Assembly: GCA_947166355.1 (NCBI GenBank)
Contig: CAMVDX010000007.1
Coordinates: 1-64,000 of the forward strand
Direction of reading: 5' to 3'
DNA length: 64,000 bases
From: an uncultured Treponema sp.
GTDB taxonomy: Bacteria > Spirochaetota > Spirochaetia > Treponematales > Treponemataceae
Part shown: positions 1 to 64,000 of the stretch, piece by piece
How positions within the stretch are numbered: the stretch's first letter is position 1
Layout of the letters: each line of letters begins with the position of its first letter
Notes under the pieces: generated by a model
The model's database searches: none
What the model was told of the DNA's origin: nothing
What the model saw: the letters and a program-made list of their open reading frames with translations, nothing else
Translations under genes and position numbers: made by a program

Positions 1-66
1 TAGAAGTTTAGATTAAATATTTATTTTGGGAAAATACACGAGAATTGACGGTTACATTGATAATTA

Positions 67-1344
67 TTATTTCGTCGGGAATACGTTTCTCAATCCATAA
101 CTAACTGCATTCTGTTGAAAACAACAAATTTGTCCATCTATTAGTGGTTTCGTTAATGGATTGTTAAGAGCATATGGGCATTTATCAAATATTGGACAGA
201 TTCTATCAAATGTACAACAACTTCCATCTGTATTAAAAACAAATTCATTCATGCATTGTATTTCAATAAAATGAAATAATGCAGTTTGTTCCTCTGTTGT
301 CATTTTGATTTTTGATAATGCACTGTATTGATTTTTATTGTTTATAAGGATTGGAGAAATATTTAACGTCATTAAAGAACATATACAAAATAAAGTTTTC
401 GTGGACTTTAGTGTTAGAGGTAAAGATAGAAAATATGGTATATTCAATCTATAGTTCTTATAAAAATCTATAGTTTTTACAATCCAGTCTGCTGCAAATT
501 GGATTTTATCATAATTAAATGAATTCTTAATATTCTTTTTAGCCTCTTCGAAAGTATTGTTCCAATAATTAATAAGTGTATCACCTTCTATTTGCATATT
601 TGTATAGCAGTAATTATATAGTTCAGGTATTGTCTTTGGCATATATGAATTACTTTTCATTTGTACTAAAATTTTAATAAATAATTCTGGAGGATTAGTA
701 TACATTAAAGATATATCACAAAGTGCAAATATAAAGTCCTGCCGACTTAAAAACACAGGATATATAATACGAACCATTATTTCGGGTAACGAATAAGGGA
801 TCTGATAGATATTAGAAGATGTGTTAGAAAGATGCTCTTCATAAATTCGACACATACCTTCTTCTATTGCAGTTACATCAAAATAATAAGTCTCCGTTTT
901 CTGTTTAGGTCTCTGTATATCAATTTTATATTCTTCCAATTTTAAGTTTAAAATGAGATCCACAGTTACAATCTTTTTTCGATATGATAATTGTAATAGA
1001 GGATCATTCTTATTAAATGTCATGCTATAAGTTGAAGATTTTACTATTTTTTCACTTACGGAAAACAGTTCTTTATTGTTTACATAATTGTGGTCTGTTA
1101 TTGTAAAAGGGAAAGTTTTATTGTATGCATTGTAAAAATGGGCAATACCTGAATACGTATGAGCAATATTTATAACTCCATAAGTAGTTGATATATTTTG
1201 AATAAAATGAATGTATTCATGTATTAACGTTGGAATGATTTCTTTTGAGCGCAAATATTTTTCTGGTTTCTTATCCGTTTCAAGTTTTATCCAAAAGTAA
1301 TTGTCATAATATTTTCCATTAATTGGAGGTAACTGGTGTTTCAT
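67..1344 (-). CDS. Unrecognised HEXXH (zincin-like) protein, third gene of DUF262-HEPN cassette
   Basis: I do not recognise this 425-aa protein as a named family. Near the N-terminus (about residues 42-46) it has HEYIH, which fits the HEXXH zinc-binding motif. A glutamate pair in AIEEG (about residues 160-163) could provide the third zinc ligand of a gluzincin-type metallopeptidase. The C-terminal 60 residues are Cys-rich, with two CC pairs and several single Cys, and may bind a second metal. No signal peptide is evident, so a cytoplasmic location is likely. It starts 5 bp after the stop of the HEPN-like gene, so the two are probably translated from one mRNA. The gene is visibly AT-richer than the chromosomal genes. 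Peptidase activity is inferred from motifs only; a structural zinc role is possible. Confidence 0.6.
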   Translation of the reverse strand: MKHQLPPINGKYYDNYFWIKLETDKKPEKYLRSKEIIPTLIHEYIHFIQNISTTYGVINIAHTYSGIAHFYNAYNKTFPFTITDHNYVNNKELFSVSEKIVKSSTYSMTFNKNDPLLQLSYRKKIVTVDLILNLKLEEYKIDIQRPKQKTETYYFDVTAIEEGMCRIYEEHLSNTSSNIYQIPYSLPEIMVRIIYPVFLSRQDFIFALCDISLMYTNPPELFIKILVQMKSNSYMPKTIPELYNYCYTNMQIEGDTLINYWNNTFEEAKKNIKNSFNYDKIQFAADWIVKTIDFYKNYRLNIPYFLSLPLTLKSTKTLFCICSLMTLNISPILINNKNQYSALSKIKMTTEEQTALFHFIEIQCMNEFVFNTDGSCCTFDRICPIFDKCPYALNNPLTKPLIDGQICCFQQNAVSYGLRNVFPTK

Positions 1345-1349
1345 TTTTT

Positions 1350-2009
1350 TTATTCTGTTACTTGTGCTGGTTTTAAATATTTTTTATTTAATGCATAGTC
1401 AATTAAAGTTTCCTTAAAATCATCTAGCATTTCTATTACAGTTAGTGATATATCAGAAAAATCATCATATGTAATATCCATTGGTCTTTCACCATGAGCA
1501 ATTTCATTTCTACGTTTTAATATTTTCTCGTTAATAAAAGAATACTTCATAGAAAATAAGGGCTCTTTAATTCCAATTATTTGTAGAATCTCTTTGAATA
1601 ATTCTGGAGTTAAATTTGAATGTGTATCAATAAAATTATCTGGAGAAAAATTAGGGGTTTGAGAATACTCTTGCAAATAAGTTTCAGAAAATGAAGTATA
1701 TAGATATTGTTTTTCAGATTTGGCATTAGGTAATAATTCCTTGCATAATTTTATTCCAAAGAAATTATCTGTTAATTCATTATATTTTTTTCTTTGAGAA
1801 AAAACATGAGCCAAATATTTATTACTACTATTCTTTATATAGCCTTCCCAATGAGCATAAGAAAGTGCAATACCACTTCTAATTAATGATTCTTGTGCAA
1901 TGGGTTTACAACCATTTGCTCTTGTTTTGAAATATTCTATTTCTCTTTTTCTCCAGGCTAAGTCTTCATTGAGACTATCTATAAATTTTTCAATTGTAAT
2001 GATTTTCAT
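1350..2009 (-). CDS. MAE_28990/MAE_18760-type HEPN-like nuclease
   Basis: This 219-aa protein resembles the MAE_28990/MAE_18760 HEPN-like group. The N-terminal half carries the family-like YAHWEGYIK segment (about residues 51-59). The C-terminal half has RNEIAH (residues 167-172), which matches the R-x4-H catalytic motif of HEPN ribonucleases. HEPN proteins are metal-independent RNases found in toxin-antitoxin, abortive-infection and CRISPR accessory systems. The ATG directly abuts the stop codon of the DUF262 gene with no spacer, so translation is probably coupled. Another gene follows 5 bp downstream. It is most likely the effector or toxin of the cassette. Family placement is by motif recognition; the RNA target is unknown. 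Confidence 0.75.
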   Translation of the reverse strand: MKIITIEKFIDSLNEDLAWRKREIEYFKTRANGCKPIAQESLIRSGIALSYAHWEGYIKNSSNKYLAHVFSQRKKYNELTDNFFGIKLCKELLPNAKSEKQYLYTSFSETYLQEYSQTPNFSPDNFIDTHSNLTPELFKEILQIIGIKEPLFSMKYSFINEKILKRRNEIAHGERPMDITYDDFSDISLTVIEMLDDFKETLIDYALNKKYLKPAQVTE

Positions 2010-3098
2010 TTAAAACAATTCTTTTCCTAAAGGAATTAAATTCTTAACTCTATCAGCAGCTCTTAATCCGGCTCCAGAACTTTCAATAAAAATAGGATTA
2101 CTCCACATTGCCTTTAATTCTTCTTTTAGTGTTGATACTTGTATTTCTGCATATTTACTAGATACTGCTGGAATAATACATTCATAAGCAGATATAGAGA
2201 ACGGTCCCATGAATTTCTGTAATTCATTATTATATTTTCTAAATACATCGTCTCCGAGAGCTTCATTAAGTAGCTTAAATGTTCCTGTGAAAATGTTCTT
2301 TTCGGCTTCCTTATTAAATGTAGTATCTTTTGCGAATTGAATCATTTTTTCTGTAATAAAGGAGCCCAATTCTTGTCTTCGAGATATTTCTTCTGGTTTA
2401 CAATATCTATAAATAAAGAAACGTAATACTAACTCTTTATCATAACTTTCACTTTTACTTTTTTCAGTTATAGAAATTGTATTTAAGAAATTATAATCTT
2501 TGCTTAATTCATCAATGAAATAATAAAATTCTTTGTTTATCATTAATAACAAGCAATTACGTATTTCTTGATCACTTAAAGAAGAGCCATTTGTGTTAAG
2601 TCTTTGAAATAATTCATATTTAGCTTCAGAATCACTTTCTCGAGTAATTATTTTTATATCTATTTTTGCGCGTTTAATTATTAACCGTTGGGTCATTGTA
2701 AAGGATTCTTCTTCTTTTTCTGATTCCCATACTTTATTTTCTAAAGATGGTAAATATTCAGTTTTTTGAAGTCTAAGAGGTGCATATAGTTCATTATTAT
2801 CATCTTTTAAGATTCCCATAAACTGAAAAATTGTTGATAAACGTTGTAATCCATCAATTACATCCCAAACCCCATCATCTCTTTGAGCGACAAAAATAGA
2901 AGGTATTGGGATTCCAAGTAGAATAGATTCAATTAATTTTGTTTTTTGTTCATCATTCCATCTATATAAACGCTGAAAATCTGGATGAATATCAATTTCT
3001 CCATCTTTGTACATTGAAGCTAATTCACCAATTGACATTGGATAACCATCTGATTTGATTGTTTTAGATTTTAAATCGATTTCATCCTGTAAAGCCAT
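2010..3098 (-). CDS. DUF262 (GmrSD-N/ParB-nuclease-like) protein
   Basis: This 362-aa protein has the hallmarks of DUF262: DGLQRLST (about residues 82-89), a variant of the DGQQR motif of ParB-like NTP-dependent enzymes, and RLNTNGSSLSDQEIRN (about 166-181), typical of the family. DUF262 forms the GmrS-like half of type IV restriction enzymes and occurs in several phage-defence operons, where it is thought to sense or hydrolyse nucleotides. The C-terminal DUF1524/HNH nuclease half of full GmrSD is absent. A strong GGAGG Shine-Dalgarno (3106-3110) supports the ATG at 3098. It is the first gene of the DUF262-HEPN-HEXXH cassette, 33 bp downstream of the AlbA_2 gene. Confidence 0.85.
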   Translation of the reverse strand: MALQDEIDLKSKTIKSDGYPMSIGELASMYKDGEIDIHPDFQRLYRWNDEQKTKLIESILLGIPIPSIFVAQRDDGVWDVIDGLQRLSTIFQFMGILKDDNNELYAPLRLQKTEYLPSLENKVWESEKEEESFTMTQRLIIKRAKIDIKIITRESDSEAKYELFQRLNTNGSSLSDQEIRNCLLLMINKEFYYFIDELSKDYNFLNTISITEKSKSESYDKELVLRFFIYRYCKPEEISRRQELGSFITEKMIQFAKDTTFNKEAEKNIFTGTFKLLNEALGDDVFRKYNNELQKFMGPFSISAYECIIPAVSSKYAEIQVSTLKEELKAMWSNPIFIESSGAGLRAADRVKNLIPLGKELF

Positions 3099-3131
3099 TT
3101 TTAATCCTCCATATTTAAATCAAATATTTAT

Positions 3132-4556
3132 TTAGTTATGTGTAGATACTATTTTCCAATAACCGCTTCTGTCACTTCCAACACGTTCTATCAGATTTGA
3201 ATCTTTTAGAAGTTTAAGATGATTTTTTATTGTCCTTTCTGATAAGCCTGTTTCATTTGATAATTCTGAAATAGAACTCTTTGGATTCTTACAAATTGCT
3301 TCATAGGTTTTCTGGGCAACTTCTGGGCAACTTCTGGGCAACTTCTGGGCAACTTCTGGGCAATTACTAGGAACTTTCTGTGCACTTTCAGCGAATCCGT
3401 CAATGCCATATTCTGCTGCAAGTTTTTTATAAGTTTCAGAAGCATTACAAATAGCAGAAAAACCGCCACTTACAACTTTTGGTTCGGGTAGAGTTGCATT
3501 TTGTTCTTCACAAATTGTTTTAATCTTGAAATATCCGCGACCCCAGGATTCAATAAATCCACACTTAAAGAAAATATCAGCAATCTTAGGATTTCTTGGA
3601 GCAGAATGATGTAATTTGTAAAGGTCTTCAATCTTTACTGTTTCTGGCATTTCACCAATATTCCAAATATCAATCTTGTCCTTATAAATCAAAATCTGAA
3701 TAGGATATGGCTTTGTGTAATCCTTATGAATAAGTGCATTCAGTAATAATTCTCGAAATGCTCCACGTGGGAAGAAGTAAGTCTCTGCTCTATGAATCTC
3801 ATCTGGATACGAAATAAGGGCTTTCATATATTTTGTGTAGATAATATCAAGGGCATCTTCAACCTGTGTCATAAGTGAGCCGTGAATTTCATCCTGGAAA
3901 AGAATGTCTGCATCGTTTGCAAAATAACCGATTTTGGTATATGCACCTATTACCCATTTCTCTGGATCCGGATGAAAAGCCATAACTGCAGCACGTGTAA
4001 GCCGTTCTTTATCAAATGCTCTAAGATTCTGCAAAAGAGCTTCATTTGATATTTCGAGTTCTTCTTCCTTAAAGCGGTTAGTTCTTATAGCCCATGTCTT
4101 AAATACTTTAAATGCTCGTTCATCTAAGTCTTTTACAGAAACATCGGGTATTGAAACAGCATCCCATGAAAGACCATACGCATTAAGAATCAAATCATTC
4201 AATTCAAATCCTGTAACTTCCTGTGTGGTCGAACCAACTCTTTTGTAGTATTTTCCATGATAACTTACTGGATTTTCATACTTATTAACTTTGATAATCA
4301 GATATTTCAAATTATTGTCAGAATCATCAGCAACAGATACATCACATAAAAGGCCCATGCTCTGTGTAATCTTAAGAGGAATTGTTTCACTTAATTTATG
4401 AAAATCTTGAACACCTGTTACAGTACCTTTGTCGTTTACACCAATATAAAGGATTCCGCCTTTAGTATTAGCGAAAGCACAAATCCATTTAAGGTATTCA
4501 TCTTGCCAGCTTTGTTTAAATTCTATGTCCTGATTTTCAGCTTTCTGTATTATCAT
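3132..4556 (-). CDS. AlbA_2 / HATPase_c_4 / winged-HTH protein (Schlafen-like regulator)
   Basis: This 474-aa protein begins with an AlbA_2 (Schlafen AlbA-like) domain, with IEFKQS near residue 11 and FANTKGGILYIGVND around 28-42. A central HATPase_c_4-like region follows (LLNALIHKDYTKPYPIQI, then GFIESWGRGYFKI). The C-terminus is a winged helix (SISELSNETGLSERTIKNH). Such proteins are usually annotated as ATP-binding transcriptional regulators and are frequent in mobile elements. The linker before the HTH is encoded by five tandem 11-bp units (3310-3364). Because 11 is not a multiple of 3, gain or loss of one unit would shift frame and remove the HTH. No SD is seen; TATAAT lies 11 nt before ATG. 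It probably regulates the element or the downstream cassette. Confidence 0.8.
   Translation of the reverse strand: MIIQKAENQDIEFKQSWQDEYLKWICAFANTKGGILYIGVNDKGTVTGVQDFHKLSETIPLKITQSMGLLCDVSVADDSDNNLKYLIIKVNKYENPVSYHGKYYKRVGSTTQEVTGFELNDLILNAYGLSWDAVSIPDVSVKDLDERAFKVFKTWAIRTNRFKEEELEISNEALLQNLRAFDKERLTRAAVMAFHPDPEKWVIGAYTKIGYFANDADILFQDEIHGSLMTQVEDALDIIYTKYMKALISYPDEIHRAETYFFPRGAFRELLLNALIHKDYTKPYPIQILIYKDKIDIWNIGEMPETVKIEDLYKLHHSAPRNPKIADIFFKCGFIESWGRGYFKIKTICEEQNATLPEPKVVSGGFSAICNASETYKKLAAEYGIDGFAESAQKVPSNCPEVAQKLPRSCPEVAQKTYEAICKNPKSSISELSNETGLSERTIKNHLKLLKDSNLIERVGSDRSGYWKIVSTHN
3310..3364 (-). repeat. Five tandem 11-bp repeats inside a coding sequence
   Basis: Coding-strand unit is GTTGCCCAGAA, repeated five times with the last unit marginally incomplete. 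The repeats encode the linker before the winged HTH of the AlbA_2 protein. The reading frame cycles through all three phases of the unit, and an alternative frame stays open from the repeat to about 3227. Slipped-strand mispairing here would act as an on/off switch for the HTH domain. Confidence 0.9.
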
Positions 4557-4612
4557 ATTACAAAATTATTATATCATAATTATTGCTGTTTCTTCTATGT
4601 TTCAAAATATTA

Positions 4613-5011
4613 TCACACCGTAATTCTCATAATTATTTTGTTTCCCTTAGAGTTTGTTATTTTACAGTCAATCCACATATCATTCTTCTGAATAATTAAT
4701 ACTATGGCTTCGGAATATCGTGAGAATATAATTGGTCTTAGTTCTGTGTTTTGTTGCAGTTTTAATTCAATGCTAACCGTATAAATCGTATTTTCTACAA
4801 TCCTGTCTTTCTCAGAATATTCAGATTCTTCTATACTAAATATAAATGAAGGTGTCTTAATACAGTTCTCTTCGAGAGATTTGTTTTCAAATGGCTTAAG
4901 AATAATTCCGTCATTATGCTCCTTGTTGATTTTATCAATACATTCAGGAAGCTTCTGAATTAAGAGATATTCCAGTTCTTTATAAACAGGTTCAAAACAT
5001 TTCATAAACAT
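4613..5011 (-). CDS. Probable phage tail-completion / head-tail adaptor protein
   Basis: This is a 132-aa protein with no motif I can name firmly. Its size, its mixed alpha/beta character (initial helix, then strands) and its place directly after the head-tail connector fit a neck or tail-terminator (gp10-like) protein. Its start overlaps the end of the connector gene by 10 bp, so translation is coupled. A second ATG lies two codons further in. It is the last recognisable virion-type gene before the accessory genes; no tail-tube, tape-measure or fibre gene follows. Confidence 0.45.
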   Translation of the reverse strand: MFMKCFEPVYKELEYLLIQKLPECIDKINKEHNDGIILKPFENKSLEENCIKTPSFIFSIEESEYSEKDRIVENTIYTVSIELKLQQNTELRPIIFSRYSEAIVLIIQKNDMWIDCKITNSKGNKIIMRITV

Positions 5012-5496
5012 TTTCTTCTATATAAATTGATTACAGACAGAATATCCTGTGGTAATTCAAATCCAGTTTCCTCATCATGATTTGTCTGTTTTATAAAGTC
5101 TTTCTTTTTTAGAAGGAAGAGTTTTACTATAACTTCTTTTAAGTCTGCCGGTAATGTTTCTTCTGTAAAACCTGCATTATAATTCAAAAAGACAACATGA
5201 CCTTCAAGTTTTGGATCTATGAATAAAATACGTTGTTCGTCAATTACGCAATTAGGAACACGTAGCTTTTTTGTCATATCAATTATGTTTATCATTTCAG
5301 AAATGTTTTCATGGTCTGTAAAAACCATACAGTCTTTTACTGTGTGTAATTCGTTGTAGTTCTTATCATCAAGAGTGTAGCCTAAAAGCTTTTCAATATA
5401 AGAAATTGTTGCTGCAAAGATTAATGAATCTGTTTCTATTTCTTCAGCCTTAAGCTCTAATATTTTCTGTAGTTCTTCAAATGTGAAAGGTTTCAT
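5002..5496 (-). CDS. Phage head-tail connector (gp6-like)
   Basis: This 164-aa protein resembles gp6-like phage head-tail connector proteins, which form the dodecameric ring below the portal. The C-terminal half has the family-like pattern VVFLNYNAGF, then LPADLKEVIVKLFLLKKKDF (about residues 105-138). It lies downstream of the capsid gene in the usual order and overlaps the next gene by 10 bp. A GGAG sequence 4 nt before ATG is the likely ribosome-binding site. A 131-bp inverted-repeat element separates it from the capsid gene. Confidence 0.7.
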   Translation of the reverse strand: MKPFTFEELQKILELKAEEIETDSLIFAATISYIEKLLGYTLDDKNYNELHTVKDCMVFTDHENISEMINIIDMTKKLRVPNCVIDEQRILFIDPKLEGHVVFLNYNAGFTEETLPADLKEVIVKLFLLKKKDFIKQTNHDEETGFELPQDILSVINLYRRKCL

Positions 5497-5510
5497 ATTT
5501 CTCCGTCATC

Positions 5511-5641
5511 GGAAAAGCGGGGCAAAGGCTAGTATAACCTACGTTCAGTCAAATACAAGGCCAAGCCGCTTCGCGGTGTCGCTGCGCTCCAGCCTTGCAT
5601 TTGCCTTCACTTCGGTTTTTGAATTTTCGCCCCCGCTTTCC
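5511..5641. repeat. 131-bp MITE-like element between capsid and connector genes
   Basis: The segment begins GGAAAAGCGGGGC (5511-5523) and ends with its near-perfect inverse GCCCCCGCTTTCC (5629-5641). The inside is GC-rich with further short inverted repeats. It is non-coding, interrupts an otherwise tight virion gene string, and no other copy was seen in this window. A separate AT-rich palindrome follows at about 5642-5665. Confidence 0.6.
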
Positions 5642-5674
5642 AAAGGGCAATATATATTGCTCTTTGGCTGTTTG

Positions 5675-6982
5675 TTATTCAGTTGCTGTTTTTAAGAGCA
5701 CCATATTTTTCTTTGGTCTTGTCACGAGGAATCCGTCACGCTTACGGAATCGCATGAAGAGCTCTCCGTATTCGAGTCCCTCTGTTGTTTCATCAAATCG
5801 TTTGATTTCAATTCCTTTGCGGTTGCCGTGAATGATTCTTTTTGGATTCATAAAGATGGCAATCACGCTGTCAGCTTCAATGTCTGCAAGCTGCGGCATC
5901 AGACGACTTTCAACAACATCATATCCATCGATTCTTCCTGGCATTCCGTCACCTGGTTTTCTCCAGATCGGGTTGTGGTTGTCGTCCTGAATGTTTGCAA
6001 TGTGATTGAGGAATGTTTCATGAAGGAACCATTTGCAATACTTCCTTTCTTCTGGTTCAACCTGCAGCTCTGCCTTGCGGAAGTCGAGGTATGTGAGCTT
6101 TGATTCGTCTGTGCTCTGGATGCGGCATACTTCGGCATGAGACATATTCATTGCGCCTGTGAACGGGTCATCGTCAGCAATAAGACACTGACGGTCAAAC
6201 TCTTGACCATAAGCTTCTGTGAAATCTTCAAGGAACATCTTACCGAGGTCAACAAAAACATCTTCGCCAAACTCGTCAAAGAATGGAACATAGCCTGCAA
6301 GTGTGTAAGCTTTGAGCTCTGTGCGTGTAGGCATGTTTGATTTTGTAGCGTCGATTTTCTGGCCGTATGAAGTCAGCCATTTCAATTCGATTCCGCCACG
6401 GTCTCTTTCTGGAATAAAGATTGAAGGACCACTCATAGGGCGGTGAGTTACGAGGTTCATCATCTGAGACTGCTTTGCAGCTTCCTGCATGATGGTCTCT
6501 TCGTAAATCGGATTGATAAGATACTGGTCATTGTTGGCAAGATTTCCGATTGGTTCACCGAGTACCGCTTTAGATGGTACAAATCCTTTTCCGGTTTCCC
6601 AGGAGAAGTCTTTTGGATTGTTCCATTTTTCAGCTCTGATATTTGGACAGAACTTAAGCTGGCCCAATGTTTCTGCATCCTTGTTCCAGGCTGCGCACAA
6701 AGCTTTACCAAGATTAAAACAAACGTCTCTGTAAGAGAGTGGTTTCATTTCAGTATCAGCTTTACGCATAAGGTTACGAAGCTCTTTTACAGCTTCCTTA
6801 ATTCCTTCAAGTTCACTTGTTGTTGCAGTTGTCTGACTGTCGGCAGCCTTCAAAATACCAGCAATGATTTCTTCATTCTCATTGAAATACTTCGAAATCT
6901 GTTCCGGTGTTGCAGCTTCTGTAGGAACAAGAGTTTTCATATTCTCTAATTTCTGCTGCAGTGATACAATTACTTCGTTCAA
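5675..6982 (-). CDS. HK97-family major capsid protein
   Basis: The product is about 435 aa and is the building block of an icosahedral head. It has the usual layout of HK97-type capsid proteins cleaved by a prohead protease: a helical N-terminal scaffold-like region (first ~90 residues), then a large mixed domain ending in a basic, aromatic C-terminal segment (ELFMRFRKRDGFLVTRP). I place the start at TTG 6982, because AAGGAGG sits 5 nt upstream. The frame stays open to a GTG at 7060, but that has no good ribosome-binding site and a stable hairpin (7008-7048) lies between them. It follows the protease gene in canonical order. Confidence 0.85.
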   Translation of the reverse strand: MNEVIVSLQQKLENMKTLVPTEAATPEQISKYFNENEEIIAGILKAADSQTTATTSELEGIKEAVKELRNLMRKADTEMKPLSYRDVCFNLGKALCAAWNKDAETLGQLKFCPNIRAEKWNNPKDFSWETGKGFVPSKAVLGEPIGNLANNDQYLINPIYEETIMQEAAKQSQMMNLVTHRPMSGPSIFIPERDRGGIELKWLTSYGQKIDATKSNMPTRTELKAYTLAGYVPFFDEFGEDVFVDLGKMFLEDFTEAYGQEFDRQCLIADDDPFTGAMNMSHAEVCRIQSTDESKLTYLDFRKAELQVEPEERKYCKWFLHETFLNHIANIQDDNHNPIWRKPGDGMPGRIDGYDVVESRLMPQLADIEADSVIAIFMNPKRIIHGNRKGIEIKRFDETTEGLEYGELFMRFRKRDGFLVTRPKKNMVLLKTATE

Positions 6983-7007
6983 GTTTTCCTCCTTAGGTAA
7001 CTTGGAT

Positions 7008-7048
7008 AACAGAGCTGTCAGCAGGTTCCAATTGTCAGCAGCTCTGTT
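7008..7048. promoter_or_regulatory. Hairpin in the leader of the capsid gene
   Basis: AACAGAGCTG (7008-7017) pairs perfectly with CAGCTCTGTT (7039-7048). A T-run follows on the plus strand, so it resembles a plus-strand terminator. It lies between the protease stop and the SD-supported TTG start of the capsid gene on the minus strand. There it could act as an mRNA processing or stability element that raises capsid expression. Confidence 0.5.
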
Positions 7049-7062
7049 TTTTATTTGCACTT

Positions 7063-7692
7063 CTAAGCCCGTGCCAGGCCTTTAGTCAACTTATCCCAAT
7101 ACGAAAGCTCCTCAAGGTCCTGAATTACTTCCGTAATCTCCAGTTTTTTCTCTCCGTTTCGGGCAAATGGATTTGCCGGAACACAGCAGATAGAGAATTC
7201 CAAAAGCTCCTGCTTTCGGAAAATCAGATCGCATTCGCGGTCCTTTGATTCCAGAAACTCAACTTCCTCTGCAATAAATCCAACAGAGCCACAGCGTAAA
7301 GCGCCGGCCTTAACTCTCTCCCCAATACTCCATCCGAACTCGTCAAACTCTTTTGAGTTGAATACAATATCTCCCTCGAGCACTGTATCAGCCTTCACAT
7401 TCTCCGCATATCCTATCGCTGGAATAGAGTAATCATGACTCCAGAGGATTACAGGATTCGCAAGATAGTTCTTTAAGTTCCATCCGCTTGGGTCGACTTT
7501 TTCAAAATCACGGTCTACATCAAAAGTACTCATTACCCAATGAAATGAATCTTTCTGTACATCAATGCTTTTGAAAACTTCAACCTGAGGCGAAAGTTTT
7601 CCAGAATGTGTATTGTCCTTTAAGAAAGTCAAAAACAGATTCTTGTTTCTGGAAAATTCCTTGTTTTCCACTCCGTCAATTTTTACTAACAA
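7063..7692 (-). CDS. HK97-type prohead protease
   Basis: This 209-aa protein matches the phage prohead serine proteases (peptidase U35/S78) that cleave the capsid scaffold domain during maturation. FDVDRDFEKVDPSGW opens the fold; VILWSHDYS supplies the probable catalytic His; LLEFSICCVPANPFA supplies the probable catalytic Ser. Start is TTG at 7692, supported by AAGGAG 6 nt upstream, and it overlaps the preceding response-regulator-like gene by 7 bp. It lies directly upstream of the capsid gene. Confidence 0.85.
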   Translation of the reverse strand: MLVKIDGVENKEFSRNKNLFLTFLKDNTHSGKLSPQVEVFKSIDVQKDSFHWVMSTFDVDRDFEKVDPSGWNLKNYLANPVILWSHDYSIPAIGYAENVKADTVLEGDIVFNSKEFDEFGWSIGERVKAGALRCGSVGFIAEEVEFLESKDRECDLIFRKQELLEFSICCVPANPFARNGEKKLEITEVIQDLEELSYWDKLTKGLARA

Positions 7693-8336
7693 CTCCAGCT
7701 CCTTAAGTTTATTTTTTCCAGCTGTTTATTCAGAACACTAAAATCTTTCATGCTCTCAAAACCGATTTTCTTTTTAAGCCTGCTGATATGAATGCCAACA
7801 GCACCTTCGGATGCACTAACCAGCCCACTGATTTGTTTAATGGATTTTCCTTCCCCAAGATACATACCAATCTCAAGCTCCATTTCGGTAATCTCAGAAC
7901 AATACTTACGGAAACGCAAATGTTCGTTTGAATCCAGGCTGTCTAAAACTTCTTCCGGAAAAATCTTCTCACCGGAAAAGATATTACGCAGTTTATTCAC
8001 AAATTCTTTTTTGTTACGAATATTACAAATAAAGCCATCAGCTTTAAGGTCGTAAACTCGAAGACCAAAGAATCTTGAACAGTCTCCCTGCTCAACAAAA
8101 ATAATCCGAAGCTTGCTGTTATAAACACGCAAAGCTGTCATTTTGAATCGAAGAACATAACTCAGAAAATACTTATCAAAAATGACAATATCATCTTCAG
8201 CACTCTTCAAATGATAAATGATGTCAGTATCATTTGAACCATCTACAATCTGCAGTGAAGGCATTGCTGCCTTCGCACAATGAGTAATAATTTCTTTTGT
8301 AAAATCATCACATACTGCAATTATGATTTTTTTCAT
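7686..8336 (-). CDS. LuxR-type response-regulator-like protein inside the virion gene cluster
   Basis: This 216-aa protein has a receiver-like N-terminal half and a LuxR-type HTH at the C-terminus (ITEMELEIGMYLGEGKSIKQ onward, then SRLKKKIGF). Receiver features include the early acidic pair CDD (residues 9-10) and Asp in IVIFDK (mid-50s) at the phosphoacceptor position. The conserved Lys after GAxG/GF appears replaced (ADGFICN), so phosphotransfer may be altered. No histidine kinase is nearby. It is locked between the portal and protease genes, overlapping the latter by 7 bp, with an AAAGAGGT ribosome-binding site. It may time head-gene expression or respond to host state. A regulator at this position is unusual for phages. 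Confidence 0.75.
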   Translation of the reverse strand: MKKIIIAVCDDFTKEIITHCAKAAMPSLQIVDGSNDTDIIYHLKSAEDDIVIFDKYFLSYVLRFKMTALRVYNSKLRIIFVEQGDCSRFFGLRVYDLKADGFICNIRNKKEFVNKLRNIFSGEKIFPEEVLDSLDSNEHLRFRKYCSEITEMELEIGMYLGEGKSIKQISGLVSASEGAVGIHISRLKKKIGFESMKDFSVLNKQLEKINLRSWSC

Positions 8337-8353
8337 TTTTGTACCTCTTTTTG

Positions 8354-9541
8354 TTATTGAGATTGTTCAACAGGAACCAATGAAGAAGCTCTGAACCAGG
8401 TATCACCCCATGGTTTTGTATTCTCGCCACGTTTACGCAGAACATCATTAATGGTTTTCAAGCCAGCATTGATTTCTGCAATATCCCTGTTACTCTGGGC
8501 ATCTTCTGATTCCTGTAACTCAGGTATAGAATCAAGATTAAATACACCATTTTCAGGCAGATTAAATCTTCTGAACAACTGCACCTCAAGAACCTCTTCA
8601 AAATTCTTAAGGAGGGGAATTAATGTATAGTTCCAAAAGGCTCTGTGCTGACTGTCTGTATCAGTACCACTTAAAGAACTCTTGGAGTCCTGTATATTCG
8701 CCACTCGTGGAGGTATTCCATATTTCGCGAGCAGTGTATACAAGTTCCACTTTTTCATATCATAAAGTTTCAGAACATCAGGACTAAAAGTAAGCGGCTG
8801 ATACTCTGTACCTTTACCCAACACAGCAACACGGTTTTTCATACCGCGACCATACTTTTTATCCCAGGTCCTTGCCAATAGTTCTGCTTCAGCTTCTGTT
8901 AATACCTGGTCCGTCTTAAGTAAACCTTTCGGAACTCCTCCTTCTTTTAGCAAGCCTGTGTTTTGCTTTGCCGCAAGTAAATCCTGTTCAACCTCAAGCC
9001 CCAAACTTACCAGCGGACTTACACCCCTGTAGACATTCCATGGGTTCCAGTCCTTAAAATGAATTACCTCATCAGGAAGAATTATCAGCGGCCGTCCGCT
9101 GCCTTCTTCCGTGTAAACCCATTTGGTAATTTTTCCGCCGTCAACGACATGCTGCATATAACGCGGATTAAGAATGTAAATCTCAGTTGGAATCCCACAG
9201 ACATAGTTTTCTCCGAACCACCAGAATGCTTCACCGTCCAGACTCCACCAGGCACAAGTCTGTTTCCATAAATCAAAGCGGCTCAGATTTTTATTTGGAA
9301 ATCTAAAAAGATTATCAAGAGCAGTGTCACGTTCTACAGTCCCATTTTTACGTACTTCAAATTCCGCTCTCGCAACGTTACGAGTTAAAATATCGATGCA
9401 TACAGAAACCCAGGCATGCTGAAGATAAGGATCTGTGCAGGCCTTTTTCTCATGCATAGAAAAATCCTCAGCAACTGTCTCTCCGTTGAGTTGTTCAAAA
9501 CTTTGTAATTGTTTCTGCTGCTTTCTTCTGAATAAACTCAA
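8354..9541 (-). CDS. Phage portal protein (HK97-type)
   Basis: This 395-aa protein is of typical portal length and has recognisable family segments: DPYLQHAWVSVCIDILTRNV near residue 37, a central NPWNVYRGVSPLVSLGLEVE region, and KYGIPPRVANIQDSKSSLSG around 275. Portals form the dodecameric DNA-entry ring and bind the terminase. Start is TTG 9541; a purine-rich stretch precedes it. It follows the terminase large subunit by 30 bp in canonical order. Confidence 0.88.
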   Translation of the reverse strand: MSLFRRKQQKQLQSFEQLNGETVAEDFSMHEKKACTDPYLQHAWVSVCIDILTRNVARAEFEVRKNGTVERDTALDNLFRFPNKNLSRFDLWKQTCAWWSLDGEAFWWFGENYVCGIPTEIYILNPRYMQHVVDGGKITKWVYTEEGSGRPLIILPDEVIHFKDWNPWNVYRGVSPLVSLGLEVEQDLLAAKQNTGLLKEGGVPKGLLKTDQVLTEAEAELLARTWDKKYGRGMKNRVAVLGKGTEYQPLTFSPDVLKLYDMKKWNLYTLLAKYGIPPRVANIQDSKSSLSGTDTDSQHRAFWNYTLIPLLKNFEEVLEVQLFRRFNLPENGVFNLDSIPELQESEDAQSNRDIAEINAGLKTINDVLRKRGENTKPWGDTWFRASSLVPVEQSQ

Positions 9542-9571
9542 TTTTCTCTTACCTTTATTATCGGTATAGCC

Positions 9572-10783
9572 TTATACCATCACAACGCCGCTCGTTACTG
9601 CGCTGAATATCGCATACCTCATAGCGTCCATATAATGGTCATTTACTTTTACAATCTGATTATTCTCATCACGCGAATAATCCCAAATCTCACCAAGAAC
9701 GCCGGTACAGTCTTTGCATACAAAAAACTTTCCACGTTCAATCAATGCAATAATGTAATCAATTCCTGCATCCACAGAGTTATTAGCCTTAACACCTCCA
9801 GGTACTTCCTGAATTCTCTCGCCACCTGCCGGGTCACAGTAGGTAACAAAGCTCTCATCATACCAGCCGCGAGCTTGCTGGTTTTCAACACTGGTCTTCG
9901 TTGTTATGTTGAATCCGCCATAGTCTCCAATGACGTAAACACAGTCACCAACCCAGCCAATCTTTACAGCCGCAATATGCAGGCCAAAATCCTGACCGCC
10001 AGTGTATTTGTCAAACTCAGAAGGAAGCTTATTGCGGGGAAGAATCATAGACTCTTCAAACTTCTCGTAAACAGAACCTTCTGGCTTTACCCAAAGACCA
10101 TCACGGAATCTCGCCCGCTGTTTTTCAGGCATGTTATCCAGAATGTCGCTGATGTAATCTTCGTCAAGGTTTTCAGCGTTATCCATCGGGTTCAAAACAG
10201 CAGAAGCATAAAGCTCCGGCTTGTTTAACTTTTCATCCGTCCGAGGTTCAATCTTTCGAATGAAAACCTTATACGCCCAATGCATGGGCGAACACGGGTT
10301 GCAGTCATAAAAGAACTTGTTCTTACAACCTTCCACCTTCATCGCAAGACGAGAGTAGGCTGTTGTAATTGCAGAGTAAGAAATCTGACTCACTTCGTTA
10401 AAGTAAATCGTCACATACTCATGACCAAGGATGCGGTCAACCTGTTCTTTATCACCAAGTCCACCAATCCAAATCTCGCTACCATTCCACAAGGTAATCA
10501 AACCATCGTGTACGTTAGCTTTGTAATTGTTCGCACCAATCGTCTTGTTCAGCCATGGCAAAAGCGTTTCGTGCAGTACAGAGCTTCGTGCATCCTTCGC
10601 ACGAAAGCGGCAGATCAAATGTCTGCTTCCTGGGTAACGACAGGCACGAAATATAATCGCCATTACAAGAACCGTAGTCTTTCCCGAACGAGAACCACCA
10701 AAAAGCAGAACGTGTTTCGCAGAAGAACTAAGCAGTTCTAAAGCTTTTTTCTGTACGGCCGTAGGCTTGAACAATTCACGCAA
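9572..10783 (-). CDS. Terminase large subunit
   Basis: This is the 403-aa DNA-packaging motor. Walker A is GGSRSGKT (residues 29-36) and Walker B with the catalytic Glu is VTIYFNE (E130). The C-terminal RNase H-like nuclease acidic residues lie in TGGQDFG, TYCDPAGGE and DHYMDAMRYA. It resembles PBSX-type (Terminase_3) enzymes. Start TTG at 10783 directly follows the TAA stop of the small subunit, with AAGGA just upstream inside that gene. Confidence 0.92.
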   Translation of the reverse strand: MRELFKPTAVQKKALELLSSSAKHVLLFGGSRSGKTTVLVMAIIFRACRYPGSRHLICRFRAKDARSSVLHETLLPWLNKTIGANNYKANVHDGLITLWNGSEIWIGGLGDKEQVDRILGHEYVTIYFNEVSQISYSAITTAYSRLAMKVEGCKNKFFYDCNPCSPMHWAYKVFIRKIEPRTDEKLNKPELYASAVLNPMDNAENLDEDYISDILDNMPEKQRARFRDGLWVKPEGSVYEKFEESMILPRNKLPSEFDKYTGGQDFGLHIAAVKIGWVGDCVYVIGDYGGFNITTKTSVENQQARGWYDESFVTYCDPAGGERIQEVPGGVKANNSVDAGIDYIIALIERGKFFVCKDCTGVLGEIWDYSRDENNQIVKVNDHYMDAMRYAIFSAVTSGVVMV

Positions 10784-11311
10784 TTACAAATCCTTAAATG
10801 AATCTGCAAATGTTATTGCAAGCTCACCTTGTACCGGCTTGTTGTTTTCTTTATCTGCACCCGTAATAAACGAGTCCAGCTTTGCAGATCGTTCAAGCAA
10901 ATCCATTGCACCGTCCGCATTCAAATCATCAGGCTTTAGCGTTTTAATACGCTTAGCCACAAGCTCGTCAAAGCCGTTCAACATTTCCATCTGCCTCTTA
11001 CGGCGTTCAACTCGCTCAGCTAAAATCTCCCTTTCAGTTTCTTTTGCAATATACGCATCGTATTCAGCTGCACGTTCATTCCAACGGAAGAGCCGTGCAT
11101 AACGAGCCCAAGAGCCGTACTTATTCGGCTCAATTCCGTTCAGTTCAAGGCAGGCTTTAATGCTGCGCTTGTAGCCCATAGAACGGAAAAGGCAGAAGGC
11201 CTTGAAAGCCTTGGGAGATTCGCCTTCCAATTTTTTCTCCCAAGACTTCAAAGCTTCTTCTGTCTGAACAAGTTCACTGCTGCTGGTACAAACAGTGTCC
11301 TTTTCTCCCAC
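10784..11311 (-). CDS. Probable terminase small subunit
   Basis: This 175-aa basic/acidic helical protein sits immediately upstream of the large subunit with no spacer. SIKACLELNGIEPNKYGSWA and LFRWNERAAEYDAYIA match the HTH-plus-helix pattern of small terminase subunits that recognise pac/cos DNA; a charged helix (ETEREILAERVERRKRQMEM) follows. Start GTG 11311 is supported by AAGGAGG. Function rests on position and general pattern. Confidence 0.75.
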   Translation of the reverse strand: MGEKDTVCTSSSELVQTEEALKSWEKKLEGESPKAFKAFCLFRSMGYKRSIKACLELNGIEPNKYGSWARYARLFRWNERAAEYDAYIAKETEREILAERVERRKRQMEMLNGFDELVAKRIKTLKPDDLNADGAMDLLERSAKLDSFITGADKENNKPVQGELAITFADSFKDL

Positions 11312-11333
11312 GCCTAAAACCTCCTTTGCCCGA

Positions 11334-11564
11334 TTATTTATTTACAACGTAGTTTGCGTGTTCTGGTTCACGAACAGTGCAAACCATACTTCCAAGCCAG
11401 TTATATAAATCCGTCTTACGAAAAATAATGTGTCTGCCATAACTCACATGCGGAATCCTTTTTTCTCTTGCCAGCCGGTAAACAAAAGTTGTACTGAACT
11501 TCAAGTAAGCCGCAGCTTCTTCAACCGAAAGCAAATCCATGTTTTCTTTTTCAGTCTCGTCCAT
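11334..11564 (-). CDS. Excisionase-like HTH protein (MerR/AlpA-type)
   Basis: This is a 76-aa DNA-binding protein: LLSVEEAAAYLKFSTTFVYR, then AREKRIPHVSYGRHIIFRKT and LYNWL, the classic excisionase/AlpA winged-HTH pattern. I start at ATG 11564 because AGGGAG lies just upstream; the open frame extends further but overlaps the integrase terminator hairpin. It lies between the integrase and the terminase genes. It probably controls excision directionality or activates the packaging genes. Confidence 0.75.
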   Translation of the reverse strand: MDETEKENMDLLSVEEAAAYLKFSTTFVYRLAREKRIPHVSYGRHIIFRKTDLYNWLGSMVCTVREPEHANYVVNK

Positions 11565-11603
11565 AAAAATCTCCCTGTTTTTTTTACGCAGAGCAAAAGA
11601 GCA

Positions 11604-11636
11604 TAAAAAAAGCCACAACAGTTTTCTGTTATGGCT
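11604..11636 (-). terminator. Rho-independent terminator after the integrase gene
   Basis: On the minus strand, AGCCATAACA pairs with the matching arm (one mismatch) across a short loop and is followed by a T-run. It lies downstream of the integrase gene and upstream of the excisionase-like gene, separating the two transcription units. Confidence 0.75.
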
Positions 11637-11662
11637 TAATGATAAATCCAAAGTGTTAAGCA

Positions 11663-11710
11663 AAAAGGTTTAGGATTTTTAACCCAGAGGTTAATATTTC
11701 TAAACCTTTT
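11663..11710. repeat. 48-bp near-perfect palindrome between integrase and xis-like genes
   Basis: Arms of 22 bp beginning AAAAGGTTTAG pair at 19 of 22 positions around a short loop. It lies directly after the integrase stop. A- and T-runs on both sides mean it could be a bidirectional terminator; it could also be an operator or accessory recombination site. Confidence 0.7.
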
Positions 11711-11716
11711 CGCACA

Positions 11717-13075
11717 TCAGGCAGAAATAATACATTCTTTCCAGGCATCCTGCATAATACTTCGCATGTTATTCAATAGCGTCATAGTTTCATGATCCGC
11801 ATAATGCAAACTCATAGAAGCACTCTTATGACCAAGAATAGCCTGAACATTTTTAATATCAGTTCTCTGAGCAAGAAGAGTAGCGCAGAAGTGACGCAGG
11901 CTGTGGAATACAATGTTTCTCTCTTTGCGCTGTTCTTCACTGATTCCAATTTCACTAAGGGCCTCATAAAAACTGTCCTGGTAATAAGCAGGTCTGCAAG
12001 GAATCTCCGGTTTTACGTTACTGAAAAATACATAACTCAAATCAGAGTAATTAGGATTCAGTCTTGCTCTGTTCATAAGCTGCAAAAGAAGCTCACGAGT
12101 AACAGGAACATCACGCTCTTCGGTATTCTTCGTAGACTTCAAGCCGTCTTTTTCATTCCAGCTATGGCGGATGTGTAAAACTTCAGCCTGCATATCAAGG
12201 TCACAAACTCTAAGCCCGCTAATCTCTCCGGCACGCAATCCACAGTAAGCCGCGAGTTCAAATGCAAGCTTTCCAAGATGGTTTCTCCAGTCCAGATTCA
12301 ACAGAGAACGAACTTCACTTTCAGTCGGAATGTCACGCTTTTCATTACTGATACCATAACGCTCAGCACCAGCCATAGGATTAAACGAAATCTTACGCTT
12401 ATCAAAAAGATATCCAATAGCCTTACTTCCACAAGTAATGGCATGGTTTACAGTAGAGCCCGAAAGTCCCTTAACGGTGTAGAGGTAAAAGAAAAAGTCA
12501 TCAAGTTCATCCTGTTCCAAATCCTCAACAAGCTTGTCAGGTCCAAAGTACGGAAGCCAGTGATTCTTAGCAAGGCCCTTCATAGCATCAGTATGCATAC
12601 GCGAAAGTTTTTTACCCTTGGCAAAAGAACGCTGCAGAGCTTCAGACTTATCGTAATCCCAGAAGTTAATTAAGAACTCAGCAAGTTTAATGTCAGATTT
12701 TTTCGGAGCTGGTTTTTCAACAGAAACAGGAGCAACAGTTTGAATAGGCGTGGAGAGAGGAACAGAAGCAACAACAGATGCAGAACCGAGCTTATCAGAA
12801 AGCATTAAAGCCAGAGCACGCACATCAGATTCAGTAAGACCGTCAATAATGCCTTTTAAGTTTTTCGAAGCAGAAGAATCAGGAGAGAGAAATTTGCGGG
12901 AATTACTACGAGCTTCCGGCCTGCCGTTTTTTACCCAGTCCGCCGCAATAACAGTTGCTTCTACCTTGTCCTTACAGTGGGTACTTTTAGTTGCACCTTT
13001 AAGCCCTGAAACAGGATCAATAAAAACAACATTGTAATAACCAGATTTGTTTTTGAAGAGATAGAATTGACGCAT
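11717..13075 (-). CDS. int: Tyrosine recombinase / integrase
   Basis: This 452-aa phage-type integrase has the full catalytic set: Arg281 (CGLRAGE), His391 and Arg394 (HSLRH), His416 (LGHKS) and nucleophile Tyr425 (HYAD). An N-terminal arm-binding-like region and a SAM-like core-binding domain (about residues 130-235) precede it. The 70-residue Ser/Pro/Val-rich stretch around 60-125 is long for the family. It lies 222 bp from the 3' end of tRNA-Asn and points away from it, the classic arrangement for integration into a tRNA gene. It should catalyse insertion and excision of the element. Confidence 0.95.
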   Translation of the reverse strand: MRQFYLFKNKSGYYNVVFIDPVSGLKGATKSTHCKDKVEATVIAADWVKNGRPEARSNSRKFLSPDSSASKNLKGIIDGLTESDVRALALMLSDKLGSASVVASVPLSTPIQTVAPVSVEKPAPKKSDIKLAEFLINFWDYDKSEALQRSFAKGKKLSRMHTDAMKGLAKNHWLPYFGPDKLVEDLEQDELDDFFFYLYTVKGLSGSTVNHAITCGSKAIGYLFDKRKISFNPMAGAERYGISNEKRDIPTESEVRSLLNLDWRNHLGKLAFELAAYCGLRAGEISGLRVCDLDMQAEVLHIRHSWNEKDGLKSTKNTEERDVPVTRELLLQLMNRARLNPNYSDLSYVFFSNVKPEIPCRPAYYQDSFYEALSEIGISEEQRKERNIVFHSLRHFCATLLAQRTDIKNVQAILGHKSASMSLHYADHETMTLLNNMRSIMQDAWKECIISA

Positions 13076-13114
13076 AATCGCCTCCTGTGTGGAAAGCGAA
13101 TAGCATTGGCAGTT

Positions 13115-13162
13115 TTACTATAATCGTTACTATAATTTTTACTACAATCATTACTACAATCG
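13115..13162. repeat. Four tandem 12-bp repeats beside int (putative arm-type sites)
   Basis: Four head-to-tail copies of TTACTAYAATYN lie in the 222-bp gap between the integrase start and the tRNA. Position and spacing suit integrase arm-binding sites or autoregulatory operators. No ORF or SD explains them. Confidence 0.7.
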
Positions 13163-13263
13163 CAGTAAAACCAGAATCGTCGTAACGTTCTTTCTAAGTA
13201 AAACCAAACTTCTGATAAGATGATGATTATGCCTAATTCCTTGTAACACAAGTATTTGGGCAT

Positions 13264-13294
13264 AAAAAAAGCCTTTCTCGTTAGAGAAAGGCTT
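13264..13294 (-). terminator. Terminator of tRNA-Asn
   Basis: AAGCCTTTCTC and its exact inverse form an 11-bp stem with a 4-nt loop, followed on the minus strand by seven T. It starts 4 nt after the mature tRNA 3' end. Confidence 0.9.
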
Positions 13295-13297
13295 AAG

Positions 13298-13370
13298 CGG
13301 CTGCTGCAGGTTTTGAACCTGCGACACATGGATTAACAGTCCATTGCTCTACCAGCTGAGCTAAGCAACC
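13298..13370 (-). tRNA. tRNA-Asn (anticodon GTT)
   Basis: A 73-nt cloverleaf fits completely: acceptor stem GGTTGCT/AGCAGCC with one G-U pair, D-arm GCTC/GAGC, anticodon stem ATGGA/TCCAT around loop CTGTTAA, T-arm GCAGG/CCTGC with TTCAAAA loop, and discriminator G. CCA is not encoded. A terminator follows immediately. The 3' end faces the integrase, so this gene is the likely attachment target. No copy of the tRNA 3' segment was seen elsewhere in the window, so the other attachment site probably lies beyond position 1. Confidence 0.97.
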
Positions 13371-13471
13371 ATCCGGTTCATTGCTGAACGTGAATATCAA
13401 TATATATAAAATACTAATTAGTGTCAATAGTACTAGTGCATTTTTTTTATCTTTTATGATATATTTTTTAT

Positions 13472-14107
13472 ATGACTAAAGCCGAACTCCGAAAAGAAAT
13501 TAGAACACGCATTTCAGAATTTTCTGGCGAAGAGCTCAAAGTTCAATCTGACTTACTTTGCAAGAAAATTCTTAACTCAAATCTTTATAGAGACTGCACT
13601 ACTCTTCTGGCTTATATGCCGCTCGCAGACGAAGCTGACATAACTCCTGTTATTCAAAAAGCACTCTCTCATGCAAAAAAAGTTTTTTTTCCACGTATTC
13701 TTCCAGGAACAAATCAAATGGAGTTCTATCGCTATGATTCAACTACTGAAATTACACAGGGCTCTTTTGGAATAAGCGAGCCACCCGCATCATCAGAACG
13801 CAGTTTTTCAAACTTTCTTCAAAAAATGTCTATTAACGAATATTCACCAAAAGCACATTCTTCTAACTATGTAGATATTGCTCCGCATGAAAATCCAACA
13901 GAACATATTTTAATTCTTGTGCCTGGCCGGGCTTTTACAAAAGATGGAAAACGGTTGGGACGCGGCAAAGGTTTTTATGATCTTTATCTCTCACAAATGC
14001 CCCAAATCTTTGACATAAAAAAATCGGGGGTGTGTCTGCCCTGCCAGCTTCTGTCAGAACTTCCCACAACACCGGATGATATAATTATGGATACTATTTT
14101 TGTTTAA
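13472..14107 (+). CDS. 5-formyltetrahydrofolate cyclo-ligase
   Basis: This 211-aa MTHFS-family enzyme converts 5-formyl-THF to 5,10-methenyl-THF with ATP. N-terminal MTKAELRKEIRTRIS and the C-terminal GKRLGRGKGFYDLYL nucleotide-binding signature are diagnostic. About 30 residues in the middle (roughly 105-140) are poorly conserved and lengthen it. No Shine-Dalgarno is seen; TATATT (13460-13465) ends 6 nt before ATG, so the mRNA may be leaderless. Confidence 0.92.
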   Translation: MTKAELRKEIRTRISEFSGEELKVQSDLLCKKILNSNLYRDCTTLLAYMPLADEADITPVIQKALSHAKKVFFPRILPGTNQMEFYRYDSTTEITQGSFGISEPPASSERSFSNFLQKMSINEYSPKAHSSNYVDIAPHENPTEHILILVPGRAFTKDGKRLGRGKGFYDLYLSQMPQIFDIKKSGVCLPCQLLSELPTTPDDIIMDTIFV

Positions 14108-14166
14108 TGTGATTTATAATTGATTTTGATTCAGAAAACTTAAGAATGATAATTTCCGGTCAAGTC

Positions 14167-14204
14167 AAAAAAAAGGGCTGACCAATAAGCATTTAGTCAG
14201 CCCT
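14167..14204 (-). terminator. Terminator of the FlgD-Ig/OmpA gene
   Basis: AGGGCTGAC and its exact inverse form a 9-bp stem (arms at 14174 and 14204), followed on the minus strand by eight T (14167-14174). Confidence 0.85.
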
Positions 14205-14211
14205 ATCAACA

Positions 14212-14240
14212 ACGGTCATTTCGACAAGTTCAATGACCGT
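14212..14240. repeat. GGTTGAG/TCGAAACC-family palindrome (degenerate copy)
   Basis: ACGGTCATT...AATGACCGT flanks a TTTCGACAAGTTCAAT core. It is a diverged member of the repeat family also at 33236, 38804, 43017, 46069 and 52107. Confidence 0.6.
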
Positions 14241-14245
14241 TTAAT

Positions 14246-17200
14246 CTATTTCTGAAGAATAAATTCTACACGTCTATTCTTCCAGTTATTATCCTTATCT
14301 TTTGGATTTACAACCGGCTGTGTACCACCCATACCTTCGGTAGTAAGGGAACCGGCACTTACGCCATGTTTTGTAAGATAAGACTTGATTGCTTCAGCAC
14401 GCTCCTTTGAAAGAGGCTTAGAAGCACGTCCCCAATCACGTGGATTATCTACAGTTTCCTCATCAGGATTATCTGTAATCTTATTTGCATGTCCAACAAT
14501 AGTAACCTTATAATCCTTGAACTTCTTGAGAATCTCAGCAATACGGTTCAATACCTTAAGGTTATTTTCAACCTTTGCATCATCCAGTTTAGCATTTGCT
14601 GTCTGGAAGTTTGCTGCATCTGATTCAAAGATAATAGAAGGAACGGCCATCTTCAAAAGATTTCCATCACGAATTACAAGAACATCAACAGGAATTACAC
14701 CAGTTACTGTAGATGTCATTCCAAGATTGTCAGTTACTGTAAACTCGTATGGATAATCCATAGCAGACTGAACACGCTCAGCATTACCGTTTGCATCCTT
14801 CTGAATATTACTCAAACCGTCCCAGATAATACGTTCAGTAATCTGACTCTTTCCAGAAGTCTTCCAGAAATCCTTACCTTTAGGATCGCTGATTACAAAT
14901 GACCAGTTCTTGATTCTTGCCTTAGTTGAACCAGAAAGCTTGATGTAAAGATCATCATCTACGCCATCATTATCAGGACTGAAATATTCAGGAGCAGTCT
15001 TTACGCTCAAAACAGGAGCAGTTGCAGTACATACAAATGGAGAAGAAACAGCACTTACCTTGTTACCATTAGCATAAACAATTTCGAGTGTTCCGGTAAA
15101 AGTGCCTTCACACGCAAATCCGTCCGAGCCGGCGCCGTTCCAGTTAATCACAGCAGGCAGGTTTGCACTGTCTTTTTCGGAAAGACCATAAACACTTGTA
15201 CCGTCCTCTTTTCGAACATCAAAGTTCCAAGAAACAATACTGTCTTTTACAGAAGTATTAATCTCAAATTTCTGAGTATCAAGGAAGTTATCGCCGTTAG
15301 GAGAAATACCCTCGTACTCAGCAGTGATATAAGCCTTTGTCTCACGGTTATCAAGAGTGATTCCTTTAAGCTCAGTGCTGAAGCTGTTACCCGCATCATC
15401 AGTAGAGAAGATTACGATATTGTATTTTCCGTCAGCAGCCATGTTGCCGGCTTCGTCAGCACCATCCCAGGCAAAGCTGTCTTTGCTGCCATTCCAAGAG
15501 AACTTGCGTACAGCTTTATCCTTTGCATCACGAACTTCAGCAATCCAGAGCTTTTCAGCAGTGCTTTCTTTAATTGTTACAGGAACATTTTTCTGTGCTC
15601 CGTTTCCATAAGGTGCAAATGCATTCCAAGGAATCTCAGCAGAAAGCTTAGGTGCAACAGTATCAAGCTCAAAACTCTGAGTAGATGCAGTCGCAGCAGA
15701 TCCATTTACAGCAAGAACAGAAAGCTGTGCATTATAAAATCCGTCTGCACATAAGAGCTTATCATCATCTTTTCCATCCCACACAAAGTTAGCAGGAAGC
15801 TTTTTATTTTCCTTAATAGAATAAACTGTTTTTCCACTCTTATCGCGGATTATGAATTCATAAGATGCAACATCCTTTGTAGCAGTTACCGGAATAAAAG
15901 TAATTGTATCTTTTACCTTATTTCCATTTGGAGAGAAGGCAGTATCAGACATAGCAAGAAGCAGCTGAGCTTCTGTTGTATCAAAGGTTACATAATCAGC
16001 AGTATGACTTACACCTGTGTTTCCTGCAAGGTCAGTTCCAGAAAGAACAAAGCGATATCTTCCTTTTTCTGCAATTGTTCCGTTAGAAGAAATACCATTC
16101 CAGATAACTTCGCTCGGAGGATATTCTCCAAAGTCATAAGTACATACAGCCTTACCATCTTCATTCTGAATTTCTCCCTTCCATGAAGGAACTACAGAAC
16201 CATCAGAAGGAACAGGCATAATAGAAAACTTAACAGAATCCTTAGAACCGGCACCAAAAACCTTTTCAGAAGCAACTATCTGAGCAGAAGGTTTTTCAGT
16301 ATCAAGCACAAGGATTGGAGAAGAAATAGGATTAGGTACATATCCGTTCAAATATTTTGCAGTAACAACAGCCTGATATTCACCATCCTTAAGTGCGTTT
16401 CCGTCATCATCAGTTCCGTCAAAAATAATTTTTGAAGGAGGAACTTCTCCATCTTTTGACTGATTATAACTTCTAACAATTTTTCCTGATTTATCCTTTA
16501 CAGAAACAGCCCATTCCACAAGCTTATTTCCGCTCTTTTCTTCTGGAACTGGAATTGTAAGGTCAAGAGTAATATTAGAATTAGCACTTTCAGTTCTAGG
16601 TGAAAAATAGCGTGAACCGTTTACATAAAGATTTGTTGCAGGCTTTTCAGCAGAATAAATAATATTTGTAATCGAAGCCGGCTGAGAAATATTTCCTGCA
16701 CGGTCAGTTGCAGAAATCTCATAAGAATAAACACCATCAATTATCTGGCCGTCTTCATCATTTGTTCCCTTCCAGTTGAATTCGGCAGGCTCAGCATTTA
16801 CCCATCGTACAGTACGAACAACAGCACCGTCTGCACTCTTGAAAACACCAACCCATTCATCTTCTACAGAACCAGTCTGTTTGATTTTAAGAGCAGATTT
16901 AGCGCCTTCACCAAAAATCTTATCACCTGGCTGAGCAAGCTCAATCTCAGGAGCCAGAGTATCAATTACAACCTCAAATTCCTTAGTCTTACCGGTATTA
17001 CCGTTATCATCGGTTGCAGTAAGATAATAAAAATATGTTCCGTCAGGTGCAGTTTCACCGTTATTCATTGCACCATTCCAGGTAACAGTATCCGGAATGG
17101 CAATTCCCTGCTTTGGCGTAACAAGCTGCTTAAAGAACATCTTGAACGAAAAGCGGGTTGGCATTGAAACCTTATTTCCGATAGTTCTTACAACGTTATG

Positions 17201-17380
17201 ATTTTCATCCATAATTACAAGGCTCCAGGCCTGTACATAACGCTTGTCAGAAATCTTCATAGGAATAACAAGTTCATCCTGAACACCATCACTGTTAGGA
17301 GAAATATATTTTGGTTCAGCAAAAACTGAAACAAGGAAGAAGGCTACTAATAGCCCAGAAAGTAAAAATCTCTTTTTCAT
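14246..17380 (-). CDS. Large exported protein with FlgD-Ig-like repeats and C-terminal OmpA domain
   Basis: This 1044-aa protein is probably anchored to peptidoglycan at the outer membrane. A signal peptide (KKRFLLSGLLVAFFLVSVFA) leads. Several repeats of about 100 residues follow, each with a FlgD-Ig-like pattern (ISPNGDGVQDEL..., W-x-G-x-D-x-x-G, DGxYxY). The C-terminal ~120 residues are an OmpA-like domain (KVTIVGHANK, LSKERAEAIKSYL, NRRVEFIL). Start is ATG 17380, with GGAG 7 nt upstream; an in-frame TTG two codons earlier sits too near it. It follows the barrel gene by about 50 bp, so they are probably co-transcribed. It ends at a strong terminator. Confidence 0.85.
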   Translation of the reverse strand: MKKRFLLSGLLVAFFLVSVFAEPKYISPNSDGVQDELVIPMKISDKRYVQAWSLVIMDENHNVVRTIGNKVSMPTRFSFKMFFKQLVTPKQGIAIPDTVTWNGAMNNGETAPDGTYFYYLTATDDNGNTGKTKEFEVVIDTLAPEIELAQPGDKIFGEGAKSALKIKQTGSVEDEWVGVFKSADGAVVRTVRWVNAEPAEFNWKGTNDEDGQIIDGVYSYEISATDRAGNISQPASITNIIYSAEKPATNLYVNGSRYFSPRTESANSNITLDLTIPVPEEKSGNKLVEWAVSVKDKSGKIVRSYNQSKDGEVPPSKIIFDGTDDDGNALKDGEYQAVVTAKYLNGYVPNPISSPILVLDTEKPSAQIVASEKVFGAGSKDSVKFSIMPVPSDGSVVPSWKGEIQNEDGKAVCTYDFGEYPPSEVIWNGISSNGTIAEKGRYRFVLSGTDLAGNTGVSHTADYVTFDTTEAQLLLAMSDTAFSPNGNKVKDTITFIPVTATKDVASYEFIIRDKSGKTVYSIKENKKLPANFVWDGKDDDKLLCADGFYNAQLSVLAVNGSAATASTQSFELDTVAPKLSAEIPWNAFAPYGNGAQKNVPVTIKESTAEKLWIAEVRDAKDKAVRKFSWNGSKDSFAWDGADEAGNMAADGKYNIVIFSTDDAGNSFSTELKGITLDNRETKAYITAEYEGISPNGDNFLDTQKFEINTSVKDSIVSWNFDVRKEDGTSVYGLSEKDSANLPAVINWNGAGSDGFACEGTFTGTLEIVYANGNKVSAVSSPFVCTATAPVLSVKTAPEYFSPDNDGVDDDLYIKLSGSTKARIKNWSFVISDPKGKDFWKTSGKSQITERIIWDGLSNIQKDANGNAERVQSAMDYPYEFTVTDNLGMTSTVTGVIPVDVLVIRDGNLLKMAVPSIIFESDAANFQTANAKLDDAKVENNLKVLNRIAEILKKFKDYKVTIVGHANKITDNPDEETVDNPRDWGRASKPLSKERAEAIKSYLTKHGVSAGSLTTEGMGGTQPVVNPKDKDNNWKNRRVEFILQK

Positions 17381-17429
17381 CGTCAAACTCCTTCATAACT
17401 TCTCGGGAAAACTCGAGAATTACGCTTTT

Positions 17430-18485
17430 TTATTCCTTATCCCAGAGGCTGATTTCAGGAGGCTCATTATCCTTCATACCCAAATCAACATCTGCCCCAG
17501 CAGAAATTCCATGAATTGTCTTATAAAGATTCTTGTAGCCGGCAGAAACAGACATTTCACTCTGACTCCAGCCGTTACTTTCAAGGTACTGATTATTCTT
17601 TACATTGAAAGAGAACTTAAAGATAAAGCCAACAGAAGGAATCACATTGTAACGTTCATTAAGAGTTTCCATAAGATTGAACTTTTCACCAAGGCTGACT
17701 ATGAACATTTTGTTGATTTCCAGCTGAGCATTAAAATCTGCGATAACATTCTGAAAGCATGGAGTTGTAACATCAAGCCCAAGACCTAATCTTACAACAT
17801 CAGTCTCAAGAACCGTTCCTGCTACACCAATCTTAAGAGTTGCAAGAGTAGGATATCCAGAACTTGCAGGAAGAAAATCAAGACCTACACGATCAACATT
17901 ATTGTAAACCTTACCAAGATTCAGAGCAGAAGCACCGATTCTGAAATCATTAAAAAAGCCAAGCTTTCCAAAATGATATACTGCACCAATGTTACCGCAA
18001 AGTGACCAGTCATTACCATGCTGCCATGCATAACCACCGCTTACACTCAAACCAACATCAAGCTTTTCTGTTATTTCTTTTGAAAGTCCAACCTTTGCAT
18101 TAATGGAATTTCCAAGATCCATTTCACAGAATGGGGCAGACACAAAATCAAAATAACCTGTAAAAATATAAAGCTTAAACGGAATAAGAATACCAGACTG
18201 AACTGCTGTACCAATTTTACTGTCATTCCTTGAATCAGTTGAGTACAGGAAGGTATATCCAACATTTAGATTAACTCTCTGTTCTTTTGCGCTCAAAGCA
18301 GGATTCACAATAATTGAATTAGCTCCTGCATTAAACAATGCACCTCCGGTAACAGAATTAGCTCCCGAAAGGTTTACCGGACTTGTAATAAGGCTGAAAT
18401 CTTCGCTGCCAGCCGGTGGGTTATAAGCATTCAAAGCAGACAAAAAAAGACCTGCCAGAATTGCTGTAATTGTAATCTTTTTCAT
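17430..18485 (-). CDS. Treponemal outer-membrane beta-barrel (UPF0164/FadL-like)
   Basis: This is a 351-aa exported protein. Signal peptide KKITITAILAGLFLSALNAY is followed by a segment resembling the start of UPF0164/PorV-like barrels (GANSIIVNPALSAKEQRVNLNVGYTFL). Alternating hydrophobic strands and turns run to the end, including repeats of a 'GLSVSGGYAW' type. Start is ATG 18485 with AGGAG 5 nt upstream; an upstream GTG overlaps that site. It is the first gene of a two-gene unit with the FlgD-Ig/OmpA protein. Lipid or hydrophobic-substrate transport is only a family inference. Confidence 0.65.
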   Translation of the reverse strand: MKKITITAILAGLFLSALNAYNPPAGSEDFSLITSPVNLSGANSVTGGALFNAGANSIIVNPALSAKEQRVNLNVGYTFLYSTDSRNDSKIGTAVQSGILIPFKLYIFTGYFDFVSAPFCEMDLGNSINAKVGLSKEITEKLDVGLSVSGGYAWQHGNDWSLCGNIGAVYHFGKLGFFNDFRIGASALNLGKVYNNVDRVGLDFLPASSGYPTLATLKIGVAGTVLETDVVRLGLGLDVTTPCFQNVIADFNAQLEINKMFIVSLGEKFNLMETLNERYNVIPSVGFIFKFSFNVKNNQYLESNGWSQSEMSVSAGYKNLYKTIHGISAGADVDLGMKDNEPPEISLWDKE

Positions 18486-18581
18486 AAACACTCCTATTAA
18501 GGTAAATTATAAAGATTATAATAATTATAACTTACTGTTTAAGTTTGTTCCATAACATTCTTTAAAATGGTGTTATTACCT

Positions 18582-18796
18582 CAGTGGTTACACATTATAA
18601 AAGATTTCAGTAATCTTGGCGCGAGGGAGCGGGGCGTGGTACAAAAACACTCTTTTTGTGGCTGCCGCGTAAGCGGCAGGTGTAATAGTTTCTATACCAC
18701 AAAAAGCGTGTAGCGCATTATTGCGCGGTTTTGTACCACGAAGCCGTGACCGGAAGCCATGTTTTCAGAATTTCATTTTATAATGCGGAAGCCCTG
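18582..18796 (-). mobile_element. 215-bp MITE, copy 1, with 10-bp target duplication
   Basis: Terminal inverted repeats CAGGGCTTCCGCATTATAA (right end exact, left end 15/19). Flanking direct repeats GTTATTACCT lie at 18572-18581 and 18797-18806. The inside is a long palindromic series with CCACAAAAAG and TACCACG motifs. No coding capacity. It is inverted relative to copies 2 and 3. Confidence 0.85.
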
Positions 18797-18813
18797 GTTA
18801 TTACCTTAAATCC

Positions 18814-18848
18814 TTGAATTAATGCAATTTTTACCATATTATATAGAC
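18814..18848 (+). promoter_or_regulatory. Promoter giving a leaderless DUF5312 mRNA
   Basis: TTGAAT (18814-18819), 17-bp spacer, TATTAT (18837-18842), then 6 nt to ATG 18849. No Shine-Dalgarno is present. The predicted transcription start coincides with the initiation codon. Confidence 0.65.
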
Positions 18849-20390
18849 ATGGAAAACAAAAAAGCACCTCAGGAAAAAGAAAGTTTTTTCCAGTCAATAA
18901 TTGCTTCACTTTTTAAATCCTCAAATCCAGATGTTGAAAAAAAGCGCCGTCTTAAGCTGATTGCAAAAAATATCGCAAAAACAAAATACCACAGCTTTTA
19001 CCGTGCAGCTTCCGGAGAAATGCTTGCTCCGTTCGGTAAGTTGATTTTTGATCTTTACAAGATGATTTCTCCGGCACAGATGATGTTCCGTAATGCTCAG
19101 AATCCGGCACTTTTCAAACGACAGATTATTAACTATGTAATGTCAGAACAGCAACTCGCAATGCTTGAAGACCTAGATGAGCAGAAAATTCTTGAGCTCG
19201 CTAAAAATGTTCCAATGGCAAAACTTCAGCAGGATATCGAGCACAAGCTTCAGGTTTTCACAAATGAAATCACTGAAACAAAAGCCGGAAATGCAGACGG
19301 CATTATGAAGGCTTTTACCTGTTTCCAGGATTTCTGCAACTTTGATTATTACATGATTCTCAAAAAATTTGATTCTACTTATAAAGAGTTTTCCTTTAAT
19401 GCAATGCCGCGTTTGGAAAAAGTAAATGCAGAATACGTAATAGATGATATGAAGGATTTCCTTTCGGTAGCCTACTCTATTACAGACGACTCAATTGACT
19501 GGAATTCTCTTTTTGAAATGTTCAAAGCCACACAGAGTCGTGAACTTGTTTCTTTGGGTAACTGGAAAAAGATTGTTGCAAAAATTAAAAACATTCAGCT
19601 TTCAAAGTCACTTGATTTAATTGTTCAGCACATTTGTGAAGACCCTTCTTATGAAACAAAGCTTTCTTATCGTTATGAATCAATTATAGAACCTTTTATC
19701 GATAAGCTTGAAAATGACACACATACTCTTCTCTCAAAAATTTCAACAGAACAGAAGGAATCTAAAGCGTCTTCAATTTGTATGCAGATTTTTGGCACCG
19801 CTTCTCCAAAAAGTCTCAAATATTATGTACCAGAATTCAACGCGCCACTCGAAAAGAAAGACCTTTCTATTCTTGAATATACAGAACCTCTCAACTACTT
19901 CAAAACCTTCCTTGTTGAATTTGTCAAAAAGACGATTCGAGAATATTATGATGTAGTTGTAATTCGCGGTCAGTGGGATGCAACGCTTTCTGCGCCAATG
20001 TCTAATGCTTATCAGGAGCTCTTAAAGCTTTCTGATGAAATTACTAATTTTGATGAAATGATGTCTGAAGACGGAATGATGGGCTCAAAAATTAAAACCC
20101 TTCTTCCAAAAACTGCGCATGATGCAGGTGCCGAAAATATTATTAACCGCGTAGTTTCAGATGCAAACGACAGCGCACGCGGCTATATTATTCAGGGAAC
20201 ACAGAATCTTATTACAATCGGAAAAACCGTAAAGCAGCTCATAGAAGACTACGCTCTGCCAAAACCTGTAATCGTACAAAACTGGAAAGAGCTGGATAAA
20301 TTCTTTGAAACACCGCTCAAGGAATTCAGCGTAAACCTCTACAAAAAGATTTACCTGTTCGTACAATTGATGCAGACTTATATCAGTTAG
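18849..20390 (+). CDS. DUF5312-like spirochaete protein
   Basis: This 513-aa, largely alpha-helical protein has no catalytic motif I recognise. I place it tentatively with the spirochaete-restricted DUF5312 proteins on general appearance (N-terminal KKRRLKLIAKNIAKTKYHSFYR; C-terminal LYKKIYLFVQLMQTYI). There is no signal peptide or membrane segment, so it is probably cytoplasmic. An in-frame ATG at 18822 exists, but ATG 18849 follows a consensus promoter by 6 nt. Function unknown. Confidence 0.6.
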   Translation: MENKKAPQEKESFFQSIIASLFKSSNPDVEKKRRLKLIAKNIAKTKYHSFYRAASGEMLAPFGKLIFDLYKMISPAQMMFRNAQNPALFKRQIINYVMSEQQLAMLEDLDEQKILELAKNVPMAKLQQDIEHKLQVFTNEITETKAGNADGIMKAFTCFQDFCNFDYYMILKKFDSTYKEFSFNAMPRLEKVNAEYVIDDMKDFLSVAYSITDDSIDWNSLFEMFKATQSRELVSLGNWKKIVAKIKNIQLSKSLDLIVQHICEDPSYETKLSYRYESIIEPFIDKLENDTHTLLSKISTEQKESKASSICMQIFGTASPKSLKYYVPEFNAPLEKKDLSILEYTEPLNYFKTFLVEFVKKTIREYYDVVVIRGQWDATLSAPMSNAYQELLKLSDEITNFDEMMSEDGMMGSKIKTLLPKTAHDAGAENIINRVVSDANDSARGYIIQGTQNLITIGKTVKQLIEDYALPKPVIVQNWKELDKFFETPLKEFSVNLYKKIYLFVQLMQTYIS

Positions 20391-20590
20391 AAGATTCCCC
20401 GATTAAGTCGGGGAATGACACAGACGTCATTACAGCTTCCACCGATCATTGCGGCTTCCCTCGTCATTGCGAGCCGCACCATACCCGTCATTGCGAGGAG
20501 TCCGCTAGGACGACGTGGCAATCTACAATATGGATTGCTTCGCTCCGCTCGCAATGACGGGGCAAGCACGGCTGGCATGACGTGAGCGGC
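20391..20590. repeat. REP-like palindrome cluster (ATTGCGAGGAG family)
   Basis: Begins with a short ATTCCCC/GGGGAAT hairpin just after the preceding stop, then several partial units and one full palindrome (about 20487-20560) of the type CGTCATTGCGAGGAG ... CTCGCAATGACG. Non-coding. It may serve as a transcription end for the DUF5312-like gene. Confidence 0.85.
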
Positions 20591-20601
20591 AAGAATTCGT
20601 C

Positions 20602-21279
20602 TTAACGCATAGCCTGCATCTTATTACTTATTCGTGTACCAATCAGCTGAATAATTTCTACAAGCAGAAGAATAATCACAACAGAACCAACCATGTACTC
20701 AACGCGGTAACGCTGGTAACCATAACGGATTGCTACGTCTCCAAGTCCGCCGCCACCAACAGTTCCTGCCATAGCAGAGTAGCCGATTAAGTTGATGATT
20801 GTAAGAGTTATGCCATTTACAATAGAAGGTAGAGCTTCCGGCAAAAGAATCTTAAAAATAATCTGTTTATCAGTTGAACCCATAGAACGGCCGGCCGCAA
20901 TTACGCCCGGGTCTACTTCCTTAAGGCTCGACTCAATTACACGCGCAACAAAAGGAGCAGCCGCAATCGTAAGAGGAACAATAGAAGCCTTAGTTCCAAT
21001 TGCCGTATGCACAATCACACGAGTAAAAGGAAACAAAAGAATTACAAGAATTACAAACGGAATTGCACGCAGAATATTTATGATTACAGAAAGCACCTGA
21101 TTCAAGATTCTGTGTGGACGAAGTCCTGCGGCAGGGTCGCTTGTACACAAAAGAATTCCGAGCGGGATTCCTAAAATCATGCTAAAAATAGTAGAAAACA
21201 AAACCATTACCAGAGTCTGCCAGGTGGCAGTTCCGATTACGCTAAGATATTTTACAACTTCCGGATTCATATTACTCAC
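20602..21279 (-). CDS. metI: D-methionine ABC transporter permease
   Basis: This 225-aa inner-membrane permease has five predicted hydrophobic segments and the MetI-type EAA loop (AAGRSMGSTDKQIIFKILLPEALPSI), followed by GGGGLGDVAIRYGYQR. It pairs with the ATPase gene upstream; the two overlap by 8 bp. A MetQ substrate-binding lipoprotein gene is not in this window. The downstream end abuts a REP cluster. Confidence 0.93.
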   Translation of the reverse strand: MSNMNPEVVKYLSVIGTATWQTLVMVLFSTIFSMILGIPLGILLCTSDPAAGLRPHRILNQVLSVIINILRAIPFVILVILLFPFTRVIVHTAIGTKASIVPLTIAAAPFVARVIESSLKEVDPGVIAAGRSMGSTDKQIIFKILLPEALPSIVNGITLTIINLIGYSAMAGTVGGGGLGDVAIRYGYQRYRVEYMVGSVVIILLLVEIIQLIGTRISNKMQAMR

Positions 21280-22297
21280 CTGCCTTTTCTACTATGATAT
21301 TCTGACTGCGAAGATATTCCAGAGCTTCCGAAACCTGAAAGCCCGTAAAGTCTACAATCATCTTACCAATATCGCCGCCGGTAAGATGCTGAACACCAGC
21401 CGCACGTATATTGAACTCAACATCAAACTTCTTTGCAACATTGCTGAGAACCGGAGCCCCCTGCTTGTCGCTCGGGAAGCTCAGTTCATACTCGCCGCCT
21501 TCTTTAGACCAGCGCACAATGTCTGAGCCGTCTTCCGAAGCCTTGCGGTCGCTTCCGATATGTGAGATAAAGTCCTTAGTAACAGGGCTCTTAGGATTTA
21601 AGAAAATGTCGTTTACAGAGCCGACCTCTACAAGCTTACCCTCGTTAATTACGGCAACCTGACTGCATGCGTCGCGCACAACCTCCATCTGATGCGTAAT
21701 CATAACAACGGTAAGGTTCATCTGACTCTGGATTTTGCGAATAAGATTTAAGATTGATGTTGTTGTCTGCGGATCGAGAGCACTTGTGGCCTCGTCGCAG
21801 AAAAGAACGTCCGGCTTGTTGGCGAGAGCTCGGGCTATCGCAATTCTCTGTTTTTGTCCGCCGGAGAGAGTACTGATGCGCGCATTCTTGCGGTCAGAAA
21901 GCTCTACAATTTCCAAAAGCTCGTCTACACGGCGGTCTATTTCGTCTTTTGGAACTCCGCAGATTTCCATAGGATATGCAATATTCTGTCCTGCCGAACG
22001 TGAACTAAAGAGGTTGAAGTTCTGAAAAATCATACCAATGCGGCGGCGGCGCATAACAAGCTCTTTTTCGTCAAGGTTATCAACCCGCTGGCCGTCATAC
22101 AAAACCTCGCCGCTATCCGGCTTTTCCATCATGCTGATAAGGCGCACAAGAGAAGATTTTCCCGCACCACTCTTTCCGATAATTCCAAAAATCTGATTAG
22201 AAGGGATTGTAAGAGAGATTCCATTAACAGCCGCAACCTTAGAAAGTCCGTCTGCAGAATCATAAACCCTCACAAGATTATTTAATTCAATTTGCAT
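21272..22297 (-). CDS. metN: Methionine ABC transporter ATP-binding protein
   Basis: This 341-aa ATPase energises methionine import. Walker A is GKSGAGKSS, signature LSGGQKQR, Walker B VLFCDEATSALD, and H-loop ITHQ. A C-terminal NIL domain (about residues 265-341) is the regulatory site for methionine trans-inhibition in this family. It begins at ATG 22297 with no SD, 6 nt after a consensus -10. No SAM riboswitch was seen upstream. Confidence 0.95.
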   Translation of the reverse strand: MQIELNNLVRVYDSADGLSKVAAVNGISLTIPSNQIFGIIGKSGAGKSSLVRLISMMEKPDSGEVLYDGQRVDNLDEKELVMRRRRIGMIFQNFNLFSSRSAGQNIAYPMEICGVPKDEIDRRVDELLEIVELSDRKNARISTLSGGQKQRIAIARALANKPDVLFCDEATSALDPQTTTSILNLIRKIQSQMNLTVVMITHQMEVVRDACSQVAVINEGKLVEVGSVNDIFLNPKSPVTKDFISHIGSDRKASEDGSDIVRWSKEGGEYELSFPSDKQGAPVLSNVAKKFDVEFNIRAAGVQHLTGGDIGKMIVDFTGFQVSEALEYLRSQNIIVEKAGE

Positions 22298-22332
22298 GAA
22301 GCCATTATATTAAATAGTAAAAATATTCTCAA
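22298..22332 (-). promoter_or_regulatory. Promoter giving a leaderless metNI mRNA
   Basis: On the minus strand: TTGAGA (22327-22332), 17-bp spacer, TATAAT (22304-22309), 6 nt, ATG at 22297. No Shine-Dalgarno lies between. Confidence 0.7.
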
Positions 22333-22511
22333 TGATTAAGATTCCCCAGCTTAATCAGACAAATTTTAAGCTTTTTTCACACGGGTTTTCACACAAATAG
22401 CACACGGATTTATTTTTTTAATTTTTTTCGCAAATCTTTTCCTGAATTCGAATATTTTGGCAATTATTATAGTGTAGTTTTTTTTTCTAACACTTAATAC
22501 AAGGAGCTTTA

Positions 22512-23333
22512 ATGCCAAAATCATTTGATGAACTCACTTTTGCAGACGACTGGATGTTTCAGAAAGTCATGCATAATCCTGAAATCTGTGCGGAGCTTAT
22601 TGAGCGCTTGCTGCATATCCGTGTAGACCATGTTGAATTCCCTGAACTCGAAAAAGCGATTGCCCCCTACTATACCAGTAAGGGCGTTCGTCTTGATGTC
22701 TATCTTAAAGACTCTGATAAAGTTATAGACATAGAGTGTCAGGCAAATCTAAAACCCGCGATAGGAAAACGTACCCGATACTATCAAAGTATGATAGATA
22801 TTGATAATCTTATGAAAGGTGAGCCCTATGAAAAGCTGAAAGAAAGTTATATTCTTTTTATCTGTAAGGACGACCCTTTTAAAGACGAGAAAAATCAATA
22901 CTATGGACTTCCCTGCTACACCTTCCAAAATGTATGTACTGAAAAGAACAGTGTAAAACTTAATGACAAAACAATAAAGGTGCTTTATAATGCAAGTGCT
23001 TATGAGAAGGAAGAAAATCCGCTTATAAGGAGTTTTCTTCACTTTATTTCCACCAATGAGCCGGGTGAAGATGATTTTTCCAATCGTCTTTCCAGACTCG
23101 TAGATGTCTATAAGGATGATGAACAATCCAGGAGTGATTATTTAGCCATGAATTTACACGACCATGACATTAGATACGAAGCTCTTGCAGAAGGTGCACA
23201 GCAGAAGGCTGTAGAAGCTGCAAAAAGCTTTTATGCAAATGGTGCTTCAATAGAACTTATAGCCAAATCGCTGCACATGTCCGAAGAACAGGTTAAAGAG
23301 ATTGTAAAAGAGCCGGTTACACAGCAGACTTGA
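22512..23333 (+). CDS. Rpn-family PD-(D/E)XK nuclease/putative transposase
   Basis: This 273-aa protein is of the Rpn/PDDEXK_2 type. The nuclease core is GVRLDVYLKDSDKVIDIECQ (about residues 60-79), giving the catalytic D and ExQ. Family proteins promote RecA-independent recombination or cleave DNA. The C-terminal ~40 residues form an HTH-like tail (ASIELIAKSLHMSEEQVKEIV). AAGGAG before ATG supports the start. A repeat cluster follows directly. A second, divergent family member lies at 63259. Confidence 0.88.
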   Translation: MPKSFDELTFADDWMFQKVMHNPEICAELIERLLHIRVDHVEFPELEKAIAPYYTSKGVRLDVYLKDSDKVIDIECQANLKPAIGKRTRYYQSMIDIDNLMKGEPYEKLKESYILFICKDDPFKDEKNQYYGLPCYTFQNVCTEKNSVKLNDKTIKVLYNASAYEKEENPLIRSFLHFISTNEPGEDDFSNRLSRLVDVYKDDEQSRSDYLAMNLHDHDIRYEALAEGAQQKAVEAAKSFYANGASIELIAKSLHMSEEQVKEIVKEPVTQQT

Positions 23334-23340
23334 GTAAAAA

Positions 23341-23430
23341 TAGATTCCCCTGTCAAACCGGGGAATGACATACCAGCAAGCTTGTCACCTTCGGGCTTGC
23401 CCCGGAGGTCTTGGAACACGGGAATGACAA
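23341..23430. repeat. GGGGAATGAC-type palindromic repeats
   Basis: ATTCCCC...GGGGAATGACA hairpin followed by a GGCTTGCC/GGAATGACAAG unit. It sits between the convergent ends of the Rpn and SUMF1 genes and may terminate both. Confidence 0.7.
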
Positions 23431-23456
23431 GTCAGAAACTGGCAGCAGGCGGTTCT

Positions 23457-26400
23457 TTACTCGGCGTTGCGGACTACGCGGAAGCCTACATTGTTTGCAC
23501 GACCAGCTCCATTGACTATGTATCTAATATTAGGAATACAACAAAAATTTGAGTTATTGGTCCAGCTACCACCACGGCCTACATGACCATCACCTGTAAG
23601 TTCGCCGGTAGGACTGGTAGTAGTGCTTATTGTATTCTGTCTCCAGTCCCAGCACATTTCCGTTACATTGCCAGACATATCATATAAACCAAGTGCATTT
23701 GGAGCTTTTGTTTTAACTTCGTGTGTTCTATTTAGTCCATTTACAGTACAGTTATCAGTGTACCAAGCCACATCACTTATGGTGTCACTGCCACTATAGA
23801 GTGTCTGTCCACTGTCTGTAAGATTTCCGCCACGCGCAAGGTATTCCCATTCAGCTTCTGTAGGGAGACGCCAGCCGGATGCATTTTCGTCAAGGCAAAT
23901 TCCTCCATCGTTGCCACCGTTTGCATCATTTACACCTTTGTAATCAAGCCTATTATAACTTCCAGCGGCATTATAGTAATACTTACCGTCATCAGTGCTT
24001 GCGATTTTTGTATTAGGTATATTTGTTTCAAGCCAGATAGCAGGATCTCTTCCATTACCAATACCGCCAAGCTCAGCCCCTGTACTGTCGGTAAGATAAT
24101 AGGCAGGAGTTTTGTTTTCTGCAAGACTCCTTAGGTTGCAGTAGATTATTGCCTCATACCAGCAGATATTGTAAACAGGATAATCTGCCCCCTTACCAAA
24201 AGTCTCCGTTGGCTTATAAGAAGTATTAGAAATTATATCACCCCAGTAAACCATATATTTTTCATATTCAGCCTGTGTTACTTCGTGGTCAGAAGCAATG
24301 AGACTCCTCATATTACTTAGGTTTGTTCTTCCGCTTATGAAGACCTGCGACTCCTTGTTAGTAACTCCGGCACACAAGGTTGCACCGCCCGAGAATGAAC
24401 CAGCCTCCACACTAGCCGGACCTGAAACGTGATAGTTAAATTCCTTATCATGAGAAACACCAAGATAAGTTGCGGTCACTTTGAGAGTATAATTATACGG
24501 ATACTCAATTGCCGGAATCGTAAACTTGTTTACAGGGTCGCCGCTTGCAACCTGTGGCTGAAAAGCGTCTGCAACTGGAGTTCCATCCGAATAAAGGCGC
24601 ATGCTGAGCGTTACCCTGTTTGTATTATCATTTTCAGGATCTGTTACGCTGCTGTTGTAGCCGATTGCATTCTGATATGCATTCGTACCGGAAGCTGCAG
24701 CCGCATTTGCATAAAGCCTTCTGTCGCCTGCAAGGTTATAGTAATAGTTAACAGTATTGTTGCTTACATCTGTTATTGTTGTTGTTACCGTTATGATTTT
24801 CTGCTGACCAATATCTGCAATCTGTGAATTTACTGCAAAATCAAACTTAAAATCCAGAGCCGTATGCTCTATGGTTCCGCCGCTGAGTCCGAAGGCGGCT
24901 CCAGCAGGCGCTGTCGTTATCTTTGCAACAGAATACAATCCGCCATCATATTTAAATACCTTTGAAGGATTGTCTACATTTCCCTCTGCAAACTGTACCA
25001 TAGTCGTAAGGCTCGGCGGCTGTGGATGACTTGTATCAGTTGATGAAGATGCAAAGCTTGTCTGAAGATATATTTCACTTTTCTGATTACCGTTTACAAG
25101 AGGAGAAGTTATATTAAGTCTGTTAATAGTTGTGGCTGTAGATTTAAGATAAAGGTTTGCCGCCTGATTCGAAGCATTAGTATTATTCTTTATCAGAATT
25201 CCAGTTCCGCCTACCTTCATAGTTCCTTCGTTGTTAATTGCAAAACTGCCATTTTCAGAAGTGTTATTTATGATTTTTCCACCGGTCATTTCGAACACAG
25301 AACCCGAAGAAACTTTAACTCCCGCAGCCTGATTTGTTCCGCTACGGTTTCCGCTGATTTCACCGGCAGTCATCTTGAACAATGCACTTGAACTTCCGTA
25401 AAGCATTACTCCGGCATTGTAAAAGCCTGTTATCTTTCCGCCGTTCATTTCCAGACTACCGTTCTGTATATAAACACCGCATTTTCCTGTATTGCCGTTT
25501 CCGTCAATTACAAGACCTGCGTTTTCACCAGAAGCTTCAAGTGTCAGTCTGCCAGAAGTCGGAGTTCCGCTGGTTGAACCTATTTCAAAGCCGTTTGCCC
25601 CGGATGGATTCATTGTAAGCGTTGCCGTTCCTGCCTGATCGTTAACGCTAGTGCTCCAACATTCGATTTTTATGTTTTTTGTAATTGCAAAAGAAGCATT
25701 ACACGACTCTGTCGTTCCATTTTTTATGTGAATAGTGAAGGCGTGAGTTTCAGGGCGTGAAATTGCAGCGTTTATTGCATCTGAGATTTTGTTAAATGGA
25801 GCTGTAATGCTCATTCCGTTACCAGCTGATGTCACAGAACTGTCTACATAATATTGATGCGGAATAAAATCTGCTACATCAGATGCAGTAACTACAAGCT
25901 TGTTTCCCGAAGGTTCTGTTCCATTGATTACCCACTGATTTGTAATCATGTTATCATAAATCACTATCTGCTGAATATTCGAAAACATGAGCGCCTGTTT
26001 AGACGAAGATTCCCAGCAGTTTATAACCGCACGGTATTCTCCACTCGGAATGTCAGACGCCTCGTACTTTCCGCTTGTCGAATTCTTTGGAACAGTTACC
26101 TGAGAACCATTTGAAACCTTTGTCAGCTTAAATTCTATGTAGTTGATCCCGGTTGAAGCATTTTCTACCTCTATCTCAAGAGAGATTCCGCCAGTACCGT
26201 TCTGTGCCATTGTAAGATAGAAGGTTTCATTGCAGGCCGGCGAGGTGGAAGAAAGTGAAATTTCCTTTACTGCTGAAAGAATTTTTGGAGTTCCTGTGGC
26301 AGAGCCGTCTTTTATACCTGCCTCTACAGTCCAGGTTCCGTTTGAAAGCGGAATATGAAAGCCCGCTGCCGATACTTCTGATGAAGAAGTGCTGTCTAAT

Positions 26401-26663
26401 AAACTGCGCTGTGTGGTAGTACTCCACTGACTCTCCGAAACCTGAGCCCATTCTACATAATAAATTGGATTTGAAGGAAAAACCGGAATTGCAGTTCTTG
26501 CAGAACCTGCTCTGAGAGTCGGGTCTACAGAAAAAGTTGCTGAGAGGCCGTATTCTTTTTCAGAAGCCGACGGCTCCGTCTCTGTATCATCTGCAAGATT
26601 AGAACATGCTGCAAACAGAAAACATAGTGCAAAGAGGAATTTAACTGTATTCTTAAATTTCAT
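23457..26663 (-). CDS. Surface lipoprotein with beta-helix region and C-terminal SUMF1/FGE (C-type-lectin-fold) domain
   Basis: This is a 1068-aa lipoprotein: the signal peptide ends in the lipobox LFAACS. About residues 270-560 resemble a right-handed beta-helix (repeated G-K-I-x-G-N-x-S and EMTGGKI turns). The last ~280 residues are a formylglycine-generating-enzyme-type domain (ASGWRLPTEAEWEYLARGG, LGLYDMSGNVTEMCWDW, RGGSW, GFRVVRNAE). Treponema denticola TvpA, a diversity-generating-retroelement target, uses this fold at its variable C-terminus. The tail between RGGSW and VGFRVV here is Asn-rich. No reverse transcriptase or template repeat is in the window. It is probably a ligand-binding surface protein rather than an enzyme. 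Confidence 0.8.
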   Translation of the reverse strand: MKFKNTVKFLFALCFLFAACSNLADDTETEPSASEKEYGLSATFSVDPTLRAGSARTAIPVFPSNPIYYVEWAQVSESQWSTTTQRSLLDSTSSSEVSAAGFHIPLSNGTWTVEAGIKDGSATGTPKILSAVKEISLSSTSPACNETFYLTMAQNGTGGISLEIEVENASTGINYIEFKLTKVSNGSQVTVPKNSTSGKYEASDIPSGEYRAVINCWESSSKQALMFSNIQQIVIYDNMITNQWVINGTEPSGNKLVVTASDVADFIPHQYYVDSSVTSAGNGMSITAPFNKISDAINAAISRPETHAFTIHIKNGTTESCNASFAITKNIKIECWSTSVNDQAGTATLTMNPSGANGFEIGSTSGTPTSGRLTLEASGENAGLVIDGNGNTGKCGVYIQNGSLEMNGGKITGFYNAGVMLYGSSSALFKMTAGEISGNRSGTNQAAGVKVSSGSVFEMTGGKIINNTSENGSFAINNEGTMKVGGTGILIKNNTNASNQAANLYLKSTATTINRLNITSPLVNGNQKSEIYLQTSFASSSTDTSHPQPPSLTTMVQFAEGNVDNPSKVFKYDGGLYSVAKITTAPAGAAFGLSGGTIEHTALDFKFDFAVNSQIADIGQQKIITVTTTITDVSNNTVNYYYNLAGDRRLYANAAAASGTNAYQNAIGYNSSVTDPENDNTNRVTLSMRLYSDGTPVADAFQPQVASGDPVNKFTIPAIEYPYNYTLKVTATYLGVSHDKEFNYHVSGPASVEAGSFSGGATLCAGVTNKESQVFISGRTNLSNMRSLIASDHEVTQAEYEKYMVYWGDIISNTSYKPTETFGKGADYPVYNICWYEAIIYCNLRSLAENKTPAYYLTDSTGAELGGIGNGRDPAIWLETNIPNTKIASTDDGKYYYNAAGSYNRLDYKGVNDANGGNDGGICLDENASGWRLPTEAEWEYLARGGNLTDSGQTLYSGSDTISDVAWYTDNCTVNGLNRTHEVKTKAPNALGLYDMSGNVTEMCWDWRQNTISTTTSPTGELTGDGHVGRGGSWTNNSNFCCIPNIRYIVNGAGRANNVGFRVVRNAE

Positions 26664-26768
26664 TTTCAGTTCTCCCTTCCGTTTTATACTATTATAAGGG
26701 CTAAAATAACATGGGTCAAGACTGATAATAGATGCTGAAACATAGGGAGCGGCACTGCTATGCAGTGT

Positions 26769-26793
26769 AAAAACAGTCCAGTGGACTGTTTTT
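26769..26793. terminator. Perfect palindrome in the SUMF1/sensor intergenic region
   Basis: AAAAACAGTCCA, one central base, then the exact inverse: 12-bp arms with A/T-runs at both ends. It is downstream of the acidic-repeat protein gene (minus strand) and could be its intrinsic terminator. Confidence 0.55.
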
Positions 26794-26796
26794 AGC

Positions 26797-26836
26797 GAGT
26801 CTCCGAGCAGCTATGCTGCGAAGGTTCAGCATGACA
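26797..26836 (-). repeat. TGCTGAACCTTCGCAGCA-family repeat, copy 1
   Basis: A 40-bp unit (minus strand, TGTCATGCTGAACC ... CTCGGAGACTC) that recurs almost unchanged at 58618-58656. The internal GCAGCATAGCTGC is palindromic. Confidence 0.8.
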
Positions 26837-26892
26837 ATAGAAAGTAAACTTTTAGGTCATCCCCATGACGATACTTTTTAGACCGGGCAATC

Positions 26893-29523
26893 TTATAATA
26901 TTGAATCTACGAGTTCTTTAAATTCAGGGTCTTGAATTATATTTGTATATTTGAGATTTTCAGAAATGCTGTATACGCCGTCAGTTTCTATAATAACGTC
27001 ATCTGAAGAAACGGCATCTTCCAGTTCCGGGATATCAGCTTCAAAGTTATCTGCAAAATCTGTAAGACTAAAAGCCGGATTTCCATATTCTATCTGAACC
27101 TCTTCTGTCAGGTCAGAAACCTCTTCTTCCATTTCAGTAATTTCTTCTGCAGATTCAGAGCTCTCTTCTTCTGATACTTCAACTTCTACATCTTCTTCGA
27201 CAGATTCTTCAGATGCTTCAGCTTCTACAGTTTCTTCAGTAACTTCCGGTTCAACAACTTCTTTGAGTTCTGCAGTCTCTTTCTGTTCATCAGTTTCATT
27301 CTGCTCAGCATTTTTTTTCGGTTCTTCGTAGTCTGGCAGTGGATATACTGTTACATTAATTATATCTGATTCTAAGAATTGATCCTCGAGAGTTGTCGCT
27401 TTTGGAATAACAATTCCACCACCCAGACAAAGCTCTTCTGCATAGAGGTTGTCGGTATTGGCAAACTTTTCTGAAGCAAAATATGTTTCATTTGATGGAA
27501 CATAATCCAGAGGTCTGCGACTAGCTATACTCAGGAAAGGATCATCTTTTGGAGAAGCAGATGGAGCCGGCTCTTCAACTTCTTCCAGTTCTTCAAGCTC
27601 TTCGACATCTTCAGCATCATCGAGTTCTTCGACTTCATCCAGTTCTTCTACTTCGTCGAGTTCTTCAACATCTTCAGCTTCATCGGCTTCTTCATCGAGT
27701 TCTTCTACTTCGTCTAAATCTTTCGCAGCTTCAACAGGCTCTTCATCGAGTTCTTCTATCTCATCAATTTCTTCTGCTGTTTCAGCCGGCTCTTCTTCAA
27801 GCTCCTCAACATCTTCAGCATCGTCAAGTTCTTCTACTTCGTCTAAATCCTCTACTTCGTCTAAATCTTCAACCGCTTCTACTTCGTCGGCCTCTTCTGA
27901 AAGTTCCTCAACCTCGTCTAAATCCTCTACTTCGTCGAGCTCTTCTGCATCTTCAACATCTTCCGCAAGTTCTTCAACTTCTTCAAGCTCTTCTGCATCT
28001 TCAAGCTCTTCAACTTCATCAACTGATTTACCTTTGGCCACAACTGCCCCGGTCGAAGCCGCAACACCAGCAGCTACGCCCGCAACCGCATTTACAATAT
28101 TTTTGCTCTGAAGAACCTCTTCAAGTACACGGCGGATTTCTGCAATTGAAGCTCCCGTAAGCTCTGCCGCGCCCACCGAATTACCGCTGTTTTGCGCAGC
28201 AACAGAACTCTGAGAATTTATAGTGCCAGAGTTTGCCCCCGAGCTCTCAGCCTTAGCCTCGAAAATTGCGAATATTTCATCCCAGTTTTTATCAAGATAT
28301 TCTGAAAGCTCTTTGCGGCGTTTTTTTGAATGGACATGAAGGCTCTTTATAATCTCGCTGCTCAAATCATTTTTGCGGCCACGGAGCTGACGTGCGATGT
28401 CTGTCCATTCACGTTTTTCCTTTCCATCTATATAATTTTCAATAATTCCAAGCTGAAGCTTTTTAATTCGCTTTTGGAGTGTAACAACCGGATCACGGAA
28501 GAAGCTGAAAATCAAAAATATAATCAGAAGCATTGAAATGAAAATGCTTACATAAATGAGAATTCGTATTTCTTTTGAAAGTTCAAAGCTGCTTGCCGGA
28601 TAAACTGCACTAATGCTAAGCTTGCCGCTGCGATTACTTGAAAGAGCAACGTAGAATCCGCCATCAGGCTTTTCCAAAAGCTTTTCCAGCTGAGAAGAAG
28701 AAGTTTTATTTTTCCAGTATTTTCTTACAGGCTCTTCAAAGGCCTTTTTTTCGCCATAAGGAAGATTGAAAATAAATCCACCGGAATAATCAGAATCAGA
28801 AATAAAAGCTACACTCTGTCCAAGTGGAATAACTTCGCGATTATTCAGCTCTGCTTCAATTGTATTGGTATTCAGATAAAACAGTGCAACGCCAGAATAA
28901 ATGCCGTCTACCCAGCAGAAAGGCACGCTTAAAATAATCCGCGCCCTGTCCTGGTCAAAAAGCAGCACGGACTTAGTTTCGCTTACGATTTTTTCCAGAT
29001 TTTCAAATGGAATTTCTGAGGAATCCTTTACGATGTCACCGTAATTTTTATAGAGTTTGGAAATTCCATTCTGTTTAAGCAGATCTGTATCATCAAAAGA
29101 ACTGTAATGAACGTTTTTGCCGTTTTTATCTACAATTCTGATGCCGTTAAGGGCCGGAATATCTGCAAAAAGCTGCTCGGTAAGCTTTCGGCGCGCAGTT
29201 ACGTCGCTTTCTGATGCGTTCTGCACGTAAAAACTGCGCACAGAGGCATTTTTTACCCAGGCATTTTCGCCTTTTTCCGTTAAATTGAGAATCTCCGTAA
29301 TGTAAGAATCGCAGCCTTCAGAAATCCTGTCTAGTTGTGCGGTGTTTTCTGCAATTTTTGCCTGCGCATAGAACCGGGTTTCGAGCTCATTAAAGAGCTT
29401 TTGGTTCAACGAAAGAACAAAAACCGCAAACAAGCCTATTGCAACAAGCAGGCTGAAAGCAATCTTCTGGCCAGAAGTCATTTTTACCCATATATTATCG
29501 GCAGATGGGGGCGATTTCTTCAA
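26893..29523 (-). CDS. Membrane sensor-like protein with long acidic repeat tail
   Basis: The product is up to 876 aa. A transmembrane helix near residues 18-40 and a second near 325-345 bracket a ~280-residue extracytoplasmic region of Cache-like size. A cytoplasmic coiled/basic stretch follows (to ~420), then an Ala/Gly-rich helix. About 170 residues of acidic hexapeptide-like repeats built on ELDEVE/DLDEVEEL come next, and a second Glu-rich stretch lies near the C-terminus. No HAMP, kinase, GGDEF or MCP signalling domain is visible. The frame opens at TTG 29523, which lacks a ribosome-binding site because repeats have inserted just upstream; ATG at residue 15 is an alternative start. Function unknown. 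Confidence 0.7.
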   Translation of the reverse strand: MKKSPPSADNIWVKMTSGQKIAFSLLVAIGLFAVFVLSLNQKLFNELETRFYAQAKIAENTAQLDRISEGCDSYITEILNLTEKGENAWVKNASVRSFYVQNASESDVTARRKLTEQLFADIPALNGIRIVDKNGKNVHYSSFDDTDLLKQNGISKLYKNYGDIVKDSSEIPFENLEKIVSETKSVLLFDQDRARIILSVPFCWVDGIYSGVALFYLNTNTIEAELNNREVIPLGQSVAFISDSDYSGGFIFNLPYGEKKAFEEPVRKYWKNKTSSSQLEKLLEKPDGGFYVALSSNRSGKLSISAVYPASSFELSKEIRILIYVSIFISMLLIIFLIFSFFRDPVVTLQKRIKKLQLGIIENYIDGKEKREWTDIARQLRGRKNDLSSEIIKSLHVHSKKRRKELSEYLDKNWDEIFAIFEAKAESSGANSGTINSQSSVAAQNSGNSVGAAELTGASIAEIRRVLEEVLQSKNIVNAVAGVAAGVAASTGAVVAKGKSVDEVEELEDAEELEEVEELAEDVEDAEELDEVEDLDEVEELSEEADEVEAVEDLDEVEDLDEVEELDDAEDVEELEEEPAETAEEIDEIEELDEEPVEAAKDLDEVEELDEEADEAEDVEELDEVEELDEVEELDDAEDVEELEELEEVEEPAPSASPKDDPFLSIASRRPLDYVPSNETYFASEKFANTDNLYAEELCLGGGIVIPKATTLEDQFLESDIINVTVYPLPDYEEPKKNAEQNETDEQKETAELKEVVEPEVTEETVEAEASEESVEEDVEVEVSEEESSESAEEITEMEEEVSDLTEEVQIEYGNPAFSLTDFADNFEADIPELEDAVSSDDVIIETDGVYSISENLKYTNIIQDPEFKELVDSIL

Positions 29524-29561
29524 TTGCTTCGATAAAAATCTAATGAGCTTCCGCGGTGGTT

Positions 29562-29640
29562 GTCATTGCGAGGAGCGGCAGCGACGTGGCAATCCACCGG
29601 TTGCAATGGATTGCTTCGCCTGTGGCTCGCAATTACGGGG
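29562..29640. repeat. REP-like palindrome (ATTGCGAGGAG family)
   Basis: One full unit, GTCATTGCGAGGAG ... GGCTCGCAATTACGG, directly adjoining MITE copy 2. Confidence 0.85.
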
Positions 29641-29642
29641 GC

Positions 29643-29857
29643 CAGGGCTTCCGCATTATAAAACAAAATTCTGAAAACATGGCTTCCGGTCACGGCTTCG
29701 TGGTACAAAACCGCGCAATAATGCGCTACACGCTTTTTGTGGTATAGAAACTATTACACCTGCCGCTTACGCGGCAGCCACAAAAAGAGTGTTTTTGTAC
29801 CACGCCCCGCTCCCTCGCGCCAAGATTACGTAAATCTTTTATAATGCGGAAGCCCTG
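29643..29857 (+). mobile_element. 215-bp MITE, copy 2
   Basis: Exact terminal inverted repeats CAGGGCTTCCGCATTATAA. Nearly identical inside to copy 3. The direct repeat CGATTTCTTCA (29512-29522 and 29859-29869) flanks the MITE together with the adjoining REP unit, not the MITE alone. The insertion lies in the divergent promoter region of the sensor-like gene and hflX. Confidence 0.88.
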
Positions 29858-29923
29858 CCGATTTCTTCACTCCTCGTCGAAATTATTTGCGGAATGGGCG
29901 GTTATGGGTTAAACTTATGGACG

Positions 29924-31162
29924 ATGATTGATGTAGAGAAAGAAGAACAGGCTGTGCCGAGAGCTCTGCTCGTTGGTGAGCCTGGCAATAATTTACAGGA
30001 ACTCAAGGGTCTCGTGCTCACACTTGGCATGGACGTAGTTCAGCGCCTCACCTTAAACCGAATGGAAGTTCATCCGGCATACGGAATCGGCAAGGGAAAA
30101 GCTCAGGAAATTGCCGAGCTCGCAAAACAGATAGAAGCCGACTGCATTATTTTCGACTTCAATCTGGAACCGCGTAAGCAGCGAAACTGGGAAGAGCTGT
30201 CAGGAATCTCCTGCTTTGACCGCCAGGAAGTAATCATCCGCATTTTTGGACAGCGTGCACAGACAAAAGAAGCCGTTTTACAGGTTGAACTGGCCAGACT
30301 TTCCTACTCACTCCCGCGCCTTGCACACATGAACAAGGATTTTGCCCGTCAGCGTGGTGGAGCCTTTGGTGCAAAGGGTGCCGGAGAAACTCAGCTTGAG
30401 CTCGACCAGCGTTTAGTCCGCGAAAAAATCAGTGCAATCAAAAAAGAGCTTGCAGAAATTGAACTCAACCGCAAGACCCAGCGCAAGCAGCGCGACAAAA
30501 TGCCTTCCTGCGCGCTCGTCGGATATACAAACGCCGGAAAATCTTCTCTGCTGAATGCACTTACCGGAGCCGATGCCTACGTAGAGAACAAGCTTTTTGC
30601 AACCCTCGACCCGCTTACAAGAAAACTGCCTCTCAACGAAAGCGCCGGCGTTCTTATGACCGACACGGTTGGCTTTATCAGCAATCTTCCTCATCACCTT
30701 ATTGATGCATTTAAATCTACTCTGGAAGAAGCCGTTTACGCAGACCTTCTGCTTCTGGTGCTGGATTCTTCTGATCCGGAAGCGGAAGCACAATATGATA
30801 CGGTTTGCTCTGTTCTGGAGGATATTGGAGCAGATAAAAATCCGCGCCTCATTCTATTGAATAAAATTGATAAGGCAGAAGACGAGCATCACACTCTGCA
30901 AAAGCTGCGCCTGAAGTTCCCTGATGCAATTTTAATCAGTGCAAAAGAAGAAACCGGCTTTCTTGACCTCAAAACAAAGATTTACGAGCTTCTTTACGGC
31001 GATGTTGCTGATTATGTGCTTCCGGTTACTCAGGCGGTGCTCATAAACGAGCTGAAAAAAGCCGGCTGTATAGAAAAAGAAGAATGGCTTGATGACGGAG
31101 TTCACATTACTGCCCGCGCAACAGGCCGTCTTGCAGCCCTGCTTTCTCCTTTTGCAAAATAG
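29924..31162 (+). CDS. hflX: Ribosome-associated GTPase HflX
   Basis: The product is about 412 aa. HflX splits stalled or stressed 70S ribosomes. N-terminal HflX domain: GIGKGKAQEIAELA and FDFNLEPRKQRNWEE; then the glycine-rich AKGAGETQLELDQR helix region; then the G domain with G1 GYTNAGKSS, G3 DTVGF, G4 NKID and G5 SAKEE. The frame also contains an earlier ATG at 29894; neither start has a clear SD, and the extra ten residues do not look like the family. MITE copy 2 ends 66 bp upstream of the chosen start. Confidence 0.93.
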   Translation: MIDVEKEEQAVPRALLVGEPGNNLQELKGLVLTLGMDVVQRLTLNRMEVHPAYGIGKGKAQEIAELAKQIEADCIIFDFNLEPRKQRNWEELSGISCFDRQEVIIRIFGQRAQTKEAVLQVELARLSYSLPRLAHMNKDFARQRGGAFGAKGAGETQLELDQRLVREKISAIKKELAEIELNRKTQRKQRDKMPSCALVGYTNAGKSSLLNALTGADAYVENKLFATLDPLTRKLPLNESAGVLMTDTVGFISNLPHHLIDAFKSTLEEAVYADLLLLVLDSSDPEAEAQYDTVCSVLEDIGADKNPRLILLNKIDKAEDEHHTLQKLRLKFPDAILISAKEETGFLDLKTKIYELLYGDVADYVLPVTQAVLINELKKAGCIEKEEWLDDGVHITARATGRLAALLSPFAK

Positions 31163-31169
31163 CTCTATA

Positions 31170-31709
31170 ATGAAACTCATGAATATCAAAAGCGAAAAGA
31201 GCAATAACAGTGGCGTCAATAACAGCGAAAACGCCTTTCTCAATAAAATCCTCCTCGTTATAATTGCAGTTCTTTTATTTATAATTCTTTCTGGGACTAT
31301 TGCGGTCCTTGCAGGCAAAAAAAAGCAGACTCCCGAGGTTCTTATTTCTCAGGGTAAGGCTGTTTCGCTTATGGCGCCCTCAAATACTGACGAAGTTTCT
31401 TACTTTGAACTTGGAACTCTGCGGATTTCTACAGCACAGGCCGATTCAGACGAAGGCGGCAGTTTAATGGTACTTTCGCCCTGGCTCGCCTACCCTGCCG
31501 GAGACACGGTGTTTTTTGAAGAGCTTTCTCGAAAAAGCGGTGCGATGAAGGGGATTTTTCAGGCATATTTTTCTGCACGTACAAAAAATCAGCTTTTGAC
31601 CGAAACTGAAGAAAAAATTGAACAGATTATAAAGCAAGAAATCAACGCAGACCTTGCCCTCGGCCAGATCAGCGACATCTATTTTACAGATTATCTGTTT
31701 CTGGAATAG
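31170..31709 (+). CDS. FliL-like membrane protein
   Basis: This 179-aa protein has one transmembrane segment near residues 28-48 (LLVIIAVLLFIILSGTIAVLA) and a periplasmic domain. The C-terminal ~80 residues fit FliL: FFEELSRKSGAMKGIFQAYF, LLTETEEKIEQIIKQEIN and GQISDIYFTDYLF. FliL surrounds stator units at the flagellar motor. No other flagellar gene is nearby, so this is an isolated or paralogous copy. ATG 31170 is 8 nt after the hflX stop codon; co-transcription is likely. Confidence 0.7.
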   Translation: MKLMNIKSEKSNNSGVNNSENAFLNKILLVIIAVLLFIILSGTIAVLAGKKKQTPEVLISQGKAVSLMAPSNTDEVSYFELGTLRISTAQADSDEGGSLMVLSPWLAYPAGDTVFFEELSRKSGAMKGIFQAYFSARTKNQLLTETEEKIEQIIKQEINADLALGQISDIYFTDYLFLE

Positions 31710-31748
31710 GCACATCACTGCAAGAATCACCAAGGGCTTTCCGCACGG

Positions 31749-31963
31749 CAGGGCTTCCGCATTATAAAACGAATTTGAGAAAACATGGCTTCCGGTCGCG
31801 GCTTCGTGGTACAAAACCGCGCAATAATGCGCTACACGCTTTTTGTGGTATAGAAACTATTACACCTGCCGCTTACGCGGCAGCCACAAAAAGAGTGTTT
31901 TTGTACCACGCCCCGCTCCCTCGCGCCAAGATTACGTAAATCTTTTATAATGCGGAAGCCCTG
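31749..31963 (+). mobile_element. 215-bp MITE, copy 3, with perfect 10-bp target duplication
   Basis: Exact terminal inverted repeats CAGGGCTTCCGCATTATAA. The direct repeat TTCCGCACGG abuts both ends (31739-31748 and 31964-31973). Very similar throughout to copy 2. It defines the element's boundaries cleanly. Confidence 0.93.
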
Positions 31964-31984
31964 TTCCGCACGGCAATCTAACCC

Positions 31985-32012
31985 TTACATTTTTAACAAA
32001 AAGTTATATAAT
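31985..32012 (+). promoter_or_regulatory. Promoter giving a leaderless GT4 mRNA
   Basis: TTACAT (31985-31990), 16-bp spacer, TATAAT (32007-32012), 6 nt to ATG 32019, with no Shine-Dalgarno. It starts about 20 bp after MITE copy 3. Confidence 0.65.
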
Positions 32013-32018
32013 GATTTT

Positions 32019-33233
32019 ATGACTATTGCGCTTTTTTCAGACAGTTATCTTCCAACCAAATCCGGAATTGTAACCGTCGTTGTTCAGCTTCAGGAACAGT
32101 TAAAAAAAATGGGACACAGGGTTATTCTTGTTACCGTTGAAACCACAGACGAATACGAAACCTACGACCCCGATATTTACCGCGTACATTCTGTTGCGCT
32201 TGGTCTCGGCACAGACCAGTTTGTTGGTATTCCGGCTATGCATCCGCTTATTCATTTCTTAAAAGATGCAGGAGTTCAACTGATTCACTGCCACACAGAA
32301 TTTGGAATCGGTAAGGCAGGACTGCGTGCCGCTCACGTTCTTAAAATTCCTGCAATCTGTACTACTCACACAATGTGGACTGATTTTTATAAATATTACC
32401 TTTCATTCGGCAAAATCATTTCTCCAAAAATCATAAACGGAATAATGAAAAAATATTACGGAAAGTTCAATTCCCTGATTGGTGTTTCCACAAAAGCCCG
32501 CAACTATTTTAAGCAGCCGGGAATGCTTCCAGACATGCCTTCTGTAATAATTCCAAATGCAATTGATAAAGAAAAATTCCAGAAAAATCATATCAATGAA
32601 GAGCAGAAACTTGCACTGAGGGAATCTTATGGTATAAAGCCTGATGAAATAATGATGATTTTTGTCGGACGAATCGGCGAGGAAAAACGAGTTTTTGAGC
32701 TTCTGCAGGTTTGTCAGAATGTAATCAGAAAAAACAACAAAATCAAAATGGTCTTTGTAGGCAACGGACCTGCTTATGATGATATGCTCGACAAGGCTGC
32801 TCCGAAAATTGCCACAAAGCAGATTATTTTTACAGGCTTTATTGAATGGACAAAGGTAAGCGAATATTACGAAAGCGCAGACCTCTTTGTCACAACCTCG
32901 CTTTCTGAAATGCACTCCATGACAATTCTGGAAGCGCAGCTTTCGGGACTTCCGATTATTGTGCGCCGTGATGAAAGTTATTTTGATTCTGTATTTGACG
33001 GTGAAAACGGCTATCTTACAGACTCAGAAGAAGAAATGGAACAGCGCATTCTGGAGCTTGCGTCAGACCGCGAAAAGCTTAAAGCCTTTGGAAAACGCAG
33101 CCTTGAAATTACCAAGCGTTTTACAATTGAGTCTCACATCAAAAAGACGATAAAGGTTTACGAGGAAGTAATGAAAGCCTACCCTCGCAGAATTAATGAT
33201 ATAGAAGTAATGAAAGAAATAGAGGATTATTAA
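32019..33233 (+). CDS. GT4-family glycosyltransferase (diacylglycerol-glucosyltransferase-like)
   Basis: This 404-aa GT-B enzyme starts FSDSYLPTKSGIVTVVVQL, typical of GT4 enzymes acting on diacylglycerol or similar lipids. The C-terminal domain has VGRIGEEKRVFELL and the EMHSMTILEA E-x7-E motif that binds the sugar nucleotide. It probably acts at the inner face of the membrane in glycolipid or surface-glycan synthesis; the substrate is not determinable. I start at ATG 32019 because upstream in-frame codons lie in the MITE flank and a promoter precedes this ATG. Confidence 0.82.
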   Translation: MTIALFSDSYLPTKSGIVTVVVQLQEQLKKMGHRVILVTVETTDEYETYDPDIYRVHSVALGLGTDQFVGIPAMHPLIHFLKDAGVQLIHCHTEFGIGKAGLRAAHVLKIPAICTTHTMWTDFYKYYLSFGKIISPKIINGIMKKYYGKFNSLIGVSTKARNYFKQPGMLPDMPSVIIPNAIDKEKFQKNHINEEQKLALRESYGIKPDEIMMIFVGRIGEEKRVFELLQVCQNVIRKNNKIKMVFVGNGPAYDDMLDKAAPKIATKQIIFTGFIEWTKVSEYYESADLFVTTSLSEMHSMTILEAQLSGLPIIVRRDESYFDSVFDGENGYLTDSEEEMEQRILELASDREKLKAFGKRSLEITKRFTIESHIKKTIKVYEEVMKAYPRRINDIEVMKEIEDY

Positions 33234-33235
33234 TC

Positions 33236-33302
33236 AGATGGTTGAGTTTATCGAAACCACCAGCAATAATCAGGAGTGATTTCGACAGGCTCAATCACCA
33301 CA
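33236..33302. repeat. GGTTGAG/TCGAAACC-family repeat
   Basis: Two inverted units (GGTTGAGTTTATCGAAACC and ATTTCGACAGGCTCAATCACC) lie in the gap before pepF. Confidence 0.8.
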
Positions 33303-33319
33303 ATTCAGGAGAAATAAAA

Positions 33320-35137
33320 ATGTGTGCAAAAACTATACCTGCAAGAAAAGACGTACCTGCAAAGGACAAATGGGATTTATCTTCAATTTATAAATCTGAT
33401 GATGAATGGGAAGCAGCCTTAAAATCGCTGCCGGAGCTTACAAAAAAAGCGGCCGCTTATAAAGGCCGGCTCGGAGAATCTGCCGAAACTCTGCTTGCTG
33501 CCCTCAAGGAGCTGGAAGCAGTAAATCTCACGATGGAAACCGTTCTTCATTATGCTTCTCTCCAGCATGAAGCTGATGAAGATGATACTGCTGCAACCGA
33601 CCGTTACGGCCGTGCAATGATGGCTTACACGCAGATGCAGGCAGAACTCAGCTTTGTTGATCCTGAAATTCAGGAAATTGATGAAACAAAGCTCCGCAGC
33701 TGGATGATTCGGGCAGACTTCCTGAATTATTTTATTTATATAGATAAACTTTTACATTTTAAGCCATACATCCTTAGTGAAAAGGAAGAACGCATTCTTT
33801 CTCTTGCAATGCAGCCTGCTCAGACTGCCGAAACTGCCTTTAGCGTGCTTACAAATGTTGATATGAACAAAACCTTTGGTACAGTAACTGAAGATGGCGA
33901 AGAAAAGCAGCTTACAGAAACAACCTGGGGACTTTTTATGCATTCTCAGGACAGAAAGGTTCGTGAAGAAGCTTACAAAAAGTTCTATGCAAAATACGAA
34001 GAGCACCAGAACACTATTGCCGCGCTCTATGCCGGCTCCGTAAACCAGGACGTTTTCAGCATGCGCGCCCGCGGCTACAAGAGCTCCCTCGAACAGGCAC
34101 TTTACGGCAACAAGGTTCCAACCGCCGTTTACCATAACTTAATAGACTGCGTTCACAAAAACCTTCCCGCACTCCACGCCTACTATAAGCTGCGCCGTGA
34201 AGCCCTCGGCCTCGCAGAGGGCGAGCTCCGCCATTACGACGTTTACGTGCCTTTAGTAAAATCAGTTAAAACCACGACATCTTACGAGCAGGCCGTAGAA
34301 ATCTGCCGCGCCGCGCTCGCGCCGCTCGGAACCGAATACACCGACCGCCTTTGCAGCGGACTTCTTGGCGGCTGGGCCGACCGCTACGAAAACATCGGAA
34401 AAAGAAGCGGTGCCTTCAGCTCTGGCTGCTATATCGGCGACCCTTACATTCTCTTAAATTACAACGAAGAAAATATCCGCGATGTGTTTACAATGGCACA
34501 CGAAGGCGGACACAGCATGCACAGCTGGTATGCCGTTCACAATAATCCGTTTATGTGCTACGACTACACAATTTTCGAAGCAGAAGTTGCCTCTACATTC
34601 AATGAAGAACTCGTTTTTGAATATCTTTATAAAAACGCAAAAGATGACGAAATGAAAAAATATCTGCTTTCTATGCGTGCAGACGATATTCTGGCAACCC
34701 TTTACCGCCAGACAATGTTCGCCGAGTTCGAGCTTAAAGCCCATGAGCTTGTAGAAAGCGGCACACCTCTTACCGCAGAACTGCTGCGCAAAACCTACCG
34801 CGAGCTTTTGGAGCTCTACTTTGGTCCTGAAATGACCTTTGAGAGCAACAGCGACATGGAAGGCTTGCGCATTCCGCATTTTTACAGTGCTTTCTACGTT
34901 TACAAGTATGCAACCGGCATCTCTGCCGCCCTTGCTCTTGCAAAGCGCGTAACAAATGGCGGCGACGCAGAACGCGAAGACTACTTTAAGTTCCTTAAGA
35001 GCGGTGGTTCACGCTACCCTATTGAGGCCCTTAAAGTTGCCGGCGTAGATATGGCTCAAACAGAGCCGGTTCAGGCTGCCTGCGATGAGTTCAAAAAAAT
35101 CGTTGCGGATTTGGAAAAACTGTTGCATAATAAATAG
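33320..35137 (+). CDS. pepF: Oligoendopeptidase F
   Basis: This 605-aa M3B zinc metallopeptidase is of normal family length. The catalytic HEXXH is HEGGH in FTMAHEGGHSMHSWY, followed by the family EAEVASTFNEEL segment with the third zinc ligand. It cleaves short cytoplasmic peptides. Start ATG 33320 has AGGAG 8 nt upstream; earlier in-frame codons are repeat sequence. The gene uses more GC-rich codons in its middle than its neighbours. Confidence 0.95.
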   Translation: MCAKTIPARKDVPAKDKWDLSSIYKSDDEWEAALKSLPELTKKAAAYKGRLGESAETLLAALKELEAVNLTMETVLHYASLQHEADEDDTAATDRYGRAMMAYTQMQAELSFVDPEIQEIDETKLRSWMIRADFLNYFIYIDKLLHFKPYILSEKEERILSLAMQPAQTAETAFSVLTNVDMNKTFGTVTEDGEEKQLTETTWGLFMHSQDRKVREEAYKKFYAKYEEHQNTIAALYAGSVNQDVFSMRARGYKSSLEQALYGNKVPTAVYHNLIDCVHKNLPALHAYYKLRREALGLAEGELRHYDVYVPLVKSVKTTTSYEQAVEICRAALAPLGTEYTDRLCSGLLGGWADRYENIGKRSGAFSSGCYIGDPYILLNYNEENIRDVFTMAHEGGHSMHSWYAVHNNPFMCYDYTIFEAEVASTFNEELVFEYLYKNAKDDEMKKYLLSMRADDILATLYRQTMFAEFELKAHELVESGTPLTAELLRKTYRELLELYFGPEMTFESNSDMEGLRIPHFYSAFYVYKYATGISAALALAKRVTNGGDAEREDYFKFLKSGGSRYPIEALKVAGVDMAQTEPVQAACDEFKKIVADLEKLLHNK

Positions 35138-35148
35138 ATACGTTATTA

Positions 35149-35270
35149 ATAGATTGCTTCGCTGCGCTCGCAATGACGGCGGAAGTTGGGTTGTCTGTCG
35201 CTGCGCTCGCAATGACCGAAGCGCATCTGGGTGCCCGTCATTGCGAGGTTGAAAACCGAAGCAATCCATA
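35149..35270. repeat. REP-like palindrome cluster (ATTGCGAGGAG family)
   Basis: Three units: two CTCGCAATGAC right halves and one CGTCATTGCGAGG left half. They lie between pepF and the GGDEF gene. Confidence 0.85.
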
Positions 35271-35282
35271 AAACTATTATTT

Positions 35283-37253
35283 ATGAAGCGAATAGCCTTA
35301 TTTGTACACAATTTAACAGTAGAATATTCACTTACCGTAGCACAGGGAGTTGCGTCTTATTTTACTCCAGATAAAGACATTAAGCTTATACTTGCACAGA
35401 CAAATCAGCCGAATTATCCGCATGGACTTTATGAATATCAGTACTGGACTTCGGCAGAGCTGCTAAAAGCCGAAGATGTAGATTTGATTATGCTCGTAAC
35501 AAGTGCTTATCAAACCTATACTTCGCCAGACGATTTAAAACGCTTTCTTGAACCTTTTGCTAATAAGCCGATAGTTTCAATTGCCGTAGATTTACCTTAT
35601 CTTCATTGCTATTACACCCTCAGTGAATGTGAAAAAGCCTTTGATGATGTTGTAGACCATCTGAAAAATGTACACGGCTGTAAGAATATCGGTTTTCTTT
35701 CGGCAACTGACACAGATTCAAAAGAAGCCATCGCCCGCATGGATGCCTTCAAAAAAGCACTCAAGCATCATCACCTTGAATTCAAAACTGAAAATGTAAT
35801 AGACGGAAGATTTATCCGCGAAGCGGCTTATGCCTACACAAAAGAGCGCTACAAGAAAAAAGAAGATGTAAAATGCGATGCCTTTATAGCTTCCAATGAT
35901 TTAATGGCAGAAGGCACTATGAAGGCACTTCAGGATCTCGGCTTAAAAATCCCAAAGGATGTCAAGATTGTAGGATACGATAATACTGTCCGCTCAACCT
36001 TTACCACCCCTTCAATGTCTACAATCGATCAGAATATTTTAGGACAAGGTTACGCTGCGGCAGAGCTTGCACACAGAATTCTCAAGGGCGAGAAAGTTCC
36101 CCGCGAAACAAAAATTTCTGCGGAACCTGTTTACCGTCAGTCTTGTGGCTGCGTAAAAACCGGCAGCCTGAATTTCCAGTGTAAAAACCAGGCTGGCCAG
36201 TCTATAGAAAATCCGCATATTAATTCTGAAACAATCGAAGAATACACAGAAACTTCAAAGGATATAAACGGAATATATACTCTCATAGATACCTTCCATC
36301 AGAATCATACTTTAAAAGAATTATTCAGTTCGCTTTCTGAAATTTCACTTCAAATGAAATTCTCGTCTATGGCAGTTACACTTTATGAAGAGCCGGTTGA
36401 ATTTAAAAAGAGCGATCAGATTGTCATTCCTGATAAGGCATTCTTAAAGGTTTACATAGAAAATCAAAAGCAGATTATTCCTTATGATGAAAAAGGAATT
36501 GAAACTAATCCGCATAAAAGCCTTATTCCTCCGGCTTATTCTTCAAAATTATCCGGAGTATTTATTCTGCATCCTATTTTTGCGGGCAAAAAGCAGTATG
36601 GATATCTTTTAGTGCATCCTTCTAATCATAAATTCAACATGCATCATGTTTACCTTAAACTGATTATCAATGCGATTGCAAATGCTTACGATTATACACA
36701 GGAGCTTACAAAGAACGAAAATCTCACATCGCGAAACGAAAGGCTCCTCCGAAATAATCAGGAATTGAACTTCCAGAACAGTATAGACGAGCTTACTCAT
36801 GTTCTTAACCGCCGCGGCTTTATGGAAAAGGCAGACAAAGAGCTTAAAAAAGCAGCTAAAAACGGTCAGAACGGCTTGGTTTTCTTTGCAGATATGGATG
36901 GCCTCAAAAAAATCAACGATACCTATGGTCATAAAATTGGTGATATTGCAATCCGTACACAGGCAAAAGTTCTCACAGAAGCCTTCCGCACAACAGATAT
37001 TGTCGGACGTCTCAGCGGAGATGAGTTTGCCATTGTTTCTACCGGCCTTAAAAAAAGCGATATTGCTTCTATCAGAACCAGGATTGATTTATTAAACATA
37101 ACTCTTTCAAAAGAGGCAGGGCTGCCGCTCACGCTTTCCATAAGTCTTGGTCACGTTGCATTTACCCCGGATAATGTTGATTTAGACACCCTTCTTTCCA
37201 AAGCAGACCAGAAGCTCTATAAAGAAAAAGAATTAAAACACGCCGCAAAATAG
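35283..37253 (+). CDS. LacI-type ligand-binding domain fused to GGDEF (diguanylate cyclase)
   Basis: This 656-aa protein has no signal peptide. Residues 1-290 form a periplasmic-binding-protein-like domain as in LacI repressors, but without their N-terminal HTH (FIASNDLMAEGTMKALQDLG, VKIVGYDNT, STIDQN). A short Cys pair (SCGC) and a ~180-residue linker domain follow. The C-terminal GGDEF domain has SGDEF as active-site motif (GRLSGDEFAIV), an RTTD I-site five residues earlier, and ADMDGLKKIND as the metal/nucleotide loop. It should make cyclic-di-GMP in response to a small ligand, possibly a sugar, inside the cell. Confidence 0.88.
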   Translation: MKRIALFVHNLTVEYSLTVAQGVASYFTPDKDIKLILAQTNQPNYPHGLYEYQYWTSAELLKAEDVDLIMLVTSAYQTYTSPDDLKRFLEPFANKPIVSIAVDLPYLHCYYTLSECEKAFDDVVDHLKNVHGCKNIGFLSATDTDSKEAIARMDAFKKALKHHHLEFKTENVIDGRFIREAAYAYTKERYKKKEDVKCDAFIASNDLMAEGTMKALQDLGLKIPKDVKIVGYDNTVRSTFTTPSMSTIDQNILGQGYAAAELAHRILKGEKVPRETKISAEPVYRQSCGCVKTGSLNFQCKNQAGQSIENPHINSETIEEYTETSKDINGIYTLIDTFHQNHTLKELFSSLSEISLQMKFSSMAVTLYEEPVEFKKSDQIVIPDKAFLKVYIENQKQIIPYDEKGIETNPHKSLIPPAYSSKLSGVFILHPIFAGKKQYGYLLVHPSNHKFNMHHVYLKLIINAIANAYDYTQELTKNENLTSRNERLLRNNQELNFQNSIDELTHVLNRRGFMEKADKELKKAAKNGQNGLVFFADMDGLKKINDTYGHKIGDIAIRTQAKVLTEAFRTTDIVGRLSGDEFAIVSTGLKKSDIASIRTRIDLLNITLSKEAGLPLTLSISLGHVAFTPDNVDLDTLLSKADQKLYKEKELKHAAK

Positions 37254-37267
37254 ATTGTCGGTCCCCC

Positions 37268-37388
37268 GCGTCATTGCGAACAGCAGCGTTACGACAAGTC
37301 TTGCGTCATTGCGAGGAGCTTTGCGACGAAGCAATCTATTTGCAAATGGATTGCCACGCCCTACGGGCGACGTGGCAATCCGCAATTA
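37268..37388. repeat. REP-like palindrome cluster (ATTGCGAGGAG family)
   Basis: Two left units (CGTCATTGCGA...) and one right unit (GATTGCCACG...GACGTGGCAATCC) after the GGDEF gene. Confidence 0.85.
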
Positions 37389-37502
37389 TGAATTTAAACT
37401 TTTTTCTAAAGTTTTCTGCTGTTCCTACCGATATTAATAAAGTAATAATCTACACTAAATGTAATGAAACACTGTGCCATAGCCATTGTTTCTTACCCCA
37501 CA

Positions 37503-37531
37503 TTGAATTAACTGTTAAACCGTGATAAAAT
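37503..37531 (+). promoter_or_regulatory. Promoter of the adenosine deaminase gene
   Basis: TTGAAT (37503-37508), 17-bp spacer, TAAAAT (37526-37531). Unlike its neighbours, this gene has a normal leader with AGGAG at 37553-37557. Confidence 0.65.
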
Positions 37532-37566
37532 TATATCGGGTGCGAAAAAGTTAGGAGAAGATTAAA

Positions 37567-38583
37567 TTGAATAAGTCAGAATTTAAGACATTTTTATCAG
37601 CTGTTCCAAAGGCAGAGTTGCACCTCCACCTCGAAGCAGTAATTACACTCAGCGGAATCAAAAAGCTTTACAAGAATAAATTCGGCAAAGAAATGACAAA
37701 GGAAGAGCAGAAAGAGCTCTTTTCGTACAACGATTTGAACGGTTTTATCCAGTCATTCCTTAAGATTCAGGGAATGTATTCTTCAGTAGATGATTTTAAG
37801 ATTGTTTTTGACGAGCTTGAAAAATATCTTGTTAAAAACGGAATTACATATACCGAGGTTTTCTTTGCCCCAACCTCATTCCTTAAAATGGGCTTTAAAT
37901 ACGAAGACATGGTAAAAATCTTCCATGAAAAGATTTCAAAAATCAAAGAAAAACGTGGAATTACCATTAAGCTTCTTATGGACGTTTCGCGCACCTTTGG
38001 CTGTGAAAACGCAATGCATAACTACGAGCTCTTAAAACAGTTCCCGTGCGAAGATATAATCGGTATTGGTCTTGGCGGAGCAGAAGCTAAAGGTCCCGCA
38101 AAAGATTTTGCCCCTGTTTACGAGCTTGCACTTAAAGAAGGCTGGCACGCCGTTGTTCATGCCGGAGAGGACGTTGGACCGGAATCAATCTGGGATTCTA
38201 TCAACTATCTTCACACAGAGCGAGTAGGACACGGCATTACTGCCATTCAGGATGAAAAACTGATGGACGAGCTCAAAAAGACAAAGCTTCCAATCGAAAT
38301 CTGTATTACTTCAAATACATTCACAAAGAAAATTGTTCAGAAGGCAAAAGACCATCCGGTCCGCACCTTCTATGACAGAGGAATCGCCGTAAACATTAAT
38401 ACTGACGACCCGGTTTTCTTTAAGACTACTCTTCTCGACGAATTCTGGATCTGCTACAAAGAGCTCAACTTTACAATGGACGAAATTAAAGAGCTTGTAA
38501 AGAACAGCTTCCGCCAGTCGTTTATGAGTGATAGTGATAAGAAGAAGGCTGTTAAAGCCGTTGATGATGCCTGGAAAATTTAG
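37567..38583 (+). CDS. add: Adenosine deaminase family protein
   Basis: This 338-aa metal-dependent amidohydrolase converts adenosine (possibly adenine) to inosine (or hypoxanthine). Metal ligands lie in AELHLHLE near residue 17, VVHAGED, RVGHGI and NTDDP. The usual HLEG/HLDG glycine is replaced (HLEAV), a minor departure near the substrate pocket. Start is TTG 37567, supported by AGGAG 9 nt upstream and no competing ATG. A GGGGGA/TCCCCC hairpin after the stop (38612-38629) may end the transcript. Confidence 0.88.
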   Translation: MNKSEFKTFLSAVPKAELHLHLEAVITLSGIKKLYKNKFGKEMTKEEQKELFSYNDLNGFIQSFLKIQGMYSSVDDFKIVFDELEKYLVKNGITYTEVFFAPTSFLKMGFKYEDMVKIFHEKISKIKEKRGITIKLLMDVSRTFGCENAMHNYELLKQFPCEDIIGIGLGGAEAKGPAKDFAPVYELALKEGWHAVVHAGEDVGPESIWDSINYLHTERVGHGITAIQDEKLMDELKKTKLPIEICITSNTFTKKIVQKAKDHPVRTFYDRGIAVNINTDDPVFFKTTLLDEFWICYKELNFTMDEIKELVKNSFRQSFMSDSDKKKAVKAVDDAWKI

Positions 38584-38693
38584 CTGTTAGCTTTTAGTAT
38601 TAGCTATTAGGAGGGGGATGTCTCCCCCTTCGCGCCCACTTCGTTGGTCGCTACCCTCTCTGCGGGCTCAAACGCCGCCCGCAACGCCTGCTT

Positions 38694-39554
38694 ATGACCA
38701 CCCTTGAAAAATACTACAACAAATTCCACGAAGAACACCGCCTCACAACCCGCCATGGTCAGGTAGAATTCCGTACAACCATGCACTATATTGAAGAGGC
38801 GATCCGGTGGTTGAATGTTCGCGAAGCGAACGTATCGAAACCACCGTATGAGCCGACATCTAATGTGGTTTCGATACGCCCTTCGGGCTACTCAACCACC
38901 GGAACCATCAAAATCGCCGACATCGGGGCGGGCACCGGCCGCTATTCTGTAGAACTCTGTCACCGCGGCTACGACGTAACTGCCGTAGAGCTTGTAAAAC
39001 ATAATCTGGAAATTTTACGCGCAAAACACGAAAACATAAAAACCTGGCAGGGCGATGCAAGAAGCCTTTCATTTTTAGATGACGAAACCTTTGACGTTAC
39101 TTTACTGTTCGGCCCGCTCTATCATCTTCATGGCGATGAAAATAAACTGGCCGCACTTCGCGAAGCAAAGCGTATCACAAAAAAGGGCGGCATAATTCTT
39201 GTCGCCTATGTGATGAACGAATACAGTGTTATTTCTTATTGCTTTAAGGAACACAAGTGGGCAGAGGTTGAGGCAAAGGGCGGCCTTTCCCAAGATTTTC
39301 ACACAGTCTGCACCGAAGAAGATTTATATGATTACGTAAGAATTAGTGATATTGACCGGCTGAACGAAGCGGCAGGCTTACAGCGCATAAAACTGATTTC
39401 TGCGGACGGTGCGGCAGACTATATGCGCCGGGAGCTCAACGAAATGAGCGAAGAAGAATTCGAAGAGTTCTGCCGTTTTCAGCTGGCGATATGCGAACGC
39501 CCGGAGCTGGTCGGCGCCGGCAGCCACTGCGTAGATATTGTGAAGTCTTTGTAA
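38694..39554 (+). CDS. Class I SAM-dependent methyltransferase with an in-frame repeat insertion
   Basis: This 286-aa protein has SAM-binding motif I IADIGAGTGRYS (about residues 74-85) and acidic motif II VTAVEL. The N-terminal EKYYNKF...RHGQVEF segment is typical of a Methyltransf_11-type family of unknown substrate. Between that helix and motif I there is an extra ~33-residue stretch (about 38-70) encoded by a 99-bp palindromic repeat (38804-38902). The insertion keeps the frame and falls before the fold's first strand, so the enzyme may remain active. Confidence 0.85.
   Translation: MTTLEKYYNKFHEEHRLTTRHGQVEFRTTMHYIEEAIRWLNVREANVSKPPYEPTSNVVSIRPSGYSTTGTIKIADIGAGTGRYSVELCHRGYDVTAVELVKHNLEILRAKHENIKTWQGDARSLSFLDDETFDVTLLFGPLYHLHGDENKLAALREAKRITKKGGIILVAYVMNEYSVISYCFKEHKWAEVEAKGGLSQDFHTVCTEEDLYDYVRISDIDRLNEAAGLQRIKLISADGAADYMRRELNEMSEEEFEEFCRFQLAICERPELVGAGSHCVDIVKSL
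38804..38902. repeat. GGTTGAG/TCGAAACC-family element inside a coding sequence
   Basis: Outer inverted repeat CCGGTGGTTGA / TCAACCACCGG. Inside are two hairpin units (GTTCGCGAAGCGAAC and CGCCCTTCGGGC) in opposite orientation. The length is exactly 99 bp (33 codons), so the methyltransferase frame is kept. The same sequence type occurs between genes at 33236, 43017 and 52107. Confidence 0.9.
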
Positions 39555-39572
39555 CGACGCGGTAATCCATCA

Positions 39573-39648
39573 TCGTCATTGCGAGGAGCCCGAAGGGCGA
39601 CGTGGCAATCCACAATTATAGATTGCTTCGCTTCGCTCGCAATGACGT
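39573..39648. repeat. REP-like palindrome (ATTGCGAGGAG family)
   Basis: One full unit, CGTCATTGCGAGGAG ... CTCGCAATGACG, downstream of the methyltransferase gene. Confidence 0.88.
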
Positions 39649-39662
39649 ATTACGCGCTACCG

Positions 39663-39794
39663 TTTCAAATAAACCATGTGGGTTAAGAAACGCGAGCAGT
39701 GGCGCAGGTCGCACATTTTTCAAATGTGCTTACCGAGTTTTGTGTAAGTAAACTTACACAAAACTCGCGTCCGTTATCTTTTCAAATAAACCAT
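39663..39794. repeat. Palindromic insertion flanked by a 15-bp duplication of the mnmG 3' end
   Basis: TTTCAAATAAACCAT occurs at 39663-39677 and again at 39780-39794, inside the mnmG terminus. The 102 bp between them contains a perfect 16-bp-arm hairpin (CGAGTTTTGTGTAAGT at 39734, inverse ending 39767) and a GCACATTT/AAATGTGC hairpin. On the minus strand both copies read M-V-Y-L-K-R-stop. Confidence 0.8.
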
Positions 39795-41837
39795 TAGTAG
39801 CATAATATCACTATTTCTGATTCCGCTGATGCGGTTAGCCTGACCTAACGTAACCGGTCGTATTGCTTCGAGCTTGTTGCGGCTTTCTGCCGAAAGTGAC
39901 GGAATGCTGCCGTAATCAAAATCAGCCGGAATGCGGGCATTCTCCATCTTATGAAGCTTTTCTACACGCTTGTCCTGCTTTTCAATGTAGTATTTATACT
40001 TAGCGTCAATCTTTGCCATTTCCCAGTCTACTTCCGGGTAGCCTGGGTTTTCCATATCAGGCTTCTTCAAAAGCTGAGCCTCAATTTCTGAAAGACGCGC
40101 ATACTTTTCGTTCACCGCATCAAACTGAGCCTGAGTTTTAAGACCGCAGCGGAAGGCGTATTTTGCAAGCCGGCGGTCTGCTGTGTCGTGGCGGAGCTTT
40201 AAGCGGTATTCTGCGCGGGCAGTAAACATGCGGTAAGGTTCTTTTGTTCCCAGGGTTACAAGGTCGTCAATAAGAACGCCGATGTAAGCTTCATCGCGGC
40301 CAAGAATTACAGGCTCAAAATCCGGAATTTTATCAAAGGCATCAAAGCCTGCATCCTTCTGAAGCTTACGCTCAAAGTCGTTGAGCTCGAAAGTTTCACG
40401 CTCAGAGATTTCTGCAAAGCGGGCTTTTTCTTCGTTAGTCATATTTGCCTTAGGGCGGAATGCGTCTTTTTCCATAGAGCTTGGCACTCCGTTAAGACTA
40501 TGAGGAATCTCAGCCAGAGGACCGCAAAGCTTAATGTGCTCGCGGGCATAAAGACCGGCGTTCATTCCGGCAATAAGCCCCTGACCGGCAGCTTCCTCGT
40601 AACCTGAAGTTCCGTTTATCTGTCCGGCATTAAAAAGCCCCGCAACACGTTTTGTTTCCAGCGACGGATAAAGCTGGGTCGGCTCAACAAAATCGTATTC
40701 AACTGCATAGCCAGGGCGGCTCTGTACGGCATTTTCAAAACCGCGCATTGTTCGCATAAAAGCATCCTGAACACATTCAGGCAGGCTCGAAGAAAGTCCA
40801 TTCAGATAAATCTCATCAGTTTCAAGACCTTCCGGTTCAACAAAAATCTGATGGCGGTCGCGCTCGGTAAAACGCATAACCTTGTCTTCGATAGAAGGGC
40901 AGTAGCGCGGACCAATGCCGCTGATTTTTCCAGAGTAAAGCGGTGAGCGGCCAATGTTGTCGCGGATAATTTTATGAGTTTCTTCGTTTGTATAAACTAT
41001 GTGACAGTTTACTAATGGGCGTTCTACGCGCTCTGTTTCAAAACTGAAAGGAATAACCTCTGTGTCGCCGGGCTGCTCGTCAAGCTTTGAGAAGTCTACA
41101 GTTTTGCGCAGGATTCGCGGCGGAGTTCCAGTCTTAAGACGACCGGTTGTAAAACCAAGTCTGTGCAGGCTTTCTGTAAGTCCGTAAGCGGCAGGCTCCC
41201 CTACTCGGCCGCAAGGCGCATCATATTCACCAATAAAAATACGACCGCCAAGAAAAGTTCCAGTAGTCAAAACAACTGAGCGCACAGGAATAATGCGTCC
41301 GCGTTCTGTTACAACGCCGGTAACCTTCTGACGCATTCCGCTAAGGGCAGCCTGGGTGCGGCCGTCTCCGCGGAACTCACCCGGGATAGTTCCCTTTTCT
41401 GCGGCAGAATCACTGTTCGGAGGAAGTGGCGTACTGCTGGCAGTAGTAAGAATATCAATTACCGTATCCATAAGAGTATAAAGATTCGGTGTTGTTTCAC
41501 AGGTTTTTCGGGCAAGCATTGAATAAGTAATTTTATCTGCCTGACTGCGCGGAGCCTGAACTGCAGGACCTCGGCTCTTATTGAGCATGCGGAACTGAAT
41601 CATAGAATGATCAATAAGCTTGGCCATTTCGCCGCCAAGGGCATCTATTTCGCGGACAATGTTTCCTTTTGCAATTCCACCGATAGAAGGATTACAGCTC
41701 ATGCGGGCAATTGCGTCCGGAGTCTGGGTAATCAAAACAGTTTTAAGTCCCATGCGGGCACAGGCAAGTCCCGCTTCAATTCCGGCATGTCCCGCGCCGA
41801 CTACGGCAACATCATAATAATCATAAAAACCAGGCAT
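39774..41837 (-). CDS. mnmG: tRNA uridine-5-carboxymethylaminomethyl modification enzyme MnmG
   Basis: This 687-aa FAD-dependent enzyme works with MnmE on U34 of tRNAs. The FAD-binding motif is VVGAGHAGIEAGLACARMG, followed by the signature SCNPSIGGIAKGNIVREIDALGG and the GxxSRGPAVQAPRSQADK region. It is about 60 residues longer than usual, mostly through an extra Ser/Pro/Gly-rich stretch (about residues 130-169) between the FAD domain and KVTGVVTERG. AGGAAG precedes the ATG. The 3' end has been duplicated by a small insertion. No mnmE or rsmG is adjacent. Confidence 0.95.
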   Translation of the reverse strand: MPGFYDYYDVAVVGAGHAGIEAGLACARMGLKTVLITQTPDAIARMSCNPSIGGIAKGNIVREIDALGGEMAKLIDHSMIQFRMLNKSRGPAVQAPRSQADKITYSMLARKTCETTPNLYTLMDTVIDILTTASSTPLPPNSDSAAEKGTIPGEFRGDGRTQAALSGMRQKVTGVVTERGRIIPVRSVVLTTGTFLGGRIFIGEYDAPCGRVGEPAAYGLTESLHRLGFTTGRLKTGTPPRILRKTVDFSKLDEQPGDTEVIPFSFETERVERPLVNCHIVYTNEETHKIIRDNIGRSPLYSGKISGIGPRYCPSIEDKVMRFTERDRHQIFVEPEGLETDEIYLNGLSSSLPECVQDAFMRTMRGFENAVQSRPGYAVEYDFVEPTQLYPSLETKRVAGLFNAGQINGTSGYEEAAGQGLIAGMNAGLYAREHIKLCGPLAEIPHSLNGVPSSMEKDAFRPKANMTNEEKARFAEISERETFELNDFERKLQKDAGFDAFDKIPDFEPVILGRDEAYIGVLIDDLVTLGTKEPYRMFTARAEYRLKLRHDTADRRLAKYAFRCGLKTQAQFDAVNEKYARLSEIEAQLLKKPDMENPGYPEVDWEMAKIDAKYKYYIEKQDKRVEKLHKMENARIPADFDYGSIPSLSAESRNKLEAIRPVTLGQANRISGIRNSDIMLLMVYLKR

Positions 41838-41904
41838 TTATTTTTCTTCCTATATTCTGTCAAAACTGTCATTCCTCGGCTTGAGCGGACAATGACACTT
41901 TATG

Positions 41905-42999
41905 TTAAATTCTCTTTCGACTTTCAACGGCTTGTAAAATTTTCTTATCAAACTCTTCCTTAGAAAACTTCTGAACATGTGCCGCATAAACACTGCGGTC
42001 TGTAAACTCACTCTCGCGTTTTTCAAAATCATCCATGCATGCAATCAGGCTTTCTGCGGTCTGCTCGTCAAAGAAAAGTCCTGTCTTTCCTTCAAGAATA
42101 GAATCACACGCTCCGCCCTTTCTGTAAGCAAGAACAGGACAGCCCGCAGAATTTGCTTCAACCGGAATAATTCCAAAATCTTCAATACCAGGAAAAAGCA
42201 GTGCCTTTGCCTTAGAAAAATATCCTGCAACCTCTTCGTCGCTCACACGTCCGGTAAAAGTCACAAGTCCGCTGCGCAAATATTTTTTTGCTTCCTTAGA
42301 TTCTCCGTCTCCAATCACAACAAGCTTTCTGCCGGATTTGATACACGCCTCAATTGCAAGGTCTGCCCTTTTGTAGCCGACCAGCTGCCCAAAGAACAGA
42401 TAAAAATCCTCAGGCGCACGCTGCACACTTTCGTATCGTTTTATATCACAAGGCGGATAAATCACCTCTGCCTCGCGGTTGTAATAGCGGCGGATTCTTG
42501 CCGCAACAAAAGAAGAGTTTGCAACAAAATAATCTACAAGATTGCTCGACATTACATCCCACTGGCGCAGAGCCGGAATCATCTTCTTCATAAAGAATTT
42601 TACAAGCGCGCCAGACTTTCTGAAATATTCATGATACATATCCCATAGATAGCGCATTGGAGTATGACAGTAGCAGAGATGGAAAGCACCCGGAGCCGGA
42701 CACACTCCTTTTGCAGGACCGGACTCGCTGGAAATAATAAGGTCATAGCCGGTAAGGTCTAACTCCATCAAAGCGTCAGGCATAAAGGGCATATACTTTT
42801 GATAGAGCTTACGAGCCATAGGCCAGCCATTAATTTTTGTCGTATAGATTTTATGAGCCTTTATAGTATCAGAGATTTTTTCCGGATTATAAACATTTGT
42901 ATAAACATCAGCTTCCGGAAAAAGACGGCATAATTCTTCGAGAACTTTTTCACCGCCCCTCATAGTTACAAGCCAGTAATGCACAATTGCAACTTTCAT
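41905..42999 (-). CDS. GT4-family (WbaZ-like) glycosyltransferase
   Basis: This 364-aa GT-B enzyme has N-terminal VAIVHYWLVTMRGGEKVLEEL and CYCHTPMRYLWDMYHEY, typical of WbaZ-like mannosyltransferases of surface polysaccharide clusters. The C-terminal half contains FFGQLVGYKRADLAIEA and the E-x7-E region PGIEDFGIIPVEANSAGCPV. AGAGGT precedes the ATG. It is not in a visible polysaccharide cluster. Sugar specificity is not determinable. Confidence 0.83.
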   Translation of the reverse strand: MKVAIVHYWLVTMRGGEKVLEELCRLFPEADVYTNVYNPEKISDTIKAHKIYTTKINGWPMARKLYQKYMPFMPDALMELDLTGYDLIISSESGPAKGVCPAPGAFHLCYCHTPMRYLWDMYHEYFRKSGALVKFFMKKMIPALRQWDVMSSNLVDYFVANSSFVAARIRRYYNREAEVIYPPCDIKRYESVQRAPEDFYLFFGQLVGYKRADLAIEACIKSGRKLVVIGDGESKEAKKYLRSGLVTFTGRVSDEEVAGYFSKAKALLFPGIEDFGIIPVEANSAGCPVLAYRKGGACDSILEGKTGLFFDEQTAESLIACMDDFEKRESEFTDRSVYAAHVQKFSKEEFDKKILQAVESRKRI

Positions 43000-43016
43000 T
43001 TAAGACCTCTGTAAAA

Positions 43017-43042
43017 CGGTGGTTGAGCTTGTCGAAACCACC
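43017..43042. repeat. GGTTGAG/TCGAAACC-family repeat unit
   Basis: CGGTGGTTGAGCTTG TCGAAACCACC: a single compact palindrome upstream of the WbaZ-like gene. Confidence 0.85.
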
Positions 43043-43070
43043 AGTAATTCCGACTATCATACCAAATTTA

Positions 43071-45032
43071 TTAAAAAATGTAACGTGCCCCGAGAGTAAG
43101 CGAAATACCCGGCATGGCATAATCTTCTACAGTCTGATACTGCCAGTTCAACGCATTATCAAGTTTAACAAAAGGAGTAACATGGCCTGCAATTTCAGCC
43201 CCCTCCGCAGAAAAGTTTAGCAATACATAAGGCTTAAGATAATTGATATTCATATTTGAAGTAAAGCGAACCCCTGTATATTGAGCACTCACCGTCATCT
43301 TTATAAGCTCAAAATTCAGCCCAAGTACAGCAGAGCATACAAAATCAGGAGTCCACATAATCCGCTTGCCATAAGTCATTTGATTACTTTTATCTAAAAG
43401 TCTGGTATACAAATATTCACCGTTCAAATCAAAACTGACAAGTCCGCCTGCAAAATCAGCTCCAAAATTAAAATCCACACCAAGATAAAAGGCGCTCGAA
43501 AGATTCTGTGTAGTTCCGCTGCCCCACTGAATCTTATCTTTATAATAATCAGAAAAAATTGTTACGCCTGTGTGCACTTCATTATTTCCAAAACGCAAAT
43601 CATGAAGCTCAAAGCCGGCATCTGCACCCCAGCCGCTTTCCGGCTTCAGCTTAGGATTTCCGTGAAAGCCACCGCCCTCCCAGAACAAATCATCCATATT
43701 TGGAAACTGAACCATGCGATAAGCATCCACAAAATATTTTACGTGTGTAAACTCCCAGCCAAATCCAAGCTTTGGAACAAATGCAAAATTCGCATTATTA
43801 TCGTTCACACAAAATTTTACCGCGAGAGGAATGCTTGTTGTTATGCAGCCGCCAAAAAGATTCCCAAGAGCAAGCTTTGTCGTTTCTTTTACAACACCCG
43901 AAAACTGAATATGATTTCCATCGTTCGTAGAATCGAGCTTTGTAAAATCTGCTGAAACTCCGGCAAGCTGACGCAGTCTTCCTCCCGCAAGAGAAGTAAA
44001 ATCAGCAGTTCCAGAATATTTTATTGTATTTATAAAATGACGGCTTTCGTTTCCTTCAAAATCCGTATTAATATCTTCTGTATAAAATCTGTTATTGCAG
44101 AGCCAGGCAACCGTGTTTTTAAGATTAAACAAGCCCTCTGCCACTCCAGGGTTCCAGAGTGAAACAGAAAAATTATTATTGTAATCACGCTGCAAACCGA
44201 TAGTTATGGAATTAACCGGCCCCGGCGTATTTTTATGTCCCGCATAAAACAAGTCGCAAAAAGTCAGGCAGTTACCATCATCAAAATAATGCGAAAAATC
44301 AGCGTTCCCCTGACCGTCAATCACTCTGGCATTTTTTTGACTCAGAAACCTGCTTTGTCCAGGAACTCCGAAAGGCCCTTCCAAAAGATTACCCTCATTG
44401 TACCTGCTGCGTTTATAAAAAAAATTATTGCAGGCATAATTAAAAGTCACCCCTGCATTCAAAAAGTTAGCATCGCCTAACTGCCCTGTAAAACTAAGCT
44501 TTTGAAAAACAGAATCCAGCGGAATTTTTGAATTAAAAAAAGTTTTAGCACTGGTCTCTCCCCTGATTTTTTTTCCAGCTTCCTGTTTTTTTGTCGTAAT
44601 ATAAATTACACCGCCCACAGCACCTTCATCTTCCACACCCTCGGTAAAACCGCCCCTGACAATTTCAATACGTTCAACAGCCGCCATATTCAACGAAGAA
44701 AAATCAAAGGTTCCGTACTGAGCATTGTTCACACAAATACCGTCGATTACGACACGCACAGTTTCATCCGTAAATCCGCGGATGCTCGGTTTGTTGTCCA
44801 GCCCGTAAGGCCCATAAGAAAGAATTTGAATTCCGCAGCGTTCCATCACCGCAGAAAGTGATTCCAGATGCTCGGCTTCAAGCATCTCTGCTGAAAGAAC
44901 AATTTTTCGTTCCACCGCCGCCGGAATATATGTCGTAACCTCGGGTAAAATTATTTCCGCGTCCTCGGCTGCGACCGGCATCATCAAAAAAAGAGATAAG
45001 AAAAAAAGAATTATTGAATTACGTTTTGTCAT
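43071..45032 (-). CDS. TonB-dependent outer-membrane receptor (probable corrinoid receptor)
   Basis: The product is about 653 aa. A signal peptide (NSIILFFLSLFLMMPVAAE) is followed by a plug domain (KPSIRGFTDETVRVVIDGI, AAVERIEIVRGG, GAVGGVIYITTKK) and a beta-barrel ending in aromatic Phe (GARYIF), as required for barrel insertion. I start at ATG 45032; the frame opens 8 codons earlier at 45056. A small lipoprotein gene and a cobalamin riboswitch lie upstream on the same strand, so uptake of vitamin B12 or related corrinoids is likely (BtuB-like role). TonB/ExbBD genes are not in the window. Confidence 0.82.
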   Translation of the reverse strand: MTKRNSIILFFLSLFLMMPVAAEDAEIILPEVTTYIPAAVERKIVLSAEMLEAEHLESLSAVMERCGIQILSYGPYGLDNKPSIRGFTDETVRVVIDGICVNNAQYGTFDFSSLNMAAVERIEIVRGGFTEGVEDEGAVGGVIYITTKKQEAGKKIRGETSAKTFFNSKIPLDSVFQKLSFTGQLGDANFLNAGVTFNYACNNFFYKRSRYNEGNLLEGPFGVPGQSRFLSQKNARVIDGQGNADFSHYFDDGNCLTFCDLFYAGHKNTPGPVNSITIGLQRDYNNNFSVSLWNPGVAEGLFNLKNTVAWLCNNRFYTEDINTDFEGNESRHFINTIKYSGTADFTSLAGGRLRQLAGVSADFTKLDSTNDGNHIQFSGVVKETTKLALGNLFGGCITTSIPLAVKFCVNDNNANFAFVPKLGFGWEFTHVKYFVDAYRMVQFPNMDDLFWEGGGFHGNPKLKPESGWGADAGFELHDLRFGNNEVHTGVTIFSDYYKDKIQWGSGTTQNLSSAFYLGVDFNFGADFAGGLVSFDLNGEYLYTRLLDKSNQMTYGKRIMWTPDFVCSAVLGLNFELIKMTVSAQYTGVRFTSNMNINYLKPYVLLNFSAEGAEIAGHVTPFVKLDNALNWQYQTVEDYAMPGISLTLGARYIF

Positions 45033-45051
45033 GTCGTTGGATATAAAAAAC

Positions 45052-45372
45052 GTCATTGCAAAAATCTGACAGCATCATTGCAAAAAAGCTACGTCATTAC
45101 GAACGTAGCAAAGCAATCTACAATATGGATTGCCACGGCTATCGCCTCGCAATGACGGGAATTATACCATTACTTCGGCAGCAGGCATTTCGCAATGACG
45201 GAAAACTAGGCCTACGACAGCACTATCGCTTCGCAATGACGGAAAATCAGGCCTTACGACAGCAATATTACCTCGTAATGACGGAAATCAGGCCTTACGA
45301 CAGCAATATCGCCTCGAATGACGGGAATTATACCATTACTTCGGCAGCAGGCATTTCGCAATGACGGAAAAT
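45052..45372. repeat. Tandem REP-like array
   Basis: A ~320-bp array of ATTGCGA/CGCAATGACGG units. A subrepeat of about 45-50 bp (AATGACGGAAAATCAGGCC TTACGACAGCAATAT) runs three times in tandem, and a ~48-bp block (GGAATTATACCATTACTTCG...) occurs at about 45159 and again at about 45324. It separates the riboswitch-linked lipoprotein gene from the receptor gene. Confidence 0.88.
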
Positions 45373-45430
45373 CTCTCTCCGAACTTCAGCCAGTTCCGGG
45401 ACTCAAACACAGCCCCAGAAACACACAGGC

Positions 45431-45910
45431 TTATTTTCTTATACACTCAGAACCAGCTGCATAATATCCGTTTTCAACTGTGAATTCCATAATTGCATCA
45501 TACAGACTTTCACAAGCAGCCTTTCCGCCATTCTTATACGGCTGATAAAGTTTTACTGAATTATCAGTCAGGTTAGTATAATAAAGTGCATACCACTCAC
45601 CAACCTTTGCTTCATAACCTATATGATCTTTATCATCAAACTGTCCATAAACATATCCAGACGTTGAATCGATTTCTTTAAATTCAAGATTAGTAGTAGA
45701 ATAGTAAAGAGTATAATCTCCATTAACAGTATAATAGTTGTCATAATCACTACCGGTGATTTCATATTTTTCACCATAACTACTAACCCAGGTTCCTTCA
45801 ATAGCCATATGACGTCTAGGAGTTGGAGTTGACTGTGAACAGCCAGCAAAAACAAGACAAGCAACGAAAATTATCGATGCAAAAACAAGAGGAATTTTAG
45901 AATGTTTCAT
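45431..45910 (-). CDS. Small lipoprotein under cobalamin-riboswitch control
   Basis: This 159-aa protein has a signal peptide and lipobox (ACLVFAGCSQ). The rest looks like a small beta-rich (lipocalin-like) domain of Tyr/Asp-rich strands: GTWVSSYGEKYEITGSDYD, YTLYYSTTN, WYALYYTN. I do not recognise the family. Start is ATG 45910 with GGAAGGA upstream; the frame continues upstream into the riboswitch expression platform. Its control element and the receptor gene downstream suggest a corrinoid-binding or corrinoid-capturing lipoprotein, analogous in role (not sequence) to BtuG/BtuH of Bacteroides. That role is inference. Confidence 0.65.
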   Translation of the reverse strand: MKHSKIPLVFASIIFVACLVFAGCSQSTPTPRRHMAIEGTWVSSYGEKYEITGSDYDNYYTVNGDYTLYYSTTNLEFKEIDSTSGYVYGQFDDKDHIGYEAKVGEWYALYYTNLTDNSVKLYQPYKNGGKAACESLYDAIMEFTVENGYYAAGSECIRK

Positions 45911-45964
45911 TTTTTTTCCTTCCAGGGAACCGAACTTGCGCAATTCCCAAAAGTTGAGATATCC

Positions 45965-46145
45965 CTTCGTACGAAAGGCTGTACCAAAGTTTCCGGGCTC
46001 GAGGCAATTAACATCTGAAGCCTTCCCAGAATATTCCGTCCCAGTGGCTGTTTTCAGATGTCTGCGTTGGTTTCGATAAGCTCAACCATCGTAAGCCGCA
46101 TACCGTTGCGCATTCAGCTCAGGCCTTGCACCTGCTTCCATTGAA
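45965..46145 (-). ncRNA. Cobalamin (AdoCbl/B12) riboswitch
   Basis: On the minus strand, the 5' core GGAAGCAGGTGCAAGGCC...GCGCAACGGTATGCGG matches the conserved GGTG-CAA and CGCAAC elements. A CATCTGAA/TTCAGATG stem encloses the invariant GCCACTG and GGGAAGGC. The B12 box follows as GAGCCCGGAAACTTTGG (45984-46000). A GGTTGAG...TCGAAACC repeat is embedded between the two conserved blocks (46069-46088). Downstream, GGGAA/TTCCC (just before the GGAAGGA ribosome-binding site) could form the translation switch. It should repress the lipoprotein-receptor unit when corrinoid is plentiful. Confidence 0.85.
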
Positions 46146-46231
46146 ATACACTCGAAGAATATAACATAAAGAAGAAAGTTTGTCAGTATAAACCTATATA
46201 TAACATAGGTTTATTAATCCTTATGACATTC

Positions 46232-46894
46232 TTATTTTATAAGATACTCAGCCAACTCTTCCGCAGTCAGCATAATAACTTTTGCGCCGTGCTCCTGTAA
46301 AAATGCCTTGCCACGGAAGCCCCAGTCTACTCCGATTACATCGAGACCTGCATTCATTCCAGTCTGCATATCTACATCAGAATCACCAATAAAAACAGCA
46401 CGCTGACCGTCAGCTTTTCCATCCATTCCGGCACGATTTAAAATCTCATAAATTCCATCCGGTGCAGGCTTTGGAGGCATACCCGGGCGGCTTCCAGAAA
46501 TAATATCAAAAAGACCTGGAAAATAATCATCACAAAGGGCAATTGCTGCAGGCTCAACCTTGTTTGTATTAACCGCAATTTTTAAGTCGGCCTTGCGCAG
46601 CGTTTTAATACAATCAACAATTCCCGCATAAGGCGCAGTCTTTATTGCACAATGCTCTTCGTAATAAGCAATAAAATCCTTGAGAATCTTATCAAACTCA
46701 GGATGTTCACGACCGCCGCTTATAGCACGCTCAATCAGTTTAGGAATACCGTTACCGACCATAAAGCGAACTTCGTCCACAGTATGAAGCGGCAGCTTAT
46801 ATTTCTCAAGAATTACATTCAGAGAATCTGTCATATCATCCAGTGTATTAAGGATGGTTCCGTCCATATCAAAAATTGCAAGTGAGTATTTCAT
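46232..46894 (-). CDS. HAD-family phosphatase (phosphoglycolate-phosphatase-like)
   Basis: This 220-aa protein has HAD motif I DMDGTILNT (nucleophile Asp), a helical cap, motif II VNTNK and motif III/IV IGDSDVDMQTGMNAGLDVIGV. It is closest in layout to Gph/PGP enzymes that dephosphorylate 2-phosphoglycolate or similar small phosphates. I start at ATG 46894, since the frame's upstream part has no supporting signals; TATAAT lies 10 nt before it. It is divergent from the xylanase gene. Confidence 0.85.
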   Translation of the reverse strand: MKYSLAIFDMDGTILNTLDDMTDSLNVILEKYKLPLHTVDEVRFMVGNGIPKLIERAISGGREHPEFDKILKDFIAYYEEHCAIKTAPYAGIVDCIKTLRKADLKIAVNTNKVEPAAIALCDDYFPGLFDIISGSRPGMPPKPAPDGIYEILNRAGMDGKADGQRAVFIGDSDVDMQTGMNAGLDVIGVDWGFRGKAFLQEHGAKVIMLTAEELAEYLIK

Positions 46895-47061
46895 AATGAA
46901 TGCTATTATATTGAAAGACTTATTTATGAGCAATGACATGTATATTATGCAAAAAAAATATACAATTTTTTTGATTTTTCTTTATATCTTTTTATTATTC
47001 TGCGTTTATAATTTAAAAAAGAATCCTGATTTTTCAGGAGCAGTATGACAGGAGTAAAACT

Positions 47062-48339
47062 ATGGCAGATTTATCACACAGAATGGCAGAGGTAAAACTT
47101 CTTCTTAAAGGAAAGGATGGAAAACCTCTTTCAAATACAAAGGTTTCGATTAATCAGGTGAATCATGAATTTCTTTTTGGCTGCGGAGCTTTTGAAACAC
47201 TTCCCTACACTAACGGACCTGTAGTTCATAATGGAAACGGAAGTCTTAATAAAGTAAAACCAATGGACGGAGAAGAACTGGAGGCTTTTCACGCACGGCT
47301 GGAAGACCGCATGCAGAAATGGCTTGAGCTTTTTAATTTTGGAACTCTGCCATTTTACTGGGGAGGCTTTGAACCGGAAGAAGGCTCTCCGAATACACAG
47401 CAGCTTATGGCGGCTGCAAAGTTCCTTAAGAGTAAAGACGTTACTGTAAAAGGACATCCTCTTTGCTGGCACACAGGCTGTGTTCCATGGCTTATGAATT
47501 ATGATAACAAGACGATTCTTCAAAAGCAGCTCGAACGCATTCATCGCGAGGTTGGAAATTTTAAGGGCGTAATTGATATGTGGGATGTTATCAACGAAGT
47601 GGTAATCATGCCGATTTACAATAAATATGACAATGCTATTACAAGAATCTGCAAGGAGCTTGGACGAGTGGAACTTGTAAAAAAAGTTTTTGAAGCCGCA
47701 CAGGAAACTAATCCGGATGGTATTTTCCTTATCAATGATTTTAATCTTTCTACAAATTATGAGATTCTGATTGACGGCTGTTTGAATGCAGGTGTTCCAA
47801 TCAAGACAATCGGCTTGCAGTCACACCAGCATCAGGGAGTCTGGACACGAGAAAAGACCGAAGAGATTCTGAGCCGCTTTGAACATTTTGGTCTTCCAAT
47901 TCATTTTACAGAAAACACAATTGTTGCGGGTCCTCTTGTAGATCCTTCGCTTGATGATTTACAAGATGCCCATTATGAAGATGATGCCGCAACGCCAGAG
48001 TTCGAACAGAAGCAGGCAGAAGACCTTGAAAAAATGTACAGAAATCTTTTTGAAAATCATCCGCTTGTTACCGCAATTACAAACTGGGATTTCGGCGACG
48101 GGGCGTGGCTCAATGCACCAAGCGGTGTAATCAGAAAAGACGGTTCTCTCAAGCCTTCTTACAATGCACTCCATCATCTTATAAAAGAAGAGTGGCATAC
48201 CGCCTGTGAGGCAACTACAGATGCGCAAGGCTTTGTAACAGTAAAGGGATTCAAAGGAAAGTATGAAATTACAGCTGGAAGCAACAAAGTAGATTTTAAA
48301 CTAACTAACGATAGTAAGCCGATTACAGTGACTTTCTAA
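47062..48339 (+). CDS. GH10 endo-1,4-beta-xylanase without signal peptide
   Basis: This 425-aa protein has a family 10 TIM barrel with GHPLCWHT, the acid/base Glu179 in WDVINEVV, and the nucleophile Glu284 in HFTENTI. A short beta domain leads (residues 1-35) and a C-terminal beta segment follows (TDAQGFVTVKGFKGKYEIT). No signal peptide is visible, so it probably hydrolyses imported xylo-oligosaccharides in the cytoplasm. AGGAG lies 10 nt before the ATG. A 16-codon upstream ORF (start about 47045, own CAGGAG) overlaps the start in another frame. Its 3' end overlaps the convergent GNAT gene by 17 bp. Confidence 0.92.
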   Translation: MADLSHRMAEVKLLLKGKDGKPLSNTKVSINQVNHEFLFGCGAFETLPYTNGPVVHNGNGSLNKVKPMDGEELEAFHARLEDRMQKWLELFNFGTLPFYWGGFEPEEGSPNTQQLMAAAKFLKSKDVTVKGHPLCWHTGCVPWLMNYDNKTILQKQLERIHREVGNFKGVIDMWDVINEVVIMPIYNKYDNAITRICKELGRVELVKKVFEAAQETNPDGIFLINDFNLSTNYEILIDGCLNAGVPIKTIGLQSHQHQGVWTREKTEEILSRFEHFGLPIHFTENTIVAGPLVDPSLDDLQDAHYEDDAATPEFEQKQAEDLEKMYRNLFENHPLVTAITNWDFGDGAWLNAPSGVIRKDGSLKPSYNALHHLIKEEWHTACEATTDAQGFVTVKGFKGKYEITAGSNKVDFKLTNDSKPITVTF

Positions 48340-48979
48340 AGATAAAGGTTTTATAATCTTCGTGTTCTTCGCAGAATGGTTCGTAAGACTCCTGCTGCAT
48401 AAGCTCATAGCCGTTTTTTACGTACCATTCCCAGTTGCATTCAATATCTGTCCAAAGAAAAAGATTTTTATAACCGCTGCTTTTAAACCGGGCACAAAGT
48501 TCGTTCAATAAAAGAGAACCGCATCCCGGCTTTCTGCTTACATAAAGAGTGAGTTGAATATCATCATCATTCATCAGGGCTTGAGTCTTTTTATCCATAA
48601 GCTCTATGTAAGTTTTGCTCATCTCAGAAGCAACGCCTAATTCTGCCGGAAACTTTTTAGATTCAACGTCGTACCATTCTGCAGCCTTACAGACCTCACC
48701 TTTTCTTGCAAAGAATGCAGCGGAACAGACTTCACCGGCCACAGCAGAAAGCTCAGTCTGTCCCGCATTGTCACTTTCACCGGCCAAAAGCTCAAAGCGC
48801 ATATCATTTTCAAAAATATTATTTCTTACTATATATTCAACATTAAAACGCTTAAAATCCGCATCACCAACAGGCGGACTCCACATAGGTACAACCACAT
48901 CAAGAATTTGCGGAATATTTTTCATTTCAAAGGGAAGAACCTTAAAGCTTTGTGTATTTTGTGAGTTCATTTTCTTCAT
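48323..48979 (-). CDS. GNAT-family N-acetyltransferase
   Basis: This 218-aa protein carries the GNAT acetyl-CoA loop in the second half (LYVSRKPGCGSLLLNELCARF) followed by WYVKNGYEL. The N-terminal half is less conserved and includes a linker of about 60 residues. The start ATG overlaps the RelA stop by 4 bp (ATGA), implying translational coupling to the alarmone gene. Substrate unknown. Confidence 0.82.
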   Translation of the reverse strand: MKKMNSQNTQSFKVLPFEMKNIPQILDVVVPMWSPPVGDADFKRFNVEYIVRNNIFENDMRFELLAGESDNAGQTELSAVAGEVCSAAFFARKGEVCKAAEWYDVESKKFPAELGVASEMSKTYIELMDKKTQALMNDDDIQLTLYVSRKPGCGSLLLNELCARFKSSGYKNLFLWTDIECNWEWYVKNGYELMQQESYEPFCEEHEDYKTFIFRKSL

Positions 48980-50826
48980 TCTTTTACATCCCAGGCAACT
49001 TCTACGCTGCGGTCTTCTTTGTGAGGAATGCGCTGGTAGATGAGGCAGTCGGCACGATGGATTGAAACGCCTTTTGTGCGGGTAACGTAGCCGGCAATCA
49101 GGTCGGGATACTCCGGCTTACAGCACTGGGCAAGATTGTATAATACGCGGCGTTCTCCCTGTACGAGGACGCCGCATTTTTTATGCGGTCGGAGTTCTGC
49201 GGCAGTCTCGGGCTTTCCTTTTTTTGGACGCGATTTTTTTACACGGTTAAAATGAGTAGTTCCACTTGCTCCGCTCATTCCTACAGTGCCTTCAATTCCG
49301 GCTACGGCAGCCTGCTCTTCTGCCTTTAGGGCGAGCCGTTCACTAAAGGTCGGGTCGTTAGCCATAAGCCAGCTATGAATCTTTTGATGAGCCTTTGTTG
49401 TTTTTACAAGCTTGAGCTGGGCTTCGGTCGGGTGAGCCTGAGGATTTGTGATTACTTCAATAATCTGAGTATTTTGCAGCGGGCGTGAAAGTGGAATGAT
49501 TTTTCCGTCAGCCTTTGCAGCAATTATTTTTTCGCCCACCGCCGTATGAACTGAATAAGCAAAGTCAATCGCAGTTGCCCCCATCGGAAGTTTTTTTACA
49601 TCACCCTTTGGAGTGAAGACATAAATCTCATCGCCAAGGAGCTCGTTCTTAAGAGTTTCAAAATTATTACCTTCTGTAAGACTGTCTTTAAACTGCTGTA
49701 GTTTATTGTAAATTGCAAGACGGTCTTCTTCTACCAACTCTCGGGAAGTACCTTTTTTATAAAGCCAGTGAGAAGCAATTCCGTGCTCTGCCATGTTGTG
49801 CATTTCATGAGTACGAATCTGAATTTCCAGTGGCTTTCCTTCACACATAACAGTTGTATGCAGAGACTGGTAGCCGTTTGCTTTTGGCATTGCAATGTAG
49901 TCTTTAAAACGACCGTCGAGCGGCTTCCATAATCCGTGAACAATTCCAATGAGAGTATAACATTCTGCGGGCGTATTACAGAGAATGCGCAGTGCCAGTA
50001 AATCAAAAAGCTCGCCTGCTTCCTTGTTGCGCTTTCTCATCTTCTGGTAGATTGAATAAAAATGCTTTGCACGGCTCTGAATTTCAATCTTCATTCCCAT
50101 TTTATCTGCGGATTTATAAATACTGTTTACTGCCTTCTCCAGATAGCTTGAACGCTCATCTTTTTTCTGAGCGACGATTGCCTTAATCTGCTGAAAAACT
50201 GCCGGGTTTGTATATTTGAGGCTGAGGTCTTCAAATTCATTTTTTTCCGTCTGCATTCCGAGTCTGTCTGCAAGCGGCGCCCAGATTTCTATAACAGCCT
50301 GCGCAATTACATGCCGGTCTGCGGCGGTAAAGCTCTTAATATTTCTGATGCGGTCCAGGCGGTCTGCAAGTGTAATGAGAATTATGCGTGCATCATCACA
50401 CATCGCAAAAAGCATATTACGGATTGCGTCCGACTGATGCATGGTCTTTGTGTTTATCGGGAGATTGAGAATTTTATTTACGGTAATTATGATTTTACAG
50501 ATATTTTCACCAAAGGTCTCTTTAAGCTGAGATTCCGGCACATCAAATTCATTTATTGAATGGAGGATTGCCGCAACAAGCGTATCTCCGTCGAGCCGGC
50601 TTTCTGCAAGAATATCAGCAACTCTGAGCGGATGAAGATAATAAGGCTTTCCACACTCACGGGTTTTATCGCCCGCCTTGCTTACAAGAAGAGTCCATGC
50701 CTGTTTTACAGATGCCTTTTCTTCTGCCGAAAGATATTCGTGTTTAGAATAGAATTCCTCCAGAAGGGCAGATGGATTTTTTATGTCTGATTCAAAAACC
50801 TTTTCGCTGCTCATATACTTCGTCAT
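48976..50826 (-). CDS. RelA/SpoT-family (p)ppGpp synthetase, hydrolase site degenerate
   Basis: This 616-aa protein has an intact synthetase domain: RAKHFYSIYQKMRKRN, FDLLALRI, DYIAMPKANGYQSLHTTV, EIQIRTHEMH. A TGS domain (VFTPKGDVKKLPMGATAIDFAYSVH) and the zinc-finger/RIS-type CCKPEYPDLIAGYV segment follow; the C-terminal ACT domain is missing. In the N-terminal HD domain, the expected HD pair is HS (ILHS, residues 87-90), the following E-D is E-F, and the DRLHN signature reads DRLDR. Hydrolysis is therefore probably lost, as in RelA. If this is the only RSH in the genome, a separate hydrolase would be needed. Confidence 0.9.
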   Translation of the reverse strand: MTKYMSSEKVFESDIKNPSALLEEFYSKHEYLSAEEKASVKQAWTLLVSKAGDKTRECGKPYYLHPLRVADILAESRLDGDTLVAAILHSINEFDVPESQLKETFGENICKIIITVNKILNLPINTKTMHQSDAIRNMLFAMCDDARIILITLADRLDRIRNIKSFTAADRHVIAQAVIEIWAPLADRLGMQTEKNEFEDLSLKYTNPAVFQQIKAIVAQKKDERSSYLEKAVNSIYKSADKMGMKIEIQSRAKHFYSIYQKMRKRNKEAGELFDLLALRILCNTPAECYTLIGIVHGLWKPLDGRFKDYIAMPKANGYQSLHTTVMCEGKPLEIQIRTHEMHNMAEHGIASHWLYKKGTSRELVEEDRLAIYNKLQQFKDSLTEGNNFETLKNELLGDEIYVFTPKGDVKKLPMGATAIDFAYSVHTAVGEKIIAAKADGKIIPLSRPLQNTQIIEVITNPQAHPTEAQLKLVKTTKAHQKIHSWLMANDPTFSERLALKAEEQAAVAGIEGTVGMSGASGTTHFNRVKKSRPKKGKPETAAELRPHKKCGVLVQGERRVLYNLAQCCKPEYPDLIAGYVTRTKGVSIHRADCLIYQRIPHKEDRSVEVAWDVKE

Positions 50827-50891
50827 GCTGAACTCTATTCAGCATCTATTGTAAAATAACAGATTATCGCGAATTATTCAAATATTTGTAA

Positions 50892-51069
50892 ATGGATTGT
50901 TTCATCTGCAAAAATGGATTGCTTCGCCTGCGGCTCGCAATGACGGAGTGGGCTCAGCAAGGCGTCTGCGGCTTGCAACGACGGAGTGGGCTCGGCAATA
51001 CGTCTGCGGCTCGGGCAATTACGGAGTTTTCCTCGTCATTGCGAGGAGCGAAGCGACGAAGCAATCCAT
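50892..51069. repeat. REP-like palindrome cluster overlapping the prmC 3' end
   Basis: Three right-type units (GGATTGCTTCGCCTGCGGCTCG and shorter derivatives) and one left-type unit (CGTCATTGCGAGGAGCGAAG). The left-type unit, at 51036-51069, is translated as the last residues of PrmC and supplies its stop codon. Confidence 0.88.
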
Positions 51070-52037
51070 GCCTCTACTACACGTAATTGTCCTTCCAGGT
51101 CGCGGTGAATTTCTGTATTAAAGCCAGCTGCCTCTGCGAGCGACGCTGCAGCTTCAGCATTGTACTCGCCGGTTTCCATAAGAACAGTTCCGCGCGGTGC
51201 AAGATGAGCTTGTGCCTGCGGAATAAGATTTCTGATAATTGCAAGTCCGTCATCTGCGGGAATGCCGCTGCCGTCTGGCGCAAGGGCACGGTCGCCCTCC
51301 AGTGTTATGTCACCGTCAAGTGCCAGCCGCGGTTCACTGCGGCCGTCGCGCAAAAGCTCGTCTACCATTGTGTGCGGAATATACGGCGGGTTTGAAAGAA
51401 TTACGTCGTATTTAATTGCATCCGTTATTGCATCAAAGAGATTTGTGCGAACAAAATTGAAGCGGGAGAGAACGAGGGAATTGTCCAGACTAGCCGAGTT
51501 CGCCAAAGACTTCCCGAGAAGCTCAGCCACGTTACGTCGTGCTATATCGAGAGCCGGCTCGGAGATGTCGGCAAGCGTAAACTTTGGCAGCTGTTCTGGC
51601 GGAACTCTCTCATCTTCCAAAAGAGTCTTAGCCACCGCAATTGCAATACAGCCGCTTCCGGTACACATATCGCAAACCGTGAGAAGATTTTCTCCACGGG
51701 CGTCCATCATAGAAAGAATTACGTCTACGGCGCGTTCTACTAAGATTTCTGTGTCTGGCTTGGGAATTAAAACTGCCGGCGACACTATAAAGTCGTAGCC
51801 GTAAAATTCTTTATGGCCAGTTATGTAGGCTATGGGAAGACCAGAGGCACGGCGGGCGGTGGCGTCGCGCAGCCAGTTTTCTTTATCGGATGGGATTTCG
51901 TAGTCGCGTTTGAGTAAGAGCTCGGTTTTTGAAAAGCCCAGGCAGTATGATAATAAGACCTCGGCATCAAGTTTTGGGCTTGGGGAAGTTGGAGTGAGGT
52001 CTTTTATGATTTTTGATTTTAGTTCTTGAAGTGTCAT
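51036..52037 (-). CDS. prmC: Release-factor glutamine methyltransferase
   Basis: This 333-aa protein methylates the GGQ glutamine of release factors. The N-terminal helical domain binds the release factor (SPKLDAEVLLSYCLG). The catalytic domain has the SAM motif CDMCTGSGCIAIAVA and the diagnostic NPPY (VILSNPPYIP). Two stretches are longer than usual: LGKSLANSASLDNSLVLS and ALAPDGSGIPAD. The last nine residues (IASSLRSSQ) and stop are encoded by a REP-like repeat, so the native end was altered. It lies 109 bp downstream of prfA, a common pairing. Confidence 0.93.
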   Translation of the reverse strand: MTLQELKSKIIKDLTPTSPSPKLDAEVLLSYCLGFSKTELLLKRDYEIPSDKENWLRDATARRASGLPIAYITGHKEFYGYDFIVSPAVLIPKPDTEILVERAVDVILSMMDARGENLLTVCDMCTGSGCIAIAVAKTLLEDERVPPEQLPKFTLADISEPALDIARRNVAELLGKSLANSASLDNSLVLSRFNFVRTNLFDAITDAIKYDVILSNPPYIPHTMVDELLRDGRSEPRLALDGDITLEGDRALAPDGSGIPADDGLAIIRNLIPQAQAHLAPRGTVLMETGEYNAEAAASLAEAAGFNTEIHRDLEGQLRVVEAWIASSLRSSQ

Positions 52038-52106
52038 AAAGAAGTAAATCCTAGAAAATTGCTCCAGGTTTTCACAATTTTCTTTAACGGATTTGCTATT
52101 GTATTA

Positions 52107-52140
52107 GGTTTCGATACGCCCTTCGGGCACTCAACCACCG
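52107..52140. repeat. GGTTGAG/TCGAAACC-family unit between prmC and prfA
   Basis: GGTTTCGATACGCCC TTCGGGCACTCAACCACC: same unit as the right half of the element inside the methyltransferase gene at 38804. Confidence 0.88.
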
Positions 52141-52146
52141 TAGATA

Positions 52147-53229
52147 TTAGAGTTCAGTAATATCCGACTTAAGCTGTTCCTCTTTAGCATAAACGTTGAG
52201 GGCATCGAGCATATCGTCCATTTCGCCCATCATAAATGACGGAAGGTTATGAGCCGAATAATTGATGCGGTGATCTGTTACGCGGTCCTGAGGGAAGTTG
52301 TAAGTACGGATTTTTTCAGAGCGGGCACCAGAACCTACCATACTGCTTCGAGCTGCTGCACGCTCTTCCTGCTTCTTGCTTTCTTCAAGGTCAAAGAGGC
52401 GGGCACGAAGTACGCGGAATGCCTTTTCCTTATTTTTAATCTGACTCTTTTCATCCTGCTGAATTACAACAAGACCGGTCGGAATATGAGTAAGACGAAC
52501 GGCAGAGTCTGTTGTGTTTACACACTGTCCGCCAGGTCCACCGGCACGCATAACGTCAACGCGAACATCACCCGGCTTAATTTCAATTTCAGTTTCTTCT
52601 GCTTCTGGCAAAACGGCAACTGTCGCAGTAGAGGTCTGAAGACGTCCCTGGCTTTCTGTCTGAGGAACACGCTGAACTCGGTGAACACCAGATTCCCAGC
52701 GCAAAGTTCCGTAAACAAATTTACCACTAATAGATGTTACGATTTTGTTGAAACCGCCAACCTCAGTTTCCTGAGCTTCCATTGTTTCAGTTTTCCAGCC
52801 CTTGCGTTCTGCCAGGTGAGTGTACATTTCCCAAAGATCGCGTACAAAGAGGGAAGCCTCATCACCGCCGGCAGCCGAACGGATTTCAAGAATAATGTTC
52901 TTTTCATCAAGAGGATCTGGCGGAACAAGTTTAAGTTTAATATCTTCTTCAAGCTTAGGTTGTTTTTCTTCAAGCTCCTTGAGTTCTTCACGGGCCATCT
53001 CGCGCATTTCAGCGTCGTCTTCGTTAGTAATCATCTCTTTTGCATCTGTAATACCCTGAAGAACTTTTTTGTACTCATCATAAAGCGCGCACAGTTCCGT
53101 TAAATATCCGTGCTCACGCATTGTGTCCTTGTACTTTTTCGGATCCTTTACGAGGTTTGGATCCATTACAAGTTCGCTTACTTCCTTAAAGCGTTTTTCG
53201 CATTCATCAAGCTTTTTAATCAAATCCAT
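52147..53229 (-). CDS. prfA: Peptide chain release factor 1
   Basis: This 360-aa protein is standard RF1 length. GGQ is present in MRAGGPGGQCVNTTDSAVRL. The tripeptide codon-reading motif position reads PQT in HRVQRVPQTESQGR (PxT, RF1 type for UAA/UAG). The second base after GGQ differs from the usual H (GGQCVN), which is common in some bacteria. No SD precedes ATG; TATACT (53236-53241) ends 6 nt upstream, consistent with leaderless transcription. It is followed by prmC. Confidence 0.96.
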   Translation of the reverse strand: MDLIKKLDECEKRFKEVSELVMDPNLVKDPKKYKDTMREHGYLTELCALYDEYKKVLQGITDAKEMITNEDDAEMREMAREELKELEEKQPKLEEDIKLKLVPPDPLDEKNIILEIRSAAGGDEASLFVRDLWEMYTHLAERKGWKTETMEAQETEVGGFNKIVTSISGKFVYGTLRWESGVHRVQRVPQTESQGRLQTSTATVAVLPEAEETEIEIKPGDVRVDVMRAGGPGGQCVNTTDSAVRLTHIPTGLVVIQQDEKSQIKNKEKAFRVLRARLFDLEESKKQEERAAARSSMVGSGARSEKIRTYNFPQDRVTDHRINYSAHNLPSFMMGEMDDMLDALNVYAKEEQLKSDITEL

Positions 53230-53250
53230 AGTGGGAGTATATTAACATAT

Positions 53251-54117
53251 TCAGGGAATAAACTCAATCTCGGCGGTTCCGGCATTCTCATCAACATGAA
53301 GCATTGCCCAGGCTTCATCATAAGCAAAGGAAGGAATTCCATAATCCGGATACCCGAGATTATCATAAGTCTGCGTGTGATTATGCCCGCCAAAAACACA
53401 TATAACATTATTCCTTGCAAAATCTGAAAGCAGTTTATTACGCTCCGTTGTTTCTGCCATATTCGAGCAGTCATAATTAAATCTTGTAAAAGGATAATGT
53501 GTAAAAATAATTTTCGGGTGGGAGTCATTTTCAAAAAGCTGCATCAGTTTATTATATTGATTTTCACCAATTGTACCCGAAGCAGTATCCAGACAGTACC
53601 AGGAAATTTTGTTAGTCTGGAATTTATAAAAGGTTGTATGAGGGTAACAATTTTCTTTCCAGTTGTCATAATTATTCTGATAGATATCATGATTTCCGCA
53701 GGCATTTAAAACAATACTGATTCCATAATTATTCATCAGCGTATTGCAAAAATGATTATACTGCTCAAACTGTTCTCTGGTTCCAATATCAGTTGAGTCG
53801 CCAAGACAAATTGCAAATGTGGGAAACTGTGAAGTTCCTTTTATAGAAGCCAGATATTTATAAAGGATTTCGCAGTTCACTTCTTTCTTTGTATTTCCAA
53901 AATGCGTGTCAGAAATAATCAGAACATTGTATTTATTTTCTAACGACGAAATATGTGATGCAGCAAACCTTGGATCTGAATTATCCAGCTGTTTAAAATC
54001 TTCAATTCTTTTATCTACATTGTTTCCGTCATAAAAAAAATTCCAGCTCCCGTAACAGGCCGTAAACATAAAAAGTGAGAAAGTTAAAATGATTTGAAAG
54101 AATCTTCTTAATCTCAT
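53251..54117 (-). CDS. Calcineurin-like metallophosphoesterase lipoprotein
   Basis: This 288-aa protein has a signal peptide with a probable lipobox (LFMFTACYG) followed by metallophosphoesterase motifs in order: ISDTHFGN, LGDSTDIG, ACGNHDIY, FTHYPF, GGHNHT. It probably sits in the periplasm and hydrolyses a phosphomonoester or diester. Its ATG overlaps the stop of the upstream outer-membrane protein gene by 4 bp. The prfA promoter lies just beyond its stop. Confidence 0.85.
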   Translation of the reverse strand: MRLRRFFQIILTFSLFMFTACYGSWNFFYDGNNVDKRIEDFKQLDNSDPRFAASHISSLENKYNVLIISDTHFGNTKKEVNCEILYKYLASIKGTSQFPTFAICLGDSTDIGTREQFEQYNHFCNTLMNNYGISIVLNACGNHDIYQNNYDNWKENCYPHTTFYKFQTNKISWYCLDTASGTIGENQYNKLMQLFENDSHPKIIFTHYPFTRFNYDCSNMAETTERNKLLSDFARNNVICVFGGHNHTQTYDNLGYPDYGIPSFAYDEAWAMLHVDENAGTAEIEFIP

Positions 54118-54866
54118 AACCTCACCTTAACCGTAAACCGAAGCACTTGCTCGTTCAGATAAACCGCGCTGTAAAACATATCTACAAACTTAAGTGTGTA
54201 ATCCATGCCTAACAAAAGTTCTTTGCGCACAGCAACATTCATCCCAATTTTATAAAAAGGACTGATTGCAAGCGGATAATCAAAATAGTCCTGAAGATTC
54301 ACGGCACACCAGAAATCGAACGATGGATTGAGTTGCCATTTACACAGTAATTCAAACTGATATGAAAGATTAAAAATGCACGGTGTATTTTTGCACACCG
54401 CATCAATTGTTGCAAACTTAAAAAGAAAACCTGCTGCATTTTCAAACAAAAAGACCGGCCCCTTTATCCAGCGGAATCGTGTTGAAACAATAATGTCATT
54501 TTCTGTAAAGGTTTTTGTATATCTATAAAAATGATGACAAAGACCAAAGCCCGCCTGAAAAGAATTATTAAAGGTAGGCATATATACCGCTCTGTTAGTT
54601 ACATCTAACTGATTAAACTGATATTTGATTCCTGTATCTATTCTGAGCTCGCGAAAATCCGCCGCAATTATAAAATCTTCCGCAGCTGAAGGCTGTCGTA
54701 AATCTTTTTTAAACGGAACCGAATACCCCCATTGAGCACTGAGCTCCGGCATTTCATTCGTAAACCAGCTGATAGTCGTATTGCCGCCACTCTGTGCACT
54801 TAAAAAAAAGCAGAAAGAAAAAAATAAAACAGCGATAAAAGAAAAACGCTTACCGTCCCGTATCAC
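54114..54866 (-). CDS. Hypothetical exported outer-membrane-type protein
   Basis: This 250-aa protein begins RFSFIAVLFFSFCFFLSAQS (signal peptide) followed by alternating strands rich in aromatics and ending VLRFTVKVRL, as in treponemal barrels. I start at GTG 54866, which has AAGGA 7 nt upstream and overlaps the U32 gene by 17 bp; a longer open frame runs into that gene but is not supported. It overlaps the metallophosphoesterase gene by 4 bp, so the three form one operon. Family not recognised. Confidence 0.6.
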   Translation of the reverse strand: MIRDGKRFSFIAVLFFSFCFFLSAQSGGNTTISWFTNEMPELSAQWGYSVPFKKDLRQPSAAEDFIIAADFRELRIDTGIKYQFNQLDVTNRAVYMPTFNNSFQAGFGLCHHFYRYTKTFTENDIIVSTRFRWIKGPVFLFENAAGFLFKFATIDAVCKNTPCIFNLSYQFELLCKWQLNPSFDFWCAVNLQDYFDYPLAISPFYKIGMNVAVRKELLLGMDYTLKFVDMFYSAVYLNEQVLRFTVKVRL

Positions 54867-56325
54867 GAATTTTTCCTTCAATGTAGTCAGGGTCGAGAGT
54901 TCGCAGTAAAGTTCCTTCCGGCAGCTTGTGCTTAAGATAAATTGCCGTAGGATGACCGTCGCAGGTCCAGTTGAGTTTGAGACCGGTTTCAAGATTTATG
55001 ATTTCCCATTCATCTGGTGTTAGCATAAGCGAACAGAACTCTGGAGAAACGAACTCTATACTCTCCCCTGCTTTTATCATATTCATGGCTGTAATCGAAT
55101 ACATGTACCAGCCCTGTTTTTTTTCAAACGGGATGATTCGGCGGTCGGTATGGATTTCGAGATCTTTGAGGCGGGCTTCGCGCGCTGCAGGATGCATTGC
55201 TTCGAGTTCTTTCTGCGCAGTCTCGTAACGGCCACAACCTTCTGCAAGCAGAGAATCAAAAGCCTCTCCAGAAATTTCTTCTCCAATTTCTGCCGCGAGC
55301 TGATATTTACTGTCACTTGCACCTGTCGTAGTTTCATCTGCATCAGCTTTATTATAGTAAAAACCTGTTGTGCTTTCGCGATGGGCAACATTATCCAGTT
55401 CTGCAATATATGGAGCAGCCTCAGCATCGCTGAGCTTTCCCTCAAGTGCGTCCAAAGCCTTGCGGTAAGCGCGTGTCACCATTGCAACATAATAGACGCT
55501 TTTCATGCGGCCTTCGATTTTTAGAGAATCAATTCCTGCGTCGCGGAAATCTGCAAGATGCTCAATCATGCGAAGGTCCTTAGAAGAAAGAATTGCCGTA
55601 AAATCATCACCTTCAAATACAGGAAACTTTTCACCTGGGCGCTGCTCTTCTTCAAGAGTAAGAAGACCGCTCTGTGCAAGTGCGCGCGCAGCCTCTAAAT
55701 TTTCCGCACCAGGCTTTCCGTCCACCTTAAAATTCCAGCGGCAGGTGTGCGAGCAAAATCCGCTCTGAGCTGAACGACCGGTAAGGTATGCACTCATAAG
55801 ACAGCGTCCGGCATAAGCAATACACATTGCACCGTGAACAAAAGTTTCGAGCTCCATATCAGGAACTGCGTCCTTTATGCGGCGAATCTGTTCTATAGAA
55901 ATTTCACGGCCGAGTACAATGCGGCTGAAGCCAAGTGATTTATACATCTTTACAGCTTCACTGTTTACGCAGCTTGCCTGAGTACTTAAATGCAGCTGAG
56001 CATTCGGAAATTCTTTTTGAAGCAAAGGTACGATTCCAATATCCTGAACAATAAAGGCATCTATAGGGTACTGGCGAAAATAATCAAGATTCTGTTTTAA
56101 TGCATCAATTTCTTCATCATGAAAAGAAATATTCAATGCACAATGAAGACGGCGGCCCGGAAACTTTTCCTTGAGCGCAATTACTTTTTTATACTCGTCT
56201 TCATAAAAATTGTCTGCCTTAACGCGGAGAGAAAACTTTTTAAGACCAATGTAAGCAGCATCTGCTCCGTATGCATAAGCGTAATATAATTTTTCAACAT
56301 TACCCGCAGGCGATAAAAGTTCCAT
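54850..56325 (-). CDS. U32-family peptidase-like protein
   Basis: This 491-aa protein starts MELLSPAGNVEKLYYAYAYG and carries the U32 signature ELETFVHGAMCIAYAGRCLMS followed by GFCSHTCRW. Several U32 members (TrhP, RlhA, UbiU/V) are iron-sulfur hydroxylases for tRNA, rRNA or quinone rather than proteases; the Cys set here (C-x6-C, C-x3-C) fits that view. GGAG lies 8 nt before ATG. It heads an operon with the outer-membrane protein and metallophosphoesterase. Confidence 0.87.
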   Translation of the reverse strand: MELLSPAGNVEKLYYAYAYGADAAYIGLKKFSLRVKADNFYEDEYKKVIALKEKFPGRRLHCALNISFHDEEIDALKQNLDYFRQYPIDAFIVQDIGIVPLLQKEFPNAQLHLSTQASCVNSEAVKMYKSLGFSRIVLGREISIEQIRRIKDAVPDMELETFVHGAMCIAYAGRCLMSAYLTGRSAQSGFCSHTCRWNFKVDGKPGAENLEAARALAQSGLLTLEEEQRPGEKFPVFEGDDFTAILSSKDLRMIEHLADFRDAGIDSLKIEGRMKSVYYVAMVTRAYRKALDALEGKLSDAEAAPYIAELDNVAHRESTTGFYYNKADADETTTGASDSKYQLAAEIGEEISGEAFDSLLAEGCGRYETAQKELEAMHPAAREARLKDLEIHTDRRIIPFEKKQGWYMYSITAMNMIKAGESIEFVSPEFCSLMLTPDEWEIINLETGLKLNWTCDGHPTAIYLKHKLPEGTLLRTLDPDYIEGKIRDTGR

Positions 56326-56340
56326 AATAAATCTCCACTG

Positions 56341-56426
56341 TCATCCCGAACTCACACAATCGTCATCCCGAACTTAAACAATTATCAGGTCCGACTAACT
56401 GTCATTGTCGGGCTCGCCCCGACAAT
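56341..56426. repeat. GTCATCCCGAACT repeats and ATTGTCGGG/CCCGACAAT hairpin
   Basis: Two imperfect GTCATCCCGAACT copies followed by a perfect 9-bp hairpin ending at the alpha/beta-hydrolase stop. It probably terminates that gene (minus strand). Confidence 0.65.
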
Positions 56427-57431
56427 CTATGCCTCAGACCTCAGACTATGTTCCAGCTTCGGCTTATTTTCTATCTGTACCGCAGAAGCTGAACCTGTAC
56501 CATCAGTAACCACCTTGCCAACCTTATCGAGCGCAAGGTGAGATTCGTGCAAAAATTCATCTGCCATCTGAAACATAAACATCATGCCCGGCCATATATC
56601 GAGCACACATTCATTTCCAGCGGCTTTTAGATTTCTGGCAAACTCCTTTGCATCATCCAGAAGAATTTCCTTTTCACCCATCTGAATAAAAACAGGCGGA
56701 AAATTCTGTAAAGAATCATCACCGGCAAGCAGAGGAGAAACCATAGGACTTTTTGTATTCGATTCGTAAGTATAAATTGAACTGCTCTTACGAAGAACGT
56801 CTCCGCTCATAACTTCGTCGCTGATTTTTTTTGTCTGAATCAGCTTTGAACATTCAGAAACATCAAGCCACGGTGAAAAAAGAATAATCTGTTTAATGCA
56901 GTTGCGGTAACGCTCGCGAAGATTAAAAATAAGTGAGCAGGCAATTGGAGCAGCTGAACTGTCGGCACCAATTATGATTTCAGGCAGCTGTGGCTTTACC
57001 CCCTTCTCTGCGTTAAGAGAACAGGCAATCTGCTCTTCCGTAAAAAGAGATTTGAATACGTTCTGTATATCTTCGTTAGCAGCCGGAAAAGGAAAAGCCG
57101 GCGCCAGTCGATACTCAGGAACAACTACGCGGCAAAAACATTTTGTTGCAAGAGATGCGCAGAAGCTCGCGTATGCAGCACGTGAACCGCCGACAAAAGA
57201 GCCTCCGTGAATGTAAAGCATTACACGATTTGAAGAATAGATTTCTGGTGCAAGCACATCGCATTCAACGTTGCCATATTTATATTCAGTGCGCTCTACT
57301 CCATTTGGAAGGAATACAGTTTTAAAGCCTTCGTCAAGTTTTGCGCGGAAAGTATCTACATTTGATTTTGAACCGAAAGTAAGCAGTTTAAGTTTTTTAA
57401 TTGCGCCCTTGCGGTCGTTTTTATTTTCCAT
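56427..57431 (-). CDS. Alpha/beta-hydrolase (HSL-like) with altered catalytic residues
   Basis: This 334-aa protein has the HSL-type oxyanion motif HGGSFVGGS (75-83) and EYRLAPAFPFPAA, which place it in the hormone-sensitive-lipase/esterase family. The nucleophile elbow reads GADSSAAP instead of GDSAGG, keeping Ser158. The usual acid region is GEKEILLDD (Glu where Asp is typical), and the position of the catalytic His (GMxHxF) reads GMMFMF. The His appears missing, so activity is doubtful. No signal peptide. TATAAT (57439-57444) ends 7 nt before ATG and no SD is present. Confidence 0.8.
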   Translation of the reverse strand: MENKNDRKGAIKKLKLLTFGSKSNVDTFRAKLDEGFKTVFLPNGVERTEYKYGNVECDVLAPEIYSSNRVMLYIHGGSFVGGSRAAYASFCASLATKCFCRVVVPEYRLAPAFPFPAANEDIQNVFKSLFTEEQIACSLNAEKGVKPQLPEIIIGADSSAAPIACSLIFNLRERYRNCIKQIILFSPWLDVSECSKLIQTKKISDEVMSGDVLRKSSSIYTYESNTKSPMVSPLLAGDDSLQNFPPVFIQMGEKEILLDDAKEFARNLKAAGNECVLDIWPGMMFMFQMADEFLHESHLALDKVGKVVTDGTGSASAVQIENKPKLEHSLRSEA

Positions 57432-57530
57432 AAGTAATATTATAGCAAAAAATCTTGTGTTCTGCTAGAATAGCGTAAATTAATGTCATCGCTCCCAGTA
57501 ATGACAAAATAATAAAAGGAGATATTCACT

Positions 57531-58448
57531 ATGCCAATTAAAATTCAATCAGATTTACCAGCATGCGCTACACTTGAAAAAGAGAATATCTTCGTCATGA
57601 CTGAAAAGCGTGCTCTTGAACAGGATATCCGTCCGCTTAAAATTGCCATTGTAAATCTCATGCCAAACAAAGAAGTAACTGAAACTCAACTTCTTCGTCT
57701 TTTAGGAAACACTCCTCTTCAAATTGAAATCTCGCTTGTTCACATGGAAAATCATACAAGCAAAAATACAGATGAAAGCTACCTCGAGCGTTTTTATATT
57801 CCTTCGAGCGAGCTTTATAACCAGAAGTTCGACGGCATGCTGATTACCGGTGCCCCACTCGAGCAGATAGAGTTTACAGATGTCGATTACTGGGACGAGC
57901 TTTGCAAAATCATGGACTACGCAAGACAAAATGTTTACTCAACCCTTTATTTGTGCTGGGGCTGCTTTGCGGGCCTTTATCATCATTATGGAATTCCAAA
58001 GCACGGGCTCGAAAGAAAGATGTCGGGTATTTTTATGAATGAACGCTGTGTTGACGGCGACCCTCTATTGCGTGGTTTTGATGATACATTCCCTATTCCG
58101 CAGAGCCGCCATACTACTCTTGTGAAAGAAGATATTTTAAAACATCCGGAATTAATAATTCTTGCAGAAAGTGCAGAAGCAGGTGTTACAATTTTAAAAT
58201 CAAAAGACAACCGCGAAATTTTTATGACCGGTCATCTTGAATACGACACTATGACTCTTGCTCAGGAATATTACCGCGATACCGACAAGGGAATGAAAGT
58301 ACCACTTCCAAAAAACTACTTCCCAACCAATAACGTAAACCGCATGCCAACAAGTTACTGGCGAGCCACAGCTCACCTCTTCTATTCAAACTGGCTGAAC
58401 TATTACGTATACCAGGCTACGCCGTTTAATTTGTCGTCAATTAAATAA
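57531..58448 (+). CDS. metA: Homoserine O-acetyltransferase (MetA family)
   Basis: This 305-aa protein catalyses the first committed step of methionine synthesis. The acyl-enzyme Cys142 lies in LCWGCFAGLYHHYGIPK. Other family segments are VNLMPNKEVTETQLLRLLGN and GHLEYD. Residue 111 is Glu (ITGAPLE), the state associated with acetyl-CoA use in MetA (Gly gives succinyl-CoA). AGGAG lies 9 nt before ATG. A strong terminator follows. With metNI this gives the organism both synthesis and import of methionine. Confidence 0.95.
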   Translation: MPIKIQSDLPACATLEKENIFVMTEKRALEQDIRPLKIAIVNLMPNKEVTETQLLRLLGNTPLQIEISLVHMENHTSKNTDESYLERFYIPSSELYNQKFDGMLITGAPLEQIEFTDVDYWDELCKIMDYARQNVYSTLYLCWGCFAGLYHHYGIPKHGLERKMSGIFMNERCVDGDPLLRGFDDTFPIPQSRHTTLVKEDILKHPELIILAESAEAGVTILKSKDNREIFMTGHLEYDTMTLAQEYYRDTDKGMKVPLPKNYFPTNNVNRMPTSYWRATAHLFYSNWLNYYVYQATPFNLSSIK

Positions 58449-58450
58449 AA

Positions 58451-58480
58451 AAAAGCCGGCTCCTAAGAGTCGGCTTTTCT
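58451..58480 (+). terminator. Terminator of metA
   Basis: AAAAGCCG and CGGCTTTT form an 8-bp stem with a GC-rich loop, followed by a T-rich stretch, directly after the metA stop. Confidence 0.88.
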
Positions 58481-58516
58481 ATTTTAAAGTGTTATTGCAC
58501 TAAACGCTATACTATC

Positions 58517-58590
58517 CGTCATTGCGAGGAGCCCGAAGTGCGACGTGGCAATCTATAATAGATTGCTTCGCCTGCGGCTCGCAATGACGA
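58517..58590. repeat. REP-like palindrome (ATTGCGAGGAG family)
   Basis: One full unit, CGTCATTGCGAGGAG ... GGCTCGCAATGACG, after metA. Confidence 0.9.
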
Positions 58591-58617
58591 AGCGGGCTTA
58601 TTTTCTTCGTTAATTAC

Positions 58618-58656
58618 TGTCATGCTGAACCTTCGCAGCATAGCTGCTCGGAGACT
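58618..58656 (+). repeat. TGCTGAACCTTCGCAGCA-family repeat, copy 2
   Basis: Near-identical to 26797-26836 in the opposite orientation. Its end overlaps and supplies the TAG stop of the symporter gene on the minus strand. Confidence 0.82.
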
Positions 58657-60217
58657 AATCATCTTCCTCGCTAAGCGCTTCAGTAGTATGAACAGTAACT
58701 GTTGTGTTGTAGCAGTCGAACATCTTATCTACGCCAGTCGGGCGAGTTTTTGCAGTGCAGAAGCTTACAGCAGGAACAATAATCAAAGAAGCCAGCATGC
58801 TGAATACTCCTGAGTAAAGAGAATTCTTAAATACAAGGCCGAAGAACGGACCTGATACATGCAGAACTCCAAGCGAAATGCTCAGCTGTACGAGCATCAT
58901 ACAAACGCCAAAGCAGAATGATGTAACAACAGCGGCCTTACTTGTCTTCTTCCAATACAAACCGTAAAGGAACGGAGCAAGGAAGGCACCAGAAAGAGCA
59001 CCCCATGAAACACCCATCAACTGAGCAATGAAGGTTACCTTTGATTTTGCCTGAACAATTGCGATTACAGCAGAAATAACAATGAATACCGCAACAAAGA
59101 CACGGAGTACAAAAAGATTCTGCTTATCAGTTGATTCCTTTTTCTTGAAGGAATTGATGAAGTCCAAAGTCAAAGTTGAGCTTGATGTCAAAACAAGAGA
59201 AGAAAGTGTAGACATAGAAGCAGACAAAACAAGAATCAAAACTACACCAATCAAAACATCACCGAGGCCAGAAAGCATTGTAGGAACTACAGCATCAAAA
59301 CCTTCTTTAGAAACCTGCTCCTGAGTAAGGAAGAGACGGCCAAATCCACCGAGGAAGTAACAGCCGCCTGCAATGATGATTGCAAAGAAAGTCGAAATCA
59401 TAGTTCCGATTTTAATTGAGCGTTCATTTTTTATTGCATAGAATTTACCAACCATCTGAGGAAGTCCCCAGGTACCAAGAGAAGTCAAAAGAACTACAAT
59501 TAAAAGGTAGAAAGGCTGAGGTCCCAGGAACGAGCTGTAAGCACCCTTCATAACCGGAGATTCTATTTCAGACATCAAAGCCATTGACTGCATAAAGCCG
59601 CCATTCTTAGAAAGAACTGCAAGAATTACAGCCACAATACCAATGAGCATGATGATTCCCTGAATAAAGTCATTTACTGCAGTTGCCATGTAACCACCTA
59701 CAATTACATAGATAGCAGTAAGAACAGCCATAACAATTACACAAACTGAATAGTCAACATTGAATGCCATGCGGAAGAGGCGTGAAAGTCCGTTGAAGAG
59801 CGAAGCTGTATACGGAATCAGGAAAAGGAATGTGATTGCAGAAGCCGCAACTTTAAGACCTTTTGATTCAAAGCGCTGGCCAAAGAAGTCTGGCATTGTC
59901 TTTGAATTCAAGTGCTGGGTCATAATGCGTGTGCGGCGGCCGAGAATTGCCCAAGGCATAAGAGAACCAATGAAGGCATTTCCAAGACCAATCCAGGTTG
60001 AAGCTACACCAAAGTTCCAGCCGAACTGACCTGCATATCCAACGAAAATTACGGCAGAAAAGTAAGAAGTACCGTAAGCAAAAGCGGTGAGCCAGGGACC
60101 TACGGTTCTGCCTCCCAAAACATAGCCGTTTACATTATTAGAAACTGCACGACATTTGATGCCAACAAAAATGAAAACGGCAAAGAAAACGATTAATAAA
60201 GAGAGTTTAATTATCAT
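58655..60217 (-). CDS. Sodium:solute symporter (SSS family)
   Basis: This 520-aa integral membrane protein has about 13 hydrophobic helices. Family hallmarks are NNVNGYVLGGRTVGPWLTAF, VGGYMATAVNDFIQGIIML, GTWGLPQMVGKFYAI and SASMSTLSSLVLTSSSTL, the last contributing the sodium site. It is closest to proline/pantothenate-type symporters; substrate not assignable. I start at ATG 60217; the frame is open further upstream but crosses a MITE-like remnant. No SD precedes this ATG and AT-rich -10-like hexamers lie just upstream. The stop codon lies in a repeat. Confidence 0.88.
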   Translation of the reverse strand: MIIKLSLLIVFFAVFIFVGIKCRAVSNNVNGYVLGGRTVGPWLTAFAYGTSYFSAVIFVGYAGQFGWNFGVASTWIGLGNAFIGSLMPWAILGRRTRIMTQHLNSKTMPDFFGQRFESKGLKVAASAITFLFLIPYTASLFNGLSRLFRMAFNVDYSVCVIVMAVLTAIYVIVGGYMATAVNDFIQGIIMLIGIVAVILAVLSKNGGFMQSMALMSEIESPVMKGAYSSFLGPQPFYLLIVVLLTSLGTWGLPQMVGKFYAIKNERSIKIGTMISTFFAIIIAGGCYFLGGFGRLFLTQEQVSKEGFDAVVPTMLSGLGDVLIGVVLILVLSASMSTLSSLVLTSSSTLTLDFINSFKKKESTDKQNLFVLRVFVAVFIVISAVIAIVQAKSKVTFIAQLMGVSWGALSGAFLAPFLYGLYWKKTSKAAVVTSFCFGVCMMLVQLSISLGVLHVSGPFFGLVFKNSLYSGVFSMLASLIIVPAVSFCTAKTRPTGVDKMFDCYNTTVTVHTTEALSEEDD

Positions 60218-60286
60218 GATACTATATATAATAACTGATAATTCAGTGGGAGTAAAGATATATAGTATAGGTAAACATTTAATCGG

Positions 60287-60340
60287 CGGGGCTTCCGCAT
60301 CATAAAATATAACTATGAAGTCATGGCTTACGCTCACGGA
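60287..60340 (+). mobile_element. Degenerate end of the 215-bp MITE
   Basis: CGGGGCTTCCGCATCATAA resembles the MITE terminus, followed by ATGGCTTACGCTCACGG like the subterminal ATGGCTTCCGGTCACGG. The remaining MITE is absent. Confidence 0.5.
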
Positions 60341-60422
60341 TTCTATAATGCTTTCTCTTTTTATTTTTTCGAGTAACAAATTCCGGGCGGCTAACTGTTT
60401 AACTCAGTATACAGGAGTTGTT

Positions 60423-61142
60423 ATGAAAAAGATTTTTATTTCAGCATTAATTCTCTTAACAGGAGTAGCTGCATTTGCGGGTGACGCATGGAACAATCAT
60501 GTTGGCTTTGGTTTTAGAATTCCAACAGGTATGTCAGTTTATGAATATAACGGTAATACAGACTGGAATCTTAAAATGCCGTTACAGATAGGTATTGATT
60601 TTAGTTATACAGGCGTTCACATGAAAACCGGACTTTCAGTTCGAGGTTTTATGGACTACAATCTTTCAACAAGTAATATTGACAGAATTAACCCTAACAA
60701 TAATGAAAAAGTAATTGGCTTTAACTTTGACGGCGCCCTTGGTGTTGGCTGGGCACCAATCAGAAATGATTATCTGCTTATTGGTTTTTATGGAATTGCG
60801 GGTATAGATTGTACAATCCTCCCGGACCTTTATGTAGAAAGACATGAAAAAACAGAGAATAATAAACTCTCTGACTCAACAAAAACCGTACAGAACTATG
60901 CCTATACAGCCTTTTTTGCGGGCGGAAACGCAACTGCAATCTGGACTCCGACAGGAAACAGCTTTTCAATTTTCGGCTCTGCAACAGTAGGTTACAGCCT
61001 GCCTGGAGTTTGTGAAATATCAAATAAAATAAAAACAAAAAACTCAAAAGATAAGTCTGATAAAGATTATTATTCAGATGAATATTATACAACCGGAGCC
61101 CTCAAGGTTATTCCAGCTGTAGGAGTTTCCTGGAAGTTCTAA
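60423..61142 (+). CDS. Exported outer-membrane beta-barrel protein
   Basis: This 239-aa protein has a signal peptide, KKIFISALILLTGVAAFAG, then repeated amphipathic strands (HVGFGFRIPTGMS, PLQIGIDFSYTG, GFNFDGALGVGWAPI, YLLIGFYGIAGI) and a terminal Phe (GVSWKF), as in small treponemal barrels. Start ATG 60423 has AGGAG 5-6 nt upstream; earlier in-frame codons cross the MITE remnant. It is monocistronic with a strong terminator. Specific family not recognised. Confidence 0.75.
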   Translation: MKKIFISALILLTGVAAFAGDAWNNHVGFGFRIPTGMSVYEYNGNTDWNLKMPLQIGIDFSYTGVHMKTGLSVRGFMDYNLSTSNIDRINPNNNEKVIGFNFDGALGVGWAPIRNDYLLIGFYGIAGIDCTILPDLYVERHEKTENNKLSDSTKTVQNYAYTAFFAGGNATAIWTPTGNSFSIFGSATVGYSLPGVCEISNKIKTKNSKDKSDKDYYSDEYYTTGALKVIPAVGVSWKF

Positions 61143-61167
61143 CTTAAGGTGACAAGTAAGCATGCCA

Positions 61168-61193
61168 ATGCCCGGCCAGTCCGGGCATTTTTT
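61168..61193 (+). terminator. Terminator of the barrel gene at 60423
   Basis: ATGCCCGG / CCGGGCAT perfect 8-bp stem with a 5-nt loop and six T. Confidence 0.93.
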
Positions 61194-61404
61194 ATGGATT
61201 GCTTCGCCTCCGGCTCGCAATGACGTGATTTTATCGTAATGACGAAGACGACGGTTTCGCAATTGCCCGTGCCCCGTCATTGAGAGGAACACGGCGACAA
61301 TGCATTCTGCGTGCCCTCGTCATTGCGAGGAGCTCCGCGACAAAGCATTCTACGTGCCCCGTCATTGCGAGGAGCGAACGTAGTGAGCGACGTGGCAATC
61401 TATT
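61194..61404. repeat. REP-like palindrome cluster (ATTGCGAGGAG family)
   Basis: One right unit, then three left units (CGTCATTGAGAGGAAC, CGTCATTGCGAGGAGC twice). The last unit's GGCAATCTA contains the TAG stop codon of purB on the minus strand. Confidence 0.9.
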
Positions 61405-62821
61405 TACAGAGTTCCCGGTACTTCTGTGCCAGTCTCTTAGACTTAACAGCAGCCAAACCGCAGTAGTTAGACGGATGCTCAAAGAACTGTGCAGGATTTT
61501 CTACGCCGAGTTTTTCCAGCTGGGCTGTGATGTCTGCATATTCTTTTTCGTGAGTCTTGAGAACTTCGAAGAAAGTCTTTCCGCTCTGCTCTGCTTCGAG
61601 AGTAATCTTACGAATAATTTCGTGGCCGTCGTTGTAGCCTGCTTCGCCAAGTAAAATATATGCTGGTTCTGCAAGAACGCCGCCGCGAACTTTTCCGCCG
61701 GCATTTTCGAGGTTACGAGCCATACCTTCCTTATCAGCCTGGAGTCCCTTAACAACGCTGTTCATGCGGGCAACTGCCATTGTAAAGCCGGAAACATAAT
61801 CTGCAATAAAGCGCTGGCTTGCAGAATTTGTAAGGTCACGCTGATGTTCAGAAATCTGATCCATATAGAAAGTGATTACACGCGGGCACATTGCCTTCCA
61901 CAAAGACTTAACGTGTTCGCTGTTCCATGGGTTTCTCTTCTGTGGCATTGTAGAGCTACCTACCTGAGTTGCAGCAAAGTACTCGAATACTTCACCAATT
62001 TCTGAACGCTGGAGGTTACGTAAATCATCAGCAAGGTTTGCAATAATTCCAAAGGCAACATTCATCTCAAGCAAAAGGCGGAGAACGTATTCCGGTTCAA
62101 CAAGCTGATTTGAATACTCGCTCGGAGTAAGTCCCAGGAACTCTGTATATGTGCGCTCGAGTTCTTCAGGATCCTTTACAATCATGCTTGGTCCATTGTA
62201 GCTTCCAACCGGGCCGGCCAATTTTCCAACCAGCTGATTGCTCAATTCTTCAATACGCAAAATAGATTTTCCGAGGCGGCTAACAAATTCAGCAATGCTC
62301 CAGCCGAAAGTAATAGGAACAGCGTGCTGTCCGTGTGTACGGCCAACCTGTGGAGTAGCGCATTCACGCTCAGCAATATCACAAAGATAATTTTCAAGCT
62401 TTTTAAGTTCTGGAAGCACAACATTCTGAGTAACGTCGCGCATACGGCAGCTGAGGGCTGTATCAAGAATATCAACCGAGGTCGCCCCAAGGTGAATAAG
62501 AGGACCGATTTCTGAATCAACCTTAGTCTTCATTACGTTTACAAGAGCACGGATATTGTGCTTTGTTTTTTCTTCTTCTGTGTAAACTTCCTGAGGGTCG
62601 ATATTTGCGGCAACGTCGTCGAGCTTTTTAGCAACATCATCAGTCAACTTGCCGCGCAATTTAAGGTGAGCTTTTACAAGGGCTGCTTCACATTTAGCGC
62701 AGGAACGGATAGAAGCTTCTTCTGAAATATACTTAGAAAGGCCGGCAAATGCATCGGCTTCCGACAAAGAGTATCTGTGATCGATACAAGAAAGGTTTTC
62801 AAAAATGTTTCGTGTTTCCAT
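61400..62821 (-). CDS. purB: Adenylosuccinate lyase
   Basis: This 473-aa enzyme of purine synthesis releases fumarate from SAICAR and adenylosuccinate. The fumarase-superfamily signature is GSSTMPQKRNP; the catalytic His region is GRTHGQHAVPITFGW; EIGPLIHLGATSVDILDTA binds substrate. I start at ATG 62821: an in-frame ATG three codons upstream overlaps a TATAAT -10 box (62829-62834), and this ATG lies 7 nt after it, with no SD. The stop codon is in a REP unit. Confidence 0.95.
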   Translation of the reverse strand: METRNIFENLSCIDHRYSLSEADAFAGLSKYISEEASIRSCAKCEAALVKAHLKLRGKLTDDVAKKLDDVAANIDPQEVYTEEEKTKHNIRALVNVMKTKVDSEIGPLIHLGATSVDILDTALSCRMRDVTQNVVLPELKKLENYLCDIAERECATPQVGRTHGQHAVPITFGWSIAEFVSRLGKSILRIEELSNQLVGKLAGPVGSYNGPSMIVKDPEELERTYTEFLGLTPSEYSNQLVEPEYVLRLLLEMNVAFGIIANLADDLRNLQRSEIGEVFEYFAATQVGSSTMPQKRNPWNSEHVKSLWKAMCPRVITFYMDQISEHQRDLTNSASQRFIADYVSGFTMAVARMNSVVKGLQADKEGMARNLENAGGKVRGGVLAEPAYILLGEAGYNDGHEIIRKITLEAEQSGKTFFEVLKTHEKEYADITAQLEKLGVENPAQFFEHPSNYCGLAAVKSKRLAQKYRELCK

Positions 62822-62879
62822 AAACGGCATTATATCGGATAATAAAAAAATGTGGAATATATCGCATTAACATTACCCT

Positions 62880-63129
62880 GCCACTCGCAATTACGAAACT
62901 TTGTCGCAATAACGACATGGCAATCCGCGCAAACCCGTCATTGCGCGGAACGGAGCGACGCAGCAATCTATTGCCTCCTCGTCATTGCGAGAAGCGAAGC
63001 GACGTGGCAATTTATTATAGATTGCTTCGCCTACGGCTCGCAATGACGAAACTTTGTCGCAATGACGACGCAGCAATCCGCGCACCCCCGTCATTGCGAG
63101 GAGTCCGCAAGGACGACGAAGCAATCCAT
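62880..63129. repeat. REP-like palindrome cluster (ATTGCGAGGAG family)
   Basis: At least five units in both orientations between purB and the second Rpn gene, including two ACGAAACTTTGTCGCAAT variants. No gene is seen in the 437-bp gap. Confidence 0.9.
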
Positions 63130-63258
63130 AATCCCGTAACTTTTTCTCTTTTTTTTCAAACTTTTTTCCCGTTTCATTTCCTTTTTTCGAAAAACGCGAC
63201 CCATATTATATGTGTAGGGATTTTATGTCCTTAACACTATATCAATGGAGGTTCAGAA

Positions 63259-64000
63259 ATGAACGAAACTAAACAGGTTACCTCACAAACAGAAATTACT
63301 CCGGAAGAAAAATGGAAGACAGCGACCATCGCAAACAACTTCATCTTCTACAAAATCATGCGGCACAATCCGGATGTCTGTAAAGAGCTGCTTGAAAGAC
63401 TACTCGAAATGGAAATTGACCATATCGAAATGCGCGGGGAAGAAACTATCGAAACAGATTTCGGAAGTAAAGGAATCAGGTTAGATGTCTATGCTAAAAA
63501 CAATACCCAGGCATTTAATCTTGAGATGCAGGCGTCTGATTCAAAAGAACTTCCCGAACGAGCAAGATATTACCAGGGCTGTATGGATGTTGACACTCTG
63601 CTGTCAAGTCAAAAGTATAAGGAGCTTAAAGATTCTTATGTAATATTCATATGTATTAAAGATCTTTTTGCTAAAGGCTTGCCGTGTTATCATTTTGAAA
63701 ATTTGTGCCTCGAAGACAATTCTATAAAGCTGAATGACCGCGCCTACAAATACTTTTTCATTGCTTCAAACTGTGATAAAATATTAAATGAAAAACAGAA
63801 AGCATTTATGGAGCTTGTTATAGGGCGAAAACCAGGTGACAAGTTTTGCGAACATCTTGCACAACTTACAGAAGAAGCAAAGAAGAATACACAGTGGAGG
63901 CAGCAGTATATGGAATGGGAAAGACAAAGAAAATATGATTATGAAGATGGAAAAGAAGCCGGAATTGCTGAGGGTATACAGCAAGGTATACAACAAGGCG
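63259..64000 (+). CDS. Rpn-family PD-(D/E)XK nuclease/putative transposase, truncated by window end
   Basis: The first 247 residues are present. The nuclease core is GIRLDVYAKNNTQAFNLEMQ (D and ExQ), as in the copy at 22512 but clearly divergent elsewhere. RBS GGAGG precedes ATG 63259. The visible end runs into a repeating EGIQQG motif, a common tandem tail in this family. A REP cluster lies immediately upstream. Confidence 0.87.
   Translation, partial: MNETKQVTSQTEITPEEKWKTATIANNFIFYKIMRHNPDVCKELLERLLEMEIDHIEMRGEETIETDFGSKGIRLDVYAKNNTQAFNLEMQASDSKELPERARYYQGCMDVDTLLSSQKYKELKDSYVIFICIKDLFAKGLPCYHFENLCLEDNSIKLNDRAYKYFFIASNCDKILNEKQKAFMELVIGRKPGDKFCEHLAQLTEEAKKNTQWRQQYMEWERQRKYDYEDGKEAGIAEGIQQGIQQG

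Follow-up and report, generated by a model that had tools for sequence, protein, structure and literature searches.

Genes and spacing at the locus

Three adjacent minus-strand genes lie at the edge of the 64,000-nucleotide stretch of uncultured Treponema sp. DNA analysed here (GCA_947166355.1, contig CAMVDX010000007.1; hereafter the window). In order of transcription they encode a DUF262 protein, a predicted HEPN ribonuclease and a HEXXH gluzincin-like protein (Table 1). The contig ends at window base 1, 66 bp past the HEXXH gene, and the opposite flank of the trio is its only known side. The genes are separated by 0 bp (DUF262-HEPN) and 5 bp (HEPN-HEXXH), and the G+C content of the trio is 0.276, versus 0.41 for the window. 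A previous reading of this DNA, made without database searches (the sequence-only reading), had described this tight spacing, the single strong Shine-Dalgarno at the head, the AT-rich composition and the intact DGLQR, R-x4-H, HEYIH and AIEEG motifs; all of these are confirmed, and the family alignments show no variation at the named residues. The ATG of the HEXXH gene lies 5 bp past the HEPN stop codon and lacks a Shine-Dalgarno of its own, which suggests that its translation is probably coupled to that of the HEPN-DUF262 pair.

Table 1. Features of the trio and of the prophage that carries it (window positions)
Feature	Position	Strand	Remarks
DUF262 / GmrSD_N (ParB/Srx-like NTPase) gene	2010..3098	minus	362 aa, first in operon
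DGLQR motif of DUF262	2841-2855	minus	
MAE_28990 / RiboL-PSP HEPN predicted ribonuclease gene	1350..2009	minus	219 aa
RNEIAH motif of HEPN	1494-1511	minus	catalytic
HEXXH gluzincin-like protein gene	67..1344	minus	425 aa, undescribed family
HEYIH motif of HEXXH gene	1207-1221	minus	
Glu162 codon of HEXXH gene	859-861	minus	
Cys codons of HEXXH gene	214-216, 196-198, 178-180, 124-126	minus	
Shine-Dalgarno region (ATGGAGG) of DUF262	3099..3115	minus	trio's only strong one
Schlafen AlbA_2 - winged-helix gene	3132..4556	minus	474 aa, first cargo gene
Prophage head module	4613..13075	minus	
Connectors	4613-5011, 5002-5496	minus	named by position alone, no PHROG match
Capsid	5675-7060	minus	
Protease	7063-7692	minus	
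LuxR-like	7686-8336	minus	
Portal	8354-9541	minus	
TerL	9572-10783	minus	
TerS	10784-11311	minus	
Xis (excisionase)	11334-11663	minus	
Integrase	11717-13075	minus	
tRNA-Asn(gtt)	13297..13370	minus	putative integration target of prophage

The host prophage and its cargo slot

Relatives of the prophage capsid were found in 44 of 274 genomes of the family, and 20 sibling elements (L130-L149) were read. Most of these have the same head module adjoining a tRNA gene (Gly, Phe, Lys, Arg or Met), followed by variable cargo, and a common tail-like module is present past the cargo wherever the sequence extends that far. Cytosine and adenine methyltransferases abound in the sibling cargo, as do type I specificity subunits, HsdR, DruA and restriction enzymes (NgoBV, DpnII, LlaJI, AlwI, AspBHI, MvaI). 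One genome (G051) holds two copies of the element, one of which is complete, spanning 36,267 bp between 42-bp att repeats of tRNA-Phe. Inspection by eye of this complete sibling (L134+L153+L154, G051:C1) revealed NlpC/P60-like, fibre-like and 479-aa primase-like genes, and no obvious tape-measure protein. The idea that the host element is a capsid-forming satellite devoid of tail genes was dropped, as tail-like genes follow the cargo in the siblings, among which is a complete, 36.3 kb element with att repeats.

The DNA of the nearest sibling (L130, genome G146) is 93% identical to the window up to position 3151, a point within the final codons of the Schlafen gene (90% identity at the protein level), past which two other genes stand in place of the trio. 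The trio is, therefore, an exchangeable cargo block. None of the other sibling stretches read contains a DUF262, HEPN or HEXXH gene. The trio is cargo in a variable slot between the head and tail genes of a tRNA-Asn prophage, and in the siblings this slot is occupied mainly by restriction-modification (R-M) and defence genes. R-M or Thoeris genes are on record for some published Treponema prophages, and the searched passages of that publication contain no description of the slot of the present prophage family (PMC11144348).

Three further observations concern genes of this prophage family. In another sibling prophage, the cargo likewise opens with a Schlafen-AlbA relative (54%; L141:9281-10732). 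Within the Schlafen-AlbA gene of the window, 5' of the winged-helix domain, short tandem repeats (CTTCTGGGCAA units) at 3310-3365 may permit length variation. Finally, the LuxR/response-regulator-like gene, for which no PHROG match was obtained, is located between the portal and protease genes in nearly all siblings.

The DUF262-HEPN pair

The DUF262 protein matches Pfam GmrSD_N (3.4e-30), and the HEPN protein matches both PF18735 (1.1e-36) and PF18737 (1.8e-33). Among PADLOC models, DUF262 scores best with NsnA (1.7e-64), followed over residues 23-362 by PD-T4-2_A (2.8e-36), while the HEPN protein matches no PADLOC family at E<=1. Residues D82, G83, Q85 and R86 of DUF262 (DGLQR) are invariant in the family alignment, as are R167, N168 and H172 of HEPN (RNEIAH, R-x4-H) across eight homologues.

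DUF262 lies directly upstream of HEPN in 37 of 39 HEPN loci on viral contigs, a set that includes several near-duplicates; of the two exceptions, one has broken frames and the other is at a contig end. None of these 39 loci contains the HEXXH gene. Plasmids of Psychrobacter, Corynebacterium, Leptospira, Roseomonas and Enterobacter, as well as two spirochaete genomes, also carry the pair without it, often next to R-M genes, and the HEXXH gene is absent from all of the approximately 50 other pair loci examined (some of them near-duplicates). The gene downstream of the pair is mostly convergent, on the opposite strand, or distant, and a search downstream for a common third partner found none. This arrangement marks DUF262-HEPN as a conserved, self-contained two-gene unit.

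This unit is already of a known kind. PD-T4-2 (Vassallo et al. 2022), whose deletion from its native strain raises T4 plaquing (PMC9519451), is tabulated under both DUF262 and HEPN PF18735 (PMC10952713), and both domains are present in the window pair, the first of them matching PD-T4-2_A. The window differs in the second subunit, its HEPN protein falling in PF18735 yet lacking a PADLOC match, in the extra HEXXH gene after the pair and in its host, a spirochaete prophage. The MAE_28990 HEPN-ParB operons (Anantharaman et al. 2013), tabulated as operons that also hold a ParB nuclease and genes for a DNA methylase (PMC3710099), are similar in that a PF18737 HEPN protein with R-x4-H stands beside a ParB/Srx-fold DUF262 with DGxQR; in contrast to these, the window adds the HEXXH gene and has no DNA methylase on the known side of the locus, the other side being off the contig. 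With the type IV restriction enzymes GmrSD and BrxU the pair shares the DUF262 N-terminal domain with DGxQR, whereas their DUF1524 HNH nuclease domain is absent from all window proteins searched.

The best-scoring PADLOC model, NsnA, is one that we take to be a subunit of Menshen (NsnABC). This assignment is supported by a DUF262-AAA gene pair at one of the loci discussed below (L075) and by a published account of Menshen in which DUF262 is paired with an OLD-like protein (PMC10952713); the name NsnA itself was not found in the defence literature searched. Despite the score, the neighbours of DUF262 in the window are HEPN, HEXXH and Schlafen genes, with no AAA/OLD ATPase among them; on one side the contig end limits the comparison. 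The sequence-only reading had made DUF262 and the MAE_28990-type HEPN, which it associated with defence and toxin systems, part of a candidate undescribed system; the pair itself is of a known kind, given the matches to NsnA and PD-T4-2_A and the published tabulations (PMC10952713, PMC3710099).

The known relatives also bear on whether the set could instead be a toxin-antitoxin module, with a HEPN toxin curbed by DUF262 and a HEXXH protein acting as a spare regulator, which would stabilise the prophage and not block phages. HEPN families do include toxins of toxin-antitoxin systems (PMC3710099), and the pair is present on plasmids and phages. However, the usual antitoxins do not resemble DUF262, an NTPase-like protein of 362 aa, and PD-T4-2, tabulated with the same two domains (PMC10952713), protects its native host against T4 (PMC9519451); we consider such a module highly improbable.

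The HEXXH family: sequence and predicted fold

A genome scan yielded 73 loci with HEXXH homologues, in Bacteroidota, Lachnospiraceae, Treponema and others. Homologues came from genome collections alone, as whole-gene searches of plasmids, phages and viral contigs gave no matches. In an alignment of 66 full-length proteins, H42, E43, H46, G56, E162, C377, C383, C389 and C407 are invariant (66/66). The HEYIH motif of the window protein supplies H42, E43 and H46, and AIEEG holds E162, which mostly follows H46 by 110-121 residues across the 66 proteins and by ~116 in the window protein. This is a pattern of putative gluzincin ligands together with a putative metal knuckle of four Cys, and invariance this strict argues for catalysis.

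No Pfam, NCBIfam or PADLOC model was found to match the 66 members consistently, so that it belongs to no named family among these; the sequence-only reading had likewise been unable to place the third partner in a named system. A Pfam match of the window protein to 'Enhancer of rudimentary' (0.0038, below the cut-off; PDB matches to the same family) was rejected, the other 65 members being devoid of it. AlphaFold, which the sequence-only reading had recommended for the 425-aa protein, produced a confident full-length model (pLDDT 88.2, pTM 0.90) and an N-domain model (pLDDT 86.6, pTM 0.85). Foldseek and VIA returned noise only for both models against the PDB, and for the full model against BFVD, so no solved structure was matched. 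In the full model, H42 and H46 lie in helix 37-52 and E162 in helix 157-173; the protein thus resembles the gluzincin metallopeptidases in having an invariant HEXXH and downstream Glu, both in model helices. It is most likely a cytosolic metallohydrolase, a gluzincin-type protease with a four-Cys metal-binding tail, the word protease resting on the motif because the fold is unmatched in the PDB. The family is a new one, widespread and strictly conserved, and undescribed in the protein-family databases searched here.

Lit, the HEXXH protease of prophage e14, cleaves a protein on infection. The window protein is likewise a predicted cytosolic, prophage-borne HEXXH protein in an anti-phage setting, but differs in lacking a sequence-family or fold match and in possessing the extra Glu and the four-Cys tail. 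Elsewhere in the family, one locus contains a tandem pair of homologues (L072:2862-5912), and in genome G114 a frame change divides the homologue, which adjoins an HsdS gene, into parts of 85 + 326 aa (L007:4087-5372).

Neighbourhoods of the HEXXH genes

The HEPN gene of the pair is found at none of the 73 homologue loci, and DUF262 is near a homologue at only one of them (L075), where a Menshen-like DUF262 follows the HEXXH gene at a distance of 55 bp, with an AAA ATPase next. The co-occurrence of HEXXH homologues with DUF262-HEPN that the sequence-only reading had proposed to look for is, therefore, not seen, an outcome that this reading had itself named as refuting its proposal. A same-strand gene lies within 30 bp in 23 of 74 HEXXH loci, its identity varying by locus, and the other 51 have no same-strand neighbour at <=30 bp. 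No partner common to more than a few loci was found, and even the nearest relatives (L009 and L002) have neighbours unrelated to each other. In a raw list, which is no measure of enrichment, the immediate neighbours include HEPN/Toprim, PIWI pAgo, HNH_5, SIR2, PIN, HamA, YhcG and AbiLi/AriA-like AAA proteins, as well as ordinary ones such as MnmE, RadC and transposases. The HEXXH gene is thus independent of the DUF262-HEPN pair across genomes.

Two loci are worth recording in their own right: in one, the homologue is flanked at 11 bp by a PIWI-domain pAgo and at 27 bp, on its other side, by a gene for a ClpP-like serine protease (L026:5821-10091), and in the other it is followed after 11 bp by a gene of 330 aa that also encodes a HEVGH motif (L052:9221-10213).

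CHAT or trypsin-like proteases activate or degrade partners in other immune systems. By analogy, the trio could be a true three-gene system, in which the HEXXH protein would be a modular protease, recruited by the pair here and by other effectors elsewhere, that activates or degrades its partner upon infection; the role of activator or brake of the HEPN that the sequence-only reading had suggested would belong to this view. The 5-bp spacing and the missing Shine-Dalgarno would fit such an arrangement, as would the 23 closely spaced loci, several with plausible effectors (pAgo, SIR2, PIN, HamA, and an HNH-like neighbour at L047 and an Mrr-like one at L017, both called by eye), and the L075 homologue upstream of its DUF262-AAA pair. 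We nevertheless judge this unlikely, as any given partner recurs at a few loci at most, some 50 DUF262-HEPN pairs do without a HEXXH gene and most HEXXH copies are without a tightly spaced neighbour. A broader form of the idea, in which the family would be a widespread immune protease of unsolved fold, acting as an infection-triggered activator for many effectors (HEPN, pAgo, SIR2, PIN, HNH) and making the pair a proteolytically controlled three-gene system here, appears quite unlikely.

Alternatively, the HEXXH gene may be non-defence cargo, serving lysogenic conversion, phage regulation or metabolism, that lies beside defence genes by chance. Many homologues adjoin ordinary or mobile-element genes, and PADLOC contains no HEXXH homologue; against this, the gene occupies a slot used mainly for R-M and defence in sibling prophages, and defence-system neighbours recur beside its homologues. 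This explanation seems to us rather improbable.

Two probable defence units in one prophage cargo

Two independent defence units, co-carried on one transcript as anti-phage cargo of the prophage, provide the best explanation of the trio, to which we would assign a probability of about 60%. The units appear to be separate because HEPN loci lack HEXXH (0/39) and HEXXH loci lack HEPN (0/73). Some features count against this, namely the 5-bp distance of the HEXXH gene from HEPN, the absence of its own Shine-Dalgarno and the ordinary genes among the neighbours of its homologues. A defence role for the trio is likely, being well supported by the cargo slot and by the pair. Of the original proposal of an undescribed three-gene defence system, it is this role that is supported; a single three-gene system is not supported, since the pair and the HEXXH gene are separate elsewhere.

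In the first unit, DUF262 would sense an invading phage, probably via foreign or modified DNA as its family suggests, and would thereby unleash the HEPN ribonuclease, which is predicted to cut RNA and so stop the infection. The second unit would be a single-gene defence, the HEXXH metallohydrolase on its own, which may act in the manner of Lit, by cleaving a protein of the host or of the phage during infection.

A ribonuclease defence pair of known kind can thus be told apart from an uncatalogued metalloprotein family, and the novelty lies in this unannotated HEXXH family and in the prophage cargo slot. The family looks catalytically constrained, as eight residues of ligand type do not vary among 66 proteins, and in Bacteroidota, Clostridia and Spirochaetota it recurs near very different immune effectors; if it is indeed a defence protease, a missing class would be added to bacterial immunity. 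The cargo slot, for its part, is a place to seek further systems in spirochaetes, a group with little-studied phages.
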